NCBI RefSeq assembly: GCF_900111745.1
Contig: NZ_FOIJ01000007.1
Coordinates: forward strand, 310,001 to 374,000
DNA: 64,000 bases
Direction of reading: 5' to 3'
Source of the DNA: Stigmatella erecta
Lineage (GTDB): Bacteria > Myxococcota > Myxococcia > Myxococcales > Myxococcaceae
The notes beneath the pieces were generated by a model, which saw only the letters and a program-made list of their open reading frames with translations, made no database searches and had not been told where the DNA came from. Both the position numbers and the translations under genes were made by a program. Position 1 is the first letter of the stretch; each line of letters opens with the position of its first letter. This document shows positions 1 through 64,000 of this stretch, piece by piece.

Positions 1-2634
1 GCGGACACCGAGAAGACGTTCGGGGATCCGCTGCAGGCCATTCCGCTCTGGTTCATCGAGGGCCTGGCCGAGTTCTACGCCAAGCGGGGGTTGGATCCCG
101 AGGCGGAGATGCTCGTGCGGGACCTGATGGTGAACCCCGATCTGATGAAGGGCTATGCCTTCCTGGACTTCTTCTCGCCCGGGCCCTACGGCTACCTGTG
201 GATCTACAAGGTAGGCCAGACGCGCGTGGCCTTCCTGGAGGATGAGTACGGCAAGGGCTTCACCCAGCGGGTGCTCAACGAGTCGCCCCGGCTCGTCTCC
301 GCGGGCAAGGGCTCCCAGGCGCTGAAGTTCGAGGAGCTGCTGGAGCGGCTCACCGGCGACAACCCGAAGAAGATCTCCGCCCGCTTCGAGAACTGGATGA
401 AGCGGCGCGCCTTCAAGACGTACCTCGGCTCCGAGCAGGCCGCGCCCGCGCTGGACTTGCTGGAGGAGCGCACCGGCATCGTCACCGCGCTCAACAGCTC
501 ACCGGATGGAAGGCTCCTGCTCTACCGCACCATCATCCCGGAGACGGGCGAGAGCCGGCTGTACCTGGTGGACCCCAAGGCGCCCCAGAGCGCCGAGAAG
601 GTGGTGAGCGACGGGCAGCCCGGGGCCGAGTCGCTCCACCCCATCTTCGGGCGCAACTTCGCCCTGTCGAAGGACAACGTGGCCTACGTGGCGGAGGTGA
701 ACGGGCGCGACGTCATCTACGTGCGGCGCTACACGTACACCGCCCAGCAGCGCACCCAGGATGCGCTGGAGCGGCGCAGCGCCATCCGCACCACCGTCAA
801 GCGCGAGACGAGCTTCTCGGTGGACATCGACCTGGGGGACACCACCGCCTACCGCGTGGGCCAGCACGGGCTGCTGGGCGTGGCCTCGGTGGCGTTCTCC
901 CCGGATGGCCAGTCCCTGGCCTTCATCGGCATCAACGAGGCGGGCTTCCGGGACGTGTACGTGCTGTCGCTCGCCGGGGGCAAGAACGCCCAGCCGGTGA
1001 AGCTCACGGATGACCAGTACACCGAGCGGCACCTCACCTGGGGCCCCGGCGGCATCGTCTACACCTCGGATGCCACGTCCCACCGCCACTTCAACCTCTT
1101 CCGGGTGCAGCCCACCCCGGGCACCCCCGAGCGCCTCACCACCGAGGACCGCGACGAGGCGGACCCCGTGGCCCTGGCCGATGGCCGCATCTTCTTCGTG
1201 GCCTACCGCAACAGCAGCTCGGACCTGCACGAGCTGATGCCCGGGGGCGCCATCGTCCGGCGCTCGGACCTCACCACTGGCGTCTTCGAGCCGGGCCCCG
1301 GCCCCGAGGGCAGCCTGTGGATGCTCTTCCACCAGTCCGGGGAGCGGCGGCCCGCGAGGCTCGAGGCCCCCAAGATGCTGAACCTGCCCACCGCGGGCGC
1401 GGACGTGCCGGCCGAGCCGCCGGTGCCGCTCGCCGCGCGGCCCCTGGACAATGCCCAGGACTACCGGCCGCTGGCCTGGGAGAACATCGAGTTCGGCCCG
1501 TTCCTCGGCTTCGCGGGGGCCGGCAGCGGCGGGTTCTTCGGCCAGGTGTTCGCCATGGCGACCGACCGGCTGAGCGACCACGCGGTGCTCCTCAACCTCG
1601 CCGTCTACGGCTCGTTCGAGCTGACCGATGGCGTGCTGCTCTACGTGAACCAGGAGAAGCGCTCCACCTGGGCCACGGGCCTCTTCCAGTCCCTGCGCTT
1701 CCGGCTCGACGAGAGCTTCGCGGACGAGAACACCACCTTCTTCTCCGGCGAGCGCTACTTCGGCGCCACTGGCACCCTGCGTTACCCGCTCAGCAGCTTC
1801 TTCTACCTCCAGGGCGACGTGTCGGCCGGTGGCGCCTCGTACTTCATCGACTCGTACACCGCCTTCCGCCTGAACAACCCGTCGTTCAACGGCGCGGGCC
1901 GGGACTTGTACACCCCCTGGCTGGCCGCCAACGACGACATGCGCTTCCAGACGGAGCTGACCGGCCAGGTGGGCTACAACAACATCCGCTACCACTACGC
2001 CACCGGGCCGCTCTCGGGCTCCTCCGCGCTGCTGGAGCTCACCGCGGGCGCGCAGCCCTTCGACGAGCAGACCTACAGCAACGTGCGGCTGGACCTGGAG
2101 CACTACTTCTCCGTGTATGGCCGCACCAACCTCATGTTCCGCGCCGCGGGCGGCACCACGTTCGGCGGCCGCTACGCGCGCTCCTACTACCTCTCCAGCT
2201 TCGACACGCTGCGCGGGGTGAACTTCCGCGACGAGGACTGGCTGCTGGGGCGGCACTTCGCCTACTCCACGGTGGAGCTGCAGGTGCCGCTCAATGATCT
2301 CATCCGCATCGCCTTCCTCAGCGACCTGGAGGCCGTGGCGGCCGTGGACGTGGGCGGCGTGGGCAACTCGTCCCGGCAGCTCTGGGACCGGCGCGTGCTG
2401 GACTTCGTGCTGGGCGCCAACATCGCCCTGGGGCCGCTCGTGCTCCGGCTGCACTTCGCCCGCCCCGTGGACATCGGCGCGGACGCGGGCAAGCCGGACC
2501 CCGGCTGGGTGACCAACTTCTCCATTGGCATCGCCGGGCTCAACGGCTTCTTCGATCAGCGGGGCGAGGCCCGCGGCAAGCCCACCGTCATGCCCCCGCC
2601 GGGCTTCATCGGCGGCCCCCGCGCGGGGCTCTGA
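1..2634 (+). CDS. Peptidase-MA-like / beta-propeller / outer-membrane barrel protein (5' end outside the window)
   Basis: The reading frame is open from base 1, so the true start lies upstream and 877 residues are visible. The first residues contain PLWFIEGLAEFYA, the distal Glu motif of peptidase-MA-like gluzincins (PLWF.EGLAE); the HExxH part would lie upstream. The middle section, roughly residues 140-440, has TolB/PD40-type repeats such as FSPDGQSLAFIG, typical of a beta-propeller. The last 350 residues are rich in alternating aromatic and polar strands and end in a surface-antigen-like barrel region. Proteins with this order are common in myxobacteria and are probably exported to the outer membrane. 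The exact substrate is unknown. It ends just before a convergent signalling operon. Confidence 0.8.
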   Translation, partial: ADTEKTFGDPLQAIPLWFIEGLAEFYAKRGLDPEAEMLVRDLMVNPDLMKGYAFLDFFSPGPYGYLWIYKVGQTRVAFLEDEYGKGFTQRVLNESPRLVSAGKGSQALKFEELLERLTGDNPKKISARFENWMKRRAFKTYLGSEQAAPALDLLEERTGIVTALNSSPDGRLLLYRTIIPETGESRLYLVDPKAPQSAEKVVSDGQPGAESLHPIFGRNFALSKDNVAYVAEVNGRDVIYVRRYTYTAQQRTQDALERRSAIRTTVKRETSFSVDIDLGDTTAYRVGQHGLLGVASVAFSPDGQSLAFIGINEAGFRDVYVLSLAGGKNAQPVKLTDDQYTERHLTWGPGGIVYTSDATSHRHFNLFRVQPTPGTPERLTTEDRDEADPVALADGRIFFVAYRNSSSDLHELMPGGAIVRRSDLTTGVFEPGPGPEGSLWMLFHQSGERRPARLEAPKMLNLPTAGADVPAEPPVPLAARPLDNAQDYRPLAWENIEFGPFLGFAGAGSGGFFGQVFAMATDRLSDHAVLLNLAVYGSFELTDGVLLYVNQEKRSTWATGLFQSLRFRLDESFADENTTFFSGERYFGATGTLRYPLSSFFYLQGDVSAGGASYFIDSYTAFRLNNPSFNGAGRDLYTPWLAANDDMRFQTELTGQVGYNNIRYHYATGPLSGSSALLELTAGAQPFDEQTYSNVRLDLEHYFSVYGRTNLMFRAAGGTTFGGRYARSYYLSSFDTLRGVNFRDEDWLLGRHFAYSTVELQVPLNDLIRIAFLSDLEAVAAVDVGGVGNSSRQLWDRRVLDFVLGANIALGPLVLRLHFARPVDIGADAGKPDPGWVTNFSIGIAGLNGFFDQRGEARGKPTVMPPPGFIGGPRAGL

Positions 2635-2654
2635 GCCCTCCGGAGCGCCGCGCC

Positions 2655-3776
2655 CTACAGCTTGATGACCTCGAGCCCCTGGCGCGGCAGCTCCACGCGG
2701 AACACCGTGTGCTCGCCGGAGTCCGTCTGGACATTCACGCTGCCCTGGTGCGCGTGGATGATCTGCTGGACGATGTAGAGCCCCAGCCCCAGCCCCTCGC
2801 TGCGCCCGCGCTGCCGCTGGCCGCCCCGGAACGGATCAAACAAGGAGACCTTCAGCTCCCGGGGGATGGCGCCCCGGTTGGTCACCGAGAAGACGACGCC
2901 CTCCTTGCCTAGGCCCTCCAGCCGCACGCGCACCGGCTCGCCGGTGTCCCCGTGCTGGAGCGCGTTGCCGATGAGGTTGGAGGCCACCTGCGCCAGGCGG
3001 TCCGAGTCCCAGTCCCCCACGAGGTCGCCCTCCTGGTGCACCTCGATGCGGTGCTGGGGAAAGGCCGACTGGTGCTCCTGGACGATGCGCTGGACGAGCT
3101 GGCCGAAGTCCGTCGATCCCCGCTTGAGGCTGATGCCCCCCGCGAGCCGGGCCCGCGCCAGATCCAGCACGTCCTCGATCATCCGCCCCATGCGCTTGCC
3201 GCTGGAGAGCATGCGCCCCGCCGTCCTGCGCACGGCCTCGTCCGCCGTGCGGCGGTGGAGCAGGTCCGCCGAGGTGAGGATGGCGCTCAGGGGGTTGCGC
3301 AGGTCGTGCCCCAGCACCGCCGTGAACATCTCGTTGAGGCGCAGGGTCTCGCTCAGCTCCTGGAGCTGGTGGGCGAGCTGCTGCTTCTGCCGGTAGAGCT
3401 GGAAGAAGACGTCCGCCTTGTTGCGCAGCACGTGGGGCTCCAGCGGCTTGTAGAGGAAGTCCACCGCCCCGGCCTCGTAGCCCTTGAAGAGCCGGTGCTG
3501 GTCCCTCACCCCCGCGGTGACGAAGATGATGGGCACGTGGCGCGTGCGCTCCATGCCACGCATCAGCTCGGCGAGCTCGAAGCCGTCCATCTCCGGCATC
3601 TGCACGTCCAGGAAGGCCAGCGCCACGTCGTGCCGCAGCAGCAGCTCCAGGGCCTCCGCGCCCGAGCGGGCCTGGAGGACCTCCACGTCCTCCCGGCGCA
3701 ACAGTCCCCCGAGGGCGAGGAGGTTCTCCTCGAGGTCATCGACGAGCAGGCATTTCACCCGTGTGGACATGGACAT
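2655..3776 (-). CDS. Response regulator-histidine kinase hybrid (REC-HisKA-HATPase)
   Basis: This 373-residue cytoplasmic protein has an N-terminal receiver domain (acidic pocket LVDD, phospho-acceptor Asp57 in FLDVQMPEMDG, Lys110 in YKP). A short coiled coil follows, then HisKA with H157 in the motif GHDLRNPLS, then a HATPase domain with an N-box (NLIGNALQHG) and glycine box (GLGLGLY). The start was set at the ATG of MSMSTRVK because AAGGAA lies 9 nt upstream and the preceding cheB-like gene then ends 29 nt before it. A longer start at 3842 would overlap that gene. It is the last gene of a four-gene minus-strand operon (hybrid kinase, CheR, CheB, this gene) and probably receives or relays phosphate from the large kinase. 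There is no transmembrane segment. Confidence 0.9.
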   Translation of the reverse strand: MSMSTRVKCLLVDDLEENLLALGGLLRREDVEVLQARSGAEALELLLRHDVALAFLDVQMPEMDGFELAELMRGMERTRHVPIIFVTAGVRDQHRLFKGYEAGAVDFLYKPLEPHVLRNKADVFFQLYRQKQQLAHQLQELSETLRLNEMFTAVLGHDLRNPLSAILTSADLLHRRTADEAVRRTAGRMLSSGKRMGRMIEDVLDLARARLAGGISLKRGSTDFGQLVQRIVQEHQSAFPQHRIEVHQEGDLVGDWDSDRLAQVASNLIGNALQHGDTGEPVRVRLEGLGKEGVVFSVTNRGAIPRELKVSLFDPFRGGQRQRGRSEGLGLGLYIVQQIIHAHQGSVNVQTDSGEHTVFRVELPRQGLEVIKL

Positions 3777-3805
3777 GGAGAGGGCTTCCTTCTGAAGGGT
3801 TCGCA

Positions 3806-4441
3806 TCATCCCCCCGCCGCGGACCCGATGGCCCGGAGCCACCGGGCCACCTGTTCCAGCGGGAGGACAAAATCAATGGGCCCCTGGGCGAGCGCCGCCA
3901 GGGGCATGGCGGTGGCCAGCGCCGTGTCCGGGCTCTGCACCACGGTGACGCCCCCCGCCTCGCGCACCGCGGCGATGCCCCGGGCCCCATCGGCGTTGGC
4001 GCCCGTGAGGACGAGCGCCGCGAGCCGGGGCCCGTAGACGTCCGCCGCCGACTCGAACAGCACGTCGATGGAGGGGCGGGAGAAGTGCACGGGCTCGTCC
4101 ACCGAGAGCGCCAGCGAGGGCCCCTCGTCCACCAGCAGGTGGTAGTCCGCGGGGGCGAAGCAGACCATGCCGGGCCGCACCGGCTCCTTGTCCTGCGCCT
4201 CGCTCACCGGCAGCAGGCACTTGGGCTGGAAGACATCGACAATCAAGCTGGGCCGGTCCCGGGGGCGGTGCAGGACGATGAGCACCGCGGGATGGAAGTC
4301 CCTGGGCAGCGCGGGCAGGAGCACCGACAGCGCATCCACGCCGCCCGCGGACACGCCCACGACGACGGCGTCGATGCGGCCCAGGAGCGAGCGGGCCTGG
4401 AGTCCCGTGCGGCTGCCAATGTCCAAGGGGTCCATGCGCAA
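3806..4441 (-). CDS. CheB-type protein-glutamate methylesterase, catalytic domain only
   Basis: This 211-residue protein covers only the CheB C-terminal methylesterase domain, which removes methyl esters or amides from glutamyl residues of chemoreceptors. The Ser-His-Asp triad is visible as S31 in GVSAGG, H58 in VLHRPRD and D151 in TGANADG. The N-terminal receiver domain of classical CheB is absent, so control by phosphorylation must come from another protein or not occur. The gene lies 3 nt after the CheR gene in the same operon. No chemoreceptor, CheA or CheW is encoded nearby, which suggests a signalling complex of the CheB/CheR/hybrid-kinase kind rather than flagellar chemotaxis. Function as an esterase is well supported; the natural substrate is not. 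Confidence 0.92.
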   Translation of the reverse strand: MRMDPLDIGSRTGLQARSLLGRIDAVVVGVSAGGVDALSVLLPALPRDFHPAVLIVLHRPRDRPSLIVDVFQPKCLLPVSEAQDKEPVRPGMVCFAPADYHLLVDEGPSLALSVDEPVHFSRPSIDVLFESAADVYGPRLAALVLTGANADGARGIAAVREAGGVTVVQSPDTALATAMPLAALAQGPIDFVLPLEQVARWLRAIGSAAGG

Positions 4442-4444
4442 ACC

Positions 4445-5263
4445 CTACCGTTTCTGGAAGATCCGATCGTCGCGGACGACTTCCGTGAAGGCGTCCTCGT
4501 GCGCGGAGAAGCGCAGGAACTCCTTGGCGCCCAGTCCCAGGAAGCCCTTGTGGCAGAGCGCCTCCCGGAACAGCCCGATGGCGCGGTCCTGCAGCTCCCG
4601 GTTGAAGTAGATGAGGACGTTGCGGCACGAGAGCAGCTGCACCTCCGCGAAGACGCTGTCGGTGGCCAGGCTGTGGTCCGAGAAGACGATGTGCGCCTTC
4701 AAGGCCTTGTCGAAGACGGCGTTGCCGTAGGCGGCCGTGTAGTACTCCGACAGCGAGGTGCGGGCCCCGGACCTGTGGTGGTTCTGGGTGAACTGGGCGA
4801 TGCGGTCCACGGCATACACGCCCGCCTCGGCGCGCTGCAGGGCATTGGTGTTGATGTCCGTGGCGTAGATGAGCGTGCGCTCCAGCAGCCCTTCCTCCTG
4901 CAGCAGGATGGCCAGGGAGTAGACCTCCTCGCCCGTGCTGCAGCCAGCCACCCACACGCGCAGGGACGGATAGGTGCGCAGGAGGGGCACCACGCGCTCA
5001 CGCAGGGAGCGGAAGTAGGACGGGTCCCGGAACATCTCGCTCACCTGCACGGTGAGGAAGTCGAGCAGCGCGGGGAAGGCGGCCGGCTCGTGGATGAGCC
5101 GGTCCTGGAGCTGCGAGAGGGTGTGGCACCCGAAGCGCTCCGCGGCCTGGAGCAGGCGGCGCTTCAGCGAGGCCATGGCATAGCCCCGGAAGTCGTAGTG
5201 GTACTTGAGGTAGATGGCGTCGAGCAGGAGCCGCAGCTCGATGTCGATGTCCTTCGAGGCCAT
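4445..5263 (-). CDS. CheR-type protein-glutamate O-methyltransferase
   Basis: The protein transfers methyl groups from S-adenosylmethionine to glutamyl side chains. An all-helical CheR N-terminal domain (about residues 5-65) is followed by the Rossmann methyltransferase domain. The SAM-binding motif AGCSTGEE is near residues 106-113, with the acidic ATDIN strand after it and LSCRNVLIYFN near the C-terminus, typical of CheR. The start was placed at the ATG of MASKDID, 17 nt after the stop of the upstream kinase, giving 272 residues. An ATG at 5296 would overlap that gene by 16 nt and is also possible. The gene is 3 nt before cheB, so the two are almost certainly cotranslated. Confidence 0.92.
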   Translation of the reverse strand: MASKDIDIELRLLLDAIYLKYHYDFRGYAMASLKRRLLQAAERFGCHTLSQLQDRLIHEPAAFPALLDFLTVQVSEMFRDPSYFRSLRERVVPLLRTYPSLRVWVAGCSTGEEVYSLAILLQEEGLLERTLIYATDINTNALQRAEAGVYAVDRIAQFTQNHHRSGARTSLSEYYTAAYGNAVFDKALKAHIVFSDHSLATDSVFAEVQLLSCRNVLIYFNRELQDRAIGLFREALCHKGFLGLGAKEFLRFSAHEDAFTEVVRDDRIFQKR

Positions 5264-5280
5264 GGTGAATCCGCAGGCTC

Positions 5281-8760
<3,480 letters not shown>

Positions 8761-8823
8761 GACGGGCCCTCGCCCGCGGCCCCACGGGGCACGGGGGAAC
8801 CGCTCAGCCTTCGACGCTGCCGT

Positions 8824-8847
8824 CCGCGGAGGAGGAGGCCTCCGCGG
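8824..8847. promoter_or_regulatory. Perfect 9-bp inverted repeat upstream of the hybrid kinase
   Basis: CCGCGGAGG, a 6-nt loop and CCTCCGCGG form a perfect 9-bp stem 64-87 bases upstream of the kinase start. There is no T-run, so it is not a typical terminator. It could be an operator or an RNA hairpin in the leader. In such GC-rich DNA a chance palindrome cannot be excluded. Confidence 0.3.
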
Positions 8848-8978
8848 TTACCGCCCAGGGGAACGACTGTCATGATGGCGCACTACTCGCGTGGACGAGC
8901 CTGTAGGGCCCGCCTAGCACACGCGCGGCGCCCCCCCATGGGCCGCCCCGGCGGAGTGTTCAGGAATGGATGGCCACC

Positions 8979-9452
8979 TCAGGACTGCGCGGCCACGAGC
9001 GCGGCGTTGGCCCGCGCCAGGGGGCCTCCGTCATTCTTGGGAATGCGCTCGAAGTCTCCCCGCAGGGCCTTGAGGGCAAACTTCTCCAGGTCGATCTCCC
9101 GGCGCGTCCGCACCCCACCCACGGCGCGCACCAGCCCCGCCAGCGGCCCGAAGCCAAACAGGCCGTGCTGGAGCAGCAGCCCCGAGGCCACCGCGCTCAG
9201 GGTTCTCCAGCCGCTGGGCTTGCCCCGCCCCAGCCACAGCCCCGCCAGGGAGACCAGGGAGCCGGCCACCATCGCCGTGCGGCCCACGTCCCACTCGCGC
9301 TCGAGCTTTTCCAGGTAGGGGGTGATGTCCTTGCGGTCCTGCTGCGCCATGTGGCGCACGCACCGCTCCACCTGCTCGTCAATGCGCTTGTTCACGCCGG
9401 GCGCCGCGTGCGAGCGCACCCCGTCGGCCGACATCTGGTTCCAAGACTCCAT
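8979..9452 (-). CDS. Small membrane protein of unknown function (DUF2892/YgaP-like hydrophobic hairpin)
   Basis: The 157-residue product has a helical soluble N-terminus (NKRIDEQVERCVRHMAQQ), two closely spaced hydrophobic segments (about residues 57-74 and 82-106, the second Gly-rich), and a charged C-terminal tail. This resembles DUF2892-type inner-membrane proteins, but I only infer that from layout. The ATG at 9452 was chosen because GGGAG lies six bases upstream; a longer frame reaching 9737 lacks coding character. It is transcribed away from the CotH-like gene. No enzymatic motif was seen. Confidence 0.75.
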   Translation of the reverse strand: MESWNQMSADGVRSHAAPGVNKRIDEQVERCVRHMAQQDRKDITPYLEKLEREWDVGRTAMVAGSLVSLAGLWLGRGKPSGWRTLSAVASGLLLQHGLFGFGPLAGLVRAVGGVRTRREIDLEKFALKALRGDFERIPKNDGGPLARANAALVAAQS

Positions 9453-9777
9453 CGCCACTCCCTCGCTGGTGGGGGCAGATCCCTGTCCTAAGGGTAGGAG
9501 CGCCCCTCCTGGCGTGGCCCCCTGCCCCGCCGCCCCCTTGCCCTCTCCACCGGAGGGTAAGGGGGCAAGCAGGCCTGTCCCTCCGGGAAGGCGGCGCCGG
9601 GCGGGGGAAAACATTTCTCCGTCCAGGGACGGCGCGGTTCCCTGCTGGGACACCGCCCGCCGTGTCTGGAGAAGGGCTTCTGTCCTGCGGGGGGGCCACG
9701 GCTTCCACGGCGAGAGCATGAACCGGGCCGATGGCAACCTGCACGGCGAGGCACGCCCCTTGCTCAGGCGTCAGCCC
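9453..9777. other. Divergent intergenic region of 325 bp
   Basis: This gap separates the small membrane protein gene (minus) from the CotH-like gene (plus). It holds the hairpin at 9532-9566 described separately. No convincing -10/-35 pair or small gene was recognised, but promoters for both flanking genes must lie here or very close. Confidence 0.6.
9532..9566. promoter_or_regulatory. 14-bp hairpin in the divergent region before the CotH-like gene
   Basis: GCCCCCTTGCCCTC pairs with GAGGGTAAGGGGGC around a 7-nt loop, 13 Watson-Crick pairs plus one G-U pair in the plus-strand RNA. No T-run follows on either strand, so an intrinsic terminator is unlikely. It may be a protein-binding palindrome or leader structure. 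Confidence 0.35.
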
Positions 9778-11544
9778 ATGAGACACCTCAGGCCGTTTCT
9801 CTTCCTCCTCGTGGCGCTCGTCTACGGCTGCGGTGACACCGGTTCTGGCAGCCTACCGCCTTACGTGAACCCGCCTCCCGCCGCCGGGGAGCCCGGTCCC
9901 GGGACGCCCGTCACGCCGCCCACGGATCCGCCCACCTCGCCGGACCCCCTGGAGCCGCAGCAGCCGCAGCAGCCCCAGGAGCCCCAGGAGCCGCCCGCGC
10001 CGCCCGAGGTGGAGCGCCGCTTCGAGCTGCCGCCGGTGCAGACGGCCCTGCCGGAGTACGAGCTGCTCATCCCGCAGGAGGCGATGGAGAAGTTCGCGGC
10101 CGATCCGTGGACGCCCGAGCAGGACGCGGTCTTCGTCAGCGGGGGCCAGCGCTACAACGTGAAGGTGCGCCTGCGGGGCGCCTCCGCCCGCTTCTTCGTC
10201 AAGAAGAGCTGGAACGTGAGCTTCGAGAAGAACGCCCCCTTCCAGGGGCGCACCTCGCTCAACCTCGTGGCCGAGTATGCCGATGCCACCCTGCTGGCGG
10301 AGAAGATCAGCTTCGACTTGCTGGCCGCGATGCGCGTGCCCGCCTCGAAGGCCACCTTCGTGCGCGTCACGGTCAACGGCGTCTACCAGGGGCCCTTCCT
10401 CGACATCGAGCAGGTGAACAAGGCCTTCCTCGCCGCGCATGACTTCAGCGATGACGACGCCTCCATCTACCGCTGCGGCTGGAAGGACTGCGAGTTCAAG
10501 ACGGTGAAGGTGCCCTACCAGGGCAACTGGGCGAAGAAGACGAACGAGAAGGAGAACGACAACGCGCTGCCCGCGGTGCTCGACGTCATCAACCACACGC
10601 CCGAGCCGCAGTTCGCCTCCACCCTGGAGCAGCACCTGGAGGTGGAGGGGTTCCTGCGCTCCATGGTGCTCGATGCGCTGATGTCCAACAACTACGTGGA
10701 GGACTCGGAGAGCTACTTCATCCACGACCGGGTGACGAAGCGCTGGGTGTACGTGCCCTGGGACTTGAACAACGTGGATGCGCGCTGGTGGTACGAGAGC
10801 ACGCTCGACAACCGGCCGCTCGTCAACCACCCGCTCTTCGGCTTCACCCTCACGGACACGTGGACGCAGAAGATGTACGACCGGCGCAAGAACGAGCCGA
10901 GCTACCCGGGCTACCTGCCGGTGTTCTCCAACCTGGGCACCCGCGTGGTGATGAACCCCGAGCTCAACGCGCGGCTCACCGCCCGCCTGCGCAAGGCGCT
11001 CGACGAAGTCTTCACCCCGGAGGTGATGAACCCGTACATCGACGCGCTCCACGCGCGGGTCGATGCCGCCATGAAGGAAGACCCCTTCATGGACTACGCG
11101 AAGTTCACCGCGGGCAAGCCCTTCCTGCGCAACTTCGTCGCCCAGCGCCGGCAGTTCATCCTCTCGGAGCTCACCCGCCACGGCGCCCGGAAGCCTACGC
11201 TCGTCATCGAGGAGTTCGATCCGCGCGCGGGCGTCATCGTCCTGGGCAACCGGGGCACGCAGGCCGTGTCCCTGGCGGGCAAGACGCTGACCACCCAGCT
11301 CCGGGTGAGCCTCGCCAGCCTGGTGACGGCGCCCACGGGCACGGTGCTGCCCGCGGTCACGCTGGCACCCGGGGAGACCCGGCGCTTCACCGCCCCGGAG
11401 CTGGGGCTGACGTTCCCCGAGAAGGGCGAGATTGGCCTCTTCGACGGGACGAGCGTGGTGGGCGTGTTCGACCTGATGTTCTACGGGCCCCTGCCCTACG
11501 GCCAGCGCTACCTCCACGGCCCGAACGGCTGGGAGGCGCGCTGA
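9778..11544 (+). CDS. CotH-like protein-kinase-fold lipoprotein
   Basis: The 588-residue product starts with a lipoprotein-like signal peptide (hydrophobic FLFLLVALVYG before Cys19). A long low-complexity linker of Pro, Gln and Glu follows, coded at about 9930-10010. The central region (residues about 95-450) matches the CotH family. It includes an RLRGASAR/KKSWNVSF strand region, an essential-looking block ALMSNNYVEDSESYF, and VPWDLNNVD, equivalent to the Asp-bearing loop of CotH kinases that phosphorylate secreted proteins. The C-terminal 110 residues (VIEEFDPRAGVIVLGN...) look like a lamin-tail beta-sandwich. The start ATG gives a clean signal peptide; earlier in-frame starts add non-signal sequence. 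Kinase activity is inferred from the family, and the target is unknown. Confidence 0.88.
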   Translation: MRHLRPFLFLLVALVYGCGDTGSGSLPPYVNPPPAAGEPGPGTPVTPPTDPPTSPDPLEPQQPQQPQEPQEPPAPPEVERRFELPPVQTALPEYELLIPQEAMEKFAADPWTPEQDAVFVSGGQRYNVKVRLRGASARFFVKKSWNVSFEKNAPFQGRTSLNLVAEYADATLLAEKISFDLLAAMRVPASKATFVRVTVNGVYQGPFLDIEQVNKAFLAAHDFSDDDASIYRCGWKDCEFKTVKVPYQGNWAKKTNEKENDNALPAVLDVINHTPEPQFASTLEQHLEVEGFLRSMVLDALMSNNYVEDSESYFIHDRVTKRWVYVPWDLNNVDARWWYESTLDNRPLVNHPLFGFTLTDTWTQKMYDRRKNEPSYPGYLPVFSNLGTRVVMNPELNARLTARLRKALDEVFTPEVMNPYIDALHARVDAAMKEDPFMDYAKFTAGKPFLRNFVAQRRQFILSELTRHGARKPTLVIEEFDPRAGVIVLGNRGTQAVSLAGKTLTTQLRVSLASLVTAPTGTVLPAVTLAPGETRRFTAPELGLTFPEKGEIGLFDGTSVVGVFDLMFYGPLPYGQRYLHGPNGWEAR

Positions 11545-11566
11545 CCCGGAGGAGGCACGGGGGTGA

Positions 11567-12235
11567 TTACGGCTGCTGCTCGGCAATCATCTCCGTGTAC
11601 TCCTCGCTGGAGATGGAGTTGCGCCACTTGGAGGCGAAGCCCAGGGCGTGCTGCGGGTTGACCACGCGGCGCGCGGCGAAGGTGGCCACCTCCAGGCGGG
11701 AGATTTCATTCACGAAGAGATCCAACACCTGGCCGTACTGGGCCGCCGTGAGGTACTGGCGCTTGAGCATCTTCTCGGCCATCTCCTGACGGGAGATCTC
11801 GTTGGCCTGGGACTTGAGCGCCGTCATGAAGCCCCGGTAGGTCTCCGCGTCCATGGCGTACTGGCCATCCCGCGCCATGTCGCAGCCCGGGTCTCTTCCC
11901 GTGCCACAGTCCCGGAACACGGGCTCGGCGGGGGGCCGCGGGCGGCGGCGCGAGGAGTGCTGCTCCTCCACCACCTCCTCCTGCACCACCTCCCGGCGGG
12001 CCGGCGGCGGCGCGCCCGGATCGCCCTTCACCTTCACCTCCATGCGCATGCCGCCGCCCTTCACCCGCATCTCCTGCATGTTGCCGTCCGCGTCCGGCAC
12101 CTGCATGCGGATCTGCGAGGAGGGCATGCCGTCCTCATCGACATGAACGTTCATCTCCATGTTCATGTCCTGAGCCAGGACGGCGGACGACGCACACAGG
12201 GAAGACACCAGGACAGCGCGCAGGATGTGTTTCAC
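11567..12235 (-). CDS. Exported DUF4476-type protein
   Basis: This 222-residue protein has a signal peptide ending near VLAQ, then a Met-rich acidic stretch (DMNMEMNVHVDEDGM), a low-complexity Arg/Pro/Glu linker, and a C-terminal helical repeat domain. That domain (SQANEISRQEMAEKML, TAAQYGQVLDLF, VATFAARRVVNPQHA) matches the short helices of DUF4476 proteins. The GTG at 12235 is preferred because GAGGAA lies about five bases upstream; the in-frame ATG at 12268 has its GGAGG only two bases away. The DUF4476 function is unknown. The Met-rich segment could bind a soft metal, but there is no direct evidence. Confidence 0.8.
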   Translation of the reverse strand: MKHILRAVLVSSLCASSAVLAQDMNMEMNVHVDEDGMPSSQIRMQVPDADGNMQEMRVKGGGMRMEVKVKGDPGAPPPARREVVQEEVVEEQHSSRRRPRPPAEPVFRDCGTGRDPGCDMARDGQYAMDAETYRGFMTALKSQANEISRQEMAEKMLKRQYLTAAQYGQVLDLFVNEISRLEVATFAARRVVNPQHALGFASKWRNSISSEEYTEMIAEQQP

Positions 12236-12347
12236 GGGGTTCCTCAGGGGTGGGAAGGTCAGCGGCATCCCCTCCAGGGGGACATGAGCCGCCCCCGTAG
12301 GACGCCGCTGCTTCTGTACTTATTCACACACTGCGAACCCAACTGCG

Positions 12348-13613
12348 TCAACGGGTCGAAGACGACACACAGGCGTCCGCCGCGTGGAGCACGTCGAGAT
12401 CCTGGTGGAACAGCGCCGTGCTCGAGGCTTCGACGCGGCGCACCAACACCGAGCCGAACACGTCCGCGTTGCCGCTCAGGCGCAGCAACACTTGGGGCGC
12501 ATACAAATGGCCCGTGAGGGCGCTGTCCACCTCGACGGTGAGCGTGCCCGGACCGGCGATGTAGACGCGCATCCGGGGCAGCTTCGTGCCGCTGCCCAGG
12601 CGCAGCGGCCCCGTCACCGACACGTTGCCCGCGATGAAGAGATCCAACTCCGCCCCGGGCCCCTGCACGTCCACGGCGAGCTGGTCGCCCAGGCTCACCC
12701 CGCCCCCCACGAAGAGCGCCGTGCGCCCCTGGGCCACGAGCGTCAGCCCGCCCTGCCCCGAGATGCGGTTCAAGTAGAAGCGCCCGCAGGGCAGCTCCAG
12801 CCGCCGGGAGCCGGTGAAGCCGTCCAGCTCCGAGGGCTCAAGGCCGATGTCCGCGTTGTGGTTCTCCTGGGCGTGGTTGGCCACGAGCCCCGCGATGTCC
12901 AGCGGGCCGGCGGGCGCGCAGCCGCAGGGCACCGGCACCTCCACGGGCTGCCGCAGCACCTCGGCGGCCTGGATGGCGCCGGTGAGGGTATTGCCCGCGG
13001 GCACGGTGAGACGCCCACCCACCGTCAGCGAGCCCACCCCCACGTTGCCCCGCACCTGGGCGTCCTTCGCCACGGTGAAGGTGCCGTTGCCCAGCAGCGC
13101 GCCGCCGCCGTGCAGCGCGTCCCCCACGGCGAGCGAGAAGCCCATCCGGATGAGCCCCCCGGCGCGCACGGCCCCGCCCACGTCCACCACGTTGTCGGAC
13201 GTCAGGTCCCCGTTCACCCCCAGCGCCCCGGCCTTCTCCCCGGTGGTGTACGGCCCCTCGGAGCCCCGGAAGGCATCCACCCGCAGGGGCGCGCTCAGCG
13301 CCAGCGCCTCGCAGGCACACAGGGCGTGCGCGAACGCCTGCTGGGCCAACACCCCGCTGCACACGGACGGTCCGCTGCCGCCCTCTCCCACCAGCACCGG
13401 CGGCCCACTGCCCTGGCAATACGTCACCCAGTCCTCGGGAGGAGGGGGCGGCGGCGGCAGGCCTCCATCCTCGTCCTCGTCCGGGACGGAGGCGTCCTCG
13501 CCGTCGCGCACCTGCGCCACCGGATCCCTCACGGTGCAGGCGCAGACCAGGGCGCCCACCACGAGCCACGCCCTCCCCGCGCCCCACGCCCTTCGAGCGG
13601 CCGCTGTCCTCAT
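12348..13613 (-). CDS. DUF7305-type beta-helical lipoprotein
   Basis: The 421-residue product has a lipoprotein signal (LVVGALVCAC), an acidic Pro-rich linker (DEDEDGGLPPPPPPP), and a repeat-rich beta domain. Recurring Gly-Asn-Val segments are visible (GNVGVGSLTVGGRLTV, IAGNVSVTGPLRLG, YIAGPGTLTVEV, YAPQVLLRLSGNADVFGSV). This is characteristic of the DUF7305 family, probably a surface beta-helix. Several Cys pairs near the N-terminal part (CEALA, CGCAP) may form disulfides. The start ATG overlaps the upstream stop codon in ATGA, so translation is coupled to the TPR gene. It is the last of four genes including an ECF sigma factor and is likely part of the regulated surface complex or its output. 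Confidence 0.85.
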   Translation of the reverse strand: MRTAAARRAWGAGRAWLVVGALVCACTVRDPVAQVRDGEDASVPDEDEDGGLPPPPPPPEDWVTYCQGSGPPVLVGEGGSGPSVCSGVLAQQAFAHALCACEALALSAPLRVDAFRGSEGPYTTGEKAGALGVNGDLTSDNVVDVGGAVRAGGLIRMGFSLAVGDALHGGGALLGNGTFTVAKDAQVRGNVGVGSLTVGGRLTVPAGNTLTGAIQAAEVLRQPVEVPVPCGCAPAGPLDIAGLVANHAQENHNADIGLEPSELDGFTGSRRLELPCGRFYLNRISGQGGLTLVAQGRTALFVGGGVSLGDQLAVDVQGPGAELDLFIAGNVSVTGPLRLGSGTKLPRMRVYIAGPGTLTVEVDSALTGHLYAPQVLLRLSGNADVFGSVLVRRVEASSTALFHQDLDVLHAADACVSSSTR

Positions 13614-14440
13614 GATCCGGTGAGCTCCCGCAGCCGCTTGCGCGCGGCCGCCTCCAGGGGCGAGTCCGGGTGGCCCGCCAGAAACCGCTCCAGCGCCCGT
13701 GCCTCCTGCGCCCGGTCCCCCAGGGCCCGCCAGGCCTCCGCCAGGCCGTGGCTCGCCTCGTGGCTCAGCACGCCCTGGGGTTGCAGCCGCTGCGCCTCCT
13801 GGAATTGGCGCAGCGCCCCGCGCGCATCCCCCAGGTGCTCCAGCCGGAGCGAGCCGGAGGCCACGCGCGCCACGTAGGCCGCCATGCCCCCGGGGTGCGC
13901 GCGGATGACCCGCTGGTAGAGCGCCTCCGCCTCCTTCCACCGGCCCGCCACCCGGTGCGCGTTGGCCATGCGCAGCAAGTCCTCGGGCGCCAGGACCTTC
14001 GCGGGCCGGGGCTCCTTGCGTGCCGGCTCGGGCGGGGGGGCCGCTTCGAGGGCCGCCCCCCGGGCCGCGGCCGGCGCTTCACCGGGCGCGGGCTCCAGGG
14101 GGACGGGACGAGACGCCTCCGGGGGCGGGCCGGGCGCGGGGGGCACGGGGGCGTTCAGGGTGGAGGGGGGCGCGGGCGAAGGCGTGGCCACGAGGTGGCC
14201 GATGCCCGCCGCCGCCGCCGCCGTCACCAGGAGCGAGCCTCCCGCCCAGGCGGCCCGGGGCCACCGCCGGCGCACGGGCTTCGGGGGCGTGGAGGAAGGC
14301 TGAGCCGTTGTCGCATCCAGCGCCGCGCGCACCATGTCCGCCGCCTTCTGGCGGGAGATGCGCCGCGCGGGACCCGACCGGTCATCCAGCGGGGTGAGCA
14401 GCTCGAAGGGCTCCTCACCGTCCTCCTTGTACGGACTCAT
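13610..14440 (-). CDS. Membrane-anchored TPR protein, candidate anti-sigma factor
   Basis: The 276-residue protein has a charged cytoplasmic N-terminus of about 60 residues (FELLTPLDDRSGPARRISRQKAADM), one transmembrane helix (about 65-88, AGGSLLVTAAAAAGIGHLVA), a Pro/Ala/Glu-rich linker, and three to four tetratricopeptide repeats at the C-terminus (AEALYQRVIRAHPGG, ALRQFQEAQRLQPQG, EARALERFLAGHPDS). Its start overlaps the stop of the ECF sigma gene in ATGA. Small cytoplasmic domain plus one membrane helix plus a periplasmic domain is the usual layout of anti-sigma factors, so that role is inferred from position and topology. No zinc-binding HxxxCxxC motif is present. Confidence 0.85.
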   Translation of the reverse strand: MSPYKEDGEEPFELLTPLDDRSGPARRISRQKAADMVRAALDATTAQPSSTPPKPVRRRWPRAAWAGGSLLVTAAAAAGIGHLVATPSPAPPSTLNAPVPPAPGPPPEASRPVPLEPAPGEAPAAARGAALEAAPPPEPARKEPRPAKVLAPEDLLRMANAHRVAGRWKEAEALYQRVIRAHPGGMAAYVARVASGSLRLEHLGDARGALRQFQEAQRLQPQGVLSHEASHGLAEAWRALGDRAQEARALERFLAGHPDSPLEAAARKRLRELTGS

Positions 14441-15066
14441 CGAGACGATGTCTCCTCGGCTTGCTTCTTCTCCGCCATCGCCCGGAGGGCGGTGCGCCCC
14501 AGCCGCAGCCGGCTCCTCACCGTCTCGAAAGGAATTCCCAGTTCCTCGGCGATCTCCGGCACGCTCAACTCCATCACGTGGTGGAGCACCAGCGCATGGC
14601 GTTGCTCCGCCGGGATGTGGTCCAGCAGGGTGACCATGTGCCGCCGGTGGACATACTCGTCCAGGGGCGCATCCTCCGAGGGCACCGCCACCAGCTCCAC
14701 CTGCTCCGCCCCTTCCGGGTTGCGCCGCGCCCCCTCATTCCGCTCCCGCTTCAGCCCTGCGAACACCGTGCGGGCCACCACCCGGTCCGCCCAGGAGCGG
14801 AACGTGCCCTCGCCCCGGTAGGACTTCAGCCCTCGCAAGATGGCGAGCAGCGCCTCCTGGGAAAAATCCTCCGCCTCCGCATCCCCCTTCACCAGGTACC
14901 GCACCAGGTTGCGCACCCGGGGCAACAGCTCCTCCAGCAAGGCCTCGGCCGCCTCGCGGTTGCCCGCCAGGACCGCCCGGAGCTGGGGGTCCACGGCCTC
15001 CGGGCCTCCCTTTCTCGTTTTTGGGATGGAGAGCGGAGGGGGGGACTTCGGGTCAGTCGGGTTCAC
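14437..15066 (-). CDS. ECF-type RNA polymerase sigma factor
   Basis: The 209-residue protein contains sigma region 2 (NLVRYLVKGDAEAEDFSQEA, then FRSWADRVVARTVFAGLKRER) and region 4 with a helix-turn-helix (LSVPEIAEELGIPFETVRSRL). No region 1.1 or region 3 is seen, so it belongs to the extracytoplasmic-function group. The start is taken as GTG 15066 because it overlaps the stop codon of the upstream gene in GTGA, the same 4-nt coupling seen at the other two junctions of this operon. An upstream in-frame ATG at 15111 would lengthen the protein by 15 residues. It directs transcription of unknown targets, possibly including its own operon. Confidence 0.93.
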   Translation of the reverse strand: MNPTDPKSPPPLSIPKTRKGGPEAVDPQLRAVLAGNREAAEALLEELLPRVRNLVRYLVKGDAEAEDFSQEALLAILRGLKSYRGEGTFRSWADRVVARTVFAGLKRERNEGARRNPEGAEQVELVAVPSEDAPLDEYVHRRHMVTLLDHIPAEQRHALVLHHVMELSVPEIAEELGIPFETVRSRLRLGRTALRAMAEKKQAEETSSR

Positions 15067-16154
15067 GGAAAAAAGACCCCCGTCACACTGAGGCGGGGCC
15101 GCACGGCCCACCCTTCACTGTGTGTCACGAATTCCCCCGCCTCGAGGTAGCCCAAAACCGGGCGCCCCCCGAGCACCTCGGCCGCTACCGCCGCCTCCAG
15201 GGCGAAGGCGCGCGACATGCGCCAGCGCAGGGAGGACTCGGGGCCCACCGCCAGCGCGAACACCGTCCGGGACGGGGTGGCCTCCACCTCCGGGACCCGG
15301 GCCTCCGTGTCGCGGGAGAAGCTCACAACACCTACCCCGCCTCCCAATGCCCACCGCCAGCGCGGCGTGGCGGCCAGGGTGGCATCCCCCCACACCCCAC
15401 CGCCCTGCTGGCGCAGCCCCACCCGGGTGCGCCCGTCCTCGCGGGCCGCCGGGAGCCCCACGAAGAGCTGAAGCCGCACCCGCAGCCAGTCCCCCTCGTG
15501 ACCCGCGCCCAGCACCACGCCCTGGGTGCCCCCCATGCCGTACCCGTCGAGCGCGGCCTGGGCCCCCACGGCGAGCTGCCACGGACCGGAGGGCGCCACG
15601 CTCGCCACCGGCGCGGGGGGCTCCGGCACCAGGCTCACCGCGGGCAGCAGGGGCTCGGCCGGCTCGGGCGGCGGCGGGGCCACCGCGACCTCTTCTCCCA
15701 GGGGCTCGCCCACCTCCACGGCCCGGAGCGCGGAGCGCACCACCAGGGCCACGGCCTCGGCGCCGGCGGACCACTCCAGGCTGCCGGGGCGGCCCCGCAC
15801 CTGGGCCGCGCGCACGAAGAGGTGGCGGGTGCCCAGCTCGGCCAGGTGGATGTGCAGCATGACGCCGGTGCGCTGGAACCAGAGGACGGCCCGCGCCTGG
15901 TGGGCCCCGGCGAGCGCCTCCGCGCCCCGCCAGCGCGCGGGCTCGCCCAGCTCCAACGGCGGGCCTGGATCCGCCACCAGCAGCACCGGCAAGTCACTGC
16001 TCTGCCCCCGCACGCGCTCCAGGAGCAGCCGCTCTTCGTCCGAGGACACCCGCGCCACGGCCCGCCAGGGCTCCGCGGCCCCCCGCGCGGGACTCGCCAC
16101 GAGGAGGAGGGTGAGCACCTGCGCCAACCGAACCACGGTGTCCAACCACCTCAT
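15063..16154 (-). CDS. Exported protein with C-terminal beta-barrel-like region, first gene of the sigma operon
   Basis: The 363-residue product has a signal peptide (VVRLAQVLTLLLVASPARGA), a mixed alpha/beta N-terminal domain to about residue 145, an acidic Pro-rich linker (VAPPPPEPAEPLLPAV), and a C-terminal half made of alternating amphipathic strands ending in a terminal aromatic (LSVTGVFFP). That suggests a small outer-membrane barrel. The family was not recognised. The ATG at 16154 gives the best signal peptide; an ATG at 16211 has a close AAGGAG but would add about 19 residues ahead of the signal. The stop codon overlaps the sigma-factor start. It may be the sensor of the system. Confidence 0.78.
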   Translation of the reverse strand: MRWLDTVVRLAQVLTLLLVASPARGAAEPWRAVARVSSDEERLLLERVRGQSSDLPVLLVADPGPPLELGEPARWRGAEALAGAHQARAVLWFQRTGVMLHIHLAELGTRHLFVRAAQVRGRPGSLEWSAGAEAVALVVRSALRAVEVGEPLGEEVAVAPPPPEPAEPLLPAVSLVPEPPAPVASVAPSGPWQLAVGAQAALDGYGMGGTQGVVLGAGHEGDWLRVRLQLFVGLPAAREDGRTRVGLRQQGGGVWGDATLAATPRWRWALGGGVGVVSFSRDTEARVPEVEATPSRTVFALAVGPESSLRWRMSRAFALEAAVAAEVLGGRPVLGYLEAGEFVTHSEGWAVRPRLSVTGVFFP

Positions 16155-16371
16155 CCAGGTGACCCTAACGTCGCGAAGAGGGAGCGCCACGGACGGCCCC
16201 GGAGAGGGCATGTCTCCTTCAGGGCACCGGCCGTCCAGGCCCGCCAGGATAGCGCTTACCCCCCCCGAATGCCGATCGGTCCGCGCGGGGCCGCGCGTGA
16301 CATCCTGCGTCAGCCCGCGTGGGGACGAGGCGGGAGTGGCGGGCGCTCCGCCGCACGCCTGGAGGGGGGGC

Positions 16372-18750
16372 TCAGTGCCGCTCGCGCACCACCAGCAGGC
16401 GCCGGGAGGTGAGCCCCCGGTCATCGGTGACGAGGATCTCGTGCGTGCCCCGGGCGGGCGTCCACCAGAGCCGCTCGGCGGCCTTGGCGCGGCCCAGGAA
16501 CTTGCCGTCCACGAACCACGTCAGCTCGCGGTCGTTCGCGGCCTCCGCCTCCAGGGGCACCTCCTGCTGCTCCGGGGCCACGCCCGGAATCAAGAGCGAC
16601 ACCTGCCCTTCGGCGGGCGAGAGGATCTCCGGCGGGTGCTCGGCCCCGCCCGGCTCGCAGCCCGGCGCGTACGCGGGGGGCGTGGGCAGGCTGCGGTGCT
16701 GCTCCGTCAGCCAGCGGCGGATGCTCGCGGGCCAGGTGAGGTACACGCGCGACTCCACCTCGCGGCCCGAGCGGCACACCGGGCTCACCGCCAGCCCCGT
16801 GCGCGCGTCCACCTCCACATGCTGGTGGTAGGGGCAGCGCCGGGTGGGCACCGACTCGCGCCGCGCGAACACCTCGCGCCGCTGCGGGCAGGCCTCCGTG
16901 GGCAGGTGGCCCGAGTAGGCGCAGACCTCCACGAGCGTCAGGTCCGGGGGAGGCACGGGCGCGTCCGCCTCCGCGGCGAGCCCCCGGGGGCCCACGGCCT
17001 CCAGGATGTCGAAGAGCAAGGGGCCCGCGGCCTCCGCGCCCACCAGGTGCACGCTGGGCGAGCTGTCGAAGTTGCCCAGCCACACCACCGCCGTGTGCCG
17101 GGGGCCCGAGCCCGCCGCCCACGCATCCCGGTGGCCAAAGCTCGTCCCCGTCTTCCAGTGCACCTGCGCCGGAATGCCCGTGAGCCTCCGCCGGGCCGGA
17201 AAGTCGGGCCGGTCCTTCAGCGACAGCGCCCGCCGGGTGAGCCAGGCCGCCCCGGGCGAGAACAGCTCCGGGGCCTGGAAGGGGGGCGCGGGCGTCTCCT
17301 CGCGCAGCACCTTCAGCGGCGCGGCGCGGCCGTCCCGCGCGAGCGCCACGTACACCCCGGCGAGCTCCAGCGGCGTCACCTCCAGCCCGCCCACCGCCGC
17401 CGACAGGCCGTAGAAGCCAGGCTCGGAGGCCAGGCTGCTCACGCCCGCCCGGCGCAGCGTGCCCAGGAAGCGCTCCACGCCCAGCCCCTTCAGGAGCCGC
17501 ACGAAGGGGATGTTGAGCGACTGGGACAGCGCGTACTCCATGCGCACCAGCCCCATGAAGCGCCCATCGAAGTTGCGCGGCGCATAGCCGCCATAGGACT
17601 CGGGCGTGTCCGCCACGAGGTGCTCCGGCAGCATCAACCCCCGGTCGATGCCCATGGCGTACAGGAGCGGCTTGAGCGCCGAGCCCGGCGAGCGCGGCGT
17701 GGCGAAGCCGGCAATCTGTCCGCCGTGCCGCGCGTCGAAGAAGTTGAAGCTGCCCACCAGCGCGGCCACCTCCCCGCTCGTGTGGTCCACCACCACCGCC
17801 ACCCCGTTGTGGATGCCCCGGGGGCGCAGCTCCCCCGCCGCATCGCGCATCAGCCGCTCGGCCAGCCGCTGCGTCCCCGCATCCAGGGTGGTGCGCAGCC
17901 GGGAGGCGCCCGGCCGCTGCGCCCGCAGCCACGCCGCCGCATGGGGCGCCTCGCGGGGAAAGGGCATCAAGTCCCTCGGCACGGGCGTGGCCAGCACCTC
18001 GGACTGGAGCTGCCCGGGCGTCACCACCGCCCCCGGGGGCCCCAGGGGCAAGGCCCCCTCGGACAGCAAGCGGCGGGCGATGTCATCCCGGGCCGCCTTC
18101 AGCCGCCCCAGGTTCCCGGGCGTGGGAAAGCGGCGGTTGGGGTTCTGCGGCACCGCGAGCAGCGTGGAAATCTCCGCGGCGCTCAGGTGCGTGGCGCGGT
18201 GCCCGAAGTACGCGAGCGACGCGGCCTCCACCCCCTCCACGTTGCGCCCGTACGGCACGAACTGGAGGTAGGCGGAAAGAATCTCGTCCTTGGACAGGTG
18301 CAGCTCGAGCTGCACCGCGCGGAAGGACTCGATGAGCTTCGAGAAGAGCGTGCGCGGCCGGGGCTCCAGCACGCGCACCAGCTGCATGGTGAGCGTGGAG
18401 GCCCCGGACACCCGGCGCCCCCGCGTCACGTTGGAGAGGCCCGCCCGCACCACCGCGAGCGGATCCACCCCGGGGTGCCACCCGAAGCGCTTGTCCTCCA
18501 GGACGCGCAGGGCCTGCACGTACGCGGGGTCCACGTCCTCCACCCGGGTGAGCACCCGCCACCGCTCGTCCGGGGCGAGGAAGACGTGCGCGGGCGTGCC
18601 ATCCCGGTACTCGATGACGGCCGAGTGCGGCGAGGCCAGGCGCGCGGGCAACGGCACGAGCCAGGCCGCCCCGGCCCCTCCCCCCATCAGCAGGAGGAGG
18701 AGCAGCAGGCCCAGGCCGGCCCGTCTCTGGAGGACGCGGGGCAGGCGCAT
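16372..18750 (-). CDS. pbpC: Penicillin-binding protein 1C (glycosyltransferase/transpeptidase)
   Basis: The 792-residue protein has an N-terminal membrane anchor (LLLLLLLMGGGAGAAWLV), a GT51 glycosyltransferase domain with E85 in the EDKRFGWHPG motif and the GASTLTMQLVR motif, then a transpeptidase domain with S357-A-L-K360, S411-L-N413 and K533-T-G. The C-terminal 90 residues match the BiPBP_C domain found specifically in PBP1C. It polymerises and may cross-link peptidoglycan in the periplasm, although PBP1C transpeptidation is often weak. The gene begins only 9 nt after the alpha-2-macroglobulin gene, the classical pbpC/yfhM pairing in Gram-negative bacteria. All catalytic residues are present. 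Confidence 0.96.
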   Translation of the reverse strand: MRLPRVLQRRAGLGLLLLLLLMGGGAGAAWLVPLPARLASPHSAVIEYRDGTPAHVFLAPDERWRVLTRVEDVDPAYVQALRVLEDKRFGWHPGVDPLAVVRAGLSNVTRGRRVSGASTLTMQLVRVLEPRPRTLFSKLIESFRAVQLELHLSKDEILSAYLQFVPYGRNVEGVEAASLAYFGHRATHLSAAEISTLLAVPQNPNRRFPTPGNLGRLKAARDDIARRLLSEGALPLGPPGAVVTPGQLQSEVLATPVPRDLMPFPREAPHAAAWLRAQRPGASRLRTTLDAGTQRLAERLMRDAAGELRPRGIHNGVAVVVDHTSGEVAALVGSFNFFDARHGGQIAGFATPRSPGSALKPLLYAMGIDRGLMLPEHLVADTPESYGGYAPRNFDGRFMGLVRMEYALSQSLNIPFVRLLKGLGVERFLGTLRRAGVSSLASEPGFYGLSAAVGGLEVTPLELAGVYVALARDGRAAPLKVLREETPAPPFQAPELFSPGAAWLTRRALSLKDRPDFPARRRLTGIPAQVHWKTGTSFGHRDAWAAGSGPRHTAVVWLGNFDSSPSVHLVGAEAAGPLLFDILEAVGPRGLAAEADAPVPPPDLTLVEVCAYSGHLPTEACPQRREVFARRESVPTRRCPYHQHVEVDARTGLAVSPVCRSGREVESRVYLTWPASIRRWLTEQHRSLPTPPAYAPGCEPGGAEHPPEILSPAEGQVSLLIPGVAPEQQEVPLEAEAANDRELTWFVDGKFLGRAKAAERLWWTPARGTHEILVTDDRGLTSRRLLVVRERH

Positions 18751-18759
18751 GGCGACGGG

Positions 18760-21700
18760 CTACAGCAGGAAGTCCTGCCAGGGGCCGGACACCTCCACCG
18801 GCCCACCGGCCTCGCGGGCCCAGAGGCGTGGATCGTACATGGCCTCGGCCTCCACCGGCGGCAGGGTGAACTTGCCGGAGGTGACGGCGCGCACCGCGTA
18901 GACGACCTTCTTGGACTCCTTGGCCTCCAGGCTCCCGAACACCTCCATGCGGTCATCCCGGATGTTCACGTAGTCCGCCGTCCAGAGGCTGCTGGTGTCC
19001 ACCCACTCCACGCTGCCGCCGCGCCCCAGCCGGGCGTTCTCGATTTCCCAGCCCGCGGGCAGCCGGTCCACCAGGGCGATGTTCTGGATGCGCTCGCCCG
19101 AGGTGTTGGAGATCTCCACCTCGACATAGAGGAGGTCCGCCAGGTTCACCGGCTGGCCCGGGCTGATGACGGTGCCATCGAGCTTGCGGTAGGTGCGGGT
19201 GAGCGCCAGCCCCTCGCCGCCCGTCTTCGCCTGGCCCCCGGTGCGCACCCCCTCGCTGTTGAGGATGAGGTAGAGCTTGCCCGCGCCCTTCTCCTTCAGG
19301 TCGAGCGCCACACCCTTGCGCTCGCTGGCGCGCACCAGCGCCCAGGTGCTGTCCGAGGCGCGGGCCGCCTTCGTGTTGCCGGTGGCCTGGGGGGGCACCT
19401 CCTTGCCCTCCGCCACCAGCGTGGGGGGCGTGAAGTCCGAGGCGGCGCCGGACACGCGCTTGCCCAGGCCAGTGATGCCCCACACCAGCTCCTGCGTGGT
19501 GTACCAGGCGCTGGAGTGGCCCTGGAGCGCCTGGGCCACCTGCTGCGCCAGCGGCTCGCCCGTGGCGTCGTTGCCGAACAGATCCTGGAAGGTGCTGAGC
19601 ATGAAGCCGCGGCGGCGCCGGTCCGAGTAGAAGGACCAGGTGTTGCGCCGCTCGTCCGTCACCGGCTCGAGCACGGGGTTGCGCAGCTCCTTCTCGTAGC
19701 GCCGGTCTCCGGACAGGTAGAGCGCCGCCTTGAGCATGTACTCCTGCTCGCGCTCCTCGCCGGAGAGGGCCTTCTGCTGGGCGAACGCCTCCACCATCTT
19801 CTGCACGCGCGCCTTGCGGCCCTTGCCCGCCATGGCCAGCACGTAGTGCATGTAGGGCTCCGCCTCGTGGCCAGAGGAGCGGTCCTTCACGGTGCTGCCC
19901 TCCCGGCGGGTGAGCTCCTTGCCCATCCACGCCAGGGCATCCTCCAGCCGGTCCTGCGGTACGGGGTACTTGAGCTTCTGCGCGTCCAGGAGCATGTGCG
20001 TGGCGTAGGCGGTGCCCCAGGCCACGGGCTCGGTGTCGCCCGGCCAGTAGCCGAAGCCGCCCGCGGGCGTCTGCATGGAGACGATGCGGTTGAGGCCCGC
20101 CATCACCATGTCCTCCACCTTCTTGTTGCCCGTGAGCGACGGGTCCACGTTGTCGATGAGCTGCGAGACGAAGAGCAGCGGGCGCGTGGAGGAGGTCGTC
20201 TGCTCGATGCAGCCGTAGGGGTAGCGCACCAGGTAGCTCAGGTGCTGGAGCGACTCGGCGTACGGATTGGTCGTCACCCAGAACGTGCTGCGCTCGGTGG
20301 TGGGCACCCAGCCCTGGAGGTAAGGCATGAGGTCCATGCGCCCCGCGGCCAGCTCCAGCCGCTGCACCTGGCGCTCGCGCGGGCCCGCGGGCAGCAGCGG
20401 CACGTCGAGCTGCTCGAAGGCCGTGTGGCCTCCGCCCTCGGCCGTCACCTTCAGCCGGGCGGCGCCCACCGCCTGCACCGCCTTGGCCTGGAAGACGAGC
20501 GTGGCCGCCTTGCCGTTCTCCAGCCGCGTGCGCCCCTCGCTCTTGCCGAGCAGCTTCAGCGGCGAGCCCATCGAGGCGGCGGGCATGGCCATGCCGGGCA
20601 CCGGCAGGTTCTCCGCCGTGAGGGTGACCTTCACCTCCTGGGGGCTGCCCGAGAGGTTGGTGAGGAAGACGGGAATCTGGATCTCGTCATTCTGCGTGAG
20701 GAAGCGCGGCAGCGTGGCCTGGAGCACCAGCGGATCCCTCACCAGCACCTGGGCGCTGGCGCGGCCCACGCGCTTGGCGCCGGCCGTCACCGCCATCACC
20801 CGCACCGCGCCGCGGTACTGCGGAATCGAGAAGGGCAGGCTCAGCTTGCCGCTCGCGGGCACCGGCACCACGCCGCTCCACAGCGCCACGGGCTTCACCG
20901 GCTGCACGCGGCCGGAGGCATCCCCGCCCTCGTCACCGCCGGTGCTCCGGGAGTTGCCCGCCGGGGGCACCAGCAGCGTCCAGCCGATGGTCTCGTACGT
21001 CTCCACGCCCAGGGCGCGCTTGGCGATCAGCTCCTTCAGGGGGTCCGGGCTCTGGAAGCGCGTGAGGGACAGGATGCCCTCGTCCACCACGGCCACCGTG
21101 GCGTAGGTGGGCCCCTCCATCGCCCCCAGCTCCAGGTTCACCGTGAGGGTGCTGTTGGAGCGGACCTCCTCGGGCACCGAGAGCTTCACCTCCTGGGTGA
21201 AGGCCGTGGGCTCCAGCGTGACGCTGCCCACCCCGAAGGCCCGGTCCGGCATGAAGGCCTGGGCGGACTCCAGGTGCGGATCCTTCACCATGAACGCGCT
21301 GAGGTAGACGTTGGGCGCGAACTCCCGCGGGGTGAACGTCCACGCCACCTCGCCGGGCTCCATCGTCTTCCACTCGGAGGCGATGACGCGGTCGGTCTCC
21401 GCGGTGAGCAGCACCCGGCCCCGGTACGGGGCCTTGAGCTTCACCGTGAGGGGCTCGCCCACCTTGCCCGAGCGCGGCAGCTCCAGCGCGATGGAGGCGG
21501 GCTTCATCGGGCGCGGCGTCTGGTCCACGCGCTCCTCGCCGTCGCCCCACCAGTAGTACTCGCCCCGGCCCTCCAGCTGCAGGTCCGTCTGCGCGTTGCC
21601 CGAGCGCACCCGGACGATGAAGCCGGCCGCGTCCTGCGCGGGCGTCACCGTGAGCTGGAACTTGCCCCCCTCCACCTTCACGATGCCCTTGCCCTCGCGC

Positions 21701-24492
21701 ACCGGGCGCAGGTAGCGCTGGTAGCGCTCATAGCCCTCCGACTCGTCGTAGAAGGAGCCGTACTCCTGCTCCAGCCGGAGGTACTCCACCTCCAGGGGCT
21801 TGATGTCCTGGGTGCGGGTGAAGGGCCGGCCCTCCCAGTCCACCACCATGCCCGTCACGGTGAAGGCCTTGCCCGCCTCCACCTTGCGGGTGCCCGTCTG
21901 GAGCCCCACGTAGTAGTGCTCCGGGTGCATGGGCACGGTGACCTCCCCCAGCGTGGAGCGGCCGCTGCCCGCCTCGAACACGCTCGCCTGGGCCACCAGC
22001 TTCGCCGGGCCCTTGAAGCCCCCCGCGGCCGCCTGCGCCGGGCACTCCAGCACCGCCTGGCCCTGGGCGTTGAGCGCGCCCGTCACCTGGCCCAGCGTGA
22101 CGGCCTTGGCCTCGGTGCCACCCTGGCGCCACACGCCATAGGTGAGCTGGCCGTTCTCCTTGGGCGCGAACGTGGACGGCTCCAGCCGGCACGTCAGCTC
22201 CAGCGGGCTGTCCTCGGCCGAGCCGCCGAAGAGGTACGCGGCCTCCACCTTCACCGGCACCGGCGCGCCCTGCGCGTAGCCCGGCTTGTCCGTGGTGGCC
22301 GTCACCTTCATGCGCTCCGGGACGAACTCCTCCAGGCTCAGCGTGTACTGGGCCACCTCCCGGTCCGCCACGTGCAGGGACACCCGGTAGCGGCCCGTGT
22401 CCTGGAAGGAGGCGAACGGCAAGTCCAGCGCCACCACCCCCGCGCCGTTCGTCTTGAGCGGCACCTTCTTGAACTCGCGCTCGCGCGGATCCACCACGCG
22501 CACCTCCACCGGCAGGTCCACCGGGGGCGCCACGCCGTCCGCCCCGCGCACCACCGCCGCCACGTGCGCGGTGTCCCCCGGCCGGTACACGCCCCGGTCC
22601 GAGTAGATGGACGCGCGGTAGAAGGTCTCGGCCCGGTACGGCTCGCCCTGCACGTCCGAGTTGGCGATCTCCGTCTTCAGCTCGCTGTACTTCAGGTACG
22701 TCAGCTCCTCGCCCTTGCGCGCCACCAGCGCGAACGGGGCGCTGGGGTCCACCGGCTGCGCGGGCACCTGGAGCTTGCAGCCCTGGGCGCCGTCCGTGGT
22801 GCAGCGGGCCACCGCCTGCCCGCTCTTCTTCACCAGCGACACCTCCACCCCCGACAGCGGCTCGGTGGACTCCATGCCGAGCACCCACACCCACACCTCC
22901 TCCTGGCCCGGGGCGCCCTCGGCCACGCCGCCGCGCTTGGCCACGAGGCTCAGGTCGGTGAGCAGGATGCGCGAGGAGGCGCGCTTGTTGAGGTAGCTGA
23001 GCGAGACTTCCACCAGCCCCCGGGTGGTGGAGGGCACCAGGCTGCCGACATCCAGGTAGGTGGTGGAGAGCACGTCCTGAGCCCCCTGGAGGGGCAGCGC
23101 CTTCGCGAGCAGGACATTGGAGGTGCGCTCATCGGCGGTCTCCTGCCCATCGTTGCTCATCCAGAAGATGAGGTTCTCCGGGGGCACCTGCCGCACCATG
23201 AGCTGCGCCTCGTCCACGTTGAGGTGGCTCAGGGGCAGGTTGCGCCAGGCGCTGCGCGGCAGGTAGCGGCCCGCCGAGGTGAAGACCAGCTGGGGCGTGC
23301 GCGCGCCGAAGGTGTAGGAGTTCTCGAAGGCGGAGAGCAGCCGGCCCCGGCCCTCGGAGATCGCCCCCGCGTCGATCTTCAGCGTGTACTTGCCGCGCTT
23401 GAAGTCGCCGAAGAGGCGGAAGCCCCGGCGGGCCGGCGCCACGGAGAACTTCACCGGGGGCGTGAAGTGGATGGCCTCGGCGGCCGCGTCCTCGTCGAAC
23501 GAACAGCCGGGCTGGTTGCTGTAGTACCACTCGTCATACTGGCGGCTGGGCGGCGCGTTCATCTCCACGTCGCGGCACTGCACCTCCAGGTAGAAGCCGG
23601 TGTTGCCCTCCTCCAGGGAGACCACGGTGATGTCCAGGCGCTTGCCGCCGAGCACCTCGAAGGTGCCCTGCCCCGCGGGCGCGCCCCCCCCGCCCTGCTG
23701 CGACGTCAGCCCGGCCTTGAGCGCATAGCCCACCTTGGCGCCGGGCTTGAGCAGGGGGCTGGTGAGCTGCGCCGAGAGGATGTGGCGGTGCTCCGGATCC
23801 GCGCTCAGCTTGAAGGACGTCAGCGGCTTGCCGTCCACCTGGAAGGTGCTCACCCGGCGGGCCTTCGCCGCGTCCACGGGGCCCGAGAAGACGAGGTCCA
23901 CCGTCACCAGGCCCTTCTCCGTGTCCACCTGCCGCGGGGCCATCCGCAGGAAGGCGAACGCGGGGGTGGTGAAGGTGTAGGGCGCCGGGGGCGGCTTCAC
24001 CACGCCGGTGGGCGTCTCCACGGCCTCCACGGTGACGGTGTACTGCGTGCCCAGCGCGAACCCGTTGCCCGGCGTGAAGGAGAGCGCGGTGCTGTCGCGG
24101 TAGTACTCGAGCTGGCCCTCTACCTCCGGGGTGAACCGGAACACCGTGCCCTTCTTCCCTTGCCCGTCGGAGTACTGCACGCTCCGGGAGAACTGGAACA
24201 CGAGCTGGGTGGGCACCACCCCCTCGCCGGGCGCCACCTCGCGGACGGTGGGGACGTAGGCCTCGGGCTTGAGGGGCTCGGCACTGGCCGGGGCGCCCGG
24301 CGTTGCCGGGGGGGCCGGGGGGGAGGCAGGTGCCCCCGGAGCGGGCACGGCGCCGGGGCCGGACGCGGCGGGCGGAGTGCCTTCCTCCTTCTTGCAGCCG
24401 GCGAGCGCGGTGCCCACCAGCAGGGCCGCCACCAGCCACCGCGCACGGGCGGGGCGGGGCGGACGCGGGGTCTTGAGGGACTGCGGATTCAT
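18760..24492 (-). CDS. Bacterial alpha-2-macroglobulin lipoprotein with thioester motif
   Basis: This 1910-residue lipoprotein (signal ending LVGTALAGC) is a YfhM-type alpha-2-macroglobulin: a string of MG beta-sandwich domains, then the thioester domain and receptor-binding-like C-terminus. The thioester motif Cys-Ile-Glu-Gln lies at 20200-20211 (Cys1428, context YPYGCIEQTTSS), so the covalent protease trap should be functional. It acts in the periplasm to capture attacking proteases, partnered with PBP1C encoded immediately downstream. The start was set at 24492 because GGAGG is five bases upstream and gives a clean lipobox; an upstream ATG at 24531 adds 13 residues. Antisense frames over this gene are long but are shadows of its codon usage. 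Confidence 0.96.
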   Translation of the reverse strand: MNPQSLKTPRPPRPARARWLVAALLVGTALAGCKKEEGTPPAASGPGAVPAPGAPASPPAPPATPGAPASAEPLKPEAYVPTVREVAPGEGVVPTQLVFQFSRSVQYSDGQGKKGTVFRFTPEVEGQLEYYRDSTALSFTPGNGFALGTQYTVTVEAVETPTGVVKPPPAPYTFTTPAFAFLRMAPRQVDTEKGLVTVDLVFSGPVDAAKARRVSTFQVDGKPLTSFKLSADPEHRHILSAQLTSPLLKPGAKVGYALKAGLTSQQGGGGAPAGQGTFEVLGGKRLDITVVSLEEGNTGFYLEVQCRDVEMNAPPSRQYDEWYYSNQPGCSFDEDAAAEAIHFTPPVKFSVAPARRGFRLFGDFKRGKYTLKIDAGAISEGRGRLLSAFENSYTFGARTPQLVFTSAGRYLPRSAWRNLPLSHLNVDEAQLMVRQVPPENLIFWMSNDGQETADERTSNVLLAKALPLQGAQDVLSTTYLDVGSLVPSTTRGLVEVSLSYLNKRASSRILLTDLSLVAKRGGVAEGAPGQEEVWVWVLGMESTEPLSGVEVSLVKKSGQAVARCTTDGAQGCKLQVPAQPVDPSAPFALVARKGEELTYLKYSELKTEIANSDVQGEPYRAETFYRASIYSDRGVYRPGDTAHVAAVVRGADGVAPPVDLPVEVRVVDPREREFKKVPLKTNGAGVVALDLPFASFQDTGRYRVSLHVADREVAQYTLSLEEFVPERMKVTATTDKPGYAQGAPVPVKVEAAYLFGGSAEDSPLELTCRLEPSTFAPKENGQLTYGVWRQGGTEAKAVTLGQVTGALNAQGQAVLECPAQAAAGGFKGPAKLVAQASVFEAGSGRSTLGEVTVPMHPEHYYVGLQTGTRKVEAGKAFTVTGMVVDWEGRPFTRTQDIKPLEVEYLRLEQEYGSFYDESEGYERYQRYLRPVREGKGIVKVEGGKFQLTVTPAQDAAGFIVRVRSGNAQTDLQLEGRGEYYWWGDGEERVDQTPRPMKPASIALELPRSGKVGEPLTVKLKAPYRGRVLLTAETDRVIASEWKTMEPGEVAWTFTPREFAPNVYLSAFMVKDPHLESAQAFMPDRAFGVGSVTLEPTAFTQEVKLSVPEEVRSNSTLTVNLELGAMEGPTYATVAVVDEGILSLTRFQSPDPLKELIAKRALGVETYETIGWTLLVPPAGNSRSTGGDEGGDASGRVQPVKPVALWSGVVPVPASGKLSLPFSIPQYRGAVRVMAVTAGAKRVGRASAQVLVRDPLVLQATLPRFLTQNDEIQIPVFLTNLSGSPQEVKVTLTAENLPVPGMAMPAASMGSPLKLLGKSEGRTRLENGKAATLVFQAKAVQAVGAARLKVTAEGGGHTAFEQLDVPLLPAGPRERQVQRLELAAGRMDLMPYLQGWVPTTERSTFWVTTNPYAESLQHLSYLVRYPYGCIEQTTSSTRPLLFVSQLIDNVDPSLTGNKKVEDMVMAGLNRIVSMQTPAGGFGYWPGDTEPVAWGTAYATHMLLDAQKLKYPVPQDRLEDALAWMGKELTRREGSTVKDRSSGHEAEPYMHYVLAMAGKGRKARVQKMVEAFAQQKALSGEEREQEYMLKAALYLSGDRRYEKELRNPVLEPVTDERRNTWSFYSDRRRRGFMLSTFQDLFGNDATGEPLAQQVAQALQGHSSAWYTTQELVWGITGLGKRVSGAASDFTPPTLVAEGKEVPPQATGNTKAARASDSTWALVRASERKGVALDLKEKGAGKLYLILNSEGVRTGGQAKTGGEGLALTRTYRKLDGTVISPGQPVNLADLLYVEVEISNTSGERIQNIALVDRLPAGWEIENARLGRGGSVEWVDTSSLWTADYVNIRDDRMEVFGSLEAKESKKVVYAVRAVTSGKFTLPPVEAEAMYDPRLWAREAGGPVEVSGPWQDFLL

Positions 24493-24803
24493 GGTTCCTC
24501 CGAAGGGCAGCTTCGACATTTCACGTGGCATGCCGGGAGGGCCGGCAGCGGATTCAGGGGGAAGTGTGGTTCAGGGCCCACGGCTCGACGGCGCCCCCCG
24601 CGCGTCTTGAGGCCCACACGGTGTCCCGGGAGCCACGCAGGGGCCCCGGGCGCCGCGCTGGGAATGAGGGATGGCCGCGGACGCTAGGCGCCCCCCCTCC
24701 GCCGGTCAACGGGCGGGGCCTCCGGGCCGCGCGCCCGCCGGAGATGTTCCGGGGCCGGAGGTGTTTCGATGTTTGATAATTCAGGAGTACAAGGCCCGGG
24801 CCC
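24493..24803. other. Divergent intergenic region of 311 bp
   Basis: It separates the alpha-2-macroglobulin gene (minus) from the RNA methyltransferase gene (plus). Most of it is GC-rich without clear signals. The last 50 bases turn AT-rich and contain GATAAT at 24775-24780, a possible -10 box for the plus-strand gene about 25 bases before its ATG. No matching TTGACA-like -35 was found at 16-18 bases, so the promoter call is weak. Confidence 0.4.
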
Positions 24804-25526
24804 ATGGTGTTGCCCATCCGCTTTGTCCTGATGCGTCCGCGCAACGCGGAGAACCTCGGTGCCGCCGCGCGGGCCATGAAGAACTGCGGCCTGTCCCACT
24901 GGACGTGGGTCCGGCCCGAGGCGGAGGACCTGGCCCCCGCGCGCCGCCTGGCCGTCCACGCCGAGGAGCTGCTCGACGGGGTGCGGCGCGAGGACACGCT
25001 GGAGGCGGCGGTGGCCGACTGCGTCTGGGTGGTGGGCACCAGCTCCCGCAAGGTGGAGGGCAAGCGCCGGCTGCCGCCCCGGGCCGTGGGCGAGGAGCTG
25101 GTGGCCCGCGCCGCCCAGGGGCCCGTGGCCATCGTCTTCGGGGATGAGCGCAGCGGGCTGACGAACGCCGAGGTGGAGCGCTGCCATGATCTCTCGGCGG
25201 TCCCCACGGACCCCTCCCAGCCCTCCATCAACCTGGCGCAGGCGGTGCTCCTGTACGCCTACGAGGTCCGCATGGCCTCGCTCGCGGCGGCCCCCCCGCC
25301 CCCCGCCCCCCTGCCGGTGGCCGCCTCGGACGCGGAGCTGGCGCGGGTGGAGCAGACGCTGGAGACGCTGCTCACCTCGGGAGGCTTCCTCGTGGACCCC
25401 CACGCGGGGCGCACGGGCCTGAGGGACTTGTTCGCCCCCCTGCGGCGCTCCCGGCTCACGCACCACGAGGCCCGGCTGTGGCTGGCGGCGCTCCACACCC
25501 TGCGCAAGCGCCTGACGGCGGGCTGA
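24804..25526 (+). CDS. TrmJ-like SPOUT tRNA/rRNA 2'-O-methyltransferase
   Basis: The 240-residue protein belongs to the SpoU/TrmH superfamily, which methylates ribose 2'-OH groups in RNA using S-adenosylmethionine. Motif 1 is visible as RPRNAENLGAAARAMKN, motif 2 as IVFGDERSGLTNAE, and motif 3 as QPSINLAQAVLLYAYE, forming the trefoil-knot cofactor site. The TrmJ-type C-terminal extension (LETLLTSGGFL...) is present, which favours TrmJ (tRNA position 32) over TrmH or RlmB. The precise RNA target is inferred from this similarity only. It is followed by a small unknown gene and a pseudouridine synthase gene, another RNA modifier. Confidence 0.88.
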   Translation: MVLPIRFVLMRPRNAENLGAAARAMKNCGLSHWTWVRPEAEDLAPARRLAVHAEELLDGVRREDTLEAAVADCVWVVGTSSRKVEGKRRLPPRAVGEELVARAAQGPVAIVFGDERSGLTNAEVERCHDLSAVPTDPSQPSINLAQAVLLYAYEVRMASLAAAPPPPAPLPVAASDAELARVEQTLETLLTSGGFLVDPHAGRTGLRDLFAPLRRSRLTHHEARLWLAALHTLRKRLTAG

Positions 25527-25632
25527 ACGCCCTCCGCCCGTTGCTCCCCCAGCAGCCAGGGGGCCCTGAGCAGCCCGCCGCCCTCGCCCGCCCTACCTTC
25601 TGGGAGACACCGGACTCCCAAGGGAGGAACCC

Positions 25633-25821
25633 ATGCACCACAAGCCCAAGAAGGACATGAAGTTCGGCAGCGGCGGGGACGCGCCGTCCCGGCAAGCCGG
25701 GCCGGAGAAGGCCCCCGGGCGCACCCCCAACTCCGCCGAGGGCAAGGACGACGAGCAGCGACGGATGCCCGGCGGAGAGCCCGGGAAAACCCCTGGCTCG
25801 GCCGAGGGCGAGGACCGCTAG
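25633..25821 (+). CDS. Small hydrophilic protein of unknown function
   Basis: The 62-residue product is entirely polar, rich in Lys, Gly, Glu and Pro, and looks intrinsically disordered. Two similar blocks are visible (PGRTPNSAEGKDDE and PGKTPGSAEGEDR), suggesting an internal duplication. A strong ribosome-binding site GGGAGGAA precedes the ATG by four bases, which is the main reason to call it a gene. It sits between an RNA methyltransferase and a pseudouridine synthase gene. No function can be assigned. Confidence 0.6.
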   Translation: MHHKPKKDMKFGSGGDAPSRQAGPEKAPGRTPNSAEGKDDEQRRMPGGEPGKTPGSAEGEDR

Positions 25822-25883
25822 CGCCATGCCTTCGTGGCGGGCCTGCTGCTCCCCTGGCAGGCACCGGGTACAGTGCGCCGCCC

Positions 25884-26696
25884 ATGCCCCGTAAACCGCC
25901 CCCGCGCCGCGCGCCCGCCCTTCAGGACAAAACGTCTCGCCCGGCCCGGTGGGAGGGCAAGACGAAGCCCGACTGGCTGTCCCGGGCCCTGGCCCGGGCG
26001 GGCGCCCTGCCCCTGAAGCAGGCCGAGGAGGCCATCGAGCAGGGGCGCGTCACGGTGAACGGGCGCGTGGTGCGCCAGGCGCTCGCCCCGGTGCCCGAGG
26101 GGGCGGTGCTCAAGGTGGACGGCCTGCCCATCCGCCGCGAGGTGGAGACGCACGTGCTGGCCTTCCACAAGCCGGCCGACCTGCTCACCTCCACCGTGAG
26201 CCAGCACCGCACGGGCACCGTGTACGAGGTGCTCCTGCCCCAGCTGCCGGATGCGCTGGCCCGCTACACCTGGCACGCGGTGGGCCGGCTGGACCGGGGC
26301 ACCACGGGCCTGCTGCTGTTCACCAATGACGAGAAGCTGGTGGCGCACGCCACCGCCCCGGAGACGCACCTGACCAAGCGCTACGTGGCCACCGTGCAGG
26401 GCACCGCGGACGACGCCCGCGTGGAGCCGCTGCGCCGGGGCATCGAGCTGGAGGACGGGCCCACCCGGCCCGCCCAGGTCCAGGTCCGCGACGCGCACAC
26501 CGTGGAGGTCATCGTCACCGAGGGCCGCAACCACCAGGTGAAGCGGATGCTCGGGGCGGTGGGGCTGCCGGTGCGCGCGCTGCACCGGGAGGCCATCGGC
26601 GGGGTGGTGCTGGATGTGCCCGAGGGCACCTTCCGCCCGCTCACCCCCGGGGAAATCACCGAAGGACTGGGCTACACGGGAAGGCACCATGGTTGA
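25884..26696 (+). CDS. RsuA/RluB/E/F-family pseudouridine synthase
   Basis: The 270-residue enzyme converts specific uridines in ribosomal RNA to pseudouridine. An S4 RNA-binding domain is visible near residues 30-75 (LSRALARAGALPLKQAEEAIEQGRVTVNG), then the catalytic domain with the aspartate in GRLDRGTTGLLL and the substrate-loop EGRNHQVKRMLGAVG typical of this family. The basic N-terminus (MPRKPPPRRAPAL) is common in GC-rich bacteria. Which member (16S or 23S site) cannot be decided from sequence alone. The 3' end overlaps the start of the transhydrogenase gene by 8 nt. Confidence 0.93.
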   Translation: MPRKPPPRRAPALQDKTSRPARWEGKTKPDWLSRALARAGALPLKQAEEAIEQGRVTVNGRVVRQALAPVPEGAVLKVDGLPIRREVETHVLAFHKPADLLTSTVSQHRTGTVYEVLLPQLPDALARYTWHAVGRLDRGTTGLLLFTNDEKLVAHATAPETHLTKRYVATVQGTADDARVEPLRRGIELEDGPTRPAQVQVRDAHTVEVIVTEGRNHQVKRMLGAVGLPVRALHREAIGGVVLDVPEGTFRPLTPGEITEGLGYTGRHHG

Positions 26697-28107
26697 TGTG
26701 GACTTGCTGGTCATCGGCTCGGGCCCGGCCGGCGAAAGCGGGGCCGTGCAGGCCGCGCGCATGGGCAAGCGCGTGGTGGTGGTGGAGAAGGAGCCCGTGC
26801 TGGGGGGCACCGCCGCCAACACCGGCACCCTGCCCTCCAAGACGCTGCGCGAGACGGCGCTCTACCTCTCCGGCTACCGGGCCCGGGGCCTCTACGGCGT
26901 GGAGCGCAGCCTGCGCCACGAGGCCACCGCCTCGGACTTCCTCTACCGCGAGCGGCGGGTGAAGGACGTGGAGCGGCTGCGCATCGGGCAGAACCTCCAG
27001 CGCCACGGGGTGACGGTGGTTCAGGGCACCGCCTCCTTCGTGGACGCGCACACGGTGCGCATCCTCCAGGAGGGCCACCCCGAGCGCCTCCTCACCGCCT
27101 CCTACGTCCTGGTGGCCACCGGCTCCTCGCCCTACCGCCCCCCGCTCTACCCCTTCGGGGATGACCGGGTGCACGACTCGGACGAGGTGCTGGAGCTGGC
27201 CGAGCTGCCCCACTCCATCGTGGTGGTGGGCGCCGGCGTCATCGGCTGCGAGTACGCGTGCATGTTCGCCGCGCTCGGCATCCCCGTGACGCTGGTGGAT
27301 GGGCGAAAGGAGCTGCTGCCCTTCCTCGACAATGAGTTCTCCGCGCTGCTCGGCCAGCGCATGGCCGCGCTCGGCATCCAGCTGCGCCTGGGCTTCACGG
27401 TGGAGGACCTCCAGCTGGCCGCAGGAGCGCCCCTGCGGCTGACGCTCTCGGGGGGCGAGGTGCTGGAGACGCACCAGGTGCTGGTGGCCTCGGGCCGCTC
27501 GGCCAACACCGCGGGGCTGGGGCTGGAGGAGGTGGGCGTCACCCTGGGCACCCGGGGCCTCGTGGAGGTGAACGGCGCGTACCAGACGGCCCAGCCCCAC
27601 ATCTACGCGGTGGGCGACGTCATCGGCTTTCCCGCGCTGGCCTCCACCTCCATGGAGCAGGCGCGCGTGGCGGTGCTGCATGCCTTCGGGATGCCGCGGC
27701 GGCTCTCGCCCATCCTGCCCTACGGCATCTACACCATCCCCGAGGTGTCCATGGCCGGCGAGACCGAGGAGGCCCTGCGCGCGAGCGGCACGCCCTACGT
27801 GGCCGGCCGCGCCGCGTTCGCCACCAACCCCCGGGGGCAAATCATCGGCGAGCAGCACGGGCGGCTGAAGCTGCTCTTCCACCGCGAGAGCCTGAAGCTC
27901 TTGGGCGTCCACGTGCTGGGCGAGCAGGCCTCGGAGCTGGTGCACGTGGGGCTCACCGCGCTGGTGGCGGGCGCCGGCGCCCAGCTCTTCCTGGAGACGT
28001 GCTTCAACTACCCCACGCTGTCGGAGGCCTACAAGACGGCCACCCACAACGCGCTCCACCAGTTGGAGCACCGGGAACAGGCCGCCCCCGTCAGCACGGG
28101 GACGTGA
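26689..28107 (+). CDS. sthA: Soluble NAD(P)+ transhydrogenase-like flavoprotein (SthA type)
   Basis: The 472-residue FAD enzyme exchanges hydride between NADPH and NAD+. It has the N-terminal FAD fold (VIGSGPAGESGAVQAARMG), a second nucleotide fold (VVVGAGVIGCEYACMFA), the GDVIGFPALASTSMEQAR flavin motif, and a dimerisation domain ending in NYPTLSEAYK. At the site where disulfide reductases carry a redox-active Cys pair it reads GGTAANTGTLPSKTLRE, with neither Cys. That excludes a lipoamide dehydrogenase or glutathione reductase function and fits the transhydrogenase. Its ATG lies 8 nt inside the upstream gene, so the two are likely cotranscribed. Confidence 0.9.
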   Translation: MVDVDLLVIGSGPAGESGAVQAARMGKRVVVVEKEPVLGGTAANTGTLPSKTLRETALYLSGYRARGLYGVERSLRHEATASDFLYRERRVKDVERLRIGQNLQRHGVTVVQGTASFVDAHTVRILQEGHPERLLTASYVLVATGSSPYRPPLYPFGDDRVHDSDEVLELAELPHSIVVVGAGVIGCEYACMFAALGIPVTLVDGRKELLPFLDNEFSALLGQRMAALGIQLRLGFTVEDLQLAAGAPLRLTLSGGEVLETHQVLVASGRSANTAGLGLEEVGVTLGTRGLVEVNGAYQTAQPHIYAVGDVIGFPALASTSMEQARVAVLHAFGMPRRLSPILPYGIYTIPEVSMAGETEEALRASGTPYVAGRAAFATNPRGQIIGEQHGRLKLLFHRESLKLLGVHVLGEQASELVHVGLTALVAGAGAQLFLETCFNYPTLSEAYKTATHNALHQLEHREQAAPVSTGT

Positions 28108-28131
28108 GGCGGCCTGCCTTGCCCGCGCGTC

Positions 28132-29508
28132 TTAGCGGCGCGGGCCCGTCACCTGGCGCAAGGAGACGTCATCCACGAAGGTGCCACTCCCGTTGGAGGT
28201 GCCCACGTCGCGCAGCTCCAGGCGGGAGTTCGGGCCGTCCGCGCGGACGCGCAACGTCGTATACGTCCACGCCGTCTCGGAGAGGCCCTGGCCACTAGCC
28301 TCCAGCAGGGTGACGACCTCGCCATTCCACACCACCTCCAGGGCGTTGTCCGAGACCTCCGTGCCCGGGCGGGCCGCGAACGCCAGCCGCAGCTCGTACT
28401 CGGCCCCCGGCCGCGTGGCCACGTCCTGGAAGATGCCCGTGTTGTCGGCCCCATCCAGCTCCACGAGCTGATCTCCCGACGCGGGGCGGCCCGCGGCGCG
28501 GTTCTGCACCTCGATGGAGCGCCCCACGGAGCGGTTCCACCCGGGCACGTTGGGCACGAGCCGGTAGTTGCCCCGCGGAAGCGAGGGCTGCTCGAACCCC
28601 CCGTTGATGAGAAGCTCCCCACGCTGGCCCGGACCGGGACCGGGACCAGGACCATGGCCAGGGCCGGGACCATGGCCCGGGCCAGGGCCCTGCGGAGGCT
28701 GCGGGGCCTGCCGCGGCTGGAAGGTCAGCCGCACGTCGCGCACCGCATGCAGCGCGGTCGCATCGCCGGTGGCGGCCGACAGGGCCAGCCGGTCCGAGGT
28801 GAGCTGCACCGGACCGCGCCAGTCGATCTGCTGCTCGCCATTGAGGAAGACGCGGATGCCATCGCGCTCCACCTCGACGCGCAGGGTGGCCCAGTCGTTG
28901 CCGGTGTAGACGGCCGGGTTGCGGCGCGTGGCCAGCGTGCGCCCCGTGCCATCGGTGAGCACCAGGCCGCGCTCCTCGCCGTACAGGGGCATGTGCACGC
29001 CAAAGCCCTGCCCGTCGGGGGTGAAGCCGCGCGTGCCGCCCGTGGGCAGGCTGTCGCGGCGGTTGGGCGCGCGGCGGCCGAACATCAGCACCAGCCCATC
29101 CCCGGAGACCCACGGGCCGATGCCGCCCCGGTTGTACGTGGAGAACTGGAACTGCACGGCGAACGGCGCCTGCACGGGCTCATTCAGGAAGACGGCCCCC
29201 GCGGCCTTGCGCCGGTTCTCGGGAACGAGCACCAGGCGGTTGGCCTCCACGCGGGGGTAGCCCGCGTTGAGGGTGGACAGGAAGGTGAAGCGCGCCGAGT
29301 TCTGGAAGCTGAGGGGCGGCGTGTCCTGAAGGGCCGCCTCCCAGCCGGAGCCGCCCCCCCAGGAGGGCTGGCCACCGGGAACCCGCACGGCTTGCAGCGC
29401 CGCCGGAGCGGGCTCGGTTTGAGCCCACGCCCCGGCCGAACTCAGCCCCAGCCCCCACGCCCCCAGAATGGCCAGCACTTCGGCGCGCCTTCGATGATTC
29501 AAACGCAT
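28132..29508 (-). CDS. Secreted lectin-like protein with two carbohydrate-binding-type domains
   Basis: The 458-residue product has a signal peptide (ending SSAGAWAQ), a legume-lectin/LamG-like beta-sandwich (about residues 60-275, with FQNSARFTFLSTLNAGY, SGDGLVLMFG, YTGNDWATLRVEVERDGIRVFLNG), a linker of repeated Gly-Pro-Gly-His units, and a second domain starting ELLINGGFEQPSLP. The second domain resembles DUF642/CBM-like galactose-binding folds (LVPNVPGWNR, VELDGADNTGIFQDV, FVDDVSLRQV). GAGGGAC lies three bases before the ATG. It probably binds polysaccharide outside the cell. It is convergent with the transhydrogenase gene. Confidence 0.85.
   Translation of the reverse strand: MRLNHRRRAEVLAILGAWGLGLSSAGAWAQTEPAPAALQAVRVPGGQPSWGGGSGWEAALQDTPPLSFQNSARFTFLSTLNAGYPRVEANRLVLVPENRRKAAGAVFLNEPVQAPFAVQFQFSTYNRGGIGPWVSGDGLVLMFGRRAPNRRDSLPTGGTRGFTPDGQGFGVHMPLYGEERGLVLTDGTGRTLATRRNPAVYTGNDWATLRVEVERDGIRVFLNGEQQIDWRGPVQLTSDRLALSAATGDATALHAVRDVRLTFQPRQAPQPPQGPGPGHGPGPGHGPGPGPGPGQRGELLINGGFEQPSLPRGNYRLVPNVPGWNRSVGRSIEVQNRAAGRPASGDQLVELDGADNTGIFQDVATRPGAEYELRLAFAARPGTEVSDNALEVVWNGEVVTLLEASGQGLSETAWTYTTLRVRADGPNSRLELRDVGTSNGSGTFVDDVSLRQVTGPRR
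28628..28692. repeat. Short imperfect tandem repeats coding the Gly-Pro-Gly-His linker
   Basis: GGACCGGGACC- and GGGCCATGG-like units repeat several times and encode, on the minus strand, the (GPGPGH)n linker between the two domains of the secreted lectin-like protein. Such a repeat is prone to change length by slippage. Confidence 0.7.
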
Positions 29509-29604
29509 GGTGTCCCTCAGGAATGGCTCCAGGCGCACGTGTACTTGAAAAGCGCCCTCCAGGAACAGGGTGTCCGGGCGAAGCCTTGAACTATCCTCCG
29601 GCCC

Positions 29605-30207
29605 ATGCGCTCTTCCTGGCTCCTGCTCTCCGCGCTCATGGCCCCTGCCCTGGCGGCCGCCGAAGGCCTCGGGGCACACTTCGCCCTCTCGGCAGGCGCG
29701 GGCCGGGGGCTCTCGGGCCCCTCCATCCCCGCGAGCGACACGGGCCTGGCCCTCCTGGGCGGGGCCTACCTGGAGCTGGGAGGCGCCTTCTCCCTGGGCA
29801 TCGAGGCGGCCACGTACGCGCACCTCTCGGACCTGCAATCCCTCCGCATCCTCCTCACGGAGGAGGGCCCCCTCCCCCTCCGGCGCCGGGAGACCTTCGG
29901 AGCCTGGCGCCTCGCCCCCGCGCTGGAGTGGCGCCCGGACACCGGGGCGCTCCGGCCCCGCGTCTCCGCCTCGCTGGGGTTCTACCGGCTCTCCTCGCAC
30001 GCCATCTCCGAATCCCCCTTCTCCCGGCTCAACTCTGACTTCACCGACGCGAAGGGCACCCTCGGCGCGGGCCTCTCCCTGAGCCTGGACTACTTCATCC
30101 ACCAGAAGCTCGGCGTGGGCGTGACGCTCCACTACGACTCCGCCTACAACAACTTCGACCAGGGGCTCACCTCCTGGGCGAGCGTGGCCGCCGGCGTGCG
30201 CTTCTAA
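29605..30207 (+). CDS. Small outer-membrane beta-barrel protein
   Basis: The 200-residue product has a signal peptide (SSWLLLSALMAPALAAAEG) and then alternating beta-strands (HFALSAGAGRG, LALLGGAYLELGGAFSLGIEAAT, RVSASLGFYRL, LSLSLDYFIHQKLGVGVTLHYDS), closing with VAAGVRF, a typical barrel terminus ending in Phe. The size suggests an eight-stranded barrel. The family is otherwise not recognised. It is divergently transcribed from the lectin-like gene, about 96 bases away. Confidence 0.8.
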   Translation: MRSSWLLLSALMAPALAAAEGLGAHFALSAGAGRGLSGPSIPASDTGLALLGGAYLELGGAFSLGIEAATYAHLSDLQSLRILLTEEGPLPLRRRETFGAWRLAPALEWRPDTGALRPRVSASLGFYRLSSHAISESPFSRLNSDFTDAKGTLGAGLSLSLDYFIHQKLGVGVTLHYDSAYNNFDQGLTSWASVAAGVRF

Positions 30208-30351
30208 GCCGGCACAGCCCTGCCCTTGGGGGCAGGCCCCTGTTGGAAACCCGGGCGGCCGCCGCACGCACAGGCTTTCCGAAAAACAGTCTGCCCCGGC
30301 AAAGCACTGGCAGCACTGCCCAGGCGCCGGGCGAGAGGCCAGCATGACCGC

Positions 30352-30756
30352 ATGGCCACCCTGCCGTCCCTTCAGTCCATTCGCGAGCAGCTCCGCCAAT
30401 CCCCGTTCATCCCGGAGATGGCCACGGAGCTGGGCGTCTCCGTGGAGGAGTACATCGAGCAGGTGGCGCACTTCGCGCTTCAGCCTCACCCGGAGCCCCA
30501 GCTCGCGGTGGTAGAGACCGACGCGCTGCTCGCCCAGGGCCACACCCCTCCCCGGGAAGAGGACATGGCGGGCTACCTGGACCGTGCGGTGCTCGCCGCG
30601 GGCGCGGAGCACCGCACGGGCTTCACCCCGGCAACGCGGGGCCCCGTCTCGCTCACGGGTGAGGCCCTGGAGGCCCCGGAGCCGGATCCCCAGCGTGAAG
30701 AACTCCAAGCCTATCTGGAGCTGCAGCGTCTCAAGGCCCGCATCACGCGGGACTGA
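30352..30756 (+). CDS. Protein of unknown function, first of an unknown gene pair
   Basis: The 134-residue soluble protein is mostly helical by composition: LPSLQSIREQLRQSPFIPEMATELGVSVEEYIEQVAHFAL, a variable middle section, then a C-terminal helix EELQAYLELQRLKARI. No known domain was recognised. The ATG at 30352 was chosen over a far-upstream in-frame ATG at 30226 because the sequence before it lacks coding character; the ribosome-binding site is weak. It ends 12 nt before the next gene, which begins with a strong binding site, so the two probably form a unit. Confidence 0.7.
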   Translation: MATLPSLQSIREQLRQSPFIPEMATELGVSVEEYIEQVAHFALQPHPEPQLAVVETDALLAQGHTPPREEDMAGYLDRAVLAAGAEHRTGFTPATRGPVSLTGEALEAPEPDPQREELQAYLELQRLKARITRD

Positions 30757-30768
30757 AAAGGAGTGTCC

Positions 30769-31227
30769 ATGGGGTTGAAGCTTGGCGGTTTCCTCAAGGA
30801 GTTGGGCGGGCGCATCGGCGCCTCGCCCCCAGGCATCGCGCAGTACGCCCGGTCACCGCTGGGCCCAAAGGCCCTGTGGGCCGGACTGTCCCGGGTGACC
30901 GGCGCCCTGGGCACCGCGCTGGGCCAGCGGCTGGCGCGGCTTGGCCAGCTGGGAGGAACAGGCAAGTTGCTGAGCGCGTTCTCCGGGTTCGCCAGCCGCT
31001 TCCTGGGCCCGGCCACCCACCTGCTCAGCCACTCCGGACTCAACGGGCTCTGGGGTTTCCTCCAGCGGGCGGGCACGCCCCGGGAGCTGCTGGGCATGAC
31101 CCAGCAGCTCATGGCGGCGCGCCGCGCGTGCCCAGCCCAGAATCCCACCACCGAGCTGATGGCCAACCGCAACGTCTTCCAACTCGTCGCCTACCGCCAT
31201 GCCCAGACGCTGAAGCAGCCCAGGTAG
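30769..31227 (+). CDS. Gly/Leu-rich amphipathic protein of unknown function, second of the pair
   Basis: The 152-residue product is rich in Gly, Leu, Ala and Arg and made of amphipathic segments ([52 protein letters not shown]), with no classical signal peptide. The composition resembles membrane-active or chaperoned secreted proteins, but this is only an impression. AGGAG lies five bases before the ATG at 30769; a GTG two codons earlier is possible. The preceding unknown gene ends 12 nt upstream. No homologous family was recognised. Confidence 0.7.
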
Positions 31228-31297
31228 AGCCAGCCCCCACTGGGCCCCAGCACGCCCTCTCCCAAGACGTGGAGGCCCCTCCCCTGCGGCCACCCGC

Positions 31298-31660
31298 TCA
31301 GCCGTGGTAGACGCGCGAGGCGACGATCTTCCCGCCCCGCACCTCCAGCACCTCGGCCACCGGCATGGGCGGCTCCCCGGGCGCGTGGCGCAGGTACTCC
31401 ATGAAGACGCGCTCCCCGTCCGCCGTGAGCGCCGTCTCCTCGTAGCGCAGCCCGGGCAACCGGGCGTTGGCCTCCTTCCACCACTGGGCCAGGGCCGGCT
31501 TGCCCACCAGCTTGCCCCCGGTCTCCGGGTGCAAAACCCGGATTTTCGGAGAAGTGTGCGTGGCGTCCTCGGCGTACAGGGCCACGAGGGCCTCCACGTC
31601 GTGGGCGTTGAAGGCGCGCAGCCATTGGCGCGCGAGGGAGAAGTTTTCAGTGGCACTCAT
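31298..31660 (-). CDS. SnoaL/NTF2-fold protein
   Basis: The 120-residue protein has the layout of SnoaL-like NTF2-fold proteins: N-terminal helices ([29 protein letters not shown]), then [25 protein letters not shown], followed by curved beta-strands ([31 protein letters not shown]). These domains bind small hydrophobic ligands or act as isomerases or hydrolases, and many have no known substrate. No specific catalytic signature can be assigned here. It is divergently oriented from the EF-G gene. Confidence 0.82.
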
Positions 31661-31725
31661 GTGTTAGGAGACCTCGGGAAGGCGTACCGCAGGCCCCAGA
31701 CGCAGGGCTCCAGCGCCTCTCCTCA

Positions 31726-31731
31726 TATAAT
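31726..31731 (+). promoter_or_regulatory. Possible -10 box (TATAAT) before the EF-G gene
   Basis: A perfect TATAAT lies in a short AT-rich patch about 145 bases upstream of the EF-G GTG start. No TTGACA-like hexamer is found 16-18 bases upstream (CAGGGC there), so this may be an extended -10 or a chance match. It is the only such box seen in the 216-bp gap between the divergent genes. Confidence 0.4.
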
Positions 31732-31876
31732 GATGCAAGCCAGGCTGGTAGGCGGAGGTGGGGGCACGGAAGCGCCCCACCGACATGCGGATTTGGCTGG
31801 AAACTTGAACTTGTGGGAAGTAGAGGCCCCGCCTGCCCTGTTCCCTCAGGCATTTCAAAAGAAGAAGGACCAGATC

Positions 31877-33991
<2,115 letters not shown>

Positions 33992-34026
33992 TCCGGGCAT
34001 TCGCTCTACACGAAGTGCAGTAAAGG

Positions 34027-34065
34027 GAGGGCGCCTCACGGGTGGAGGCGCCCTCTTCCTTTTTC
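34027..34065 (+). terminator. Strong Rho-independent terminator after the EF-G gene
   Basis: GAGGGCGCCTC (34027-34037) pairs perfectly with GAGGCGCCCTC (34045-34055) around a 7-nt loop, and is followed by TTCCTTTTT. It ends 36-74 bases after the EF-G stop codon and separates EF-G from the helicase gene. Confidence 0.92.
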
Positions 34066-34115
34066 CGGGTCCCGTTTGTTCGGAGCCCTTCCTCCACCCG
34101 GACCTGACGAGAACC

Positions 34116-35582
34116 ATGACTTTCGAAGAACTGAAGCTCTCCGAGCCGCTGCTTCGCGCCGTGAAGGCCGAGGGCTACACCACGCCCACCCCTATCCAGC
34201 AGCGGGCCATTCCCCCCGCGCTCACCGGACAGGACGTGCTGGGCTGCGCCCAGACGGGCACGGGCAAGACCGCGGCGTTCGCGCTGCCCATCCTCCACCG
34301 GCTGTCGGCGGGCCGCCCCCCTCCCGCCGCGCATGGCCGCCCCATCCGCGTCCTCATCCTCACCCCCACGCGCGAGCTGGCCAGCCAGATCGCCGAAAGC
34401 TTCCAGGCGTATGGCCGCTTCACCGGCCTGTCCTGGGCGGTCATCTTCGGCGGCGTGGGCCAGCACGCCCAGGAGCAGACGCTGCGCCGGGGCGTGGACG
34501 TGCTCATCGCCACCCCGGGCCGCCTGTTGGATCTGATGAACCAGGGGCTCGTGTCCTACAAGGCGCTGGAAGTGTTCGTGCTCGATGAGGCGGACCGCAT
34601 GCTGGACATGGGCTTCATCCACGACGTGAAGCGCGTCATCGCCGCGCTGCCCCCCAAGCGCCAGACGCTCTTCTTCTCGGCGACGATGCCGCCGGAGATC
34701 CAGTCCCTGGCGCAGGGCATCCTCAAGAGCCCCGTGCGCGTGGAAGTCACCCCGGAGTCCACCACCGCCGAGACGGTGGAGCAGAAGATGTTCTTCGTGG
34801 AGCGCGAGCAGAAGCGGCACCTGCTGGTGCACCTGCTGGGCGACACCTCCATCCGCCGCGCCCTGGTCTTCACGCGCACGAAGCACGGCGCCAACCGGGT
34901 GGCCAAGCACCTGGAGTCCTCGCGCATCAGCGCCGAGGCCATCCACGGCAACAAGAGCCAGAACGCCCGCGAGCGCGCCCTGAGCGCCTTCAAGGACGGC
35001 AGCTGCCGGGTGCTGGTGGCCACGGACATCGCCGCGCGGGGCATCGACATCGAAGGCATCACCCACGTCATCAACTTCGACCTGCCCAACATCCCCGAGT
35101 CCTACGTGCACCGCATTGGCCGCACCGGCCGCGCGGGCGCGGTGGGCACCGCCCTGTCCTTCTGCGACGGGGAGGAGCGCGCCTACCTCCGGGACATCGA
35201 GCGCACCATCCGGCGCAACGTGCCGGTGATGGCCGACCACCCGTTCCGCTCCGGCCAGGCGGCCCCCACGCCCACCGATCCGGGCGAGGCCCACACCCGG
35301 CCCGCGCAAGAGGGACGGCGGCACCCGGGCGGCCAGCGCCCCCAGGGCCGCGGCCCGGGCAATGGGCAGGGGGAGGGGCGCCACCGGCGCCGGGGCGGCG
35401 GCCGTCCCGGAGGCCAGGGCGGCAATGCCCGGCAGGCTGAGGGCCACCGGGGCTCCGGCGGCCGGGGTTCCGAGGGAGGCTCCCGGGGCTCCGGGGGACG
35501 CCCTTCCGGGGCGTCTGCTCCCGCGCAGGCCTCTTCCCGCCCGGCCCCCCCTCCGGTTCGCACCGCTCCGAAGTGGCTCTGA
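34116..35582 (+). CDS. rhlE: DEAD-box RNA helicase, RhlE-like, with Gly/Arg-rich tail
   Basis: The 488-residue ATP-dependent RNA helicase carries the Q-motif ([13 protein letters not shown]), Walker [27 protein letters not shown] box [12 protein letters not shown], and the second RecA domain motifs [10 protein letters not shown] and [10 protein letters not shown]. The core matches RhlE, which helps ribosome assembly and RNA turnover. After residue about 375 the protein becomes a disordered tail rich in Gly, Arg, Pro and Gln ([17 protein letters not shown]), likely an RNA-binding region as in cold-adapted DEAD helicases. It is followed 15 nt later by an ABC-F gene. Confidence 0.94.
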
Positions 35583-35597
35583 GGTAAAGAGGGCCCC

Positions 35598-37520
35598 GTG
35601 ACCCTGCTCCGCGCCGCCAACGTCCAGCTCAGCTTCGGCAGCCGTACCATCTTCCAGGGGCTCACCCTCACCATCGAAGAGGGTGAGCGCGTGGGCCTGG
35701 TGGGGGTGAATGGCTCCGGCAAGTCCTCGCTGATGAAGATCATGGCGGGGGTGGCGCGGCCGGACACGGGGGAGCTTCAGCTCCGGCGCGGGGCGCGCGT
35801 CACCTACCTGCCCCAGGAGCCGGAGTTTCCCGAAGGCGCCACGGTGGCCTCCGAGCTGTCCGTGGCCCAGGGGCCGCTGCGCGAGGCGCTCGCCAAGCAC
35901 ACGGAGCTCAGCCGGCGGATGGAGACCACGCCCCCGGAAGGCCACGCCAAGCTGCTGGAGCAGATGGCCACGCTCTCCGACCGCATCGAGCACCTGGGCG
36001 GCTGGGACACCGAGCACCACGCCCGGACCCTGCTGGACCGGCTGGGCGTGAAGGACTGGGACAAGCCCGTCGCGCAGCTGTCCGGCGGCCTGCGCAAGCG
36101 CGTGGCCATTGCCCGGGCGCTGCTCACCCAGCCGGACCTGCTGATGCTGGACGAGCCCACCAACCACCTGGACGCGGACACCGTGGACTGGCTGGAGGAG
36201 GAGCTGGACAAGCTCCCCGGCGCGTTGCTCCTGGTGACGCACGACCGGTACTTCCTGGATGGGCTCGTGGACCGGATGGTGGAGATTCAGCCCGGCGAGG
36301 GCGTCACCTCGTACCCGGGCAACTACGAGGCCTACATCGAGCAGAAGGTGGCCGCGCAGGAGCAGGCCTCCCTGGCGCAGCACAAGCGCGAGCGGTGGAT
36401 TGCCCAGGAAGTGGCCTGGCTGCGCAAGGGCCCCGAGGCCCGGCGCACCAAGAGCAAGGCGCGCATCGACCGGGCGCGCAAGCTGATGGCGGAGAAGGGC
36501 TTCGAGCGGCCCAAGGCCGCGGGGCTCCAGGTGGTGGCCGCGCCCCGGCTGGGGCACACCGTCATCGAGGCCGAGGGCGTGAAGAAGTCCTTCGGCGAGC
36601 GGCGGGTGCTGGACAAGGTGGACCTGCGGCTGCAGCGCGGCGAGCGCGTGGGGCTGGTGGGCCCCAACGGCGTGGGCAAGACGACGTTCCTGCGCGTGCT
36701 CCTGGGCGAGCTGCCGCCGGATGACGGCAAGCTCGTCATCGGCAAGAACACCAAGGTCGCCTACTACGACCAGAGCCGGGCCGCGCTGGATCCGGAAGCC
36801 ACCGTGTACGAGGCGGCCTCCTCCGGCGAGGACTGGGTGGAGATGGGCGGGCAGAAGATCGCCCTGCGCGACTACCTGGATGACCTGCTCTTCCCGGTGC
36901 CCATGCAGCGCCAGAAGGTGCGGGCGCTGTCGGGCGGCGAGCGCAACCGGCTGCTGCTCGCGCGGCTGTTCCTGGAAGGCGCCAACGTGCTGGTGCTGGA
37001 CGAGCCCACGAACGACCTGGACATCGTCACGCTGAACATCCTGGAGGGGCTCTTGCTGGGCTTCACCGGCAGCGTGCTGCTGGTAACGCACGACCGGTAC
37101 TTCCTGGACAAGGTGGCCACCTCCATCCTCGCCTTCGAGGGCGAGGGCAAGGTCATCCGGTACGAGGGCAACTACGCCATGTACCGGCGCCTCAAGGAGC
37201 AGTCCGAGGCGGCCAAGGCCGCGGCCGCCGCGCCGAAGAAGGAAGCCCCGGCCCCCACTCCCGCCTCGGAGTCGGCGAAGCCCGCGCGCAAGCCCGGGAA
37301 GCTCTCGTACAAGGAACAGCGGGAGCTGGACGGGATGGAGGCCGCCATCGAGGCAGCCGAGACGCGCAAGGGCGAGCTGGAGGCGAAGCTGGCCGACCCC
37401 GCCGTCTACAGCAGTTCGACGAAGGTGCCCGAGCTGCAGCGCGAGCTGGACGTGGCCTCCGCCGAGGTGGACCGGCTCTACGCCCGCTGGCAGGAACTCC
37501 AGAACACCGTCAGCGGGTAA
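35598..37520 (+). CDS. ABC-F ATPase, Uup-like
   Basis: The 640-residue protein has two ABC ATPase domains without membrane segments (Walker A GVNGSGKSS and GPNGVGKTT; signatures LSGGLRKRV and LSGGERNRL; Walker B LLMLDEPTNHLD and VLVLDEPTNDLD), a linker with a charged PtIM-like region, and a C-terminal coiled coil (KLSYKEQRELDGMEAAIEAAETRKGELEAKL). The C-terminal coiled coil and order match Uup of the ABC-F family, which acts on ribosomes and has been linked to DNA stability. The GTG start has GAGG four bases upstream. An Ala/Lys/Pro linker precedes the coiled coil. Confidence 0.93.
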   Translation: MTLLRAANVQLSFGSRTIFQGLTLTIEEGERVGLVGVNGSGKSSLMKIMAGVARPDTGELQLRRGARVTYLPQEPEFPEGATVASELSVAQGPLREALAKHTELSRRMETTPPEGHAKLLEQMATLSDRIEHLGGWDTEHHARTLLDRLGVKDWDKPVAQLSGGLRKRVAIARALLTQPDLLMLDEPTNHLDADTVDWLEEELDKLPGALLLVTHDRYFLDGLVDRMVEIQPGEGVTSYPGNYEAYIEQKVAAQEQASLAQHKRERWIAQEVAWLRKGPEARRTKSKARIDRARKLMAEKGFERPKAAGLQVVAAPRLGHTVIEAEGVKKSFGERRVLDKVDLRLQRGERVGLVGPNGVGKTTFLRVLLGELPPDDGKLVIGKNTKVAYYDQSRAALDPEATVYEAASSGEDWVEMGGQKIALRDYLDDLLFPVPMQRQKVRALSGGERNRLLLARLFLEGANVLVLDEPTNDLDIVTLNILEGLLLGFTGSVLLVTHDRYFLDKVATSILAFEGEGKVIRYEGNYAMYRRLKEQSEAAKAAAAAPKKEAPAPTPASESAKPARKPGKLSYKEQRELDGMEAAIEAAETRKGELEAKLADPAVYSSSTKVPELQRELDVASAEVDRLYARWQELQNTVSG

Positions 37521-37562
37521 AGCCCCCCTGGAGCGCCCTGGCCTCTCGCCATAGGCGCTGCC

Positions 37563-38042
37563 CTACATCGTGAAGAGCGAGAGCACGAACGTGCTCGAAC
37601 CCGGCACGTGGAGAACGGTCCCCTCCTGCAGGGGCGGCCGATAGAAGGCAGACGCATCGTAGGCCTGTGCGCTCTTCAGGGACTGACGCGTGGCCTCTGG
37701 TAGCCAACCTCCGTCATCCAGTCCGGGAGCCGCCAATCCCGTGGGCTTCAGCGTGCTCACCAATGCTTGGGCCTCCGCTGCTGGGTACTCCAGGACAGCG
37801 ATGAGCTGCCAGTCCGTGGGCCCCAGTCCCCCGCCTCGGCCCCGGAGGGCTTTGCGCCATTGAACAGCGGCGGGGCGCTGCGGAAGGTTCACCATCTGCT
37901 CAAGGGAATCGAGATCCGTTCCGGTCTTCGCGGGAGCGGCTGCTTGGCTCATGGAAGAACTCGCGCGTATTTCTTGGTACATCCAGACGGCGAACCCCAT
38001 CCCAAAGACCAAGGCTCCCAAGAGGATTCGCCGGCGGTTCAT
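37563..38042 (-). CDS. Small membrane-anchored protein of unknown function
   Basis: The 159-residue product has one N-terminal transmembrane helix (RILLGALVFGMGFAVWMY) and a mostly beta C-terminal part (QLIAVLEYPAAEAQALVSTLKPTG, TVLHVPGSSTFVLSLFTM). Codon choice is somewhat less GC-rich than its neighbours (TTC/TCT/AAT codons appear), and no family was recognised. It lies convergent to the ABC-F gene (42 bases apart) and divergent from the hydroxylase gene. The ATG at 38042 gives a clean membrane anchor; longer in-frame starts add Pro-rich non-coding sequence. It may be a recent, lineage-specific gene. Confidence 0.65.
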   Translation of the reverse strand: MNRRRILLGALVFGMGFAVWMYQEIRASSSMSQAAAPAKTGTDLDSLEQMVNLPQRPAAVQWRKALRGRGGGLGPTDWQLIAVLEYPAAEAQALVSTLKPTGLAAPGLDDGGWLPEATRQSLKSAQAYDASAFYRPPLQEGTVLHVPGSSTFVLSLFTM

Positions 38043-38289
38043 TCCGTTACCATTCGTTGCCTGAATTCGAGGGGGTGGAGGCCGCATTCTCGATGTCGCC
38101 ACGCGACCAGAGCACGTCGCGTGGCACGGTGCCGTGATGTCTTTCTGACCGCGATTGGAGTTGTACCGGCCCTCAGCATGAACCGTCATGTGAGGGGTAG
38201 GCAACCGCGCGGCGGGGCCCATGTGAGCGCCGACGCAAGAGCACTCACACGCAAGCGCCGTCAGAGAGTAAACACGCTCTGGAGCCATC

Positions 38290-39189
38290 ATGCCGGACGC
38301 CGCCACCCAGCAGGTCCTCATCCAGGTGCACCATGCCCTCGTGCAGCTCGCGCGCCAGGGGGGCTACATCGACGCCGTCATGGCGGCGGGCAGCGAGCTG
38401 GACCGGCTCAAGGCGTACCTTGAAGTCTGGGAGGGAAGGCGCCCGGCCCCGCCCCCCCGGCCCGGTCAGGCCCCGGTGCTCTTCCCGCCCTTCCCCGGCT
38501 TGGACGAGCGCCCCTGGCGCGACCCCGCCGAAGTGCCCGAGGCGGCGGCCCTGGAGCGGCACTTCCCCGCGGTGCTCAAGGACCTGGAGCGGCTCGAGCA
38601 CGCGGAGCTGGTCCACTACAGCACGGGCATCGTCCAGGGAGGCCAGTGGTCGGTGCTGCCCATCTACCTGGCGGGCGAGCGCGTGGACCGCCTCTTCCAG
38701 CCCGAGCTGGCCATGGACGCGACGGCGGCGGCCGTGGAGTCCCTCGCGGGCCAGTGCGCCGCGTTTCCCCTGAGCGACGTGCTCTTCTCGGCCCACACCC
38801 CGGGCACGCGGCTGACGCCCCACTGCAGCTGGGACGGGTTCCGGATGCGGCTCCACCTGGGGCTGACGATTCCCCCAGGGTGCGGCATCCGGGTAGGCGC
38901 CGAGTCGCGAACGTGGGAGCCGGGCCGCGTGCTCGTCTTCCACGACTCCTTCGAGCACGAGACGTGGAACACGGGCGAGGGGCGCCGCGTGGTGCTGATC
39001 GCCGACTGCTGGCACCCGGGGCTCACCGTGCCCGAGCGCGAGGCACTGCTGGCGCTGACGCGCAAGTTCGAGGTGCGGCGCATCCTCGCCCTGCTGCGAA
39101 TTCCCGATTCGATGGAAGCCCCCCTCATGACCCGCTTCGCCGAGGCCGAGCGGGACGACCCTCTCCTCCAGCGCTTCTGGCGAACCTGA
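38290..39189 (+). CDS. Aspartyl/asparaginyl beta-hydroxylase-like protein
   Basis: The 299-residue protein has an N-terminal helical region (residues 1-100) and a cupin-type beta core: SAHTPGTRLTPHCSWDGFRMRLHLGLTIPPG, then RTWEPGRVLVFHDSFEHETWNTG. This matches the Asp/Asn beta-hydroxylase family (2-oxoglutarate, Fe(II)-dependent in animals). The two histidines (PHCSW and EHETW) are the expected iron ligands and the Arg between them (RMRLHL) fits 2-oxoglutarate binding. It probably hydroxylates a peptidyl Asp or Asn residue; the target is unknown. It lies between two ABC-F ATPase genes. Confidence 0.9.
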   Translation: MPDAATQQVLIQVHHALVQLARQGGYIDAVMAAGSELDRLKAYLEVWEGRRPAPPPRPGQAPVLFPPFPGLDERPWRDPAEVPEAAALERHFPAVLKDLERLEHAELVHYSTGIVQGGQWSVLPIYLAGERVDRLFQPELAMDATAAAVESLAGQCAAFPLSDVLFSAHTPGTRLTPHCSWDGFRMRLHLGLTIPPGCGIRVGAESRTWEPGRVLVFHDSFEHETWNTGEGRRVVLIADCWHPGLTVPEREALLALTRKFEVRRILALLRIPDSMEAPLMTRFAEAERDDPLLQRFWRT

Positions 39190-39290
39190 CGGGGGGGAAG
39201 TCTCCCGGCGCGCCATGCGTTATAGGCCCGCCTCCCCGTCCCCCGGGGCGTGTGCTAGGTAGGCAACCTTTCTTTCACCCGTAGAGACCC

Positions 39291-40913
39291 ATGATTCGGC
39301 TCGACAACATCGGCAAGCAGCACGGCCAGCAAATCCTCTTCGTGGAGGCCTCCGCCCAGCTCAACCGGGGCGAAAAAGTGGGCCTCGTGGGCCCCAACGG
39401 GGCGGGCAAGTCCACCCTCTTCCGCATGGTGGTGCAGACCGAGCACCCGGACGAGGGCCAGGTCTCCGTCGATAAGGGCGTCACCATCGGCTACTTCGAC
39501 CAGGACGTGGGCGAGATGGCGGGCATGAGCGCCGTGTCGGCCACCATGGATGGCGCGGGCCCGGTGTCCCAGGTGGCTGCGGAGCTCAAGGAGCTGGAGG
39601 CCGCCATGGCGGACCCCGAGCGCATGGACGAGCTGGACAAGCTCGTGGAGCGCTTCGGCATCGTGCAGGGCCGCTACGAGGAGCTGGGCGGCTACGCGCT
39701 GGAGGGCCGCGCCCGGGAAATCCTCGCGGGCCTGGGCTTCAACCAGGACATGATGGACGGGGACGTGGGGGCGCTGAGCGGCGGGTGGAAGATGCGCGTG
39801 GCACTGGCGCGCATCCTCCTGATGCGCCCGGACGTCATGCTGCTGGACGAGCCGAGCAACCACCTGGACATCGAATCCATCATCTGGCTGGAGACGTTCC
39901 TCAAGGGCTACGAGGGCGCCCTGCTGATGACGAGCCACGACCGCGCGTTCATGAACCGCGTCGTGTCGAAGATCATCGAGATCGACGGCGGCACGCTCAC
40001 CACCTACTCGGGCAACTACGACTTCTACGAGCAGCAGCGCGCCATCGCCGAGCGCCACCACCAGGCGCAGTACGAGCGCCAGCAGGCCATGCTCGCCAAG
40101 GAGCTGAAGTTCATCGAGCGCTTCAAGGCGCGCGCCTCCCACGCCGCCCAGGTGCAGAGCCGGGTGAAGAAGCTGGAGAAGATCGAAAAGGTGGAGCCAC
40201 CCAAGCGCCGCCAGACGCTCGTCTTCGAGTTCCAGCCCGCGCCCCGCTCGGGCGATGACGTGGCGAAGCTGCAGAACGTGGTGAAGGGCTACGGCAAGCG
40301 CCGCATCTACGAGGGGCTGGACTTCCTCATCCGCCGCGGCGAGCGCTGGTGCGTGATGGGCGTCAACGGCGCGGGCAAGTCCACCCTGCTCAAGCTCATC
40401 TCCGGCGAGTCCCGGCCGGACGATGGCGAGGTGACGGTGGGCTCCAGCGTGAAGATGGGCTACTTCGCCCAGCACGCCATGGAGGTGCTGGCGCCGGAAA
40501 TCACCGTGTACGACTCGCTGGTGAACCGCTTCCCGCGCGCCACGCAGGGCTCCATCCGGGCGCTGGCCGGGTGCTTCGGCTTCTCGGGAGACGAAATCGA
40601 GAAGAAGTGCCGGGTGCTCTCCGGAGGCGAGAAGGCGCGGCTGGTGCTGGCGCAGATGCTCTATGATCCGCCCAACTTCCTGGTGCTGGACGAGCCCACC
40701 AACCACCTGGACATGGCCACCAAGCAGATGCTCATCACCGCGCTGGCGCGCTACGAGGGCACCATGCTCTTCGTGAGCCACGACCGGCACTTCCTGGCCG
40801 CGCTGTCCAACCGCGTGCTGGAGCTGACGCCCGAGGGCGTGCGCCAGTACGGCGGCGGCTACAACGAGTACGTCTCCAGCACCGGCCAGGAAGCGCCGGG
40901 GCTGAGGAGCTGA
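39291..40913 (+). CDS. ABC-F ATPase (EttA/YbiT-like)
   Basis: The 540-residue protein has two ABC domains (Walker A GPNGAGKST and GVNGAGKST; signatures LSGGWKMRV and LSGGEKARL; Walker B MLLDEPSNHLD and VLDEPTNHLD) and the ABC-F linker (FYEQQRAIAERHHQAQYERQQAMLAKE) that reaches the ribosomal P-site region. It lacks the Uup-type C-terminal coiled coil, fitting the YbiT-like group. It should bind the ribosome E-site and tune elongation. It is the second ABC-F gene within 4 kb. The following unknown gene starts 3 nt after the stop. Confidence 0.93.
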   Translation: MIRLDNIGKQHGQQILFVEASAQLNRGEKVGLVGPNGAGKSTLFRMVVQTEHPDEGQVSVDKGVTIGYFDQDVGEMAGMSAVSATMDGAGPVSQVAAELKELEAAMADPERMDELDKLVERFGIVQGRYEELGGYALEGRAREILAGLGFNQDMMDGDVGALSGGWKMRVALARILLMRPDVMLLDEPSNHLDIESIIWLETFLKGYEGALLMTSHDRAFMNRVVSKIIEIDGGTLTTYSGNYDFYEQQRAIAERHHQAQYERQQAMLAKELKFIERFKARASHAAQVQSRVKKLEKIEKVEPPKRRQTLVFEFQPAPRSGDDVAKLQNVVKGYGKRRIYEGLDFLIRRGERWCVMGVNGAGKSTLLKLISGESRPDDGEVTVGSSVKMGYFAQHAMEVLAPEITVYDSLVNRFPRATQGSIRALAGCFGFSGDEIEKKCRVLSGGEKARLVLAQMLYDPPNFLVLDEPTNHLDMATKQMLITALARYEGTMLFVSHDRHFLAALSNRVLELTPEGVRQYGGGYNEYVSSTGQEAPGLRS

Positions 40914-40915
40914 GC

Positions 40916-41356
40916 GTGCGCTACCCTCCCCGGCTGGGCCACCTGGCCACCCGTCCCGTGGTGGTGAACCGGCTGGTGCCCACCTACGCCCAGGCCCATC
41001 AAATCGATGAGCAGGAGGCGGCCCAGCGCCTGTCGCGCGCCATCTCCGGACACCTGTGGGAGGACCTGCTGGCGGCCACTTGGAAGGCCCTCCAGGCCAC
41101 GCTGAAGCGGCCGGATGAGGACAAGCTCCTGGAAAAGGTGGCCACCACGCTCCAGGAGCGCCCCCTGCGCTACGGCAAGGCGGTGGAGACCAACCCCTCC
41201 TGGAGCGCCTTCATGATGATGCTGGACCTGGAGATCGGCACCGCGGGCGACGCGGCCCGGCGCGTCATGGAGACCGAGCAGGGCCGGAAGATGCTCGGCG
41301 CGGGCCTGGAGGAGGCCGGGAGGTTCCTGGCCACGGAACTGACGAAGGGGAAGTAG
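40916..41356 (+). CDS. Protein of unknown function, coupled to the ABC-F gene
   Basis: The 146-residue soluble protein starts with GTG 3 nt after the ABC-F stop codon. It is mainly helical (EQEAAQRLSRAISGHLWEDLLAATWKALQATLKRPDEDKLLEKV, then TEQGRKMLGAGLEEAGRFLATELTKG). No known domain was recognised. The tight spacing with the ABC-F gene and with the following UPF0489 gene suggests one transcript of three genes. Confidence 0.75.
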   Translation: MRYPPRLGHLATRPVVVNRLVPTYAQAHQIDEQEAAQRLSRAISGHLWEDLLAATWKALQATLKRPDEDKLLEKVATTLQERPLRYGKAVETNPSWSAFMMMLDLEIGTAGDAARRVMETEQGRKMLGAGLEEAGRFLATELTKGK

Positions 41357-41357
41357 C

Positions 41358-42323
41358 CTGCCCGAGCTCATCCGCTACGCCGACTGGAAGAAGCCCACCG
41401 ACGCCGCCTATGCCTTCGCGCTCCGCGCTGGGCTAACCCCGGTGGTGCCCCCGCTGGGCACGGTGAGCGACATCCGGGATGTGGCCCGCGAGGTGCTCGG
41501 CGAGGAGGCCGCGGCCCGGTACGAGCAGCGCATCCACCGCTGGACGGGCCCGGAGGACGTGGTGGGCGAGGCGGGAGCGAAGCCCTACGAAGGCCGGCAG
41601 CTCACCTTCCAGGAGTGCCCCTGGCAGGACACGCTCCGCCTGGCGGACCTAGACCGGGTGCTCCGGGGCACCGTCCAGGTGATGCGCGGCCCAGGGGGCC
41701 AGACGGACTACGTGCTGCGCGACCACCACATGCTCGATGTGGTGCTCTACCACTACCGGACGGCCCAGGCGCTGCCCTCGGCGCTGTTCCACGCGGACCG
41801 GCACTCGGACTGGTGCAAGGACAGCTACCTGGAGGCGCGCATCCCCCAGCAGGCGGCCACCTGGTGGCGGCTCCTGGAGGGGCTGAAGCGCCCCGGCAGC
41901 GGGGCCCCGGTGCTCACCGAGCAGGACGTCCACTTCACCACCGCGGCGGCCTCCCGCACGGGGAGCATGAGCGGCCGGGACGTGGGCGCCTCCGTGCGCG
42001 TGCCCTGGTTCCTGGAGCCCGCGCAGCTCCAGTGGAGCCACCTCGTCGAGCAGCCCCAGGCCCTGGCCTCCGATTGGGTCTCGCTCGACCTGGACTTCTT
42101 CCAGCCCGCCCCCCAGCTCCGGGTAAGCCGGGGCCTGCTGCGCGACGCGCGCTTCCAGGGGATGCTCGCCCAGGCCCGGGTCCGGGTCTTCGTGCTCTCG
42201 CCCCAGTTCACCAACGGGGGCGACCGGATTGAGCCCTGGGAGGTCCAGGGGAGCGTGCCCTCCTCGCTCCGGCTCCTGAACCTCCTGCGCCACCTGCCTG
42301 GTAGGGCGCGGCTGCGGCCCTGA
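41358..42323 (+). CDS. UPF0489-family protein, probably starting with CTG
   Basis: The protein has the UPF0489 (C5orf22-like) hallmarks: FHADRHSDWC and SLDLDFFQPA, which resemble the metal-binding Asp/His clusters of the arginase/deacetylase fold. From the first GTG in this frame (41442) the protein is 293 residues, but 28 further residues read upstream as convincing protein (PELIRYADWKKPTDAAYAFALRAGL) back to a CTG at 41358. There is no ATG, GTG or TTG before the in-frame stop at 41340, and GAAGGGGA lies about seven bases ahead of the CTG. CTG start use is therefore likely, giving 321 residues. Enzymatic function is unknown. Confidence 0.8.
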   Translation: MPELIRYADWKKPTDAAYAFALRAGLTPVVPPLGTVSDIRDVAREVLGEEAAARYEQRIHRWTGPEDVVGEAGAKPYEGRQLTFQECPWQDTLRLADLDRVLRGTVQVMRGPGGQTDYVLRDHHMLDVVLYHYRTAQALPSALFHADRHSDWCKDSYLEARIPQQAATWWRLLEGLKRPGSGAPVLTEQDVHFTTAAASRTGSMSGRDVGASVRVPWFLEPAQLQWSHLVEQPQALASDWVSLDLDFFQPAPQLRVSRGLLRDARFQGMLAQARVRVFVLSPQFTNGGDRIEPWEVQGSVPSSLRLLNLLRHLPGRARLRP

Positions 42324-42414
42324 CGCCCTGCGGCGCCACGGGCAAAAGTGACTTTCTGCCGCGAGACGGCGAAAATCAGGCCTGCGGCAGCAGATCGAGG
42401 ATCCGAGGAGTCCA

Positions 42415-44445
<2,031 letters not shown>

Positions 44446-44459
44446 CGCGGAGGCCCCCC

Positions 44460-45767
44460 TCAGTTGTTGGGCGCGCCCAGGAGGATCCAGGAGCGGATCC
44501 GCGTGAGCTCGCCGGGGTTCTTGTCGAAGTACTCCGGATCGAGCTGCGGCATCCGGCCGCCACAGCTGTCCCCGCTGATCTTCAGCACCAGCAGGGAGTC
44601 ATCGGGCAGTCCCGGATCGACGCGCTTGAGCGCGCTGCAGGTGCCCCGGCCAAGCGTGTTGACGAGCGAGGCGTAGGACTTGCCCGCTTGCAGGTTCAGC
44701 CCTCCGGGGGAGTCGTCGCTGTGGCAGGTGGTGCAGGTGGGGGTCCACAGGGGCTCGATGTCCTGGGCGTACGAGGGGACGCGCACCTGCACGTCCACCG
44801 AGCGCGTCACGGAGGCCGTGCCATCGGACACGGTGACCTGGAAGGTGTAGCGCGTGTTGGAGGTGAGGTCCGGGGAGCGCCACCGCACGGACGAAGGGTC
44901 CGTCTGCGTGAAGGTCCCCTCCCCCGGGGGAACCGTCGTCCACGCGTAGGTCAGCGCATCCTTGTCCAGGTCGCTCGCGCCAATGGAGAGCAGCACCGGG
45001 TCCCCGGCCACGACCGGCGCGGTGGGGGCGACGATGGCCTCGTCCACGAAGGGCGGACGGTTGAGCGCCGGCACATTCACCACCTTCACCGGCACCGTGG
45101 ACTGAACCGAGCCGCCCCGGCCATCGCTGGCCGTCACCTTCAACGTGAAGGTGGTGTCGCGCGACAGCAGGGGCGCGGTCCACGTCCAGGTGCCCCCGCT
45201 CCCGGTGAAGGTGCCCGCGGGCACGAGCGGGCTCTGCGTCCAGGCGTAGGTCAGCGCATCGCCGTCCGGATCGCTGGCGGAGACCTGGAGGGTGGCCGCC
45301 GAGCCCTCGTCGACGGTGGGCGGCGAGGCCGTCACCCCGGTGAGCGACGGGACCCGGTTGGGCGCGGGCACGGTGAACGTCAGGGGCGCGGAATCCGAGG
45401 CATTCCCCGCGGCGTCATACGCGCGGGCCGAGAGCGTGTGGCTCCCCTGAGGGGTGGCCCCAGGTTCCCAGACGCAGGAGAACGTCTCCCCGGAGCTCCG
45501 GTCCGTGCCATCCGTGCACGCCAGCGTGCCGGACACATAGAACTCCACCTTGGACAGCTTTCCCGAGTCATCCTCGGCGGTGGCCTGCAACGTCCGCCGT
45601 CCGGTGACGGTCTCCCCGGCCCCCACGCCGCCCGTCACGCGGACGTTCACCGGGGCCTGGGTGTCCTGCGTCCCGTCTCCCCCGCCACCGCCACCACAGG
45701 CCAGGCCACACAGACACAGGGAGGACCACCAGAGGGGGGAGCGGACCGCATGCAGGAGCGTTGTCAT
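44460..45767 (-). CDS. Lipoprotein with Ig-like repeats and a C-terminal c-type haem motif
   Basis: The 435-residue product has a lipoprotein-like signal (LCLCGLACGGGGGG), then three or four Ig-like/PKD repeats (VNVRVTGGVGAGETV, KVEFYVSGTLACTDG, VSASDPDGDALTYAWTQSP and IGASDLDKDALTYAWTTVP, TFTLKVTASDGRGG and TFQVTVSDGTASV). The last 100 residues hold a single haem-binding CxxCH (TPTCTTCHSDDSP) and a Cys pair (CSALKRVDPG, DSCGGRM) with a Met, resembling a c-type cytochrome domain. It should sit on the cell surface and may transfer electrons. It is convergent with the kinase gene (14 nt apart). Confidence 0.85.
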   Translation of the reverse strand: MTTLLHAVRSPLWWSSLCLCGLACGGGGGGDGTQDTQAPVNVRVTGGVGAGETVTGRRTLQATAEDDSGKLSKVEFYVSGTLACTDGTDRSSGETFSCVWEPGATPQGSHTLSARAYDAAGNASDSAPLTFTVPAPNRVPSLTGVTASPPTVDEGSAATLQVSASDPDGDALTYAWTQSPLVPAGTFTGSGGTWTWTAPLLSRDTTFTLKVTASDGRGGSVQSTVPVKVVNVPALNRPPFVDEAIVAPTAPVVAGDPVLLSIGASDLDKDALTYAWTTVPPGEGTFTQTDPSSVRWRSPDLTSNTRYTFQVTVSDGTASVTRSVDVQVRVPSYAQDIEPLWTPTCTTCHSDDSPGGLNLQAGKSYASLVNTLGRGTCSALKRVDPGLPDDSLLVLKISGDSCGGRMPQLDPEYFDKNPGELTRIRSWILLGAPNN

Positions 45768-45866
45768 TCAGGGAACCATGCTACCCGAACCCTGTTGCCC
45801 CGAGGTGCCAGGAGCCTGGGCCGGGCCATACCCTGGCACGGGCATCCGCACACAGGAGGCACAGCC

Positions 45867-46865
45867 GTGGGGCTTCTGGTCAACGGGGAGTGGAAGAATC
45901 AGTGGTACGACACCGGGAAGACCGGAGGCCGGTTCGAGCGGGAGGCGAGCCGCCTGCGCAACTGGGTGACCGCGGATGGCGCGCCCGGGCCCACCGGCGA
46001 GGGCGGCTTCCAGGCCGAGCCGGGGCGCTACCACCTCTACATCGCCCGGGCCTGTCCGTGGGCCCACCGGACGATGATTCTCCGCAGCCTCAAGGGGCTG
46101 GAGGAGGCGGTGAGCGTCTCGGTGACGCACTGGAAGATGGCGGAGCACGGCTGGACGTTCGAGCCCGGGGAAGGCGTCGTGCCGGATCCGCTCTTCGGGG
46201 CGCGCTACCTCCACGAGCTGTACGTGCGCTCGGAGCCTGGATACACCGGCCGGGTGACGATCCCCGTGCTCTGGGACAAGAAGCGAGGCCGGATCGTCAG
46301 CAACGAGTCCGCGGACATCCTGCGCATGTTCAACAGCGCCTTCGACGCGGTGGGGGCGCGGCCCGGGGACTCCTACCCGGAGGCGCTGCGCGGGGAGATC
46401 GACGCCGTCAACGCGCGCGTCTACGACACGGTCAACAACGGCGTGTACAAGGCGGGCTTCGCCACCACGCAGCAGGCGTACGAGGACGCGGTGCGCCCCC
46501 TCTTCGAGAGCCTGGACTGGCTCGAGGCCCGGCTGCGCCAGCAGCGCTACCTCTGCGGGGAGCGGCTCACCGAGGCGGACTGGCGGCTGTTCACGACGTT
46601 GGTGCGGTTCGACAGCGTGTACGTGGGCCACTTCAAGTGCAACCTGCGGCGGCTGGTGGACTACCCCAACCTGTGGGCCTACACGCGGGAGCTCTACCAA
46701 CTGCCGGGGATCCGGGAGACGGTGAACTTCGAGCACATCAAGCGGCACTATTACCAGAGCCATGCCCAGATCAACCCGTCCGGGGTTGTCCCGCTCGGGC
46801 CGCTGCTCGATTTCGACGCGCCCCCGCCCCGGCGCCCCTTGGGTGGAGAGGCCAGGGCCACGTAA
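45867..46865 (+). CDS. Glutathionyl-hydroquinone reductase (YqjG/Ecm4 type)
   Basis: The 332-residue enzyme is a GST-fold omega-like protein that removes glutathione from S-glutathionyl hydroquinones. The catalytic Cys63 is in IARACPWAHRTMI, the family hallmark. The N-terminal block (LVNGEWKNQWYDTGKTGGRFEREAS), the glutathione-binding SNESADILRMFN, and the C-terminal helices (EADWRLFTTLVRFDSVYVGHFKCN) are all typical of YqjG. The GTG at 45867 has AGGAGG seven bases upstream, which decides the start. It is followed 11 nt later by a lipoprotein gene. Confidence 0.95.
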   Translation: MGLLVNGEWKNQWYDTGKTGGRFEREASRLRNWVTADGAPGPTGEGGFQAEPGRYHLYIARACPWAHRTMILRSLKGLEEAVSVSVTHWKMAEHGWTFEPGEGVVPDPLFGARYLHELYVRSEPGYTGRVTIPVLWDKKRGRIVSNESADILRMFNSAFDAVGARPGDSYPEALRGEIDAVNARVYDTVNNGVYKAGFATTQQAYEDAVRPLFESLDWLEARLRQQRYLCGERLTEADWRLFTTLVRFDSVYVGHFKCNLRRLVDYPNLWAYTRELYQLPGIRETVNFEHIKRHYYQSHAQINPSGVVPLGPLLDFDAPPPRRPLGGEARAT

Positions 46866-46876
46866 CCTGCCGGCCC

Positions 46877-47803
46877 ATGCGATTCCTTTTGCTGTTGCCC
46901 GTGCTGCTGCTGGGGGCGGGCTGCGCCTCCAACCTCTCCACCCTGCAGACGGCGAGGCCGCTGGCGCCCGGACAGGTGCAGGTGTCCCTCGGGGCCGGCG
47001 CCTTCCTGCCGGTGGGAAACCTGCTCGACGTGGTGGACCTGGGCATCGACCAGGGCAAGCAGCTCAAGCGGGACATCGAGGACGGTGAGTCCGTCAACCT
47101 CTCGGAGGCGGACCAGCAGCGGCTGCTCACGGCGGGCACCGCGCTCGCGGTGGCCCCCCCGGGCATCGTCAACGAGCTGATGATCCGCGCGGGCGTGGCG
47201 GAAAACCTGGACCTGGGCCTGCGCTACAGCGGGATTTCGCTGCGGCTGGATGCCAAGTACCGCTTCCTCCACAGCGGCAGCCCGGAGGGGGCGTCCGAGC
47301 ACACGCGCCGCTCCTTCGACATGGCGATCGGCCTCGGCGGGTCGCGCCACATCTTCAAGAGCCCGGCGCTGGATGCGCTGAAGGTCGTCGAAATCAAAGA
47401 CTTCTCACGGTACGACGTGGAGGTGCCGCTCTACATCAGCTGGGACGTGGGCGACATCTTCAAGCTGTATGCGGCGCCCAAGTACATCTTCAGCCGGACG
47501 TCGCTGGACCAGGCGCTCATCAACTACGCGGAGCAGGGCAAGCCGGTGACAGGCTTTGATGCCTCGCTTCCGGCGCGGGTGAACAGCCATTTCGCCGGGT
47601 CCACGCTGGGCCTTTCTTTGGGCTACAAGTATGTCCACCTGTACGCGGAGCTGACGGGGGGCTACACCTTCTGCGAGCCGCAGCTCTTCGGGGCGAAGCG
47701 CGACCTGGGCGGGGCGACGTTCTACCCGGCGGTGGGGCTGGCCTTCCGCAATGGGGCCTCCGTGGAAAGACAGCCCATGCGGCAGGGGCCCGCGAAGCGG
47801 TAG
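46877..47803 (+). CDS. Outer-membrane beta-barrel lipoprotein
   Basis: The 308-residue product has a lipoprotein signal (FLLLLPVLLLGAGC) and a body of alternating strands (VQVSLGAGAFLPVG, LDLGLRYSGISLRLDAKYRFLH, FDMAIGLGGSRHIF, DVEVPLYISWDVGDIFKLYAAPKYIFS, STLGLSLGYKYVHLYAELTGGYTF, FYPAVGLAFR), ending in a possible barrel. The family was not recognised but resembles porin-like uncharacterised lipoproteins of myxobacteria. It lies in the same orientation between two GST-fold enzymes and may be cotranscribed with the hydroquinone reductase. Confidence 0.8.
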   Translation: MRFLLLLPVLLLGAGCASNLSTLQTARPLAPGQVQVSLGAGAFLPVGNLLDVVDLGIDQGKQLKRDIEDGESVNLSEADQQRLLTAGTALAVAPPGIVNELMIRAGVAENLDLGLRYSGISLRLDAKYRFLHSGSPEGASEHTRRSFDMAIGLGGSRHIFKSPALDALKVVEIKDFSRYDVEVPLYISWDVGDIFKLYAAPKYIFSRTSLDQALINYAEQGKPVTGFDASLPARVNSHFAGSTLGLSLGYKYVHLYAELTGGYTFCEPQLFGAKRDLGGATFYPAVGLAFRNGASVERQPMRQGPAKR

Positions 47804-47813
47804 AGTGGGCGGC

Positions 47814-48425
47814 ATGAAACTCTACGGAACCCTCACCTCCCCGTTCGTCCGCCGGGTGCGCATCGTCGCCCTGGAGCTTGGCCAGTCCTTCGAGTTCATC
47901 ACCACGGCGGCGCCAGAAGGCGACGCCGAGCTGCGCCAGCATACGCCCCTGTGGAAGTGGCCCACGGCCGTCTTCACGGAGAACGGCACGAAGCGGGTGC
48001 TCTGGGATTCGCGCAACATCATCGACGACCTCTTCTCCCAGCACGGAACGGGACCGTTCCAGCTCCCCACGCCGGAGGAGGCATGGAAGGAGCGCAACGC
48101 GATTGAAGCCATCGACGGCGCGCTGGAGGCCAGCATCCACCTGTTCTACCTGGAGAAGGAGGGGCTGAGCATTCAAGCAGCGCCCTACCTCACCAAGCAG
48201 AGCCAGCGTGTTGCCTCGGTGATGACCTGGGCGGAGTCCCAGCTGCACGGGGCGTCGTTCTTCGAGAAGCCACGGCTGGGCATGGCGGAGCTGGCGCTGC
48301 TCACCACGCTGGACTTCATGGTGTTCCGCAACCGCTACCCGGTGGCCCAGCACCCGAAGCTGGTGGAGTTCCAGCGCATCCTCTCCGAGCGTCCCAGCAT
48401 CCGGCAGACCTACCCCACGGCCTGA
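47814..48425 (+). CDS. Glutathione S-transferase family protein
   Basis: The 203-residue protein has the thioredoxin-like N-terminal GST domain (KLYGTLTSPFVRRVRIVALELG, then WPTAVFTENGTKRVLWDSRNIIDDL, the glutathione-binding SRNI region) and an all-helical C-terminal domain. There is no catalytic Cys at the thioredoxin position; SPFVRRV fits a Ser-type GST. The ATG at 47814 gives the usual start of the fold; a longer open frame from 47751 is non-coding in character. The substrate is unknown. Confidence 0.92.
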   Translation: MKLYGTLTSPFVRRVRIVALELGQSFEFITTAAPEGDAELRQHTPLWKWPTAVFTENGTKRVLWDSRNIIDDLFSQHGTGPFQLPTPEEAWKERNAIEAIDGALEASIHLFYLEKEGLSIQAAPYLTKQSQRVASVMTWAESQLHGASFFEKPRLGMAELALLTTLDFMVFRNRYPVAQHPKLVEFQRILSERPSIRQTYPTA

Positions 48426-48437
48426 CCCGAGGAACCG

Positions 48438-48653
48438 ATGCGTTGGCTCCGGTTGGGAGGTGCCGTACTTTCAGTCCTGGCAACCGTGGGCTGCCCCTCT
48501 GAATTCGGCAAGGATGGCCGCGTGTCCAAAGCCGTCCACAAAGACACACAGGAACATCTCGGCATCACGCGTTGCTCGGACCAGTGGCGCAGGAAGGTCT
48601 GCGCACCAGGCAAAGAGGATTCTGACGAGTGCCGCAGGTGTGGAGGCCCCTGA
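48438..48653 (+). CDS. Small Cys-rich lipoprotein
   Basis: The 71-residue product has a lipoprotein signal (GGAVLSVLATVGC) and a short polar mature part with more Cys residues (RCSDQWRRKVCAPG, ECRRCGG), probably forming disulfides outside the cell. GAGGAA lies three bases before the ATG. Its TGA is immediately followed by the GTG of the next Cys-rich protein gene, so the two are translated together. The function is unknown. Confidence 0.75.
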   Translation: MRWLRLGGAVLSVLATVGCPSEFGKDGRVSKAVHKDTQEHLGITRCSDQWRRKVCAPGKEDSDECRRCGGP

Positions 48654-49568
48654 GTGCGGAGGGTGAACTGGCCCAAAGCCGTGGCAGTCTGCGCAGGCCT
48701 GCTGCTGCCTCTGCCATTGCTCTTGCTCTGGGCATTCCTGCAACCAGAGGTGTTCGTGAAGGCACCTCCAGGCGGCCGCATCAGCCCCATGCTCACCCAC
48801 GAACAGCGCATGCGCCTGGTCACGTACGGCCAGCACTGCGGGCCAGACGTGGCCTGTGAGCCACCCTTGGGCTGCTTGTTCGACGCCCGCTACCCACGGT
48901 CGACCTGCACCGACAGCCAGTGCCTGTCGAATGAGCAATGCCTGGAAGGTGAGGCATGCCAGAACCTTGCGACCCAGGAAAATGGGCCACAGGTGCGCGT
49001 CTGCGTTCCCATCGGCCCGCGGCAAGAGGGGGAAGGCTGCGTCGAGCTTCCGCGGAACAAGGAGAACGCTTGCGCAGCAGGACTGCTGTGCGGTGGCCGT
49101 GAGCACGGTTGGTGTGCCCGGCCCTGCCACCTGGACGGCTCCCAGCGCTGCCCAGAAAACTTCTTCTGCGCGGACACCGTTCCCCAACCCTTGTGCCTGC
49201 CTACCTGTGAAGGACGGCAGTGCCCCGCAGGCCAGCAGTGCATCCCCCTCGGGGAAGGCGCCTCGATGTGCGCGCGAATCCATGGCCCCAATTGCCTCCA
49301 AACGCCTTGCCCCGATGGCCGCGAATGCGACGTGGCCCGGGAACCGCCCCACCCTGGGGAGGTGTGGATGGAGTGTGTCGAGAAGTGTGGCGAAGGCTTA
49401 TCACCCTGCAGCGACGGAAAGGTCTGCGACGGCTGGCACTGCCTCCCGGCTTGCGACCCTGACGGCCCTCCTGAGGCATGTGGTGAGGGTTATCATTGCA
49501 GCCGCAGCAGGGAGGACGGGCTCTTCTCGTGCCAACCGCGCTACTGGGATTGGACGATGGGACTCTAA
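48654..49568 (+). CDS. Membrane-anchored Cys-rich surface protein
   Basis: The 304-residue protein has one N-terminal hydrophobic segment (AVAVCAGLLLPLPLLLLWAFL) and a mature region with 32 Cys, many in short repeats (CLSNEQCLEGEAC, CEGRQCPAGQQC, CPDGREC, CSDGKVCDGWHC). This resembles Cys-rich dickkopf/EGF-like surface proteins found in myxobacteria. Codons are slightly less GC-biased than the neighbours (many TGC/TGT, AAT, TTG). The GTG start follows the upstream stop directly. Disulfide-rich fold at the cell surface is inferred; the role is unknown. Confidence 0.8.
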   Translation: MRRVNWPKAVAVCAGLLLPLPLLLLWAFLQPEVFVKAPPGGRISPMLTHEQRMRLVTYGQHCGPDVACEPPLGCLFDARYPRSTCTDSQCLSNEQCLEGEACQNLATQENGPQVRVCVPIGPRQEGEGCVELPRNKENACAAGLLCGGREHGWCARPCHLDGSQRCPENFFCADTVPQPLCLPTCEGRQCPAGQQCIPLGEGASMCARIHGPNCLQTPCPDGRECDVAREPPHPGEVWMECVEKCGEGLSPCSDGKVCDGWHCLPACDPDGPPEACGEGYHCSRSREDGLFSCQPRYWDWTMGL

Positions 49569-49574
49569 CCGCGG

Positions 49575-51488
49575 TTACTTGGGCATGTACTTGAAGGCCT
49601 TGAGCATCACGAGCGCAATGCCCATCAAGCTCTCGCCCGCGATGAAACCCGAGCCCACGGGCATCACCGCCGCCTCGGCCAGCTTCGGCTTGCGCCGCCG
49701 CAGCACCTCGGCAATCGCCGCGCCGATGAAGAAGCTGATGGAGCTGGAGCCCGGCAGCACGATGGACAACCCAAACCCAGACGGCGAAGGAATGTAGGGC
49801 TTGGCCGCCTTGGGCGCCCACCGGTCCAGCAGCACCAGCGCCACCCCCAGCAATGCACCGCACAGCGCTCCCACACGGGCGCTCGGGTGCAGCGCCTGCA
49901 ACCCCACCGACAGCATCTTCGACACGCCCGCCCACACGAGCACGCCGGGTGCCGGGAAGTCCTCCGAGCCCAGCACCGAGGCATCCGGCACCAGCAGCTT
50001 GAACACCGGAACCACGATGGCGGCCCCCGCCACCACGCCGAACAGCTGGCCGATGAACTGCTGCCGGGGATTGGCCCCCAGCAGCCATCCGGACTTGAGG
50101 TCCGTCAGCAGGTCCGCCGCATGCAGCCCCACCCCGCCCGTGGCGTTGGCGCTCATCACGTTGGCCGCGACATTGCCCGGCGCCAGGCCTCCGTAAACGA
50201 GCTGCGTCACCGGCCCCAGGGCCTTGGTGGGCGTGGTGTCCGTCTCGCCCGTCACCCGCGCGGCAATCACACCCATCACCACCGCCAGCGGGAGCGCCAG
50301 CACGCCGGCCCACACGGGAATCTGGAACAGGTACGCCATCAGTCCCACGGCCACGGGCCCCAGCACCGCGAAGCCCAGGGGGAACCATGCGGGCGGGCAC
50401 TCAATGCCCGCGAGAGGGTCCGCCGCCGCGCCCTCGTCCTTCTTGCCGAACAGCCCCGACAGGGCCTTGAAGGAGCGCGCCACGCTGCGCCACTGGAACG
50501 CGAAGGACAGCACCCCCGAGGACACGAGCATGGCCGCGCCCGTCCAGAGGGTCCACGTGTTGATGGCCTTGAAGCTCACCTCCGCGATGTAGCCCTGGTC
50601 CACCATGGCGGGCGCCAGGAAGCCATAGGTGAGAAGGGCCCCCAGCAGCAGCGACCAGCCCGTCTTCCAGTTCATCAGCGCCCCGGCGCCAATGAGCAGC
50701 AGGCTCAAATCAAAGGACAGCCCCCAGTCCCCGGCGGGCCGCCCCCGGATGGACAGGAACGGCACGCTCAGCTTGGAGGGAATCAGCGGCGGCTGCAGCC
50801 ACGAGGGGGCATGGGTGCTCAGCCACACGCTGCGCAGCTCGCGCAGCATCGCCACGAAGGCCCCCAGGAGCCCCGCCCCGCCCAGGAGCCACGCCTTGCC
50901 GCGCGCCTCCTCGCCATGCCCGTGGAGCGCGTTGATGGTCGCCGCGGTGGCCGTGCCGGTGGGAAACGGCAGCGCCTCGATGTTGACGAGCTGGCGCTTG
51001 ATGGGGATGGCGGCGAAGACGCCCAGCGCGGAGATGACGGCGAACCACACCACCAGCCACCCGGCGCTGGGCAGCGTGCCGGTGAGCAGGAGCAGCGCGG
51101 GCACGGCGGCCATGTTGCCGCCCCCCGTCATGTAGCCCGCGGCGGAGGCCACCGAGCCCATGGCGTTGTTCTCCAGCGGGGAGAACTCCTTCTTGAACAG
51201 GCCCAGGCCCTTGAGCCCGCTGAAGACGGCGAACGCCAGGATGCAGGCGGTGATGGTGACGCCCATGCTCCAACCCGTCTTGAGGATGACGTACAGGTTG
51301 GACAGACACATCACCATGCCGATGAGCATGCCGGCGATGACGGCGCGCACGGTGAGCTGGCGCGAGCCGCCCTTGTAGACATGCTCCAGCCAGTACCGCT
51401 CGGGGTCCTGTCCCCCGGCCGGCGAGGCCGCCGGGGCGGGAGGAAGGGACTCGGGGGGCGCGGCCGGCGTCGAGGCGGGGTGGCTCAT
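49575..51488 (-). CDS. OPT-family oligopeptide/metal transporter
   Basis: The 637-residue integral membrane protein belongs to the OPT family, which moves oligopeptides, peptide-metal complexes or siderophores by proton symport. After a Pro/Ala-rich N-terminal tail the sequence has about fourteen to sixteen hydrophobic segments, with family motifs such as [67 protein letters not shown]-like loops and a Gly/Pro-rich final hairpin. It is convergent with the Cys-rich gene (6 nt) and divergent from nothing; SlyD is encoded upstream on the same strand. Confidence 0.93.
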
Positions 51489-51552
51489 GGGGGCCGCAAC
51501 GATAGTGCAAGGGCTCCCTCAGAACGAGGGCCCTGGCCACCCCCAGGGACAC

Positions 51553-52038
51553 TCAGTGCTCGTGCCCGTCCGGGCCGTGCGCGTGGCCGTGGGAGAGCTC
51601 CTCCTCGGTGGCCGCGCGGACATCCCGCACGGTGACATCGAAGTGCAGCGTCTTTCCGGCCAGCGGGTGGTTGAGGTCCACCAGCACCGTCTCGCCCTTC
51701 ACCTCGCGGATGCCGATGGGGATGACCTCGCCCCCGTCCGTCTGGGCCGCCAGGCGCACGCCCGGGCGCAGCTCGGCATCGGGGGGGAACATGGAGCGGG
51801 GCACTTCCTGGAGCCCGGCGCTCTCGTGCTCGCCATAGCCCTCCGCGGGGCTCACGACGACCTTCTTGGCCTCACCAACGCCCATGCCCTCCAGGGCCCC
51901 TTCCAGACCGGGGACAATCTGTCCGCCGCCGTGCAGATAGGAGAGCGGCTGGCCGGGCTCGCTCTCGTCGATGACTTCCCCGTCTCCGAGGTGCAGCTTG
52001 TATTCCAAGGCAACGATTCGATCCTTGCCAACTTTCAT
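51553..52038 (-). CDS. slyD: SlyD-type FKBP peptidyl-prolyl isomerase/chaperone
   Basis: The 161-residue cytoplasmic protein catalyses cis-trans isomerisation before proline and acts as a chaperone. FKBP motifs are visible (VALEYKLHLGDGEVIDESEPGQPLSYLHG, IVPGLEGALEGMGVGEAKKVVVSPAEGYGEH) with the inserted IF chaperone domain (VPRSMFPPDAELRPG) and the return strand (LVDLNHPLAGKTLHFDVTVRDVR). The C-terminus is His-rich (HGHAHGPDGHEH), as in SlyD that delivers nickel. GGGGAG lies four bases before the ATG. A longer frame to 52125 is non-coding. Confidence 0.95.
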   Translation of the reverse strand: MKVGKDRIVALEYKLHLGDGEVIDESEPGQPLSYLHGGGQIVPGLEGALEGMGVGEAKKVVVSPAEGYGEHESAGLQEVPRSMFPPDAELRPGVRLAAQTDGGEVIPIGIREVKGETVLVDLNHPLAGKTLHFDVTVRDVRAATEEELSHGHAHGPDGHEH

Positions 52039-52152
52039 GGTGCTCCCCGGTCCTGGACTGCGAGTGGGCCTGCGCGGGAGGGCTCTTATCAGCCGCCCCC
52101 GGCGCACACGAGCCTCAAGCCCCAAAGGGGCAAACAGCGGACACTCGCCCTG

Positions 52153-53430
52153 TTACCCGGGCTGCTCCGCAGGCGCGCCCGCCGGGGGCTCCGAGGCGGG
52201 CTCCCCCCGGGCAACGTAGACGGCGGCGGCCAAGTCTCCGGTGACGTTGAGCGTGGTGCGGCACATGTCCAGGAAGCGGTCCACGCCGAGGATGAGGCCA
52301 ATGCCCTCCACGGGAATCTTGAACATCCCGAGGATCATCATGATGACGGGCAGGGAGCCCGCAGGGACGCCCGCGGTGCCAATGCCCGCCAGCACGCAGA
52401 TGAACATGATGACCATCTGGTCGCTCAGGCTCAGGGGCACCCCGTACACCTGGGCGATGAAGAGCACGGTGATGCCCTCGAAGAGCGCGGTGCCGTTCTG
52501 GTTCATCGCCGAGCCGGCGGTGAGCACGAAGCGCGACACGTGGTTGGGCAGCTTGAGGTTCTCCTCGGCCACCTTGAGCGCGGTGGGCAGCGTGGCGTTG
52601 GAGGACGCGGTGGAGAAGGCCGTCACCATGGCCAGGCGCACGTCGCGGAAGAAGGTGATGGGGTTGCGTCCGCCCAGGAAGCGCACCGCCAGCGAGTACA
52701 CGCCGAACAGGTGCAGCCCCAGCCCCAGCAGCACCACGAACACATACGCGGCGATGTTCTTGAGGATGCCCACCCCCAGGTCCGCCGTCACCGAGAAGAG
52801 CAGCGCGGCCACGCCAAAGGGCGCCAGCCGCAGCACCCCATCGATGAGCCGCATCATCACGTCATAGAGCCCCTGCACCGTCTCGCGCAGCCGCCGCGCG
52901 CCCGGGGTCTGCGTCACCGCGAGCCCCGCGCCGAACAGGAGCGAGAAGACGATGAGGCCGATCATGTCCCCATCCGCGGCGGCGCGCAGGGGGTTGTCGG
53001 GCACCATGGCCACGAGAAAGCCCACCGGCGAGCCGCTGGAGGGCGGGGGCGCGGCCTTCAGGGCCAGGGGGTTCTTCTCCGCGGCCTGGAGGGCCTCCGG
53101 ATTGAACCCATCGCCAGGACGGATGAGGTTGACCAGGGCGAGGCCCAGCGCCACGGCGATGGCGGAGAACACCACGGTGTAGCCGAGGGTGCGCACGCCC
53201 AGGCGGCCCAGCTGCTTCAGGTCCAGCTCGCACACGCCCATCACCAGCGCGGAGAACAGCAGCGGCACCACCAGCATGAGCAGCAGGCGGATGAAGATGC
53301 GCCCCAGGGGCATCGTGAGGTTCGCCACCACCCATTTCAGCGCCTCGGTGTCCCCCGCCAGCTGGTTGGCCAGCAGGCCCGCCGCCGTGCCGGCCGCAAT
53401 GCCCACGAGCATCTTCTGATGTGCTTTCAT
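52153..53430 (-). CDS. Dicarboxylate/cation symporter (DAACS family)
   Basis: The 425-residue membrane protein belongs to the DAACS (GltP/DctA/GltT) family of sodium- or proton-coupled dicarboxylate or amino acid symporters. The substrate-binding hairpin motif is present (TAFSTASSNATLPTAL), as are the NQNGTALFEGITVLFIAQVYG segment and IGTAGVPAGSLPVIMMIL near the end, with eight hydrophobic segments. Substrate (glutamate, aspartate, fumarate) cannot be decided. The ATG at 53430 gives the standard short N-terminus (KAHQKMLVGIAAGTAAG). Its stop lies 114 bases from the start of slyD. Confidence 0.92.
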   Translation of the reverse strand: MKAHQKMLVGIAAGTAAGLLANQLAGDTEALKWVVANLTMPLGRIFIRLLLMLVVPLLFSALVMGVCELDLKQLGRLGVRTLGYTVVFSAIAVALGLALVNLIRPGDGFNPEALQAAEKNPLALKAAPPPSSGSPVGFLVAMVPDNPLRAAADGDMIGLIVFSLLFGAGLAVTQTPGARRLRETVQGLYDVMMRLIDGVLRLAPFGVAALLFSVTADLGVGILKNIAAYVFVVLLGLGLHLFGVYSLAVRFLGGRNPITFFRDVRLAMVTAFSTASSNATLPTALKVAEENLKLPNHVSRFVLTAGSAMNQNGTALFEGITVLFIAQVYGVPLSLSDQMVIMFICVLAGIGTAGVPAGSLPVIMMILGMFKIPVEGIGLILGVDRFLDMCRTTLNVTGDLAAAVYVARGEPASEPPAGAPAEQPG

Positions 53431-53544
53431 CCGGGGTTTCTCGCGCCTCGCTGGAGAGCGTGGCCCCTGGGCCACGAAGGGGGCAGCCTACCGGCGAAAG
53501 GGGGTAGCGCCTACCTTCCCGTTCGGCGGAAGCTGCCCGCCACC

Positions 53545-54183
53545 GTGGAATCCCTCGTCCAGCTCACCGATGGCGCCCTGCCCGGGCCCCTCTTCCGCCG
53601 TCTGCTCCAGCGCGTGGGGGCGCTGGGCACCGAGCGCCTGCGCACCACCTACCAGACGACGTTCTGGTACGGCTTCGGCCCCCCGGCCAACGTCGTCGAG
53701 GAAGTGATCCTCGCCCTGCGCCCGGCCGTGGTGGGCCGGCGGCGCATCGCGGGGGTGGAGTGGTGGCTGTCGCGCATGCACACCACGGATGTGCGGGTGG
53801 ACTTCCACCAGGACCGGGACGAGCGGCTGGCGCTGAGCACCGGGAAGCTGGTGCACCCGCGGCTCTCCTCGGTGTTCTTCCTCAACCGGGTCCGGGGCGG
53901 GGCGCTGGCCCTCACCCGCCAGCCGCCCGAGCCGGACAACCCCTCCCTCGCCCCCAAAGACTTGAGCGATTTGACGTTGGTGGCCCCGCGCCCCAACCGC
54001 TTCGTCCTGTTCGACGGCACGCTCACGCATGGGGTGCTTGACGCGAACAACCAAATCCCCGATGGACGTTTGCCAGGACGCACCCGGCAGCGGCGCACCA
54101 TCCCGCTCAACTGGTGGAGCCACCGCCCCACGGGCGTGCCCACCTGGGCGGAGACGGGCTTCTACCGCGCACTGGGCGTGTAA
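53545..54183 (+). CDS. 2-oxoglutarate/Fe(II) oxygenase-like protein
   Basis: The 212-residue protein has a jelly-roll-like core with a possible iron-binding HxD (VDFHQDRDERLA) and a distal His (LFDGTLTHGVLDAN) followed by an Arg-rich stretch (RTRQRRTIPLNWW), matching prolyl-hydroxylase-like 2-oxoglutarate oxygenases (the distal Arg binds the cosubstrate). No GTG or ATG with a clear ribosome-binding site precedes it; the GTG of VESLVQL is the best start, with a CTG 12 bases earlier as alternative. It lies 15 nt upstream of thiM, so a role near thiamin metabolism is possible but unproven. Confidence 0.8.
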   Translation: MESLVQLTDGALPGPLFRRLLQRVGALGTERLRTTYQTTFWYGFGPPANVVEEVILALRPAVVGRRRIAGVEWWLSRMHTTDVRVDFHQDRDERLALSTGKLVHPRLSSVFFLNRVRGGALALTRQPPEPDNPSLAPKDLSDLTLVAPRPNRFVLFDGTLTHGVLDANNQIPDGRLPGRTRQRRTIPLNWWSHRPTGVPTWAETGFYRALGV

Positions 54184-54198
54184 CCGGAGGAGACACCC

Positions 54199-55002
54199 GT
54201 GAACCTGACCGCCGATGCCATCTGGAAGGATGTCCAGGCCATCCGTCAGCAGAGCCCCCTGGTCCACAACATCACCAACTACGTGGCCATGGAGTTCACG
54301 GCCAACGCCCTGCTCGCCCTCGGCGCCTCGCCCGTCATGGCGCACACGGCCGAGGAAGTCCGGGAAATCGTCGGCATCTCCCAGGCGCTCGTCATCAACA
54401 TCGGCACGCTCAGCCCGGCGTGGATCCAGGGCATGCGCGAGGCGATGGCGGAGGCGGCCCGGCGCAACGTGCCCATCGTCCTGGATCCGGTGGGCGTGGG
54501 CGCCTCGCGGCTGCGCACCGAGACGGCGCGGGAGCTCATCGCGGCCGTGCCCCCGCGCATCATCCGGGGCAACGCCTCGGAGATCATCGCCCTGGACTCG
54601 GATGCGCAGAAGACGCGCGGGGTGGACAGCTCGGCCACCTCCTCGCAGGCCTATGAGACGGCCCGGGCGCTGTCCAAGCGCTACGGGTGCGTGGTCTCCG
54701 TGAGCGGGGCCACGGACCTGATTGTCCAGGGAGACCAGGAGCTGCGCGTGAACAACGGCACCCCGCTGATGACGCGGGTGACGGCCATGGGGTGCGCGGC
54801 CTCGGCGCTCACCGGCGCCTTCGCCGCCTGCAACCCCTCCGCGCTGCACGCCGCCGCCCACGCCATGGCGGTCATGGGCATCGCCGGCGAGCTGGGGGCC
54901 GAGCAGGGCCAGGGCCCGGGCACCCTGCCCATGCACTTCCTGGACGCGCTCCACCTCCTGAGCGCCGGGCAGCTCCAGGCGCGGTTGCGCGCGGGCGAAT
55001 GA
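54199..55002 (+). CDS. thiM: Hydroxyethylthiazole kinase (thiamin salvage)
   Basis: The 267-residue ribokinase-like enzyme phosphorylates 4-methyl-5-(2-hydroxyethyl)thiazole for thiamin salvage. Characteristic segments are PLVHNITNYVAMEFTANALLALGASPVMAH, VLDPVGVGASRLR, GNASEIIAL and VTAMGCAASALTGAFAA (the ATP/substrate-binding Gly-Cys motif). The GTG start has GGAGGAG six bases upstream. It overlaps nothing but is followed 4 nt later by thiE, forming a salvage pair. No TPP riboswitch was seen upstream. Confidence 0.96.
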   Translation: MNLTADAIWKDVQAIRQQSPLVHNITNYVAMEFTANALLALGASPVMAHTAEEVREIVGISQALVINIGTLSPAWIQGMREAMAEAARRNVPIVLDPVGVGASRLRTETARELIAAVPPRIIRGNASEIIALDSDAQKTRGVDSSATSSQAYETARALSKRYGCVVSVSGATDLIVQGDQELRVNNGTPLMTRVTAMGCAASALTGAFAACNPSALHAAAHAMAVMGIAGELGAEQGQGPGTLPMHFLDALHLLSAGQLQARLRAGE

Positions 55003-55006
55003 CACG

Positions 55007-55639
55007 ATGGACCTGAGGGAACGGCTCTCCGTCTACGTCATCGTCAGCGGCGCCACGCCCGAGGGCGTCGTGGACCGCGTGCTCGCCGCGGGTGTCGGCA
55101 GCCTCCAGTACCGGGAGAAGCACTTGCCCCTCGGCGAGCAGCTGCGCCAGGCCCGGCGCCTGCGCGAGCAGTGCCGCCGGGCGGGGGCGCTCTTCTTCGT
55201 CAACGACCGGTTGGATCTGGCGATGGCCGCCGGGGCCGATGGCGTGCACCTGGGGCAGAGCGACCTGCCCCCCGCCGAGGCCCGCAGGCTCTGGGGGCCC
55301 CAGGCCCTCATCGGCGCGAGCTGCGCGAGCCTGGAGGAGATCCCGTGGTCGGCCGGGGCGGACTACGTGGGCGTCGGGCCCATCTACGCCACCGCCAGCA
55401 AGGATGACGCGGGGGCGCCGGTGGGCGTGGAGGCCATCGAGCGCATCTGCCAGGCCTTCCCCGGCCCCGTGGTGGGCATCGGGGGCATCGGGCCCGGCCG
55501 CGTGGCGCCCATCATCCGTGCGGGGGCGTGTGGCGTCTCGGTCATCTCCGCCGTCCTCGATGCACCGGACCCCGCCGCCGCCGCGCGCGAGCTGCTGCGG
55601 GAGGTGAAGCACGCTCTGGCGGAGACGGGCACTCCTTAA
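55007..55639 (+). CDS. thiE: Thiamin-phosphate synthase
   Basis: The 210-residue TIM-barrel enzyme joins the thiazole phosphate and the pyrimidine pyrophosphate to form thiamin phosphate. Family motifs are visible: LQYREKHLP, FVNDRLDLAMAAGADGVHLGQSDLP, IGASCAS, DYVGVGPIYATASKDDAGAPVG, and VVGIGGIGPGR near the phosphate site. It starts 4 nt after thiM. Its stop codon is the last native coding position before the AT-rich island. Confidence 0.96.
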   Translation: MDLRERLSVYVIVSGATPEGVVDRVLAAGVGSLQYREKHLPLGEQLRQARRLREQCRRAGALFFVNDRLDLAMAAGADGVHLGQSDLPPAEARRLWGPQALIGASCASLEEIPWSAGADYVGVGPIYATASKDDAGAPVGVEAIERICQAFPGPVVGIGGIGPGRVAPIIRAGACGVSVISAVLDAPDPAAAARELLREVKHALAETGTP

Positions 55640-55939
55640 GAAGGTATTGGGCCACGGCGGCCAACCGCAATATGCAAGGCATCCAAAGCGGTCGACCACG
55701 CTCAGGATGGCCCTCCGTGAGCAACTTGCCTTCCTGCTCGCTGTCAACACCCTTAAGAGACTAACCTAGCACCCCAAGAGCCCCCTTGGGTGAGAATTCA
55801 GCGAGGCATTTTACTGAAAAATCTCTTATACTCCTGGTCGACCAACCAAGCTTGCCCTCCCTAGCTGGCCTGCTGACATAGAATTTGGATACGTCATTAA
55901 CTAACGCATCATCAGCAAGTTGATGCGCCTAGGTACGAC
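55640..55939. other. AT-rich left part of the accessory island
   Basis: These 300 bases between thiE and the island gene are clearly AT-richer than the flanks. A possible -10 (TATACT, 55827-55832) lies 108 bases before the ATG of the island gene, without a good -35. The stretch CTCTTATACTCC at 55823-55834 loosely resembles the 14-bp repeat GCTCTTAATACTAC found at 57416. No gene, tRNA or clear attachment site was recognised. Confidence 0.5.
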
Positions 55940-57394
55940 ATGTCATCAAACCGCACCGATATTGTCCCCGCTGCATCTACGCAGCTTGCAACCCCAAGCT
56001 ATCGCCAAGACCTCCAAATTTTTGAGCGCAGCTTGCTCGCATTCATCGAGCAGCACGGCCTACCGACACAGAACGTGCTCGTGCCTGTGAGTGAACGTGT
56101 AAAAGTATTTGGCAACATCGAGGGTGTGTTGGATCAACTTGGCCTCCAGCACAAGCAGCAGTCGGTGTACATCTCTAAGTTTATTGCGGCCACAGCCTCT
56201 GGTCTATTTGACGCAGCTCTCAACTATCTATGGGACGAGACCGTTGCCGAACTGCGCAAGCGCGTCGCTCAATATGACCTAGATTACTTCTTCGATCTAG
56301 CCGTCAAAAACCCGGACAAGCGAAAGAAGCTCAGCACTAGCGATGATTTGGCACATATTGATGATTGCGATCTCATCCGTGGTGCCAGCGAACTCGGGCT
56401 TGTCTCCGAGTTAGGCTATCGACATCTAGATTATATCCGCTACATGCGGAATTGGGCAAGTGCGGCGCACCCAAACCAAAACCAGCTTACAGGATTGCAA
56501 CTCGTCGGCTGGTTCGAGACCTGCGTGCGCGAGGTCATTACGCTTCCTGAAACCAATGTCGCCGCCCAAATCGGCAAACTGCTTCGAAATGTTCGAGCCA
56601 ACCCACTGGACGCGGCAGGAGCCAACCAAGTAGCGGCCTTCTTTATTGAACTTACCTCTGACCAAAGCAACAACCTTGCGGCTGGCTTCTTTGGCATCTA
56701 CACAAATGATCAATCCTTGCCGCAAGCACGCGTAAACGTGACCCTACTTGCTCCATTCTTGTGGCCCTTTGTCAGCGAGGCCACTCGGAAGGAACTTGGC
56801 ATTAAATACGCTCAATTCGTTAGCAATAACGATGCTGACAGAGCAAAGTGGGCGCGCGAGTTCCTCGATGCAGTAGGCGCGGCCAGCTACATACCTGACA
56901 ACATCCGCGCAGCTGAAATTGAAACTGCGCTCCAAGAACTTCTGTCTGCCCACCGAGGATGGAATAATTTTCACGTAGAGCCCGCCTTTTCACGGCGCCT
57001 TGCAACTCTTGTTGACGAAAAGGGGCACGTCCCTCAAGCTGTCTCCATTAGGTATGTAGAGACCCTCACAGAGGTTTTCCTCACTAATGGCAACGGTGTG
57101 GCTTGGTCGGCAGACCCAATTTACCAAATGCTTTTGAGTAGGCTAGACTCCACACAGGCCCTGCTCGCGGTTTTGTCATTCCGCAACAAGCACCTCGCCA
57201 GCAAGCTTCAGTTCGATCTCTGCGGCCAGAAGTACAATGAGCTACTCACATTGGCCAAGACCAAGGTTAGTAGCCCACAGGGGCTTGAAATTATTTCACT
57301 TATTGAGAATTACCGGGGCCCCCGTGAGGCTATGGCGAAAGAGACTCGACTGATGGAAAAAGTCAGCGCCATCACTAGATCGCTCGGCGTTTGA
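55940..57394 (+). CDS. Orphan island protein with a HEPN-like R-x6-H motif
   Basis: The 484-residue soluble protein has no recognised family. It is mostly alpha-helical. A helix-turn-helix pair near residues 143-200 carries YIRYMRNWASAAHPN, in which R170 and H177 give the R-x4-6-H pattern of HEPN ribonuclease domains (helix ending in RN, then AHP). Upstream segments (FDAALNYLWDETVAELRKR) could be another helical domain. Codon use is strikingly different from all flanking genes, with many AAT, ATT, TTT, CTA and TTG codons, so it was acquired horizontally. It stands alone between thiE and an IS66 insertion. A defence or toxin role is possible but unproven. Confidence 0.7.
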   Translation: MSSNRTDIVPAASTQLATPSYRQDLQIFERSLLAFIEQHGLPTQNVLVPVSERVKVFGNIEGVLDQLGLQHKQQSVYISKFIAATASGLFDAALNYLWDETVAELRKRVAQYDLDYFFDLAVKNPDKRKKLSTSDDLAHIDDCDLIRGASELGLVSELGYRHLDYIRYMRNWASAAHPNQNQLTGLQLVGWFETCVREVITLPETNVAAQIGKLLRNVRANPLDAAGANQVAAFFIELTSDQSNNLAAGFFGIYTNDQSLPQARVNVTLLAPFLWPFVSEATRKELGIKYAQFVSNNDADRAKWAREFLDAVGAASYIPDNIRAAEIETALQELLSAHRGWNNFHVEPAFSRRLATLVDEKGHVPQAVSIRYVETLTEVFLTNGNGVAWSADPIYQMLLSRLDSTQALLAVLSFRNKHLASKLQFDLCGQKYNELLTLAKTKVSSPQGLEIISLIENYRGPREAMAKETRLMEKVSAITRSLGV

Positions 57395-57415
57395 TTTCTC
57401 GATGATTTGTTAGGC

Positions 57416-57429
57416 GCTCTTAATACTAC
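57416..57429. repeat. Left inverted repeat of a short MITE-like element (GCTCTTAATACTAC)
   Basis: This 14-base sequence is repeated in perfect inverted orientation at 59123-59136. If the IS66 insertion and one target duplication are removed, the two copies bound an element of about 137 bp. Beyond the 14 bases both ends continue with GGTC after a 2-base mismatch. GGC flanks both ends (57413-57415 and 59137-59139), a possible 3-bp target duplication. Confidence 0.75.
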
Positions 57430-57538
57430 TCGGTCACATCGGTGGCCGTCCCGAGGGAGATTCCCATAGAAGTCCCTGCGGAGCCCAAGGGCCGATCCCG
57501 TAGAGAAGGGTCACTTGGGCACCGGGGAAAGGGACCAT
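57430..57538. other. Internal part of the MITE-like element
   Basis: These 109 bases between the left 14-bp repeat and the IS66 target duplication are GC-rich and contain no recognisable gene. An open frame starting at 57442 continues across the IS66 end and is therefore not a native gene. The origin of this fragment is unknown; it could be a degraded insertion sequence or a nonautonomous element. Confidence 0.6.
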
Positions 57539-57546
57539 GTAGTATT
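57539..57546. repeat. Left 8-bp target site duplication of the IS66 element (GTAGTATT)
   Basis: GTAGTATT directly precedes the left IS end and is repeated at 59123-59130 directly after the right IS end. An 8-bp duplication is the known signature of IS66-family transposition. Confidence 0.93.
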
Positions 57547-59122
57547 GTAACCGTTCACGGGGCTGGGCCGTCTGAGGGGAGAGCAAGAGCGGACAGAGGG
57601 CAGAGGGCCCTATCGACAGGGTAGGCAGAGGAGTGTACTACCTATGAGGTGAGCCCTGTTGACCCCAAAGATGCCCGCATCGCAGAGCTGGAAGCCCAGT
57701 TGGCGGAGAGGGACGAGCGCATTGCGCAGCTGATGGCGCTGGTGGGGGCCCTCACCCAGAGGGTGGCGGAGTTGGAGCAGCGGCTGGCCCAGAACTCCAG
57801 CAACTCCTCACGCCCCCCCTCGTCTGATGTGCCTGGCAGCGCGCGCGCAGGGAAGAAGCCCACGGGGAAGCACCCCGGCGGCCAGCCCGGACATAAGAAG
57901 CATGAGCGAGCTCTGTTGCCGCCCGAGGCTGTGCAGCACTTCGTCGAGCTGGTGCCCAAGCAATGCAAGAGCTGTCGGCGACGGTTGGTGGGCCGGGACG
58001 CTGAGCCGCGGCGCCATCAAGTGGAGGTGCCGCCTCTATCGGCCATTATCACGGAGTACCAGAGCCACGCGTTGGAGTGCAGCGCGTGCGGCACGGTGAC
58101 GCGACAGCCGGTGCCTGAGCACGCACGCAGCGCCTTTGGGGACAGGCTGGGTGCCCTGGCCAGCCTCTTGGTGGGCAAGTACCGGCTGTCCAAGCGGCTG
58201 GTGAAGGACGCTCTTTCGGACATGCTGGGTGTCGAGCTGTCTGTAGGCAGCGTGGTCAACCTCGAAGAGGAGATGGCCAAAGCGCTGGCGCCAGCAGGGG
58301 TCCAGGCCTCCCAGTACGTGCAAGCAGCCGACACGGTCCATGCGGATGAGACCGGGTGGGTGGAGGGACGTGAGGACGGGCGGGGCAAGCGAGCCTGGCT
58401 GTGGAGGGTGGCTACCGCGCGGGTGGCCCTCTTCCATATCGCCACGAGCCGAGGTGGCAAGGTGGCACGGGCCCTGCTGGGGGAGGACTTCACCGGCTTC
58501 CTCGTCAGCGACAAGTGGAGCGGCTACGCGTGGCACGACGCGGGCCTGCGGCAGGTGTGCTGGGCCCACCTCACCCGCGACTTCCAGGGCTTCATCGACC
58601 GCAGTGGCAAGGGAGGCCGCCTGGGCAAGAAGCTGATGCGCCAGAGAAACCTCTTCTTCACCTGGTACCACCGCGTGCGCGATGGAACCATGTCTCGCCC
58701 ACAGTTCGAGGAGAGAATGCCCGAAGTGGAGCGCGAGGTGGGGCGACTGCTGCGCCGTGCCGCGCTGCGCGCGGAGAAGAAGACGGTCGGCATGGCCCGA
58801 GAGATTCTCCAGTGGGAGAAGTGCCTGTGGACGTTTGTCGACGTGCCGGGCCTGGAGCCGACCAACAACTTCGGCGAGAGGTGCCTGCGTCACGCCGTCA
58901 TGTACAGGAAGACCTCCTTCGGGACGCAAGGCCCCCAGGGCAGCCGCTTTGTGGAACGGATCCTCACAGCTGTTACTTCCCTCAAGCTACAGCGGCGCGA
59001 CGTGCTGACCTTCCTGACCGACACGCTGCATGCGCACCGACATGGCCTCCCGACGCCCTCGCTGCTGCCCATTGCGGACACGCCTCCGCTCGCGAACGCT
59101 GCCTGAGGCGGTGAACGGTTAC
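57547..59122. mobile_element. Complete IS66-family insertion sequence (ISBst12-like, single transposase)
   Basis: The element is 1576 bp, with terminal inverted repeats GTAACCGTTCAC (left) and GTGAACGGTTAC (right), 12 perfect bases starting with the GTAA typical of IS66. It is bounded by the 8-bp direct repeat GTAGTATT. It carries only the TnpC-type transposase and no tnpA/tnpB, as in the ISBst12 subgroup. Intact ends, intact duplication and an unbroken transposase gene indicate a recent insertion that may still be active. Confidence 0.94.
57649..59106 (+). CDS. IS66-family transposase (TnpC)
   Basis: The 485-residue transposase has an N-terminal leucine-zipper-like coiled coil (DARIAELEAQLAERDERIAQLM), the IS66 SRPPSSD motif, a zinc-finger-like Cys region (CKSCRRRLVG, CSACGTV), and the DDE catalytic core: HADETGW, VSDKWSGYAWHDAG, and LEPTNNFGERCLRHAV for the third acidic residue. 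A C-terminal IS66 helix (LTFLTDTLHAHRHG) closes the protein. The GTG at 57649 is the most probable start although its ribosome-binding site is poor; it lies about 100 bases inside the left end. The reading frame is intact. Confidence 0.95.
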   Translation: MSPVDPKDARIAELEAQLAERDERIAQLMALVGALTQRVAELEQRLAQNSSNSSRPPSSDVPGSARAGKKPTGKHPGGQPGHKKHERALLPPEAVQHFVELVPKQCKSCRRRLVGRDAEPRRHQVEVPPLSAIITEYQSHALECSACGTVTRQPVPEHARSAFGDRLGALASLLVGKYRLSKRLVKDALSDMLGVELSVGSVVNLEEEMAKALAPAGVQASQYVQAADTVHADETGWVEGREDGRGKRAWLWRVATARVALFHIATSRGGKVARALLGEDFTGFLVSDKWSGYAWHDAGLRQVCWAHLTRDFQGFIDRSGKGGRLGKKLMRQRNLFFTWYHRVRDGTMSRPQFEERMPEVEREVGRLLRRAALRAEKKTVGMAREILQWEKCLWTFVDVPGLEPTNNFGERCLRHAVMYRKTSFGTQGPQGSRFVERILTAVTSLKLQRRDVLTFLTDTLHAHRHGLPTPSLLPIADTPPLANAA

Positions 59123-59136
59123 GTAGTATTAAGAGC
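59123..59136. repeat. Right inverted repeat (GTAGTATTAAGAGC) overlapping the methyltransferase stop codon
   Basis: The perfect inverse of 57416-57429. Its first eight bases double as the right IS66 target duplication (59123-59130). The TTA at 59129-59131 is the complement of the TAA stop of the DNA methyltransferase gene, and AAGAGC covers its last codons. The short element thus appears to have inserted at the 3' end of that gene and to supply its stop. Confidence 0.8.
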
Positions 59137-59884
59137 GGCCCTCGCGCAGACGGTTCGTGACGCGCGCGGCCCACTCGGGTTCGATCTCCATGCACGCGGC
59201 CCGGCGCTCCAGCCGCAGCGCCGCGGCGGGCGTGGAGCCGCTGCCCGCGAACGGATCCAGCACCGTCTCCCCCGGCCGGCTGTAGGTCCTCACCAGCGGC
59301 TCGAGCACCGAGAAGGGCTTGTGGTGGGGGTGTTTGCCCCAGCGCTCGGCCTCGGCGTCATCGTCATAGCCGCCCACCACCGCCCAGACGGCCGGAGCGT
59401 CACCGGGGCCCAGGGGCGGCAGCGGCGTGCGGGAGAAGACGAGCGCCACCTCGTAGACGCGCAGCAGCTGCTCGTTGGCGTTCTTGTCCGTGGTGCGTTT
59501 GCCCCAGACGTACTCCCCCAGGAAGTGCGTGTAGCCGAGCTGCTGGGCCACGGTGGTGATGGGCTCCTTGCCCAGGAGGTTCGTCCAGATGACCAGCCGC
59601 GCCTCGGGGGTGAGCCAGGAGACGGCCCGGGTCATCCACGCTTCGGTGAAGACGCGGTAGTCGCGCACGGTCTCGAAGCGGACGATGGGGTTGCGGTCGA
59701 TCTTCTTGTGGGCCCGGGGGTCCCGCTCGTCTCCGCCCTTGCGCCTCCGGGTGAGCAGACAGTACGGCGGATCCGTCAGGAGCAGGTGGGCGCGGGACTC
59801 CCCGAGCGCGGCCCAGTAGCCCTCGGGCTCTCGCGCGTCGGCGTGATGGCAGCGCGGCGCGCCGGCAGAAGGTTCAATGCTCAT
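59129..59884 (-). CDS. Orphan site-specific DNA methyltransferase (beta-type DPPY)
   Basis: The 251-residue enzyme has the catalytic motif TDPPYC (motif IV) near the N-terminus and the SAM-binding motif LDPFAGSGSTPAAA (motif I) near the C-terminus. That order is typical of beta-class N6-adenine or N4-cytosine methyltransferases. The target region between them (TNLLGKEPITTVAQQLGYTHFLGEYVWGKRTTDKNANEQLL) is short. No restriction endonuclease gene is adjacent, so it is an orphan. The last residues (GRS) and the stop codon lie in the inverted repeat of the inserted element, so the native C-terminus may have been slightly changed. It follows a Rof-like gene by 33 bases. Confidence 0.9.
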   Translation of the reverse strand: MSIEPSAGAPRCHHADAREPEGYWAALGESRAHLLLTDPPYCLLTRRRKGGDERDPRAHKKIDRNPIVRFETVRDYRVFTEAWMTRAVSWLTPEARLVIWTNLLGKEPITTVAQQLGYTHFLGEYVWGKRTTDKNANEQLLRVYEVALVFSRTPLPPLGPGDAPAVWAVVGGYDDDAEAERWGKHPHHKPFSVLEPLVRTYSRPGETVLDPFAGSGSTPAAALRLERRAACMEIEPEWAARVTNRLREGRS

Positions 59885-59917
59885 CCGCCTCGCACCCTAC
59901 ACCCGGACGGGCCCGGC

Positions 59918-60157
59918 TCAAGGCGCGCGCATAGGCTCCGGGCGGGAAACGGCGGAGATCTCTCCAATCGACACCCGGTCATGCTGCCGGAACACGGCGA
60001 ACTCGTCCCCGTTCTCGGTCAGCACATCCAAGAGCTGGTCGATGAAGGTCTCCCCCTCCCGGAGCTGGACGGCCACGGGACGGCCCCGCGTCACCGCCTC
60101 CTCGAGCACGTCGATGAAGTCACACCGCCCCACATCTTCCTGAGAGATCCGGCTCAT
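59918..60157 (-). CDS. Small Sm-like protein, possible Rof-type Rho-binding antiterminator
   Basis: The 79-residue protein resembles Rof (YaeO): CDFIDVLEEAVTRGRPVAVQLREGETF, then LLDVLTENGDEFAVFRQHDRVSIGEISAVSRPEP. This matches the order of Rof, which folds as an Sm-like barrel and inhibits Rho-dependent termination, but identity is low and the call is only by pattern. It lies between endonuclease III (83 bases upstream) and the DNA methyltransferase (33 bases downstream), all on the minus strand and probably cotranscribed. Confidence 0.6.
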   Translation of the reverse strand: MSRISQEDVGRCDFIDVLEEAVTRGRPVAVQLREGETFIDQLLDVLTENGDEFAVFRQHDRVSIGEISAVSRPEPMRAP

Positions 60158-60240
60158 GATTGGCTCGCCCTCTGCGGTTAATCACCGGAAGGCACCGGCG
60201 CAAGCGGACTTGCCCTCCGGGCGGGCCCTGTGTCCGGCCC

Positions 60241-60990
60241 TCACCGCCGCCCGAGCCGCGCCTGTCCATGAGGGCACACATCCAAAACGGGACAGCGCTG
60301 ACAGGCGGGCGACTGGTGAAAGCAACACCGCTGGCCGTGCAGCATCAACACCTCGTGGTGGTCGTAGACCTGCTGGGCCCCCCAGTCCTGGGGCAGCAGC
60401 GCGGCCAGCAGGGCGTGAGAGGGGCCCACGGGGATGCGGGGCGAGAGCAGCCCCAGGCGGACCGCCACGCGGTAGTGGTGGCTGTCCACGGGCATGGCGG
60501 GCTTTCGCAGGCGGCTGAACAGGAGCACCGCCGCGCTCGTCTTGGGCCCCACCCCCGGCAGGCTCTCCAGCCACGCGCGCGCCTGGGGCACGGAGAGCTC
60601 CCCCAGGAAATCCAGCGCCATGTCCCCGCCCCGCCGGGCGGTGATTTCCCGCAGGATGAGTTGCAGGCGCGGGGCCTTCTGTTCGGGCCAGGTGACGGGG
60701 GCGATGGCCTCCTGCACCTCGGCACAGGGCGCATCCCGCACCGCCTCCCAAGTGGCGAAGCGCGCCCGGAGCTGGCGGAAGGCGCGGCCCGAGTCCGCGT
60801 TGCGCGTGCGGTGCGACAGCAGCGCGGACACCAGCTCGCTCAGCGGATCCAGCTCGTGGAAGAAGGCGATGGGGCACCCGTACGTGACGCACAGGCGCTC
60901 GTGCACGAGCAGGGCCTTCTCCCGGGAGGAGAGCGCCACGGCGGCCCCCGGGCTGTCCTCGGGGATGTCCTCGGGGGTGTCCATGTCCAA
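60241..60990 (-). CDS. Endonuclease III-like DNA glycosylase with [4Fe-4S] cluster
   Basis: The 249-residue base-excision repair enzyme removes oxidised pyrimidines. It has the helix-hairpin-helix LPGVGPKTSAAVLL with the catalytic Lys, the catalytic Asp in PVDSHHYRV, and the C-x6-C-x2-C-x5-C cluster ligands at the C-terminus (CFHQSPACQRCPVLDVC). Both the Lys and Asp of bifunctional EndoIII are present. The N-terminus is unusual, acidic and low-complexity (MDMDTPEDIPEDSPG), and the usual LLSAQ motif is replaced by LLSHRTRN. It may therefore be an EndoIII paralogue and not the housekeeping Nth. Confidence 0.9.
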   Translation of the reverse strand: MDMDTPEDIPEDSPGAAVALSSREKALLVHERLCVTYGCPIAFFHELDPLSELVSALLSHRTRNADSGRAFRQLRARFATWEAVRDAPCAEVQEAIAPVTWPEQKAPRLQLILREITARRGGDMALDFLGELSVPQARAWLESLPGVGPKTSAAVLLFSRLRKPAMPVDSHHYRVAVRLGLLSPRIPVGPSHALLAALLPQDWGAQQVYDHHEVLMLHGQRCCFHQSPACQRCPVLDVCPHGQARLGRR

Positions 60991-61178
60991 GCCTCCTGGT
61001 GCCTGCCCTCACGGGTCGTGCCGCTTCCGGTCTACCTGACAGGTTAGCCACGCCCCCCTCGCGCCACACCTCCCCCCGGGGCCGGAGCGAAGCAGCGTTC
61101 ACTCCTGGACCGGCCGGCCCCCTGGCGTCCGCGGGAGTCCCCGTCGTAGCGTGGCCCTCTCCAAGCAACCGAGCCTCC

Positions 61179-62576
61179 ATGCGCTGGAACCCCCTCCAAG
61201 TCCCGCACCGCGCCCCCGGAAGCCCTCTCCTGCTCGCGCTGATGGTCTGCCTGGTGCTCCGCGCCCCGGTGGCCCAGGCTGGCCAGGCGCCGCCGGATGC
61301 GCCCGTGGAAACGCCCCCGGCGACGTCCGAGGCCCGCGTGGAGCCCTCAGACACGCCCCCGCGCCGCACCGGCTGGGACTTGCAAGGCCTGCCCATCCTC
61401 AACTTCAACACCGACGAGGGCTTCGGGTACGGGGCGCTGGTGATGCTGGTGGACCGGGCGGATGGCAGCCACGAGCCCTTCCGCTACTCGCTGCTCGCGC
61501 AGTTCCTCCAGACGACGCGGCAGGTCGCCTCCCACCAGCTCATTTTCGATGCCCCCCACTTCCTGGGCAGCCCCTGGCGGGTGGGCGTGGAGGCCGCCTA
61601 CACCCGGGCCCGGTACGCCCCGTACTACGGGCTGGGGAACACCTCCGAACGCCTCCGCGAGTACGCCACCTGCGACGACCGGGACGCGCTGGAGGACAAC
61701 CCCGACGTGTGCCCGGGCAACCCGGACTTCCGGGGCCTGCGCTACTACACCTACGACTTGAAGAGCCTGCCGCGCCTGCGCCTCAACCTGCGCCGGGCGG
61801 TGGCGCGCTCCTGGAACCTCTTCCTGGGCTACCGGTTCCGCCCGGACCGGGTCGTGCCCCGCTACTCCGCGGACGACCTGGGCCAGAGCGGGGACTCGAA
61901 GCTCGTCGAGGACGCGAAGGCCGGGGTGCTCGAAGGCTTCGAGGACGGGGTGCCCCGCAGCATCCCCGCCCGCACCTCGGAGGTGCTCGCCGGTATTCAG
62001 TACGACACCCGGGACATCGAGGCCTCGCCCAGCTCGGGCATGTTCCACGAGCTGTCCGTGCGCGGCGGGGCGGGCCCCCTGGGCAGCCAGTTCGACTACT
62101 GGGGCGCCACGCTGCACGCGCGCTTCTACCTCCCGGTGCTCCCGGGCTCCCGGCGGCTGGTGGCCGGCGCGCGGGTGCTCGCCGACGTGCTGGGGGGCGA
62201 AGTCCCCCTCACCCTGCTGCCCTTCTTCGGCGGCCTGGAGGGCAAGGACGGCCTGGGCGGCGTCTACTCGGCGCGAGGCCTCCTGCTGCGGCGCTTCCAG
62301 GGCCCGGCGAAGCTGCTGCTCAACGGGGAGCTGCGGTGGACGGCGCTCTCCGGGGGGCTCTTCGGCCAGCAGTTCGGCCTCACCCTGGTGGGCTTCGTGG
62401 ACTCCGGGCGCGTGTGGCGGAACCTGGACTTCCAGGAAGGCGGCGGGCTGAAGACGTCCGCCGGCGGGGGCCTGCGCATCGCCTGGAACCGCGAGTTCGT
62501 CATCCGCGCCGACTACGGCGTGGGCCTGAGCGAATCCACGAGCGGCTTCTACCTCGACTTCGGCCACCTCTTCTGA
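61179..62576 (+). CDS. Omp85/BamA-superfamily outer-membrane protein
   Basis: The 465-residue product has a signal peptide (SPLLLALMVCLVLRAPVAQA), a Pro-rich linker, and a surface-antigen-type barrel: ILNFNTDEGFGYGALVML, FLGSPWRVGVEAAYTRARY, LAGIQYDTRDIEASPSSGMFHELSVRGG, the conserved GGVYSARGLLLRRF (lid-loop region equivalent to the VRGF motif), and a C-terminal SGFYLDFGHLF with the final Phe. Only the barrel is present, without obvious POTRA domains. It may assemble or translocate proteins or lipids across the outer membrane. It is convergent with the TfuA gene (22 nt). Confidence 0.9.
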   Translation: MRWNPLQVPHRAPGSPLLLALMVCLVLRAPVAQAGQAPPDAPVETPPATSEARVEPSDTPPRRTGWDLQGLPILNFNTDEGFGYGALVMLVDRADGSHEPFRYSLLAQFLQTTRQVASHQLIFDAPHFLGSPWRVGVEAAYTRARYAPYYGLGNTSERLREYATCDDRDALEDNPDVCPGNPDFRGLRYYTYDLKSLPRLRLNLRRAVARSWNLFLGYRFRPDRVVPRYSADDLGQSGDSKLVEDAKAGVLEGFEDGVPRSIPARTSEVLAGIQYDTRDIEASPSSGMFHELSVRGGAGPLGSQFDYWGATLHARFYLPVLPGSRRLVAGARVLADVLGGEVPLTLLPFFGGLEGKDGLGGVYSARGLLLRRFQGPAKLLLNGELRWTALSGGLFGQQFGLTLVGFVDSGRVWRNLDFQEGGGLKTSAGGGLRIAWNREFVIRADYGVGLSESTSGFYLDFGHLF

Positions 62577-62598
62577 GCCGGGGCGAAGCCCCCGCCCC

Positions 62599-63771
62599 TC
62601 ACCGGGCGCGGCGGCGGCCCGGGCGCCCCACCTCGCGCGCGGCCTGGCTCCAGCGCCCCTGCAGCCGCGCCTCGGAGGCCAGCGCCTCCTGCCACGAGGG
62701 CCCATCCGGCAGCAGGCGCGAGGCATAGGTGAGCACCAGCCGCTCCAGGGCCCGCTCCTCGCACAGCCGCCGCAGCCCCTGCCCCTCCAGGCCACACTCC
62801 ACCAGGAACGCCGCCCGGGCCGAAGCCGCCACCGGATGGCGGCGCCACCACTCGGCCTCCGCGGCCCGCACCTCGTCCTCGTGCGGGGTGAAGCCTAGCG
62901 AGCGGGCCCACCCGGCCAGCAGCGCCCGGCGCAATCCCGCCTCCGCCAGCTCCGTGCTGTCCGGCGCGCGCTGGAGCGCCGCCAGCACCTGGGAGGCGGG
63001 CACCGCCTGCCCCTTCACCACCGACACGCCATCGGCCAGCTGCCGGCGCCGCACCAGCGACGAGGGCGCCAGCCGCATGGGGTGCCGGGGCCCCACGGAG
63101 CGCACGGGCATGCCGGTGAAGGCCGCCGCGGCCTGGAGGCACTCCAGCGCATCCAGCTGCTTCAGGTCCTCCACGCCCCGGGCCCACCACCCCTCCCAGC
63201 CGCCGCGCGTGGCCGAGGGCCAGGCGGGCCGCACGGCGCCGAGCACCCGCTTCCAGGTGCGCTCCTGGTAAAAGAGGCCCGCGGCGGCCTTCACCAGCGC
63301 GCGCGCCTGCGCCAGGTTGAGCACCTTGGCCTCGCGGGCCTTGGCCGCCACGTGCCGCACGTTCACGAGCGGCACGGTGAGGGGCCGGTAGCCGTGCTCC
63401 GCGTCGGCATGCAGCAGCGCCACCTCCGCGTCGTCCTCCACCACCCCGTCCCGGTACCACTCGAAGATGCGGCCCACGCCCACCATGCCGTGCGGGGCCA
63501 GCTCCACCGCCCGCAGGGCCCCCATGCTCGCGCCGCCGAAGACGGCCACCCCCGCCTCCAGCGCGGCCAGCAGCTCGTGGTGCCACACGGAGGGCTGGGC
63601 CTCGAACACCCCGTCCACCAGGGCAATCACCCGGGGGCGCAGCGAGAGCGCCCGCCACACATCCCCCTGGCGGGCCGGGGGCAGCACATGGCAGGGCACC
63701 CGCTTGCGTGCCTCGCTCGCGGGCAGCGAGGGGCCGAGGAAGACGACGAGATCCTCTGGACGGCGTTTCAT
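62599..63771 (-). CDS. TfuA-like protein, partner of YcaO
   Basis: The 390-residue protein has the TfuA core (residues 1-150): VVFLGPSLPASEARKRVPCHVLPPARQGDVWRAL, RPRVIALVDGVFEAQPSVWHHELLAALEAGVAVFGGASMGALRAVELAPHGMVGVGRIFEWYRDG, then HADAEHGYRPLTVPLVNVR. TfuA proteins work with YcaO to convert peptide-backbone amides to thioamides, in archaeal methyl-CoM reductase and in RiPPs such as thioviridamide; they were first found for trifolitoxin. The remaining 240 residues form a long helical extension. Its ATG overlaps the stop of the upstream YcaO gene in ATGA, so the pair is translationally coupled. No precursor-peptide gene is visible inside the window on the TfuA side. Confidence 0.93.
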   Translation of the reverse strand: MKRRPEDLVVFLGPSLPASEARKRVPCHVLPPARQGDVWRALSLRPRVIALVDGVFEAQPSVWHHELLAALEAGVAVFGGASMGALRAVELAPHGMVGVGRIFEWYRDGVVEDDAEVALLHADAEHGYRPLTVPLVNVRHVAAKAREAKVLNLAQARALVKAAAGLFYQERTWKRVLGAVRPAWPSATRGGWEGWWARGVEDLKQLDALECLQAAAAFTGMPVRSVGPRHPMRLAPSSLVRRRQLADGVSVVKGQAVPASQVLAALQRAPDSTELAEAGLRRALLAGWARSLGFTPHEDEVRAAEAEWWRRHPVAASARAAFLVECGLEGQGLRRLCEERALERLVLTYASRLLPDGPSWQEALASEARLQGRWSQAAREVGRPGRRRAR

Positions 63772-64000
63772 AGAAGCTCCGAGATGCGCATGCCCGGCAC
63801 CACCACCCGCTGGACGTGCAGTCCGGGCACGGGCGCATCGAGCGGCACGGCGGCCACCTGGGTGAAGCCCGCGCGCCGCAGTTGATCCAGCACGCGCCGC
63901 AGCCCCCGCGTGGGAGAGCCCGCGTCCCGGGAGAAGTCCGGCATGTCCGAGGCCTGGCGCTTGGCGCGCACCGAGGCGCAGGCCTCCGCGAAGGCCCGCG
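63768..64000 (-). CDS. YcaO-domain cyclodehydratase/thioamidase, 3' part only
   Basis: The frame is open to the window edge, so only the last 76 complete codons plus the stop are visible. They read RAFAEACASVRAKRQASDMPDFSR, then LDQLRRAGFTQVAAVPLDAPVPGLHVQRVVVPGMRI. This matches the YcaO C-terminal region (EAAQSR helix and the VVKVIVPGLE strand). YcaO enzymes activate peptide amide oxygens with ATP to make azolines, macroamidines or thioamides. The stop codon overlaps the TfuA start by 4 nt, so this YcaO is the TfuA partner and probably makes thioamides. The ATP-binding half of the enzyme lies outside the window. Confidence 0.88.
   Translation of the reverse strand, partial: RAFAEACASVRAKRQASDMPDFSRDAGSPTRGLRRVLDQLRRAGFTQVAAVPLDAPVPGLHVQRVVVPGMRISELL

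Follow-up and report, generated by a model that had tools for sequence, protein, structure and literature searches.

Four minus-strand genes at positions 16154-12348 of the analysed window, a stretch of 64,000 nucleotides from the 9.2 Mb genome of Stigmatella erecta, form a conserved cassette and not a chance row of genes, and we consider it reasonably probable that they constitute an autoregulated trans-envelope ECF sigma system, in which a TPR protein would act as the regulator and an outer-membrane barrel together with a lipoprotein would provide the input. In the order of transcription, they encode a 363-residue barrel protein (P0001; 15063..16154, minus strand) with a signal peptide and, as modelled, a TolB-N-like domain and an OmpA-like barrel, a 209-residue ECF sigma factor (P0002; 14437..15066, minus strand), whose GTG start overlaps the barrel stop, a 276-residue, single-pass TPR protein that is probably the regulator of the sigma factor (P0003; 13610..14440, minus strand), and a 421-residue DUF7305 protein (12348..13613, minus strand), a predicted beta-helix lipoprotein with its lipobox cysteine at position 26. 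An earlier note on this DNA had described the four genes as joined by GTGA, ATGA and ATGA overlaps, and all frames and coordinates match on re-checking. Within the open-licence literature we found no paper that describes this gene set and none that names DUF7305, and the trans-envelope ECF cassette is apparently undescribed.

The barrel, sigma and TPR genes occur together at about 50 myxobacterial loci, nearly all of which also carry the DUF7305 gene, which settles in the affirmative the question raised earlier of whether all four are conserved together. In profile searches, the barrel matched in 54 of the family's 96 genomes; a search of 195 genomes from across the phylum added two that belong to other families, G055 and G151, and the latter keeps both the gene set and its order. 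Sigma and TPR genes accompany every full-length barrel copy whose surroundings were read, and among these loci the DUF7305 gene is missing only at a contig end (L101) and at the distant locus in G055 (L062). The order is barrel-sigma-TPR-DUF7305, with the exception of genus g12 and of G006, where the DUF7305 gene is divergent and lies directly upstream of the barrel gene. Myxococcus and Corallococcus records contain relatives of the sigma gene, which does not often stand alone: the cases where it lacks the other three genes are confined to a sister clade and to two copies that are relocated or eroded. A record titled Comamonas sp. KCTC 72670 (L004, BNCN01000003.1) carries a typical Myxococcus-type operon, and its organism name is probably wrong.

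Overlaps of 4 nt are, taken singly, common in bacterial operons, and the row could be nothing more than an operon whose overlaps are incidental and whose genes form no functional unit; we regard this as highly improbable, as the set persists in several genera and in a second family, including loci with an inverted DUF7305 gene. The conservation of the overlaps over 50 loci, which do not equal 50 independent species and in which some contigs may repeat one genome, exceeds chance. The sigma and TPR genes are the tightest pair of the operon, as expected for a sigma factor and its regulator, with an overlap of 4 or 1 nt at 49 of the 50 loci; between the barrel and sigma genes, an overlap of 4 nt is seen at 39. 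DUF7305 is linked to the others without being strictly coupled, its junction with the TPR gene being an overlap in 33 loci, a gap in 11, a divergent arrangement in 5 and absent in one, at a contig end. The earlier proposal that strict coupling of all four genes implies fixed stoichiometry fails for the DUF7305 gene because its coupling is this loose; with the gene inverted or across a gap in 16 of the 50 loci, we dropped a fixed four-protein stoichiometry. Further downstream, 79 nt after the DUF7305 gene, lies a gene for an exported protein that is DUF4476-like (below cut-off) (P0005; 11567-12268, minus strand); it was considered as part of the core and rejected, being present in the window's genus only.

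P0002 is a plain ECF sigma factor, as had been claimed, with regions 2 and 4 only, both above the Pfam cut-off (Sigma70_r2, 1.9e-11, 44 bits, cut-off 24; Sigma70_r4_2, 3.5e-12, 46.2 bits, cut-off 25.7), and it also matches TIGR02937 (1.4e-24). The barrel protein P0001 matched no Pfam or NCBIfam family. It comprises a signal peptide, a TolB-N-like alpha/beta domain (residues ~28-150) and an OmpA-like outer-membrane barrel (~190-363) in a structure model built from five sequences at moderate confidence (pLDDT 67), in which the strand count, eight for a barrel of the OmpA kind, is not exact, and this agrees with its earlier description as exported and barrel-like. In the same moderate-confidence model, the barrel resembles NspA (Z 9.6 over 117 residues, rmsd 2.8) and OmpA (Foldseek, 7.9e-5), and the alpha/beta domain the N-terminal domain of TolB (7mx5; Z 9.0 over 108 residues, rmsd 3.2). 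Since the latter domain reaches similar Z with other folds, such as the C-terminal domain of histidyl-tRNA synthetase and PelC, its likeness to TolB-N concerns the fold only. A PDB sequence search returned nothing meaningful for the barrel and no match for DUF7305.

The fourth protein matches DUF7305 (PF23981; 5.6e-15, 56.2 bits, cut-off 27) and has a hydrophobic stretch at residues 15-33, with Cys26 of the lipobox kept in nearly all homologues and with [TSA]-V-x-D-P-V-A after it in most sequences; its signal peptide and lipobox cysteine mark it as a predicted lipoprotein. Its model (pLDDT 76, pTM 0.77) is a beta-helix, so that it corresponds in both respects to the beta-helix lipoprotein proposed before. 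The model is nearest to ComZ, ice-binding proteins and tapirins, with Z 14.0 over 243 residues (rmsd 3.7) for the pilin ComZ and Z of about 12 and about 13 for the tapirin and DUF3494 ice-binding beta-helices, respectively; unlike these, the DUF7305 protein is a lipoprotein encoded within a sigma operon, and the likeness of fold shows no function.

Judging from its sequence and those of its homologues, the TPR protein probably serves as a sigma regulator anchored in the membrane. It is laid out as a cytoplasmic segment (residues 8-45), a membrane stretch near residues 67-85, a Pro-rich linker and a TPR domain (151-262; TPR_6, 4.1e-9 in Pfam). Its one hydrophobic stretch, near residue 67, is preceded by an Arg/Lys-rich part (five K/R and no D/E) and followed by a nearly uncharged, Pro-rich stretch, and the N-terminus is therefore predicted to lie inside the cell. 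P0003 has no cysteine, hence no Hx3Cx2C class I zinc anti-sigma motif, which fits the previously suggested N-in, single-pass protein lacking that motif, and Pfam detects no FecR domain in it. The candidate sigma-binding segment (TPR codons 8-45; 14306..14419, minus strand) has a mean pairwise identity of 57% over 28 representatives, against 21% for the linker and 70% for the TPR part. A profile of this segment, run on 15 genomes, found one copy beside the sigma gene in each of the nine operon-bearing genomes and none in the six genomes that have no operon, some of which have the sister sigma only; G006 has one additional copy, beside a sigma gene whose TPR gene is eroded to that very segment. 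At the distant locus in G055, the gene that follows the sigma gene overlaps it likewise, and the protein it encodes combines an Hx3Cx2C motif with a transmembrane stretch and with FecR (E 1.3e-12), PEGA and TPR domains; a barrel homologue comes next. A role in sigma regulation is likely because the N-terminal segment tracks the sigma factor and because this zinc-motif/FecR/TPR protein occupies the same place, which gives the earlier anti-sigma suggestion indirect support; homology between the N-termini of P0003 and the G055 protein is not demonstrable by sequence, and a PDB sequence search with the TPR profile gave generic TPR matches only. We infer that P0003 binds the sigma factor, and likewise the direction of the regulation. 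In class II anti-sigma domains, as described for CnrY (PMC7406223), a short segment with two helices binds to sigma regions 4 and 2; similarly, the cytoplasmic segment of P0003 would, at about 45 residues, stay below 50, be without a zinc motif and lie before a single membrane helix. The resemblance is one of size and layout of the segment, and the periplasmic part of P0003, unlike that of CnrY-like proteins, is predicted to be a TPR domain.

The TPR part is also similar, below threshold, to models of YbgF and BamD, and the sister sigmas have no TPR-type partner at all, both of which would suit a periplasmic assembly helper for the barrel and the lipoprotein, with the sigma factor governed by expression alone, as its partnerless relatives at chitin loci may be. 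We find this unlikely, as such a helper needs no conserved cytoplasmic N-terminus, whereas the segment in P0003 tracks the sigma factor exactly, and the homologue in G055 combines a zinc motif with a FecR domain. The presence of the latter domain in a homologous protein at the same operon place points, in turn, to a FecR-like positive regulator, whose N-terminus would be needed for sigma activity and be cleaved free on signal, such that its deletion would turn the system off; P0003 itself, however, has no FecR domain, and this form of regulation appears doubtful.

Upstream of the barrel gene, Myxococcus and Corallococcus have the element GGNNCTTCC-N17/18-GNTAG[GC]NT, which ends about 7 nt short of the ATG, suggesting a leaderless transcript. 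For the window, a promoter had been expected upstream of 16154, and a candidate is found at 16162..16199 (minus strand). Its -10-like box GTTAGGGT (16169-16162) lies 7 nt before the ATG and agrees, in both motif and distance, with Myxococcus and Corallococcus. Four species of the window's genus show no variation in the block CGCTCCCTCTTCGCGACGTTAGGGTCACCTGGATG, whose 18-mer is unique in the genome at up to two mismatches. The -35-like box GGGCCGTCC (16199-16191, at 21-nt spacing from the -10-like box) is weak in the genus and does not match the strict Myxococcus/Corallococcus pattern; in g12 a -35 box is absent. A further conserved block, TCGGCATTC ... GTAAGCG-TATC-TGG, is shared by four species about 100 nt upstream of the operon (~16241-16275 of the window, minus strand).

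Combined with a start codon, the strict pattern yields two sites per genome in G110, G028 and G093, one before the operon and the other ahead of a further gene for the barrel domain only, and the reversed-pattern control gave 0 matches in nine genomes. Searched without the start codon, it returns exactly the same two sites in G110, G093, G098 and G099 and none to three sites, some of them unrelated, in other genomes. All eight second loci read (L106-L113, in Myxococcus) have the element, slightly altered in L110. Next to a barrel without the TolB-N-like part, and in the absence of sigma and TPR genes, every one of them has a gene for a small lipoprotein whose anchor motif, C[AS]VED, also occurs in DUF7305. 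These loci lie near FHA-domain and TonB-dependent-receptor-like genes. We infer that P0002-type sigma factors read these promoters; as the main alternative, the second locus may have the same promoter through joint duplication of gene and promoter. The Myxococcus promoter model gave no site in the sister-sigma chitin loci nor in the window, and the sister-sigma upstream regions, read by eye, have no clear common box.

That a barrel and a small lipoprotein stand under the same element with neither sigma nor TPR gene would also be expected if the sigma factor drove the assembly of a barrel-anchored beta-helix surface structure, with barrel and lipoprotein as mere products and the signal entering elsewhere, and the resemblance of the DUF7305 fold to the beta-helices of the pilin ComZ, ice-binding proteins and tapirins goes in the same direction. 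The operon barrel, however, has a periplasmic domain that is missing from its second-locus counterpart, its gene is coupled to the sigma gene and it is present in every operon, and we rate a role confined to output as rather unlikely.

Where the system may find its signal is hinted at by the neighbours of the sigma genes, a link to chitin that the earlier note had not noticed, any more than the shared promoter or the second barrel/lipoprotein locus. In the sigma tree, the operon clade (support 0.92) stands beside a sister clade (0.91) whose members have no barrel, TPR or DUF7305 partners, and GH18 chitinase and/or GH20 hexosaminidase genes are found at all 11 loci of the sister type (L050-L060), accompanied by a PTS transporter at most. 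The window's own genome has such a sister-type sigma (L057, G000:C2:198000-212000; 54% identical), located between a PTS EIICB and a GH20 hexosaminidase gene on one side and two GH18 chitinase genes on the other, and no partner regulator was found at this locus. Two further sigmas, L045 and L046, fall inside the operon clade, have no intact partners and lie upstream of a GH18 gene. In the former (G006:C8, 8315-9030 on the sigma strand), the sigma is 71% identical, only the N-terminal segment is left of the TPR gene after it, and the GH18 chitinase comes next; by its sequence, this is an eroded copy that retains the candidate sigma-binding part. A GH18-CBM5/12 gene precedes the operon at 15 loci in Myxococcus, with about 90-135 nt between its end and the matched barrel start. 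In the window's genus no chitinase adjoins the operon, and pattern searches of genomes and chitin loci found no chitinase with the operon promoter. The three separate contexts, namely the sister sigmas, the two relocated sigmas and the 15 Myxococcus operons, suggest chitin or GlcNAc polymers as a theme.

Among known systems, FecI-FecR-FecA likewise encodes together an ECF sigma factor, a single-pass inner-membrane regulator (probable here) and an outer-membrane barrel, and a FecR domain is found as well in the relative from G055. In contrast, neither a TonB-dependent receptor nor a FecR domain is encoded in the window's operon; it has, instead of these, a TPR domain, a beta-helix lipoprotein and a small barrel, predicted to be OmpA-like and to carry a TolB-N-like domain. 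An assignment to the Fec family was considered and dropped: P0003 has no FecR domain, and P0001, which matches no Pfam or NCBIfam family, models as a small barrel and not as a TonB-dependent receptor. A lipoprotein/small barrel pair upstream of envelope signalling is known from RcsF-OmpA (PMC4942254, PMC7553776); the analogous pairing would apply here, as far as genes and single-protein models tell, but RcsF-OmpA feeds a phosphorelay, not an ECF sigma factor, and has no sequence relation to the window proteins. The cassette is possibly a variant form of cell-surface signalling, and possibly a chitin- or surface-responsive one.

In the mechanism we favour, the TPR protein would be a single-pass inner-membrane regulator, anti-sigma or FecR-like, whose conserved cytoplasmic N-terminus would hold the sigma factor while its TPR domain would reach into the periplasm. 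There, the TolB-N-like domain of the barrel would contact the TPR domain and signal the condition of the outer membrane or the DUF7305 lipoprotein, whereupon the freed sigma factor would transcribe its own leaderless operon and, in Myxococcus, also the second barrel/lipoprotein locus. An insoluble surface may serve as the cue, or else a polysaccharide, for example chitin. It is a tentative and improbable extension of this that the system is a contact-dependent polysaccharide sensor, in which the beta-helix lipoprotein, carried on the barrel, would detect insoluble chitin or a similar surface and signal through the TPR-type regulator to its own ECF sigma factor, with no TonB receptor involved. 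The model predicts two promoters in Myxococcus xanthus. If it is true, predatory bacteria, few of whose surface cues are known, would add a barrel/lipoprotein input with a TPR-type regulator to the small number of routes by which Gram-negative cells pass surface signals to an ECF sigma factor.
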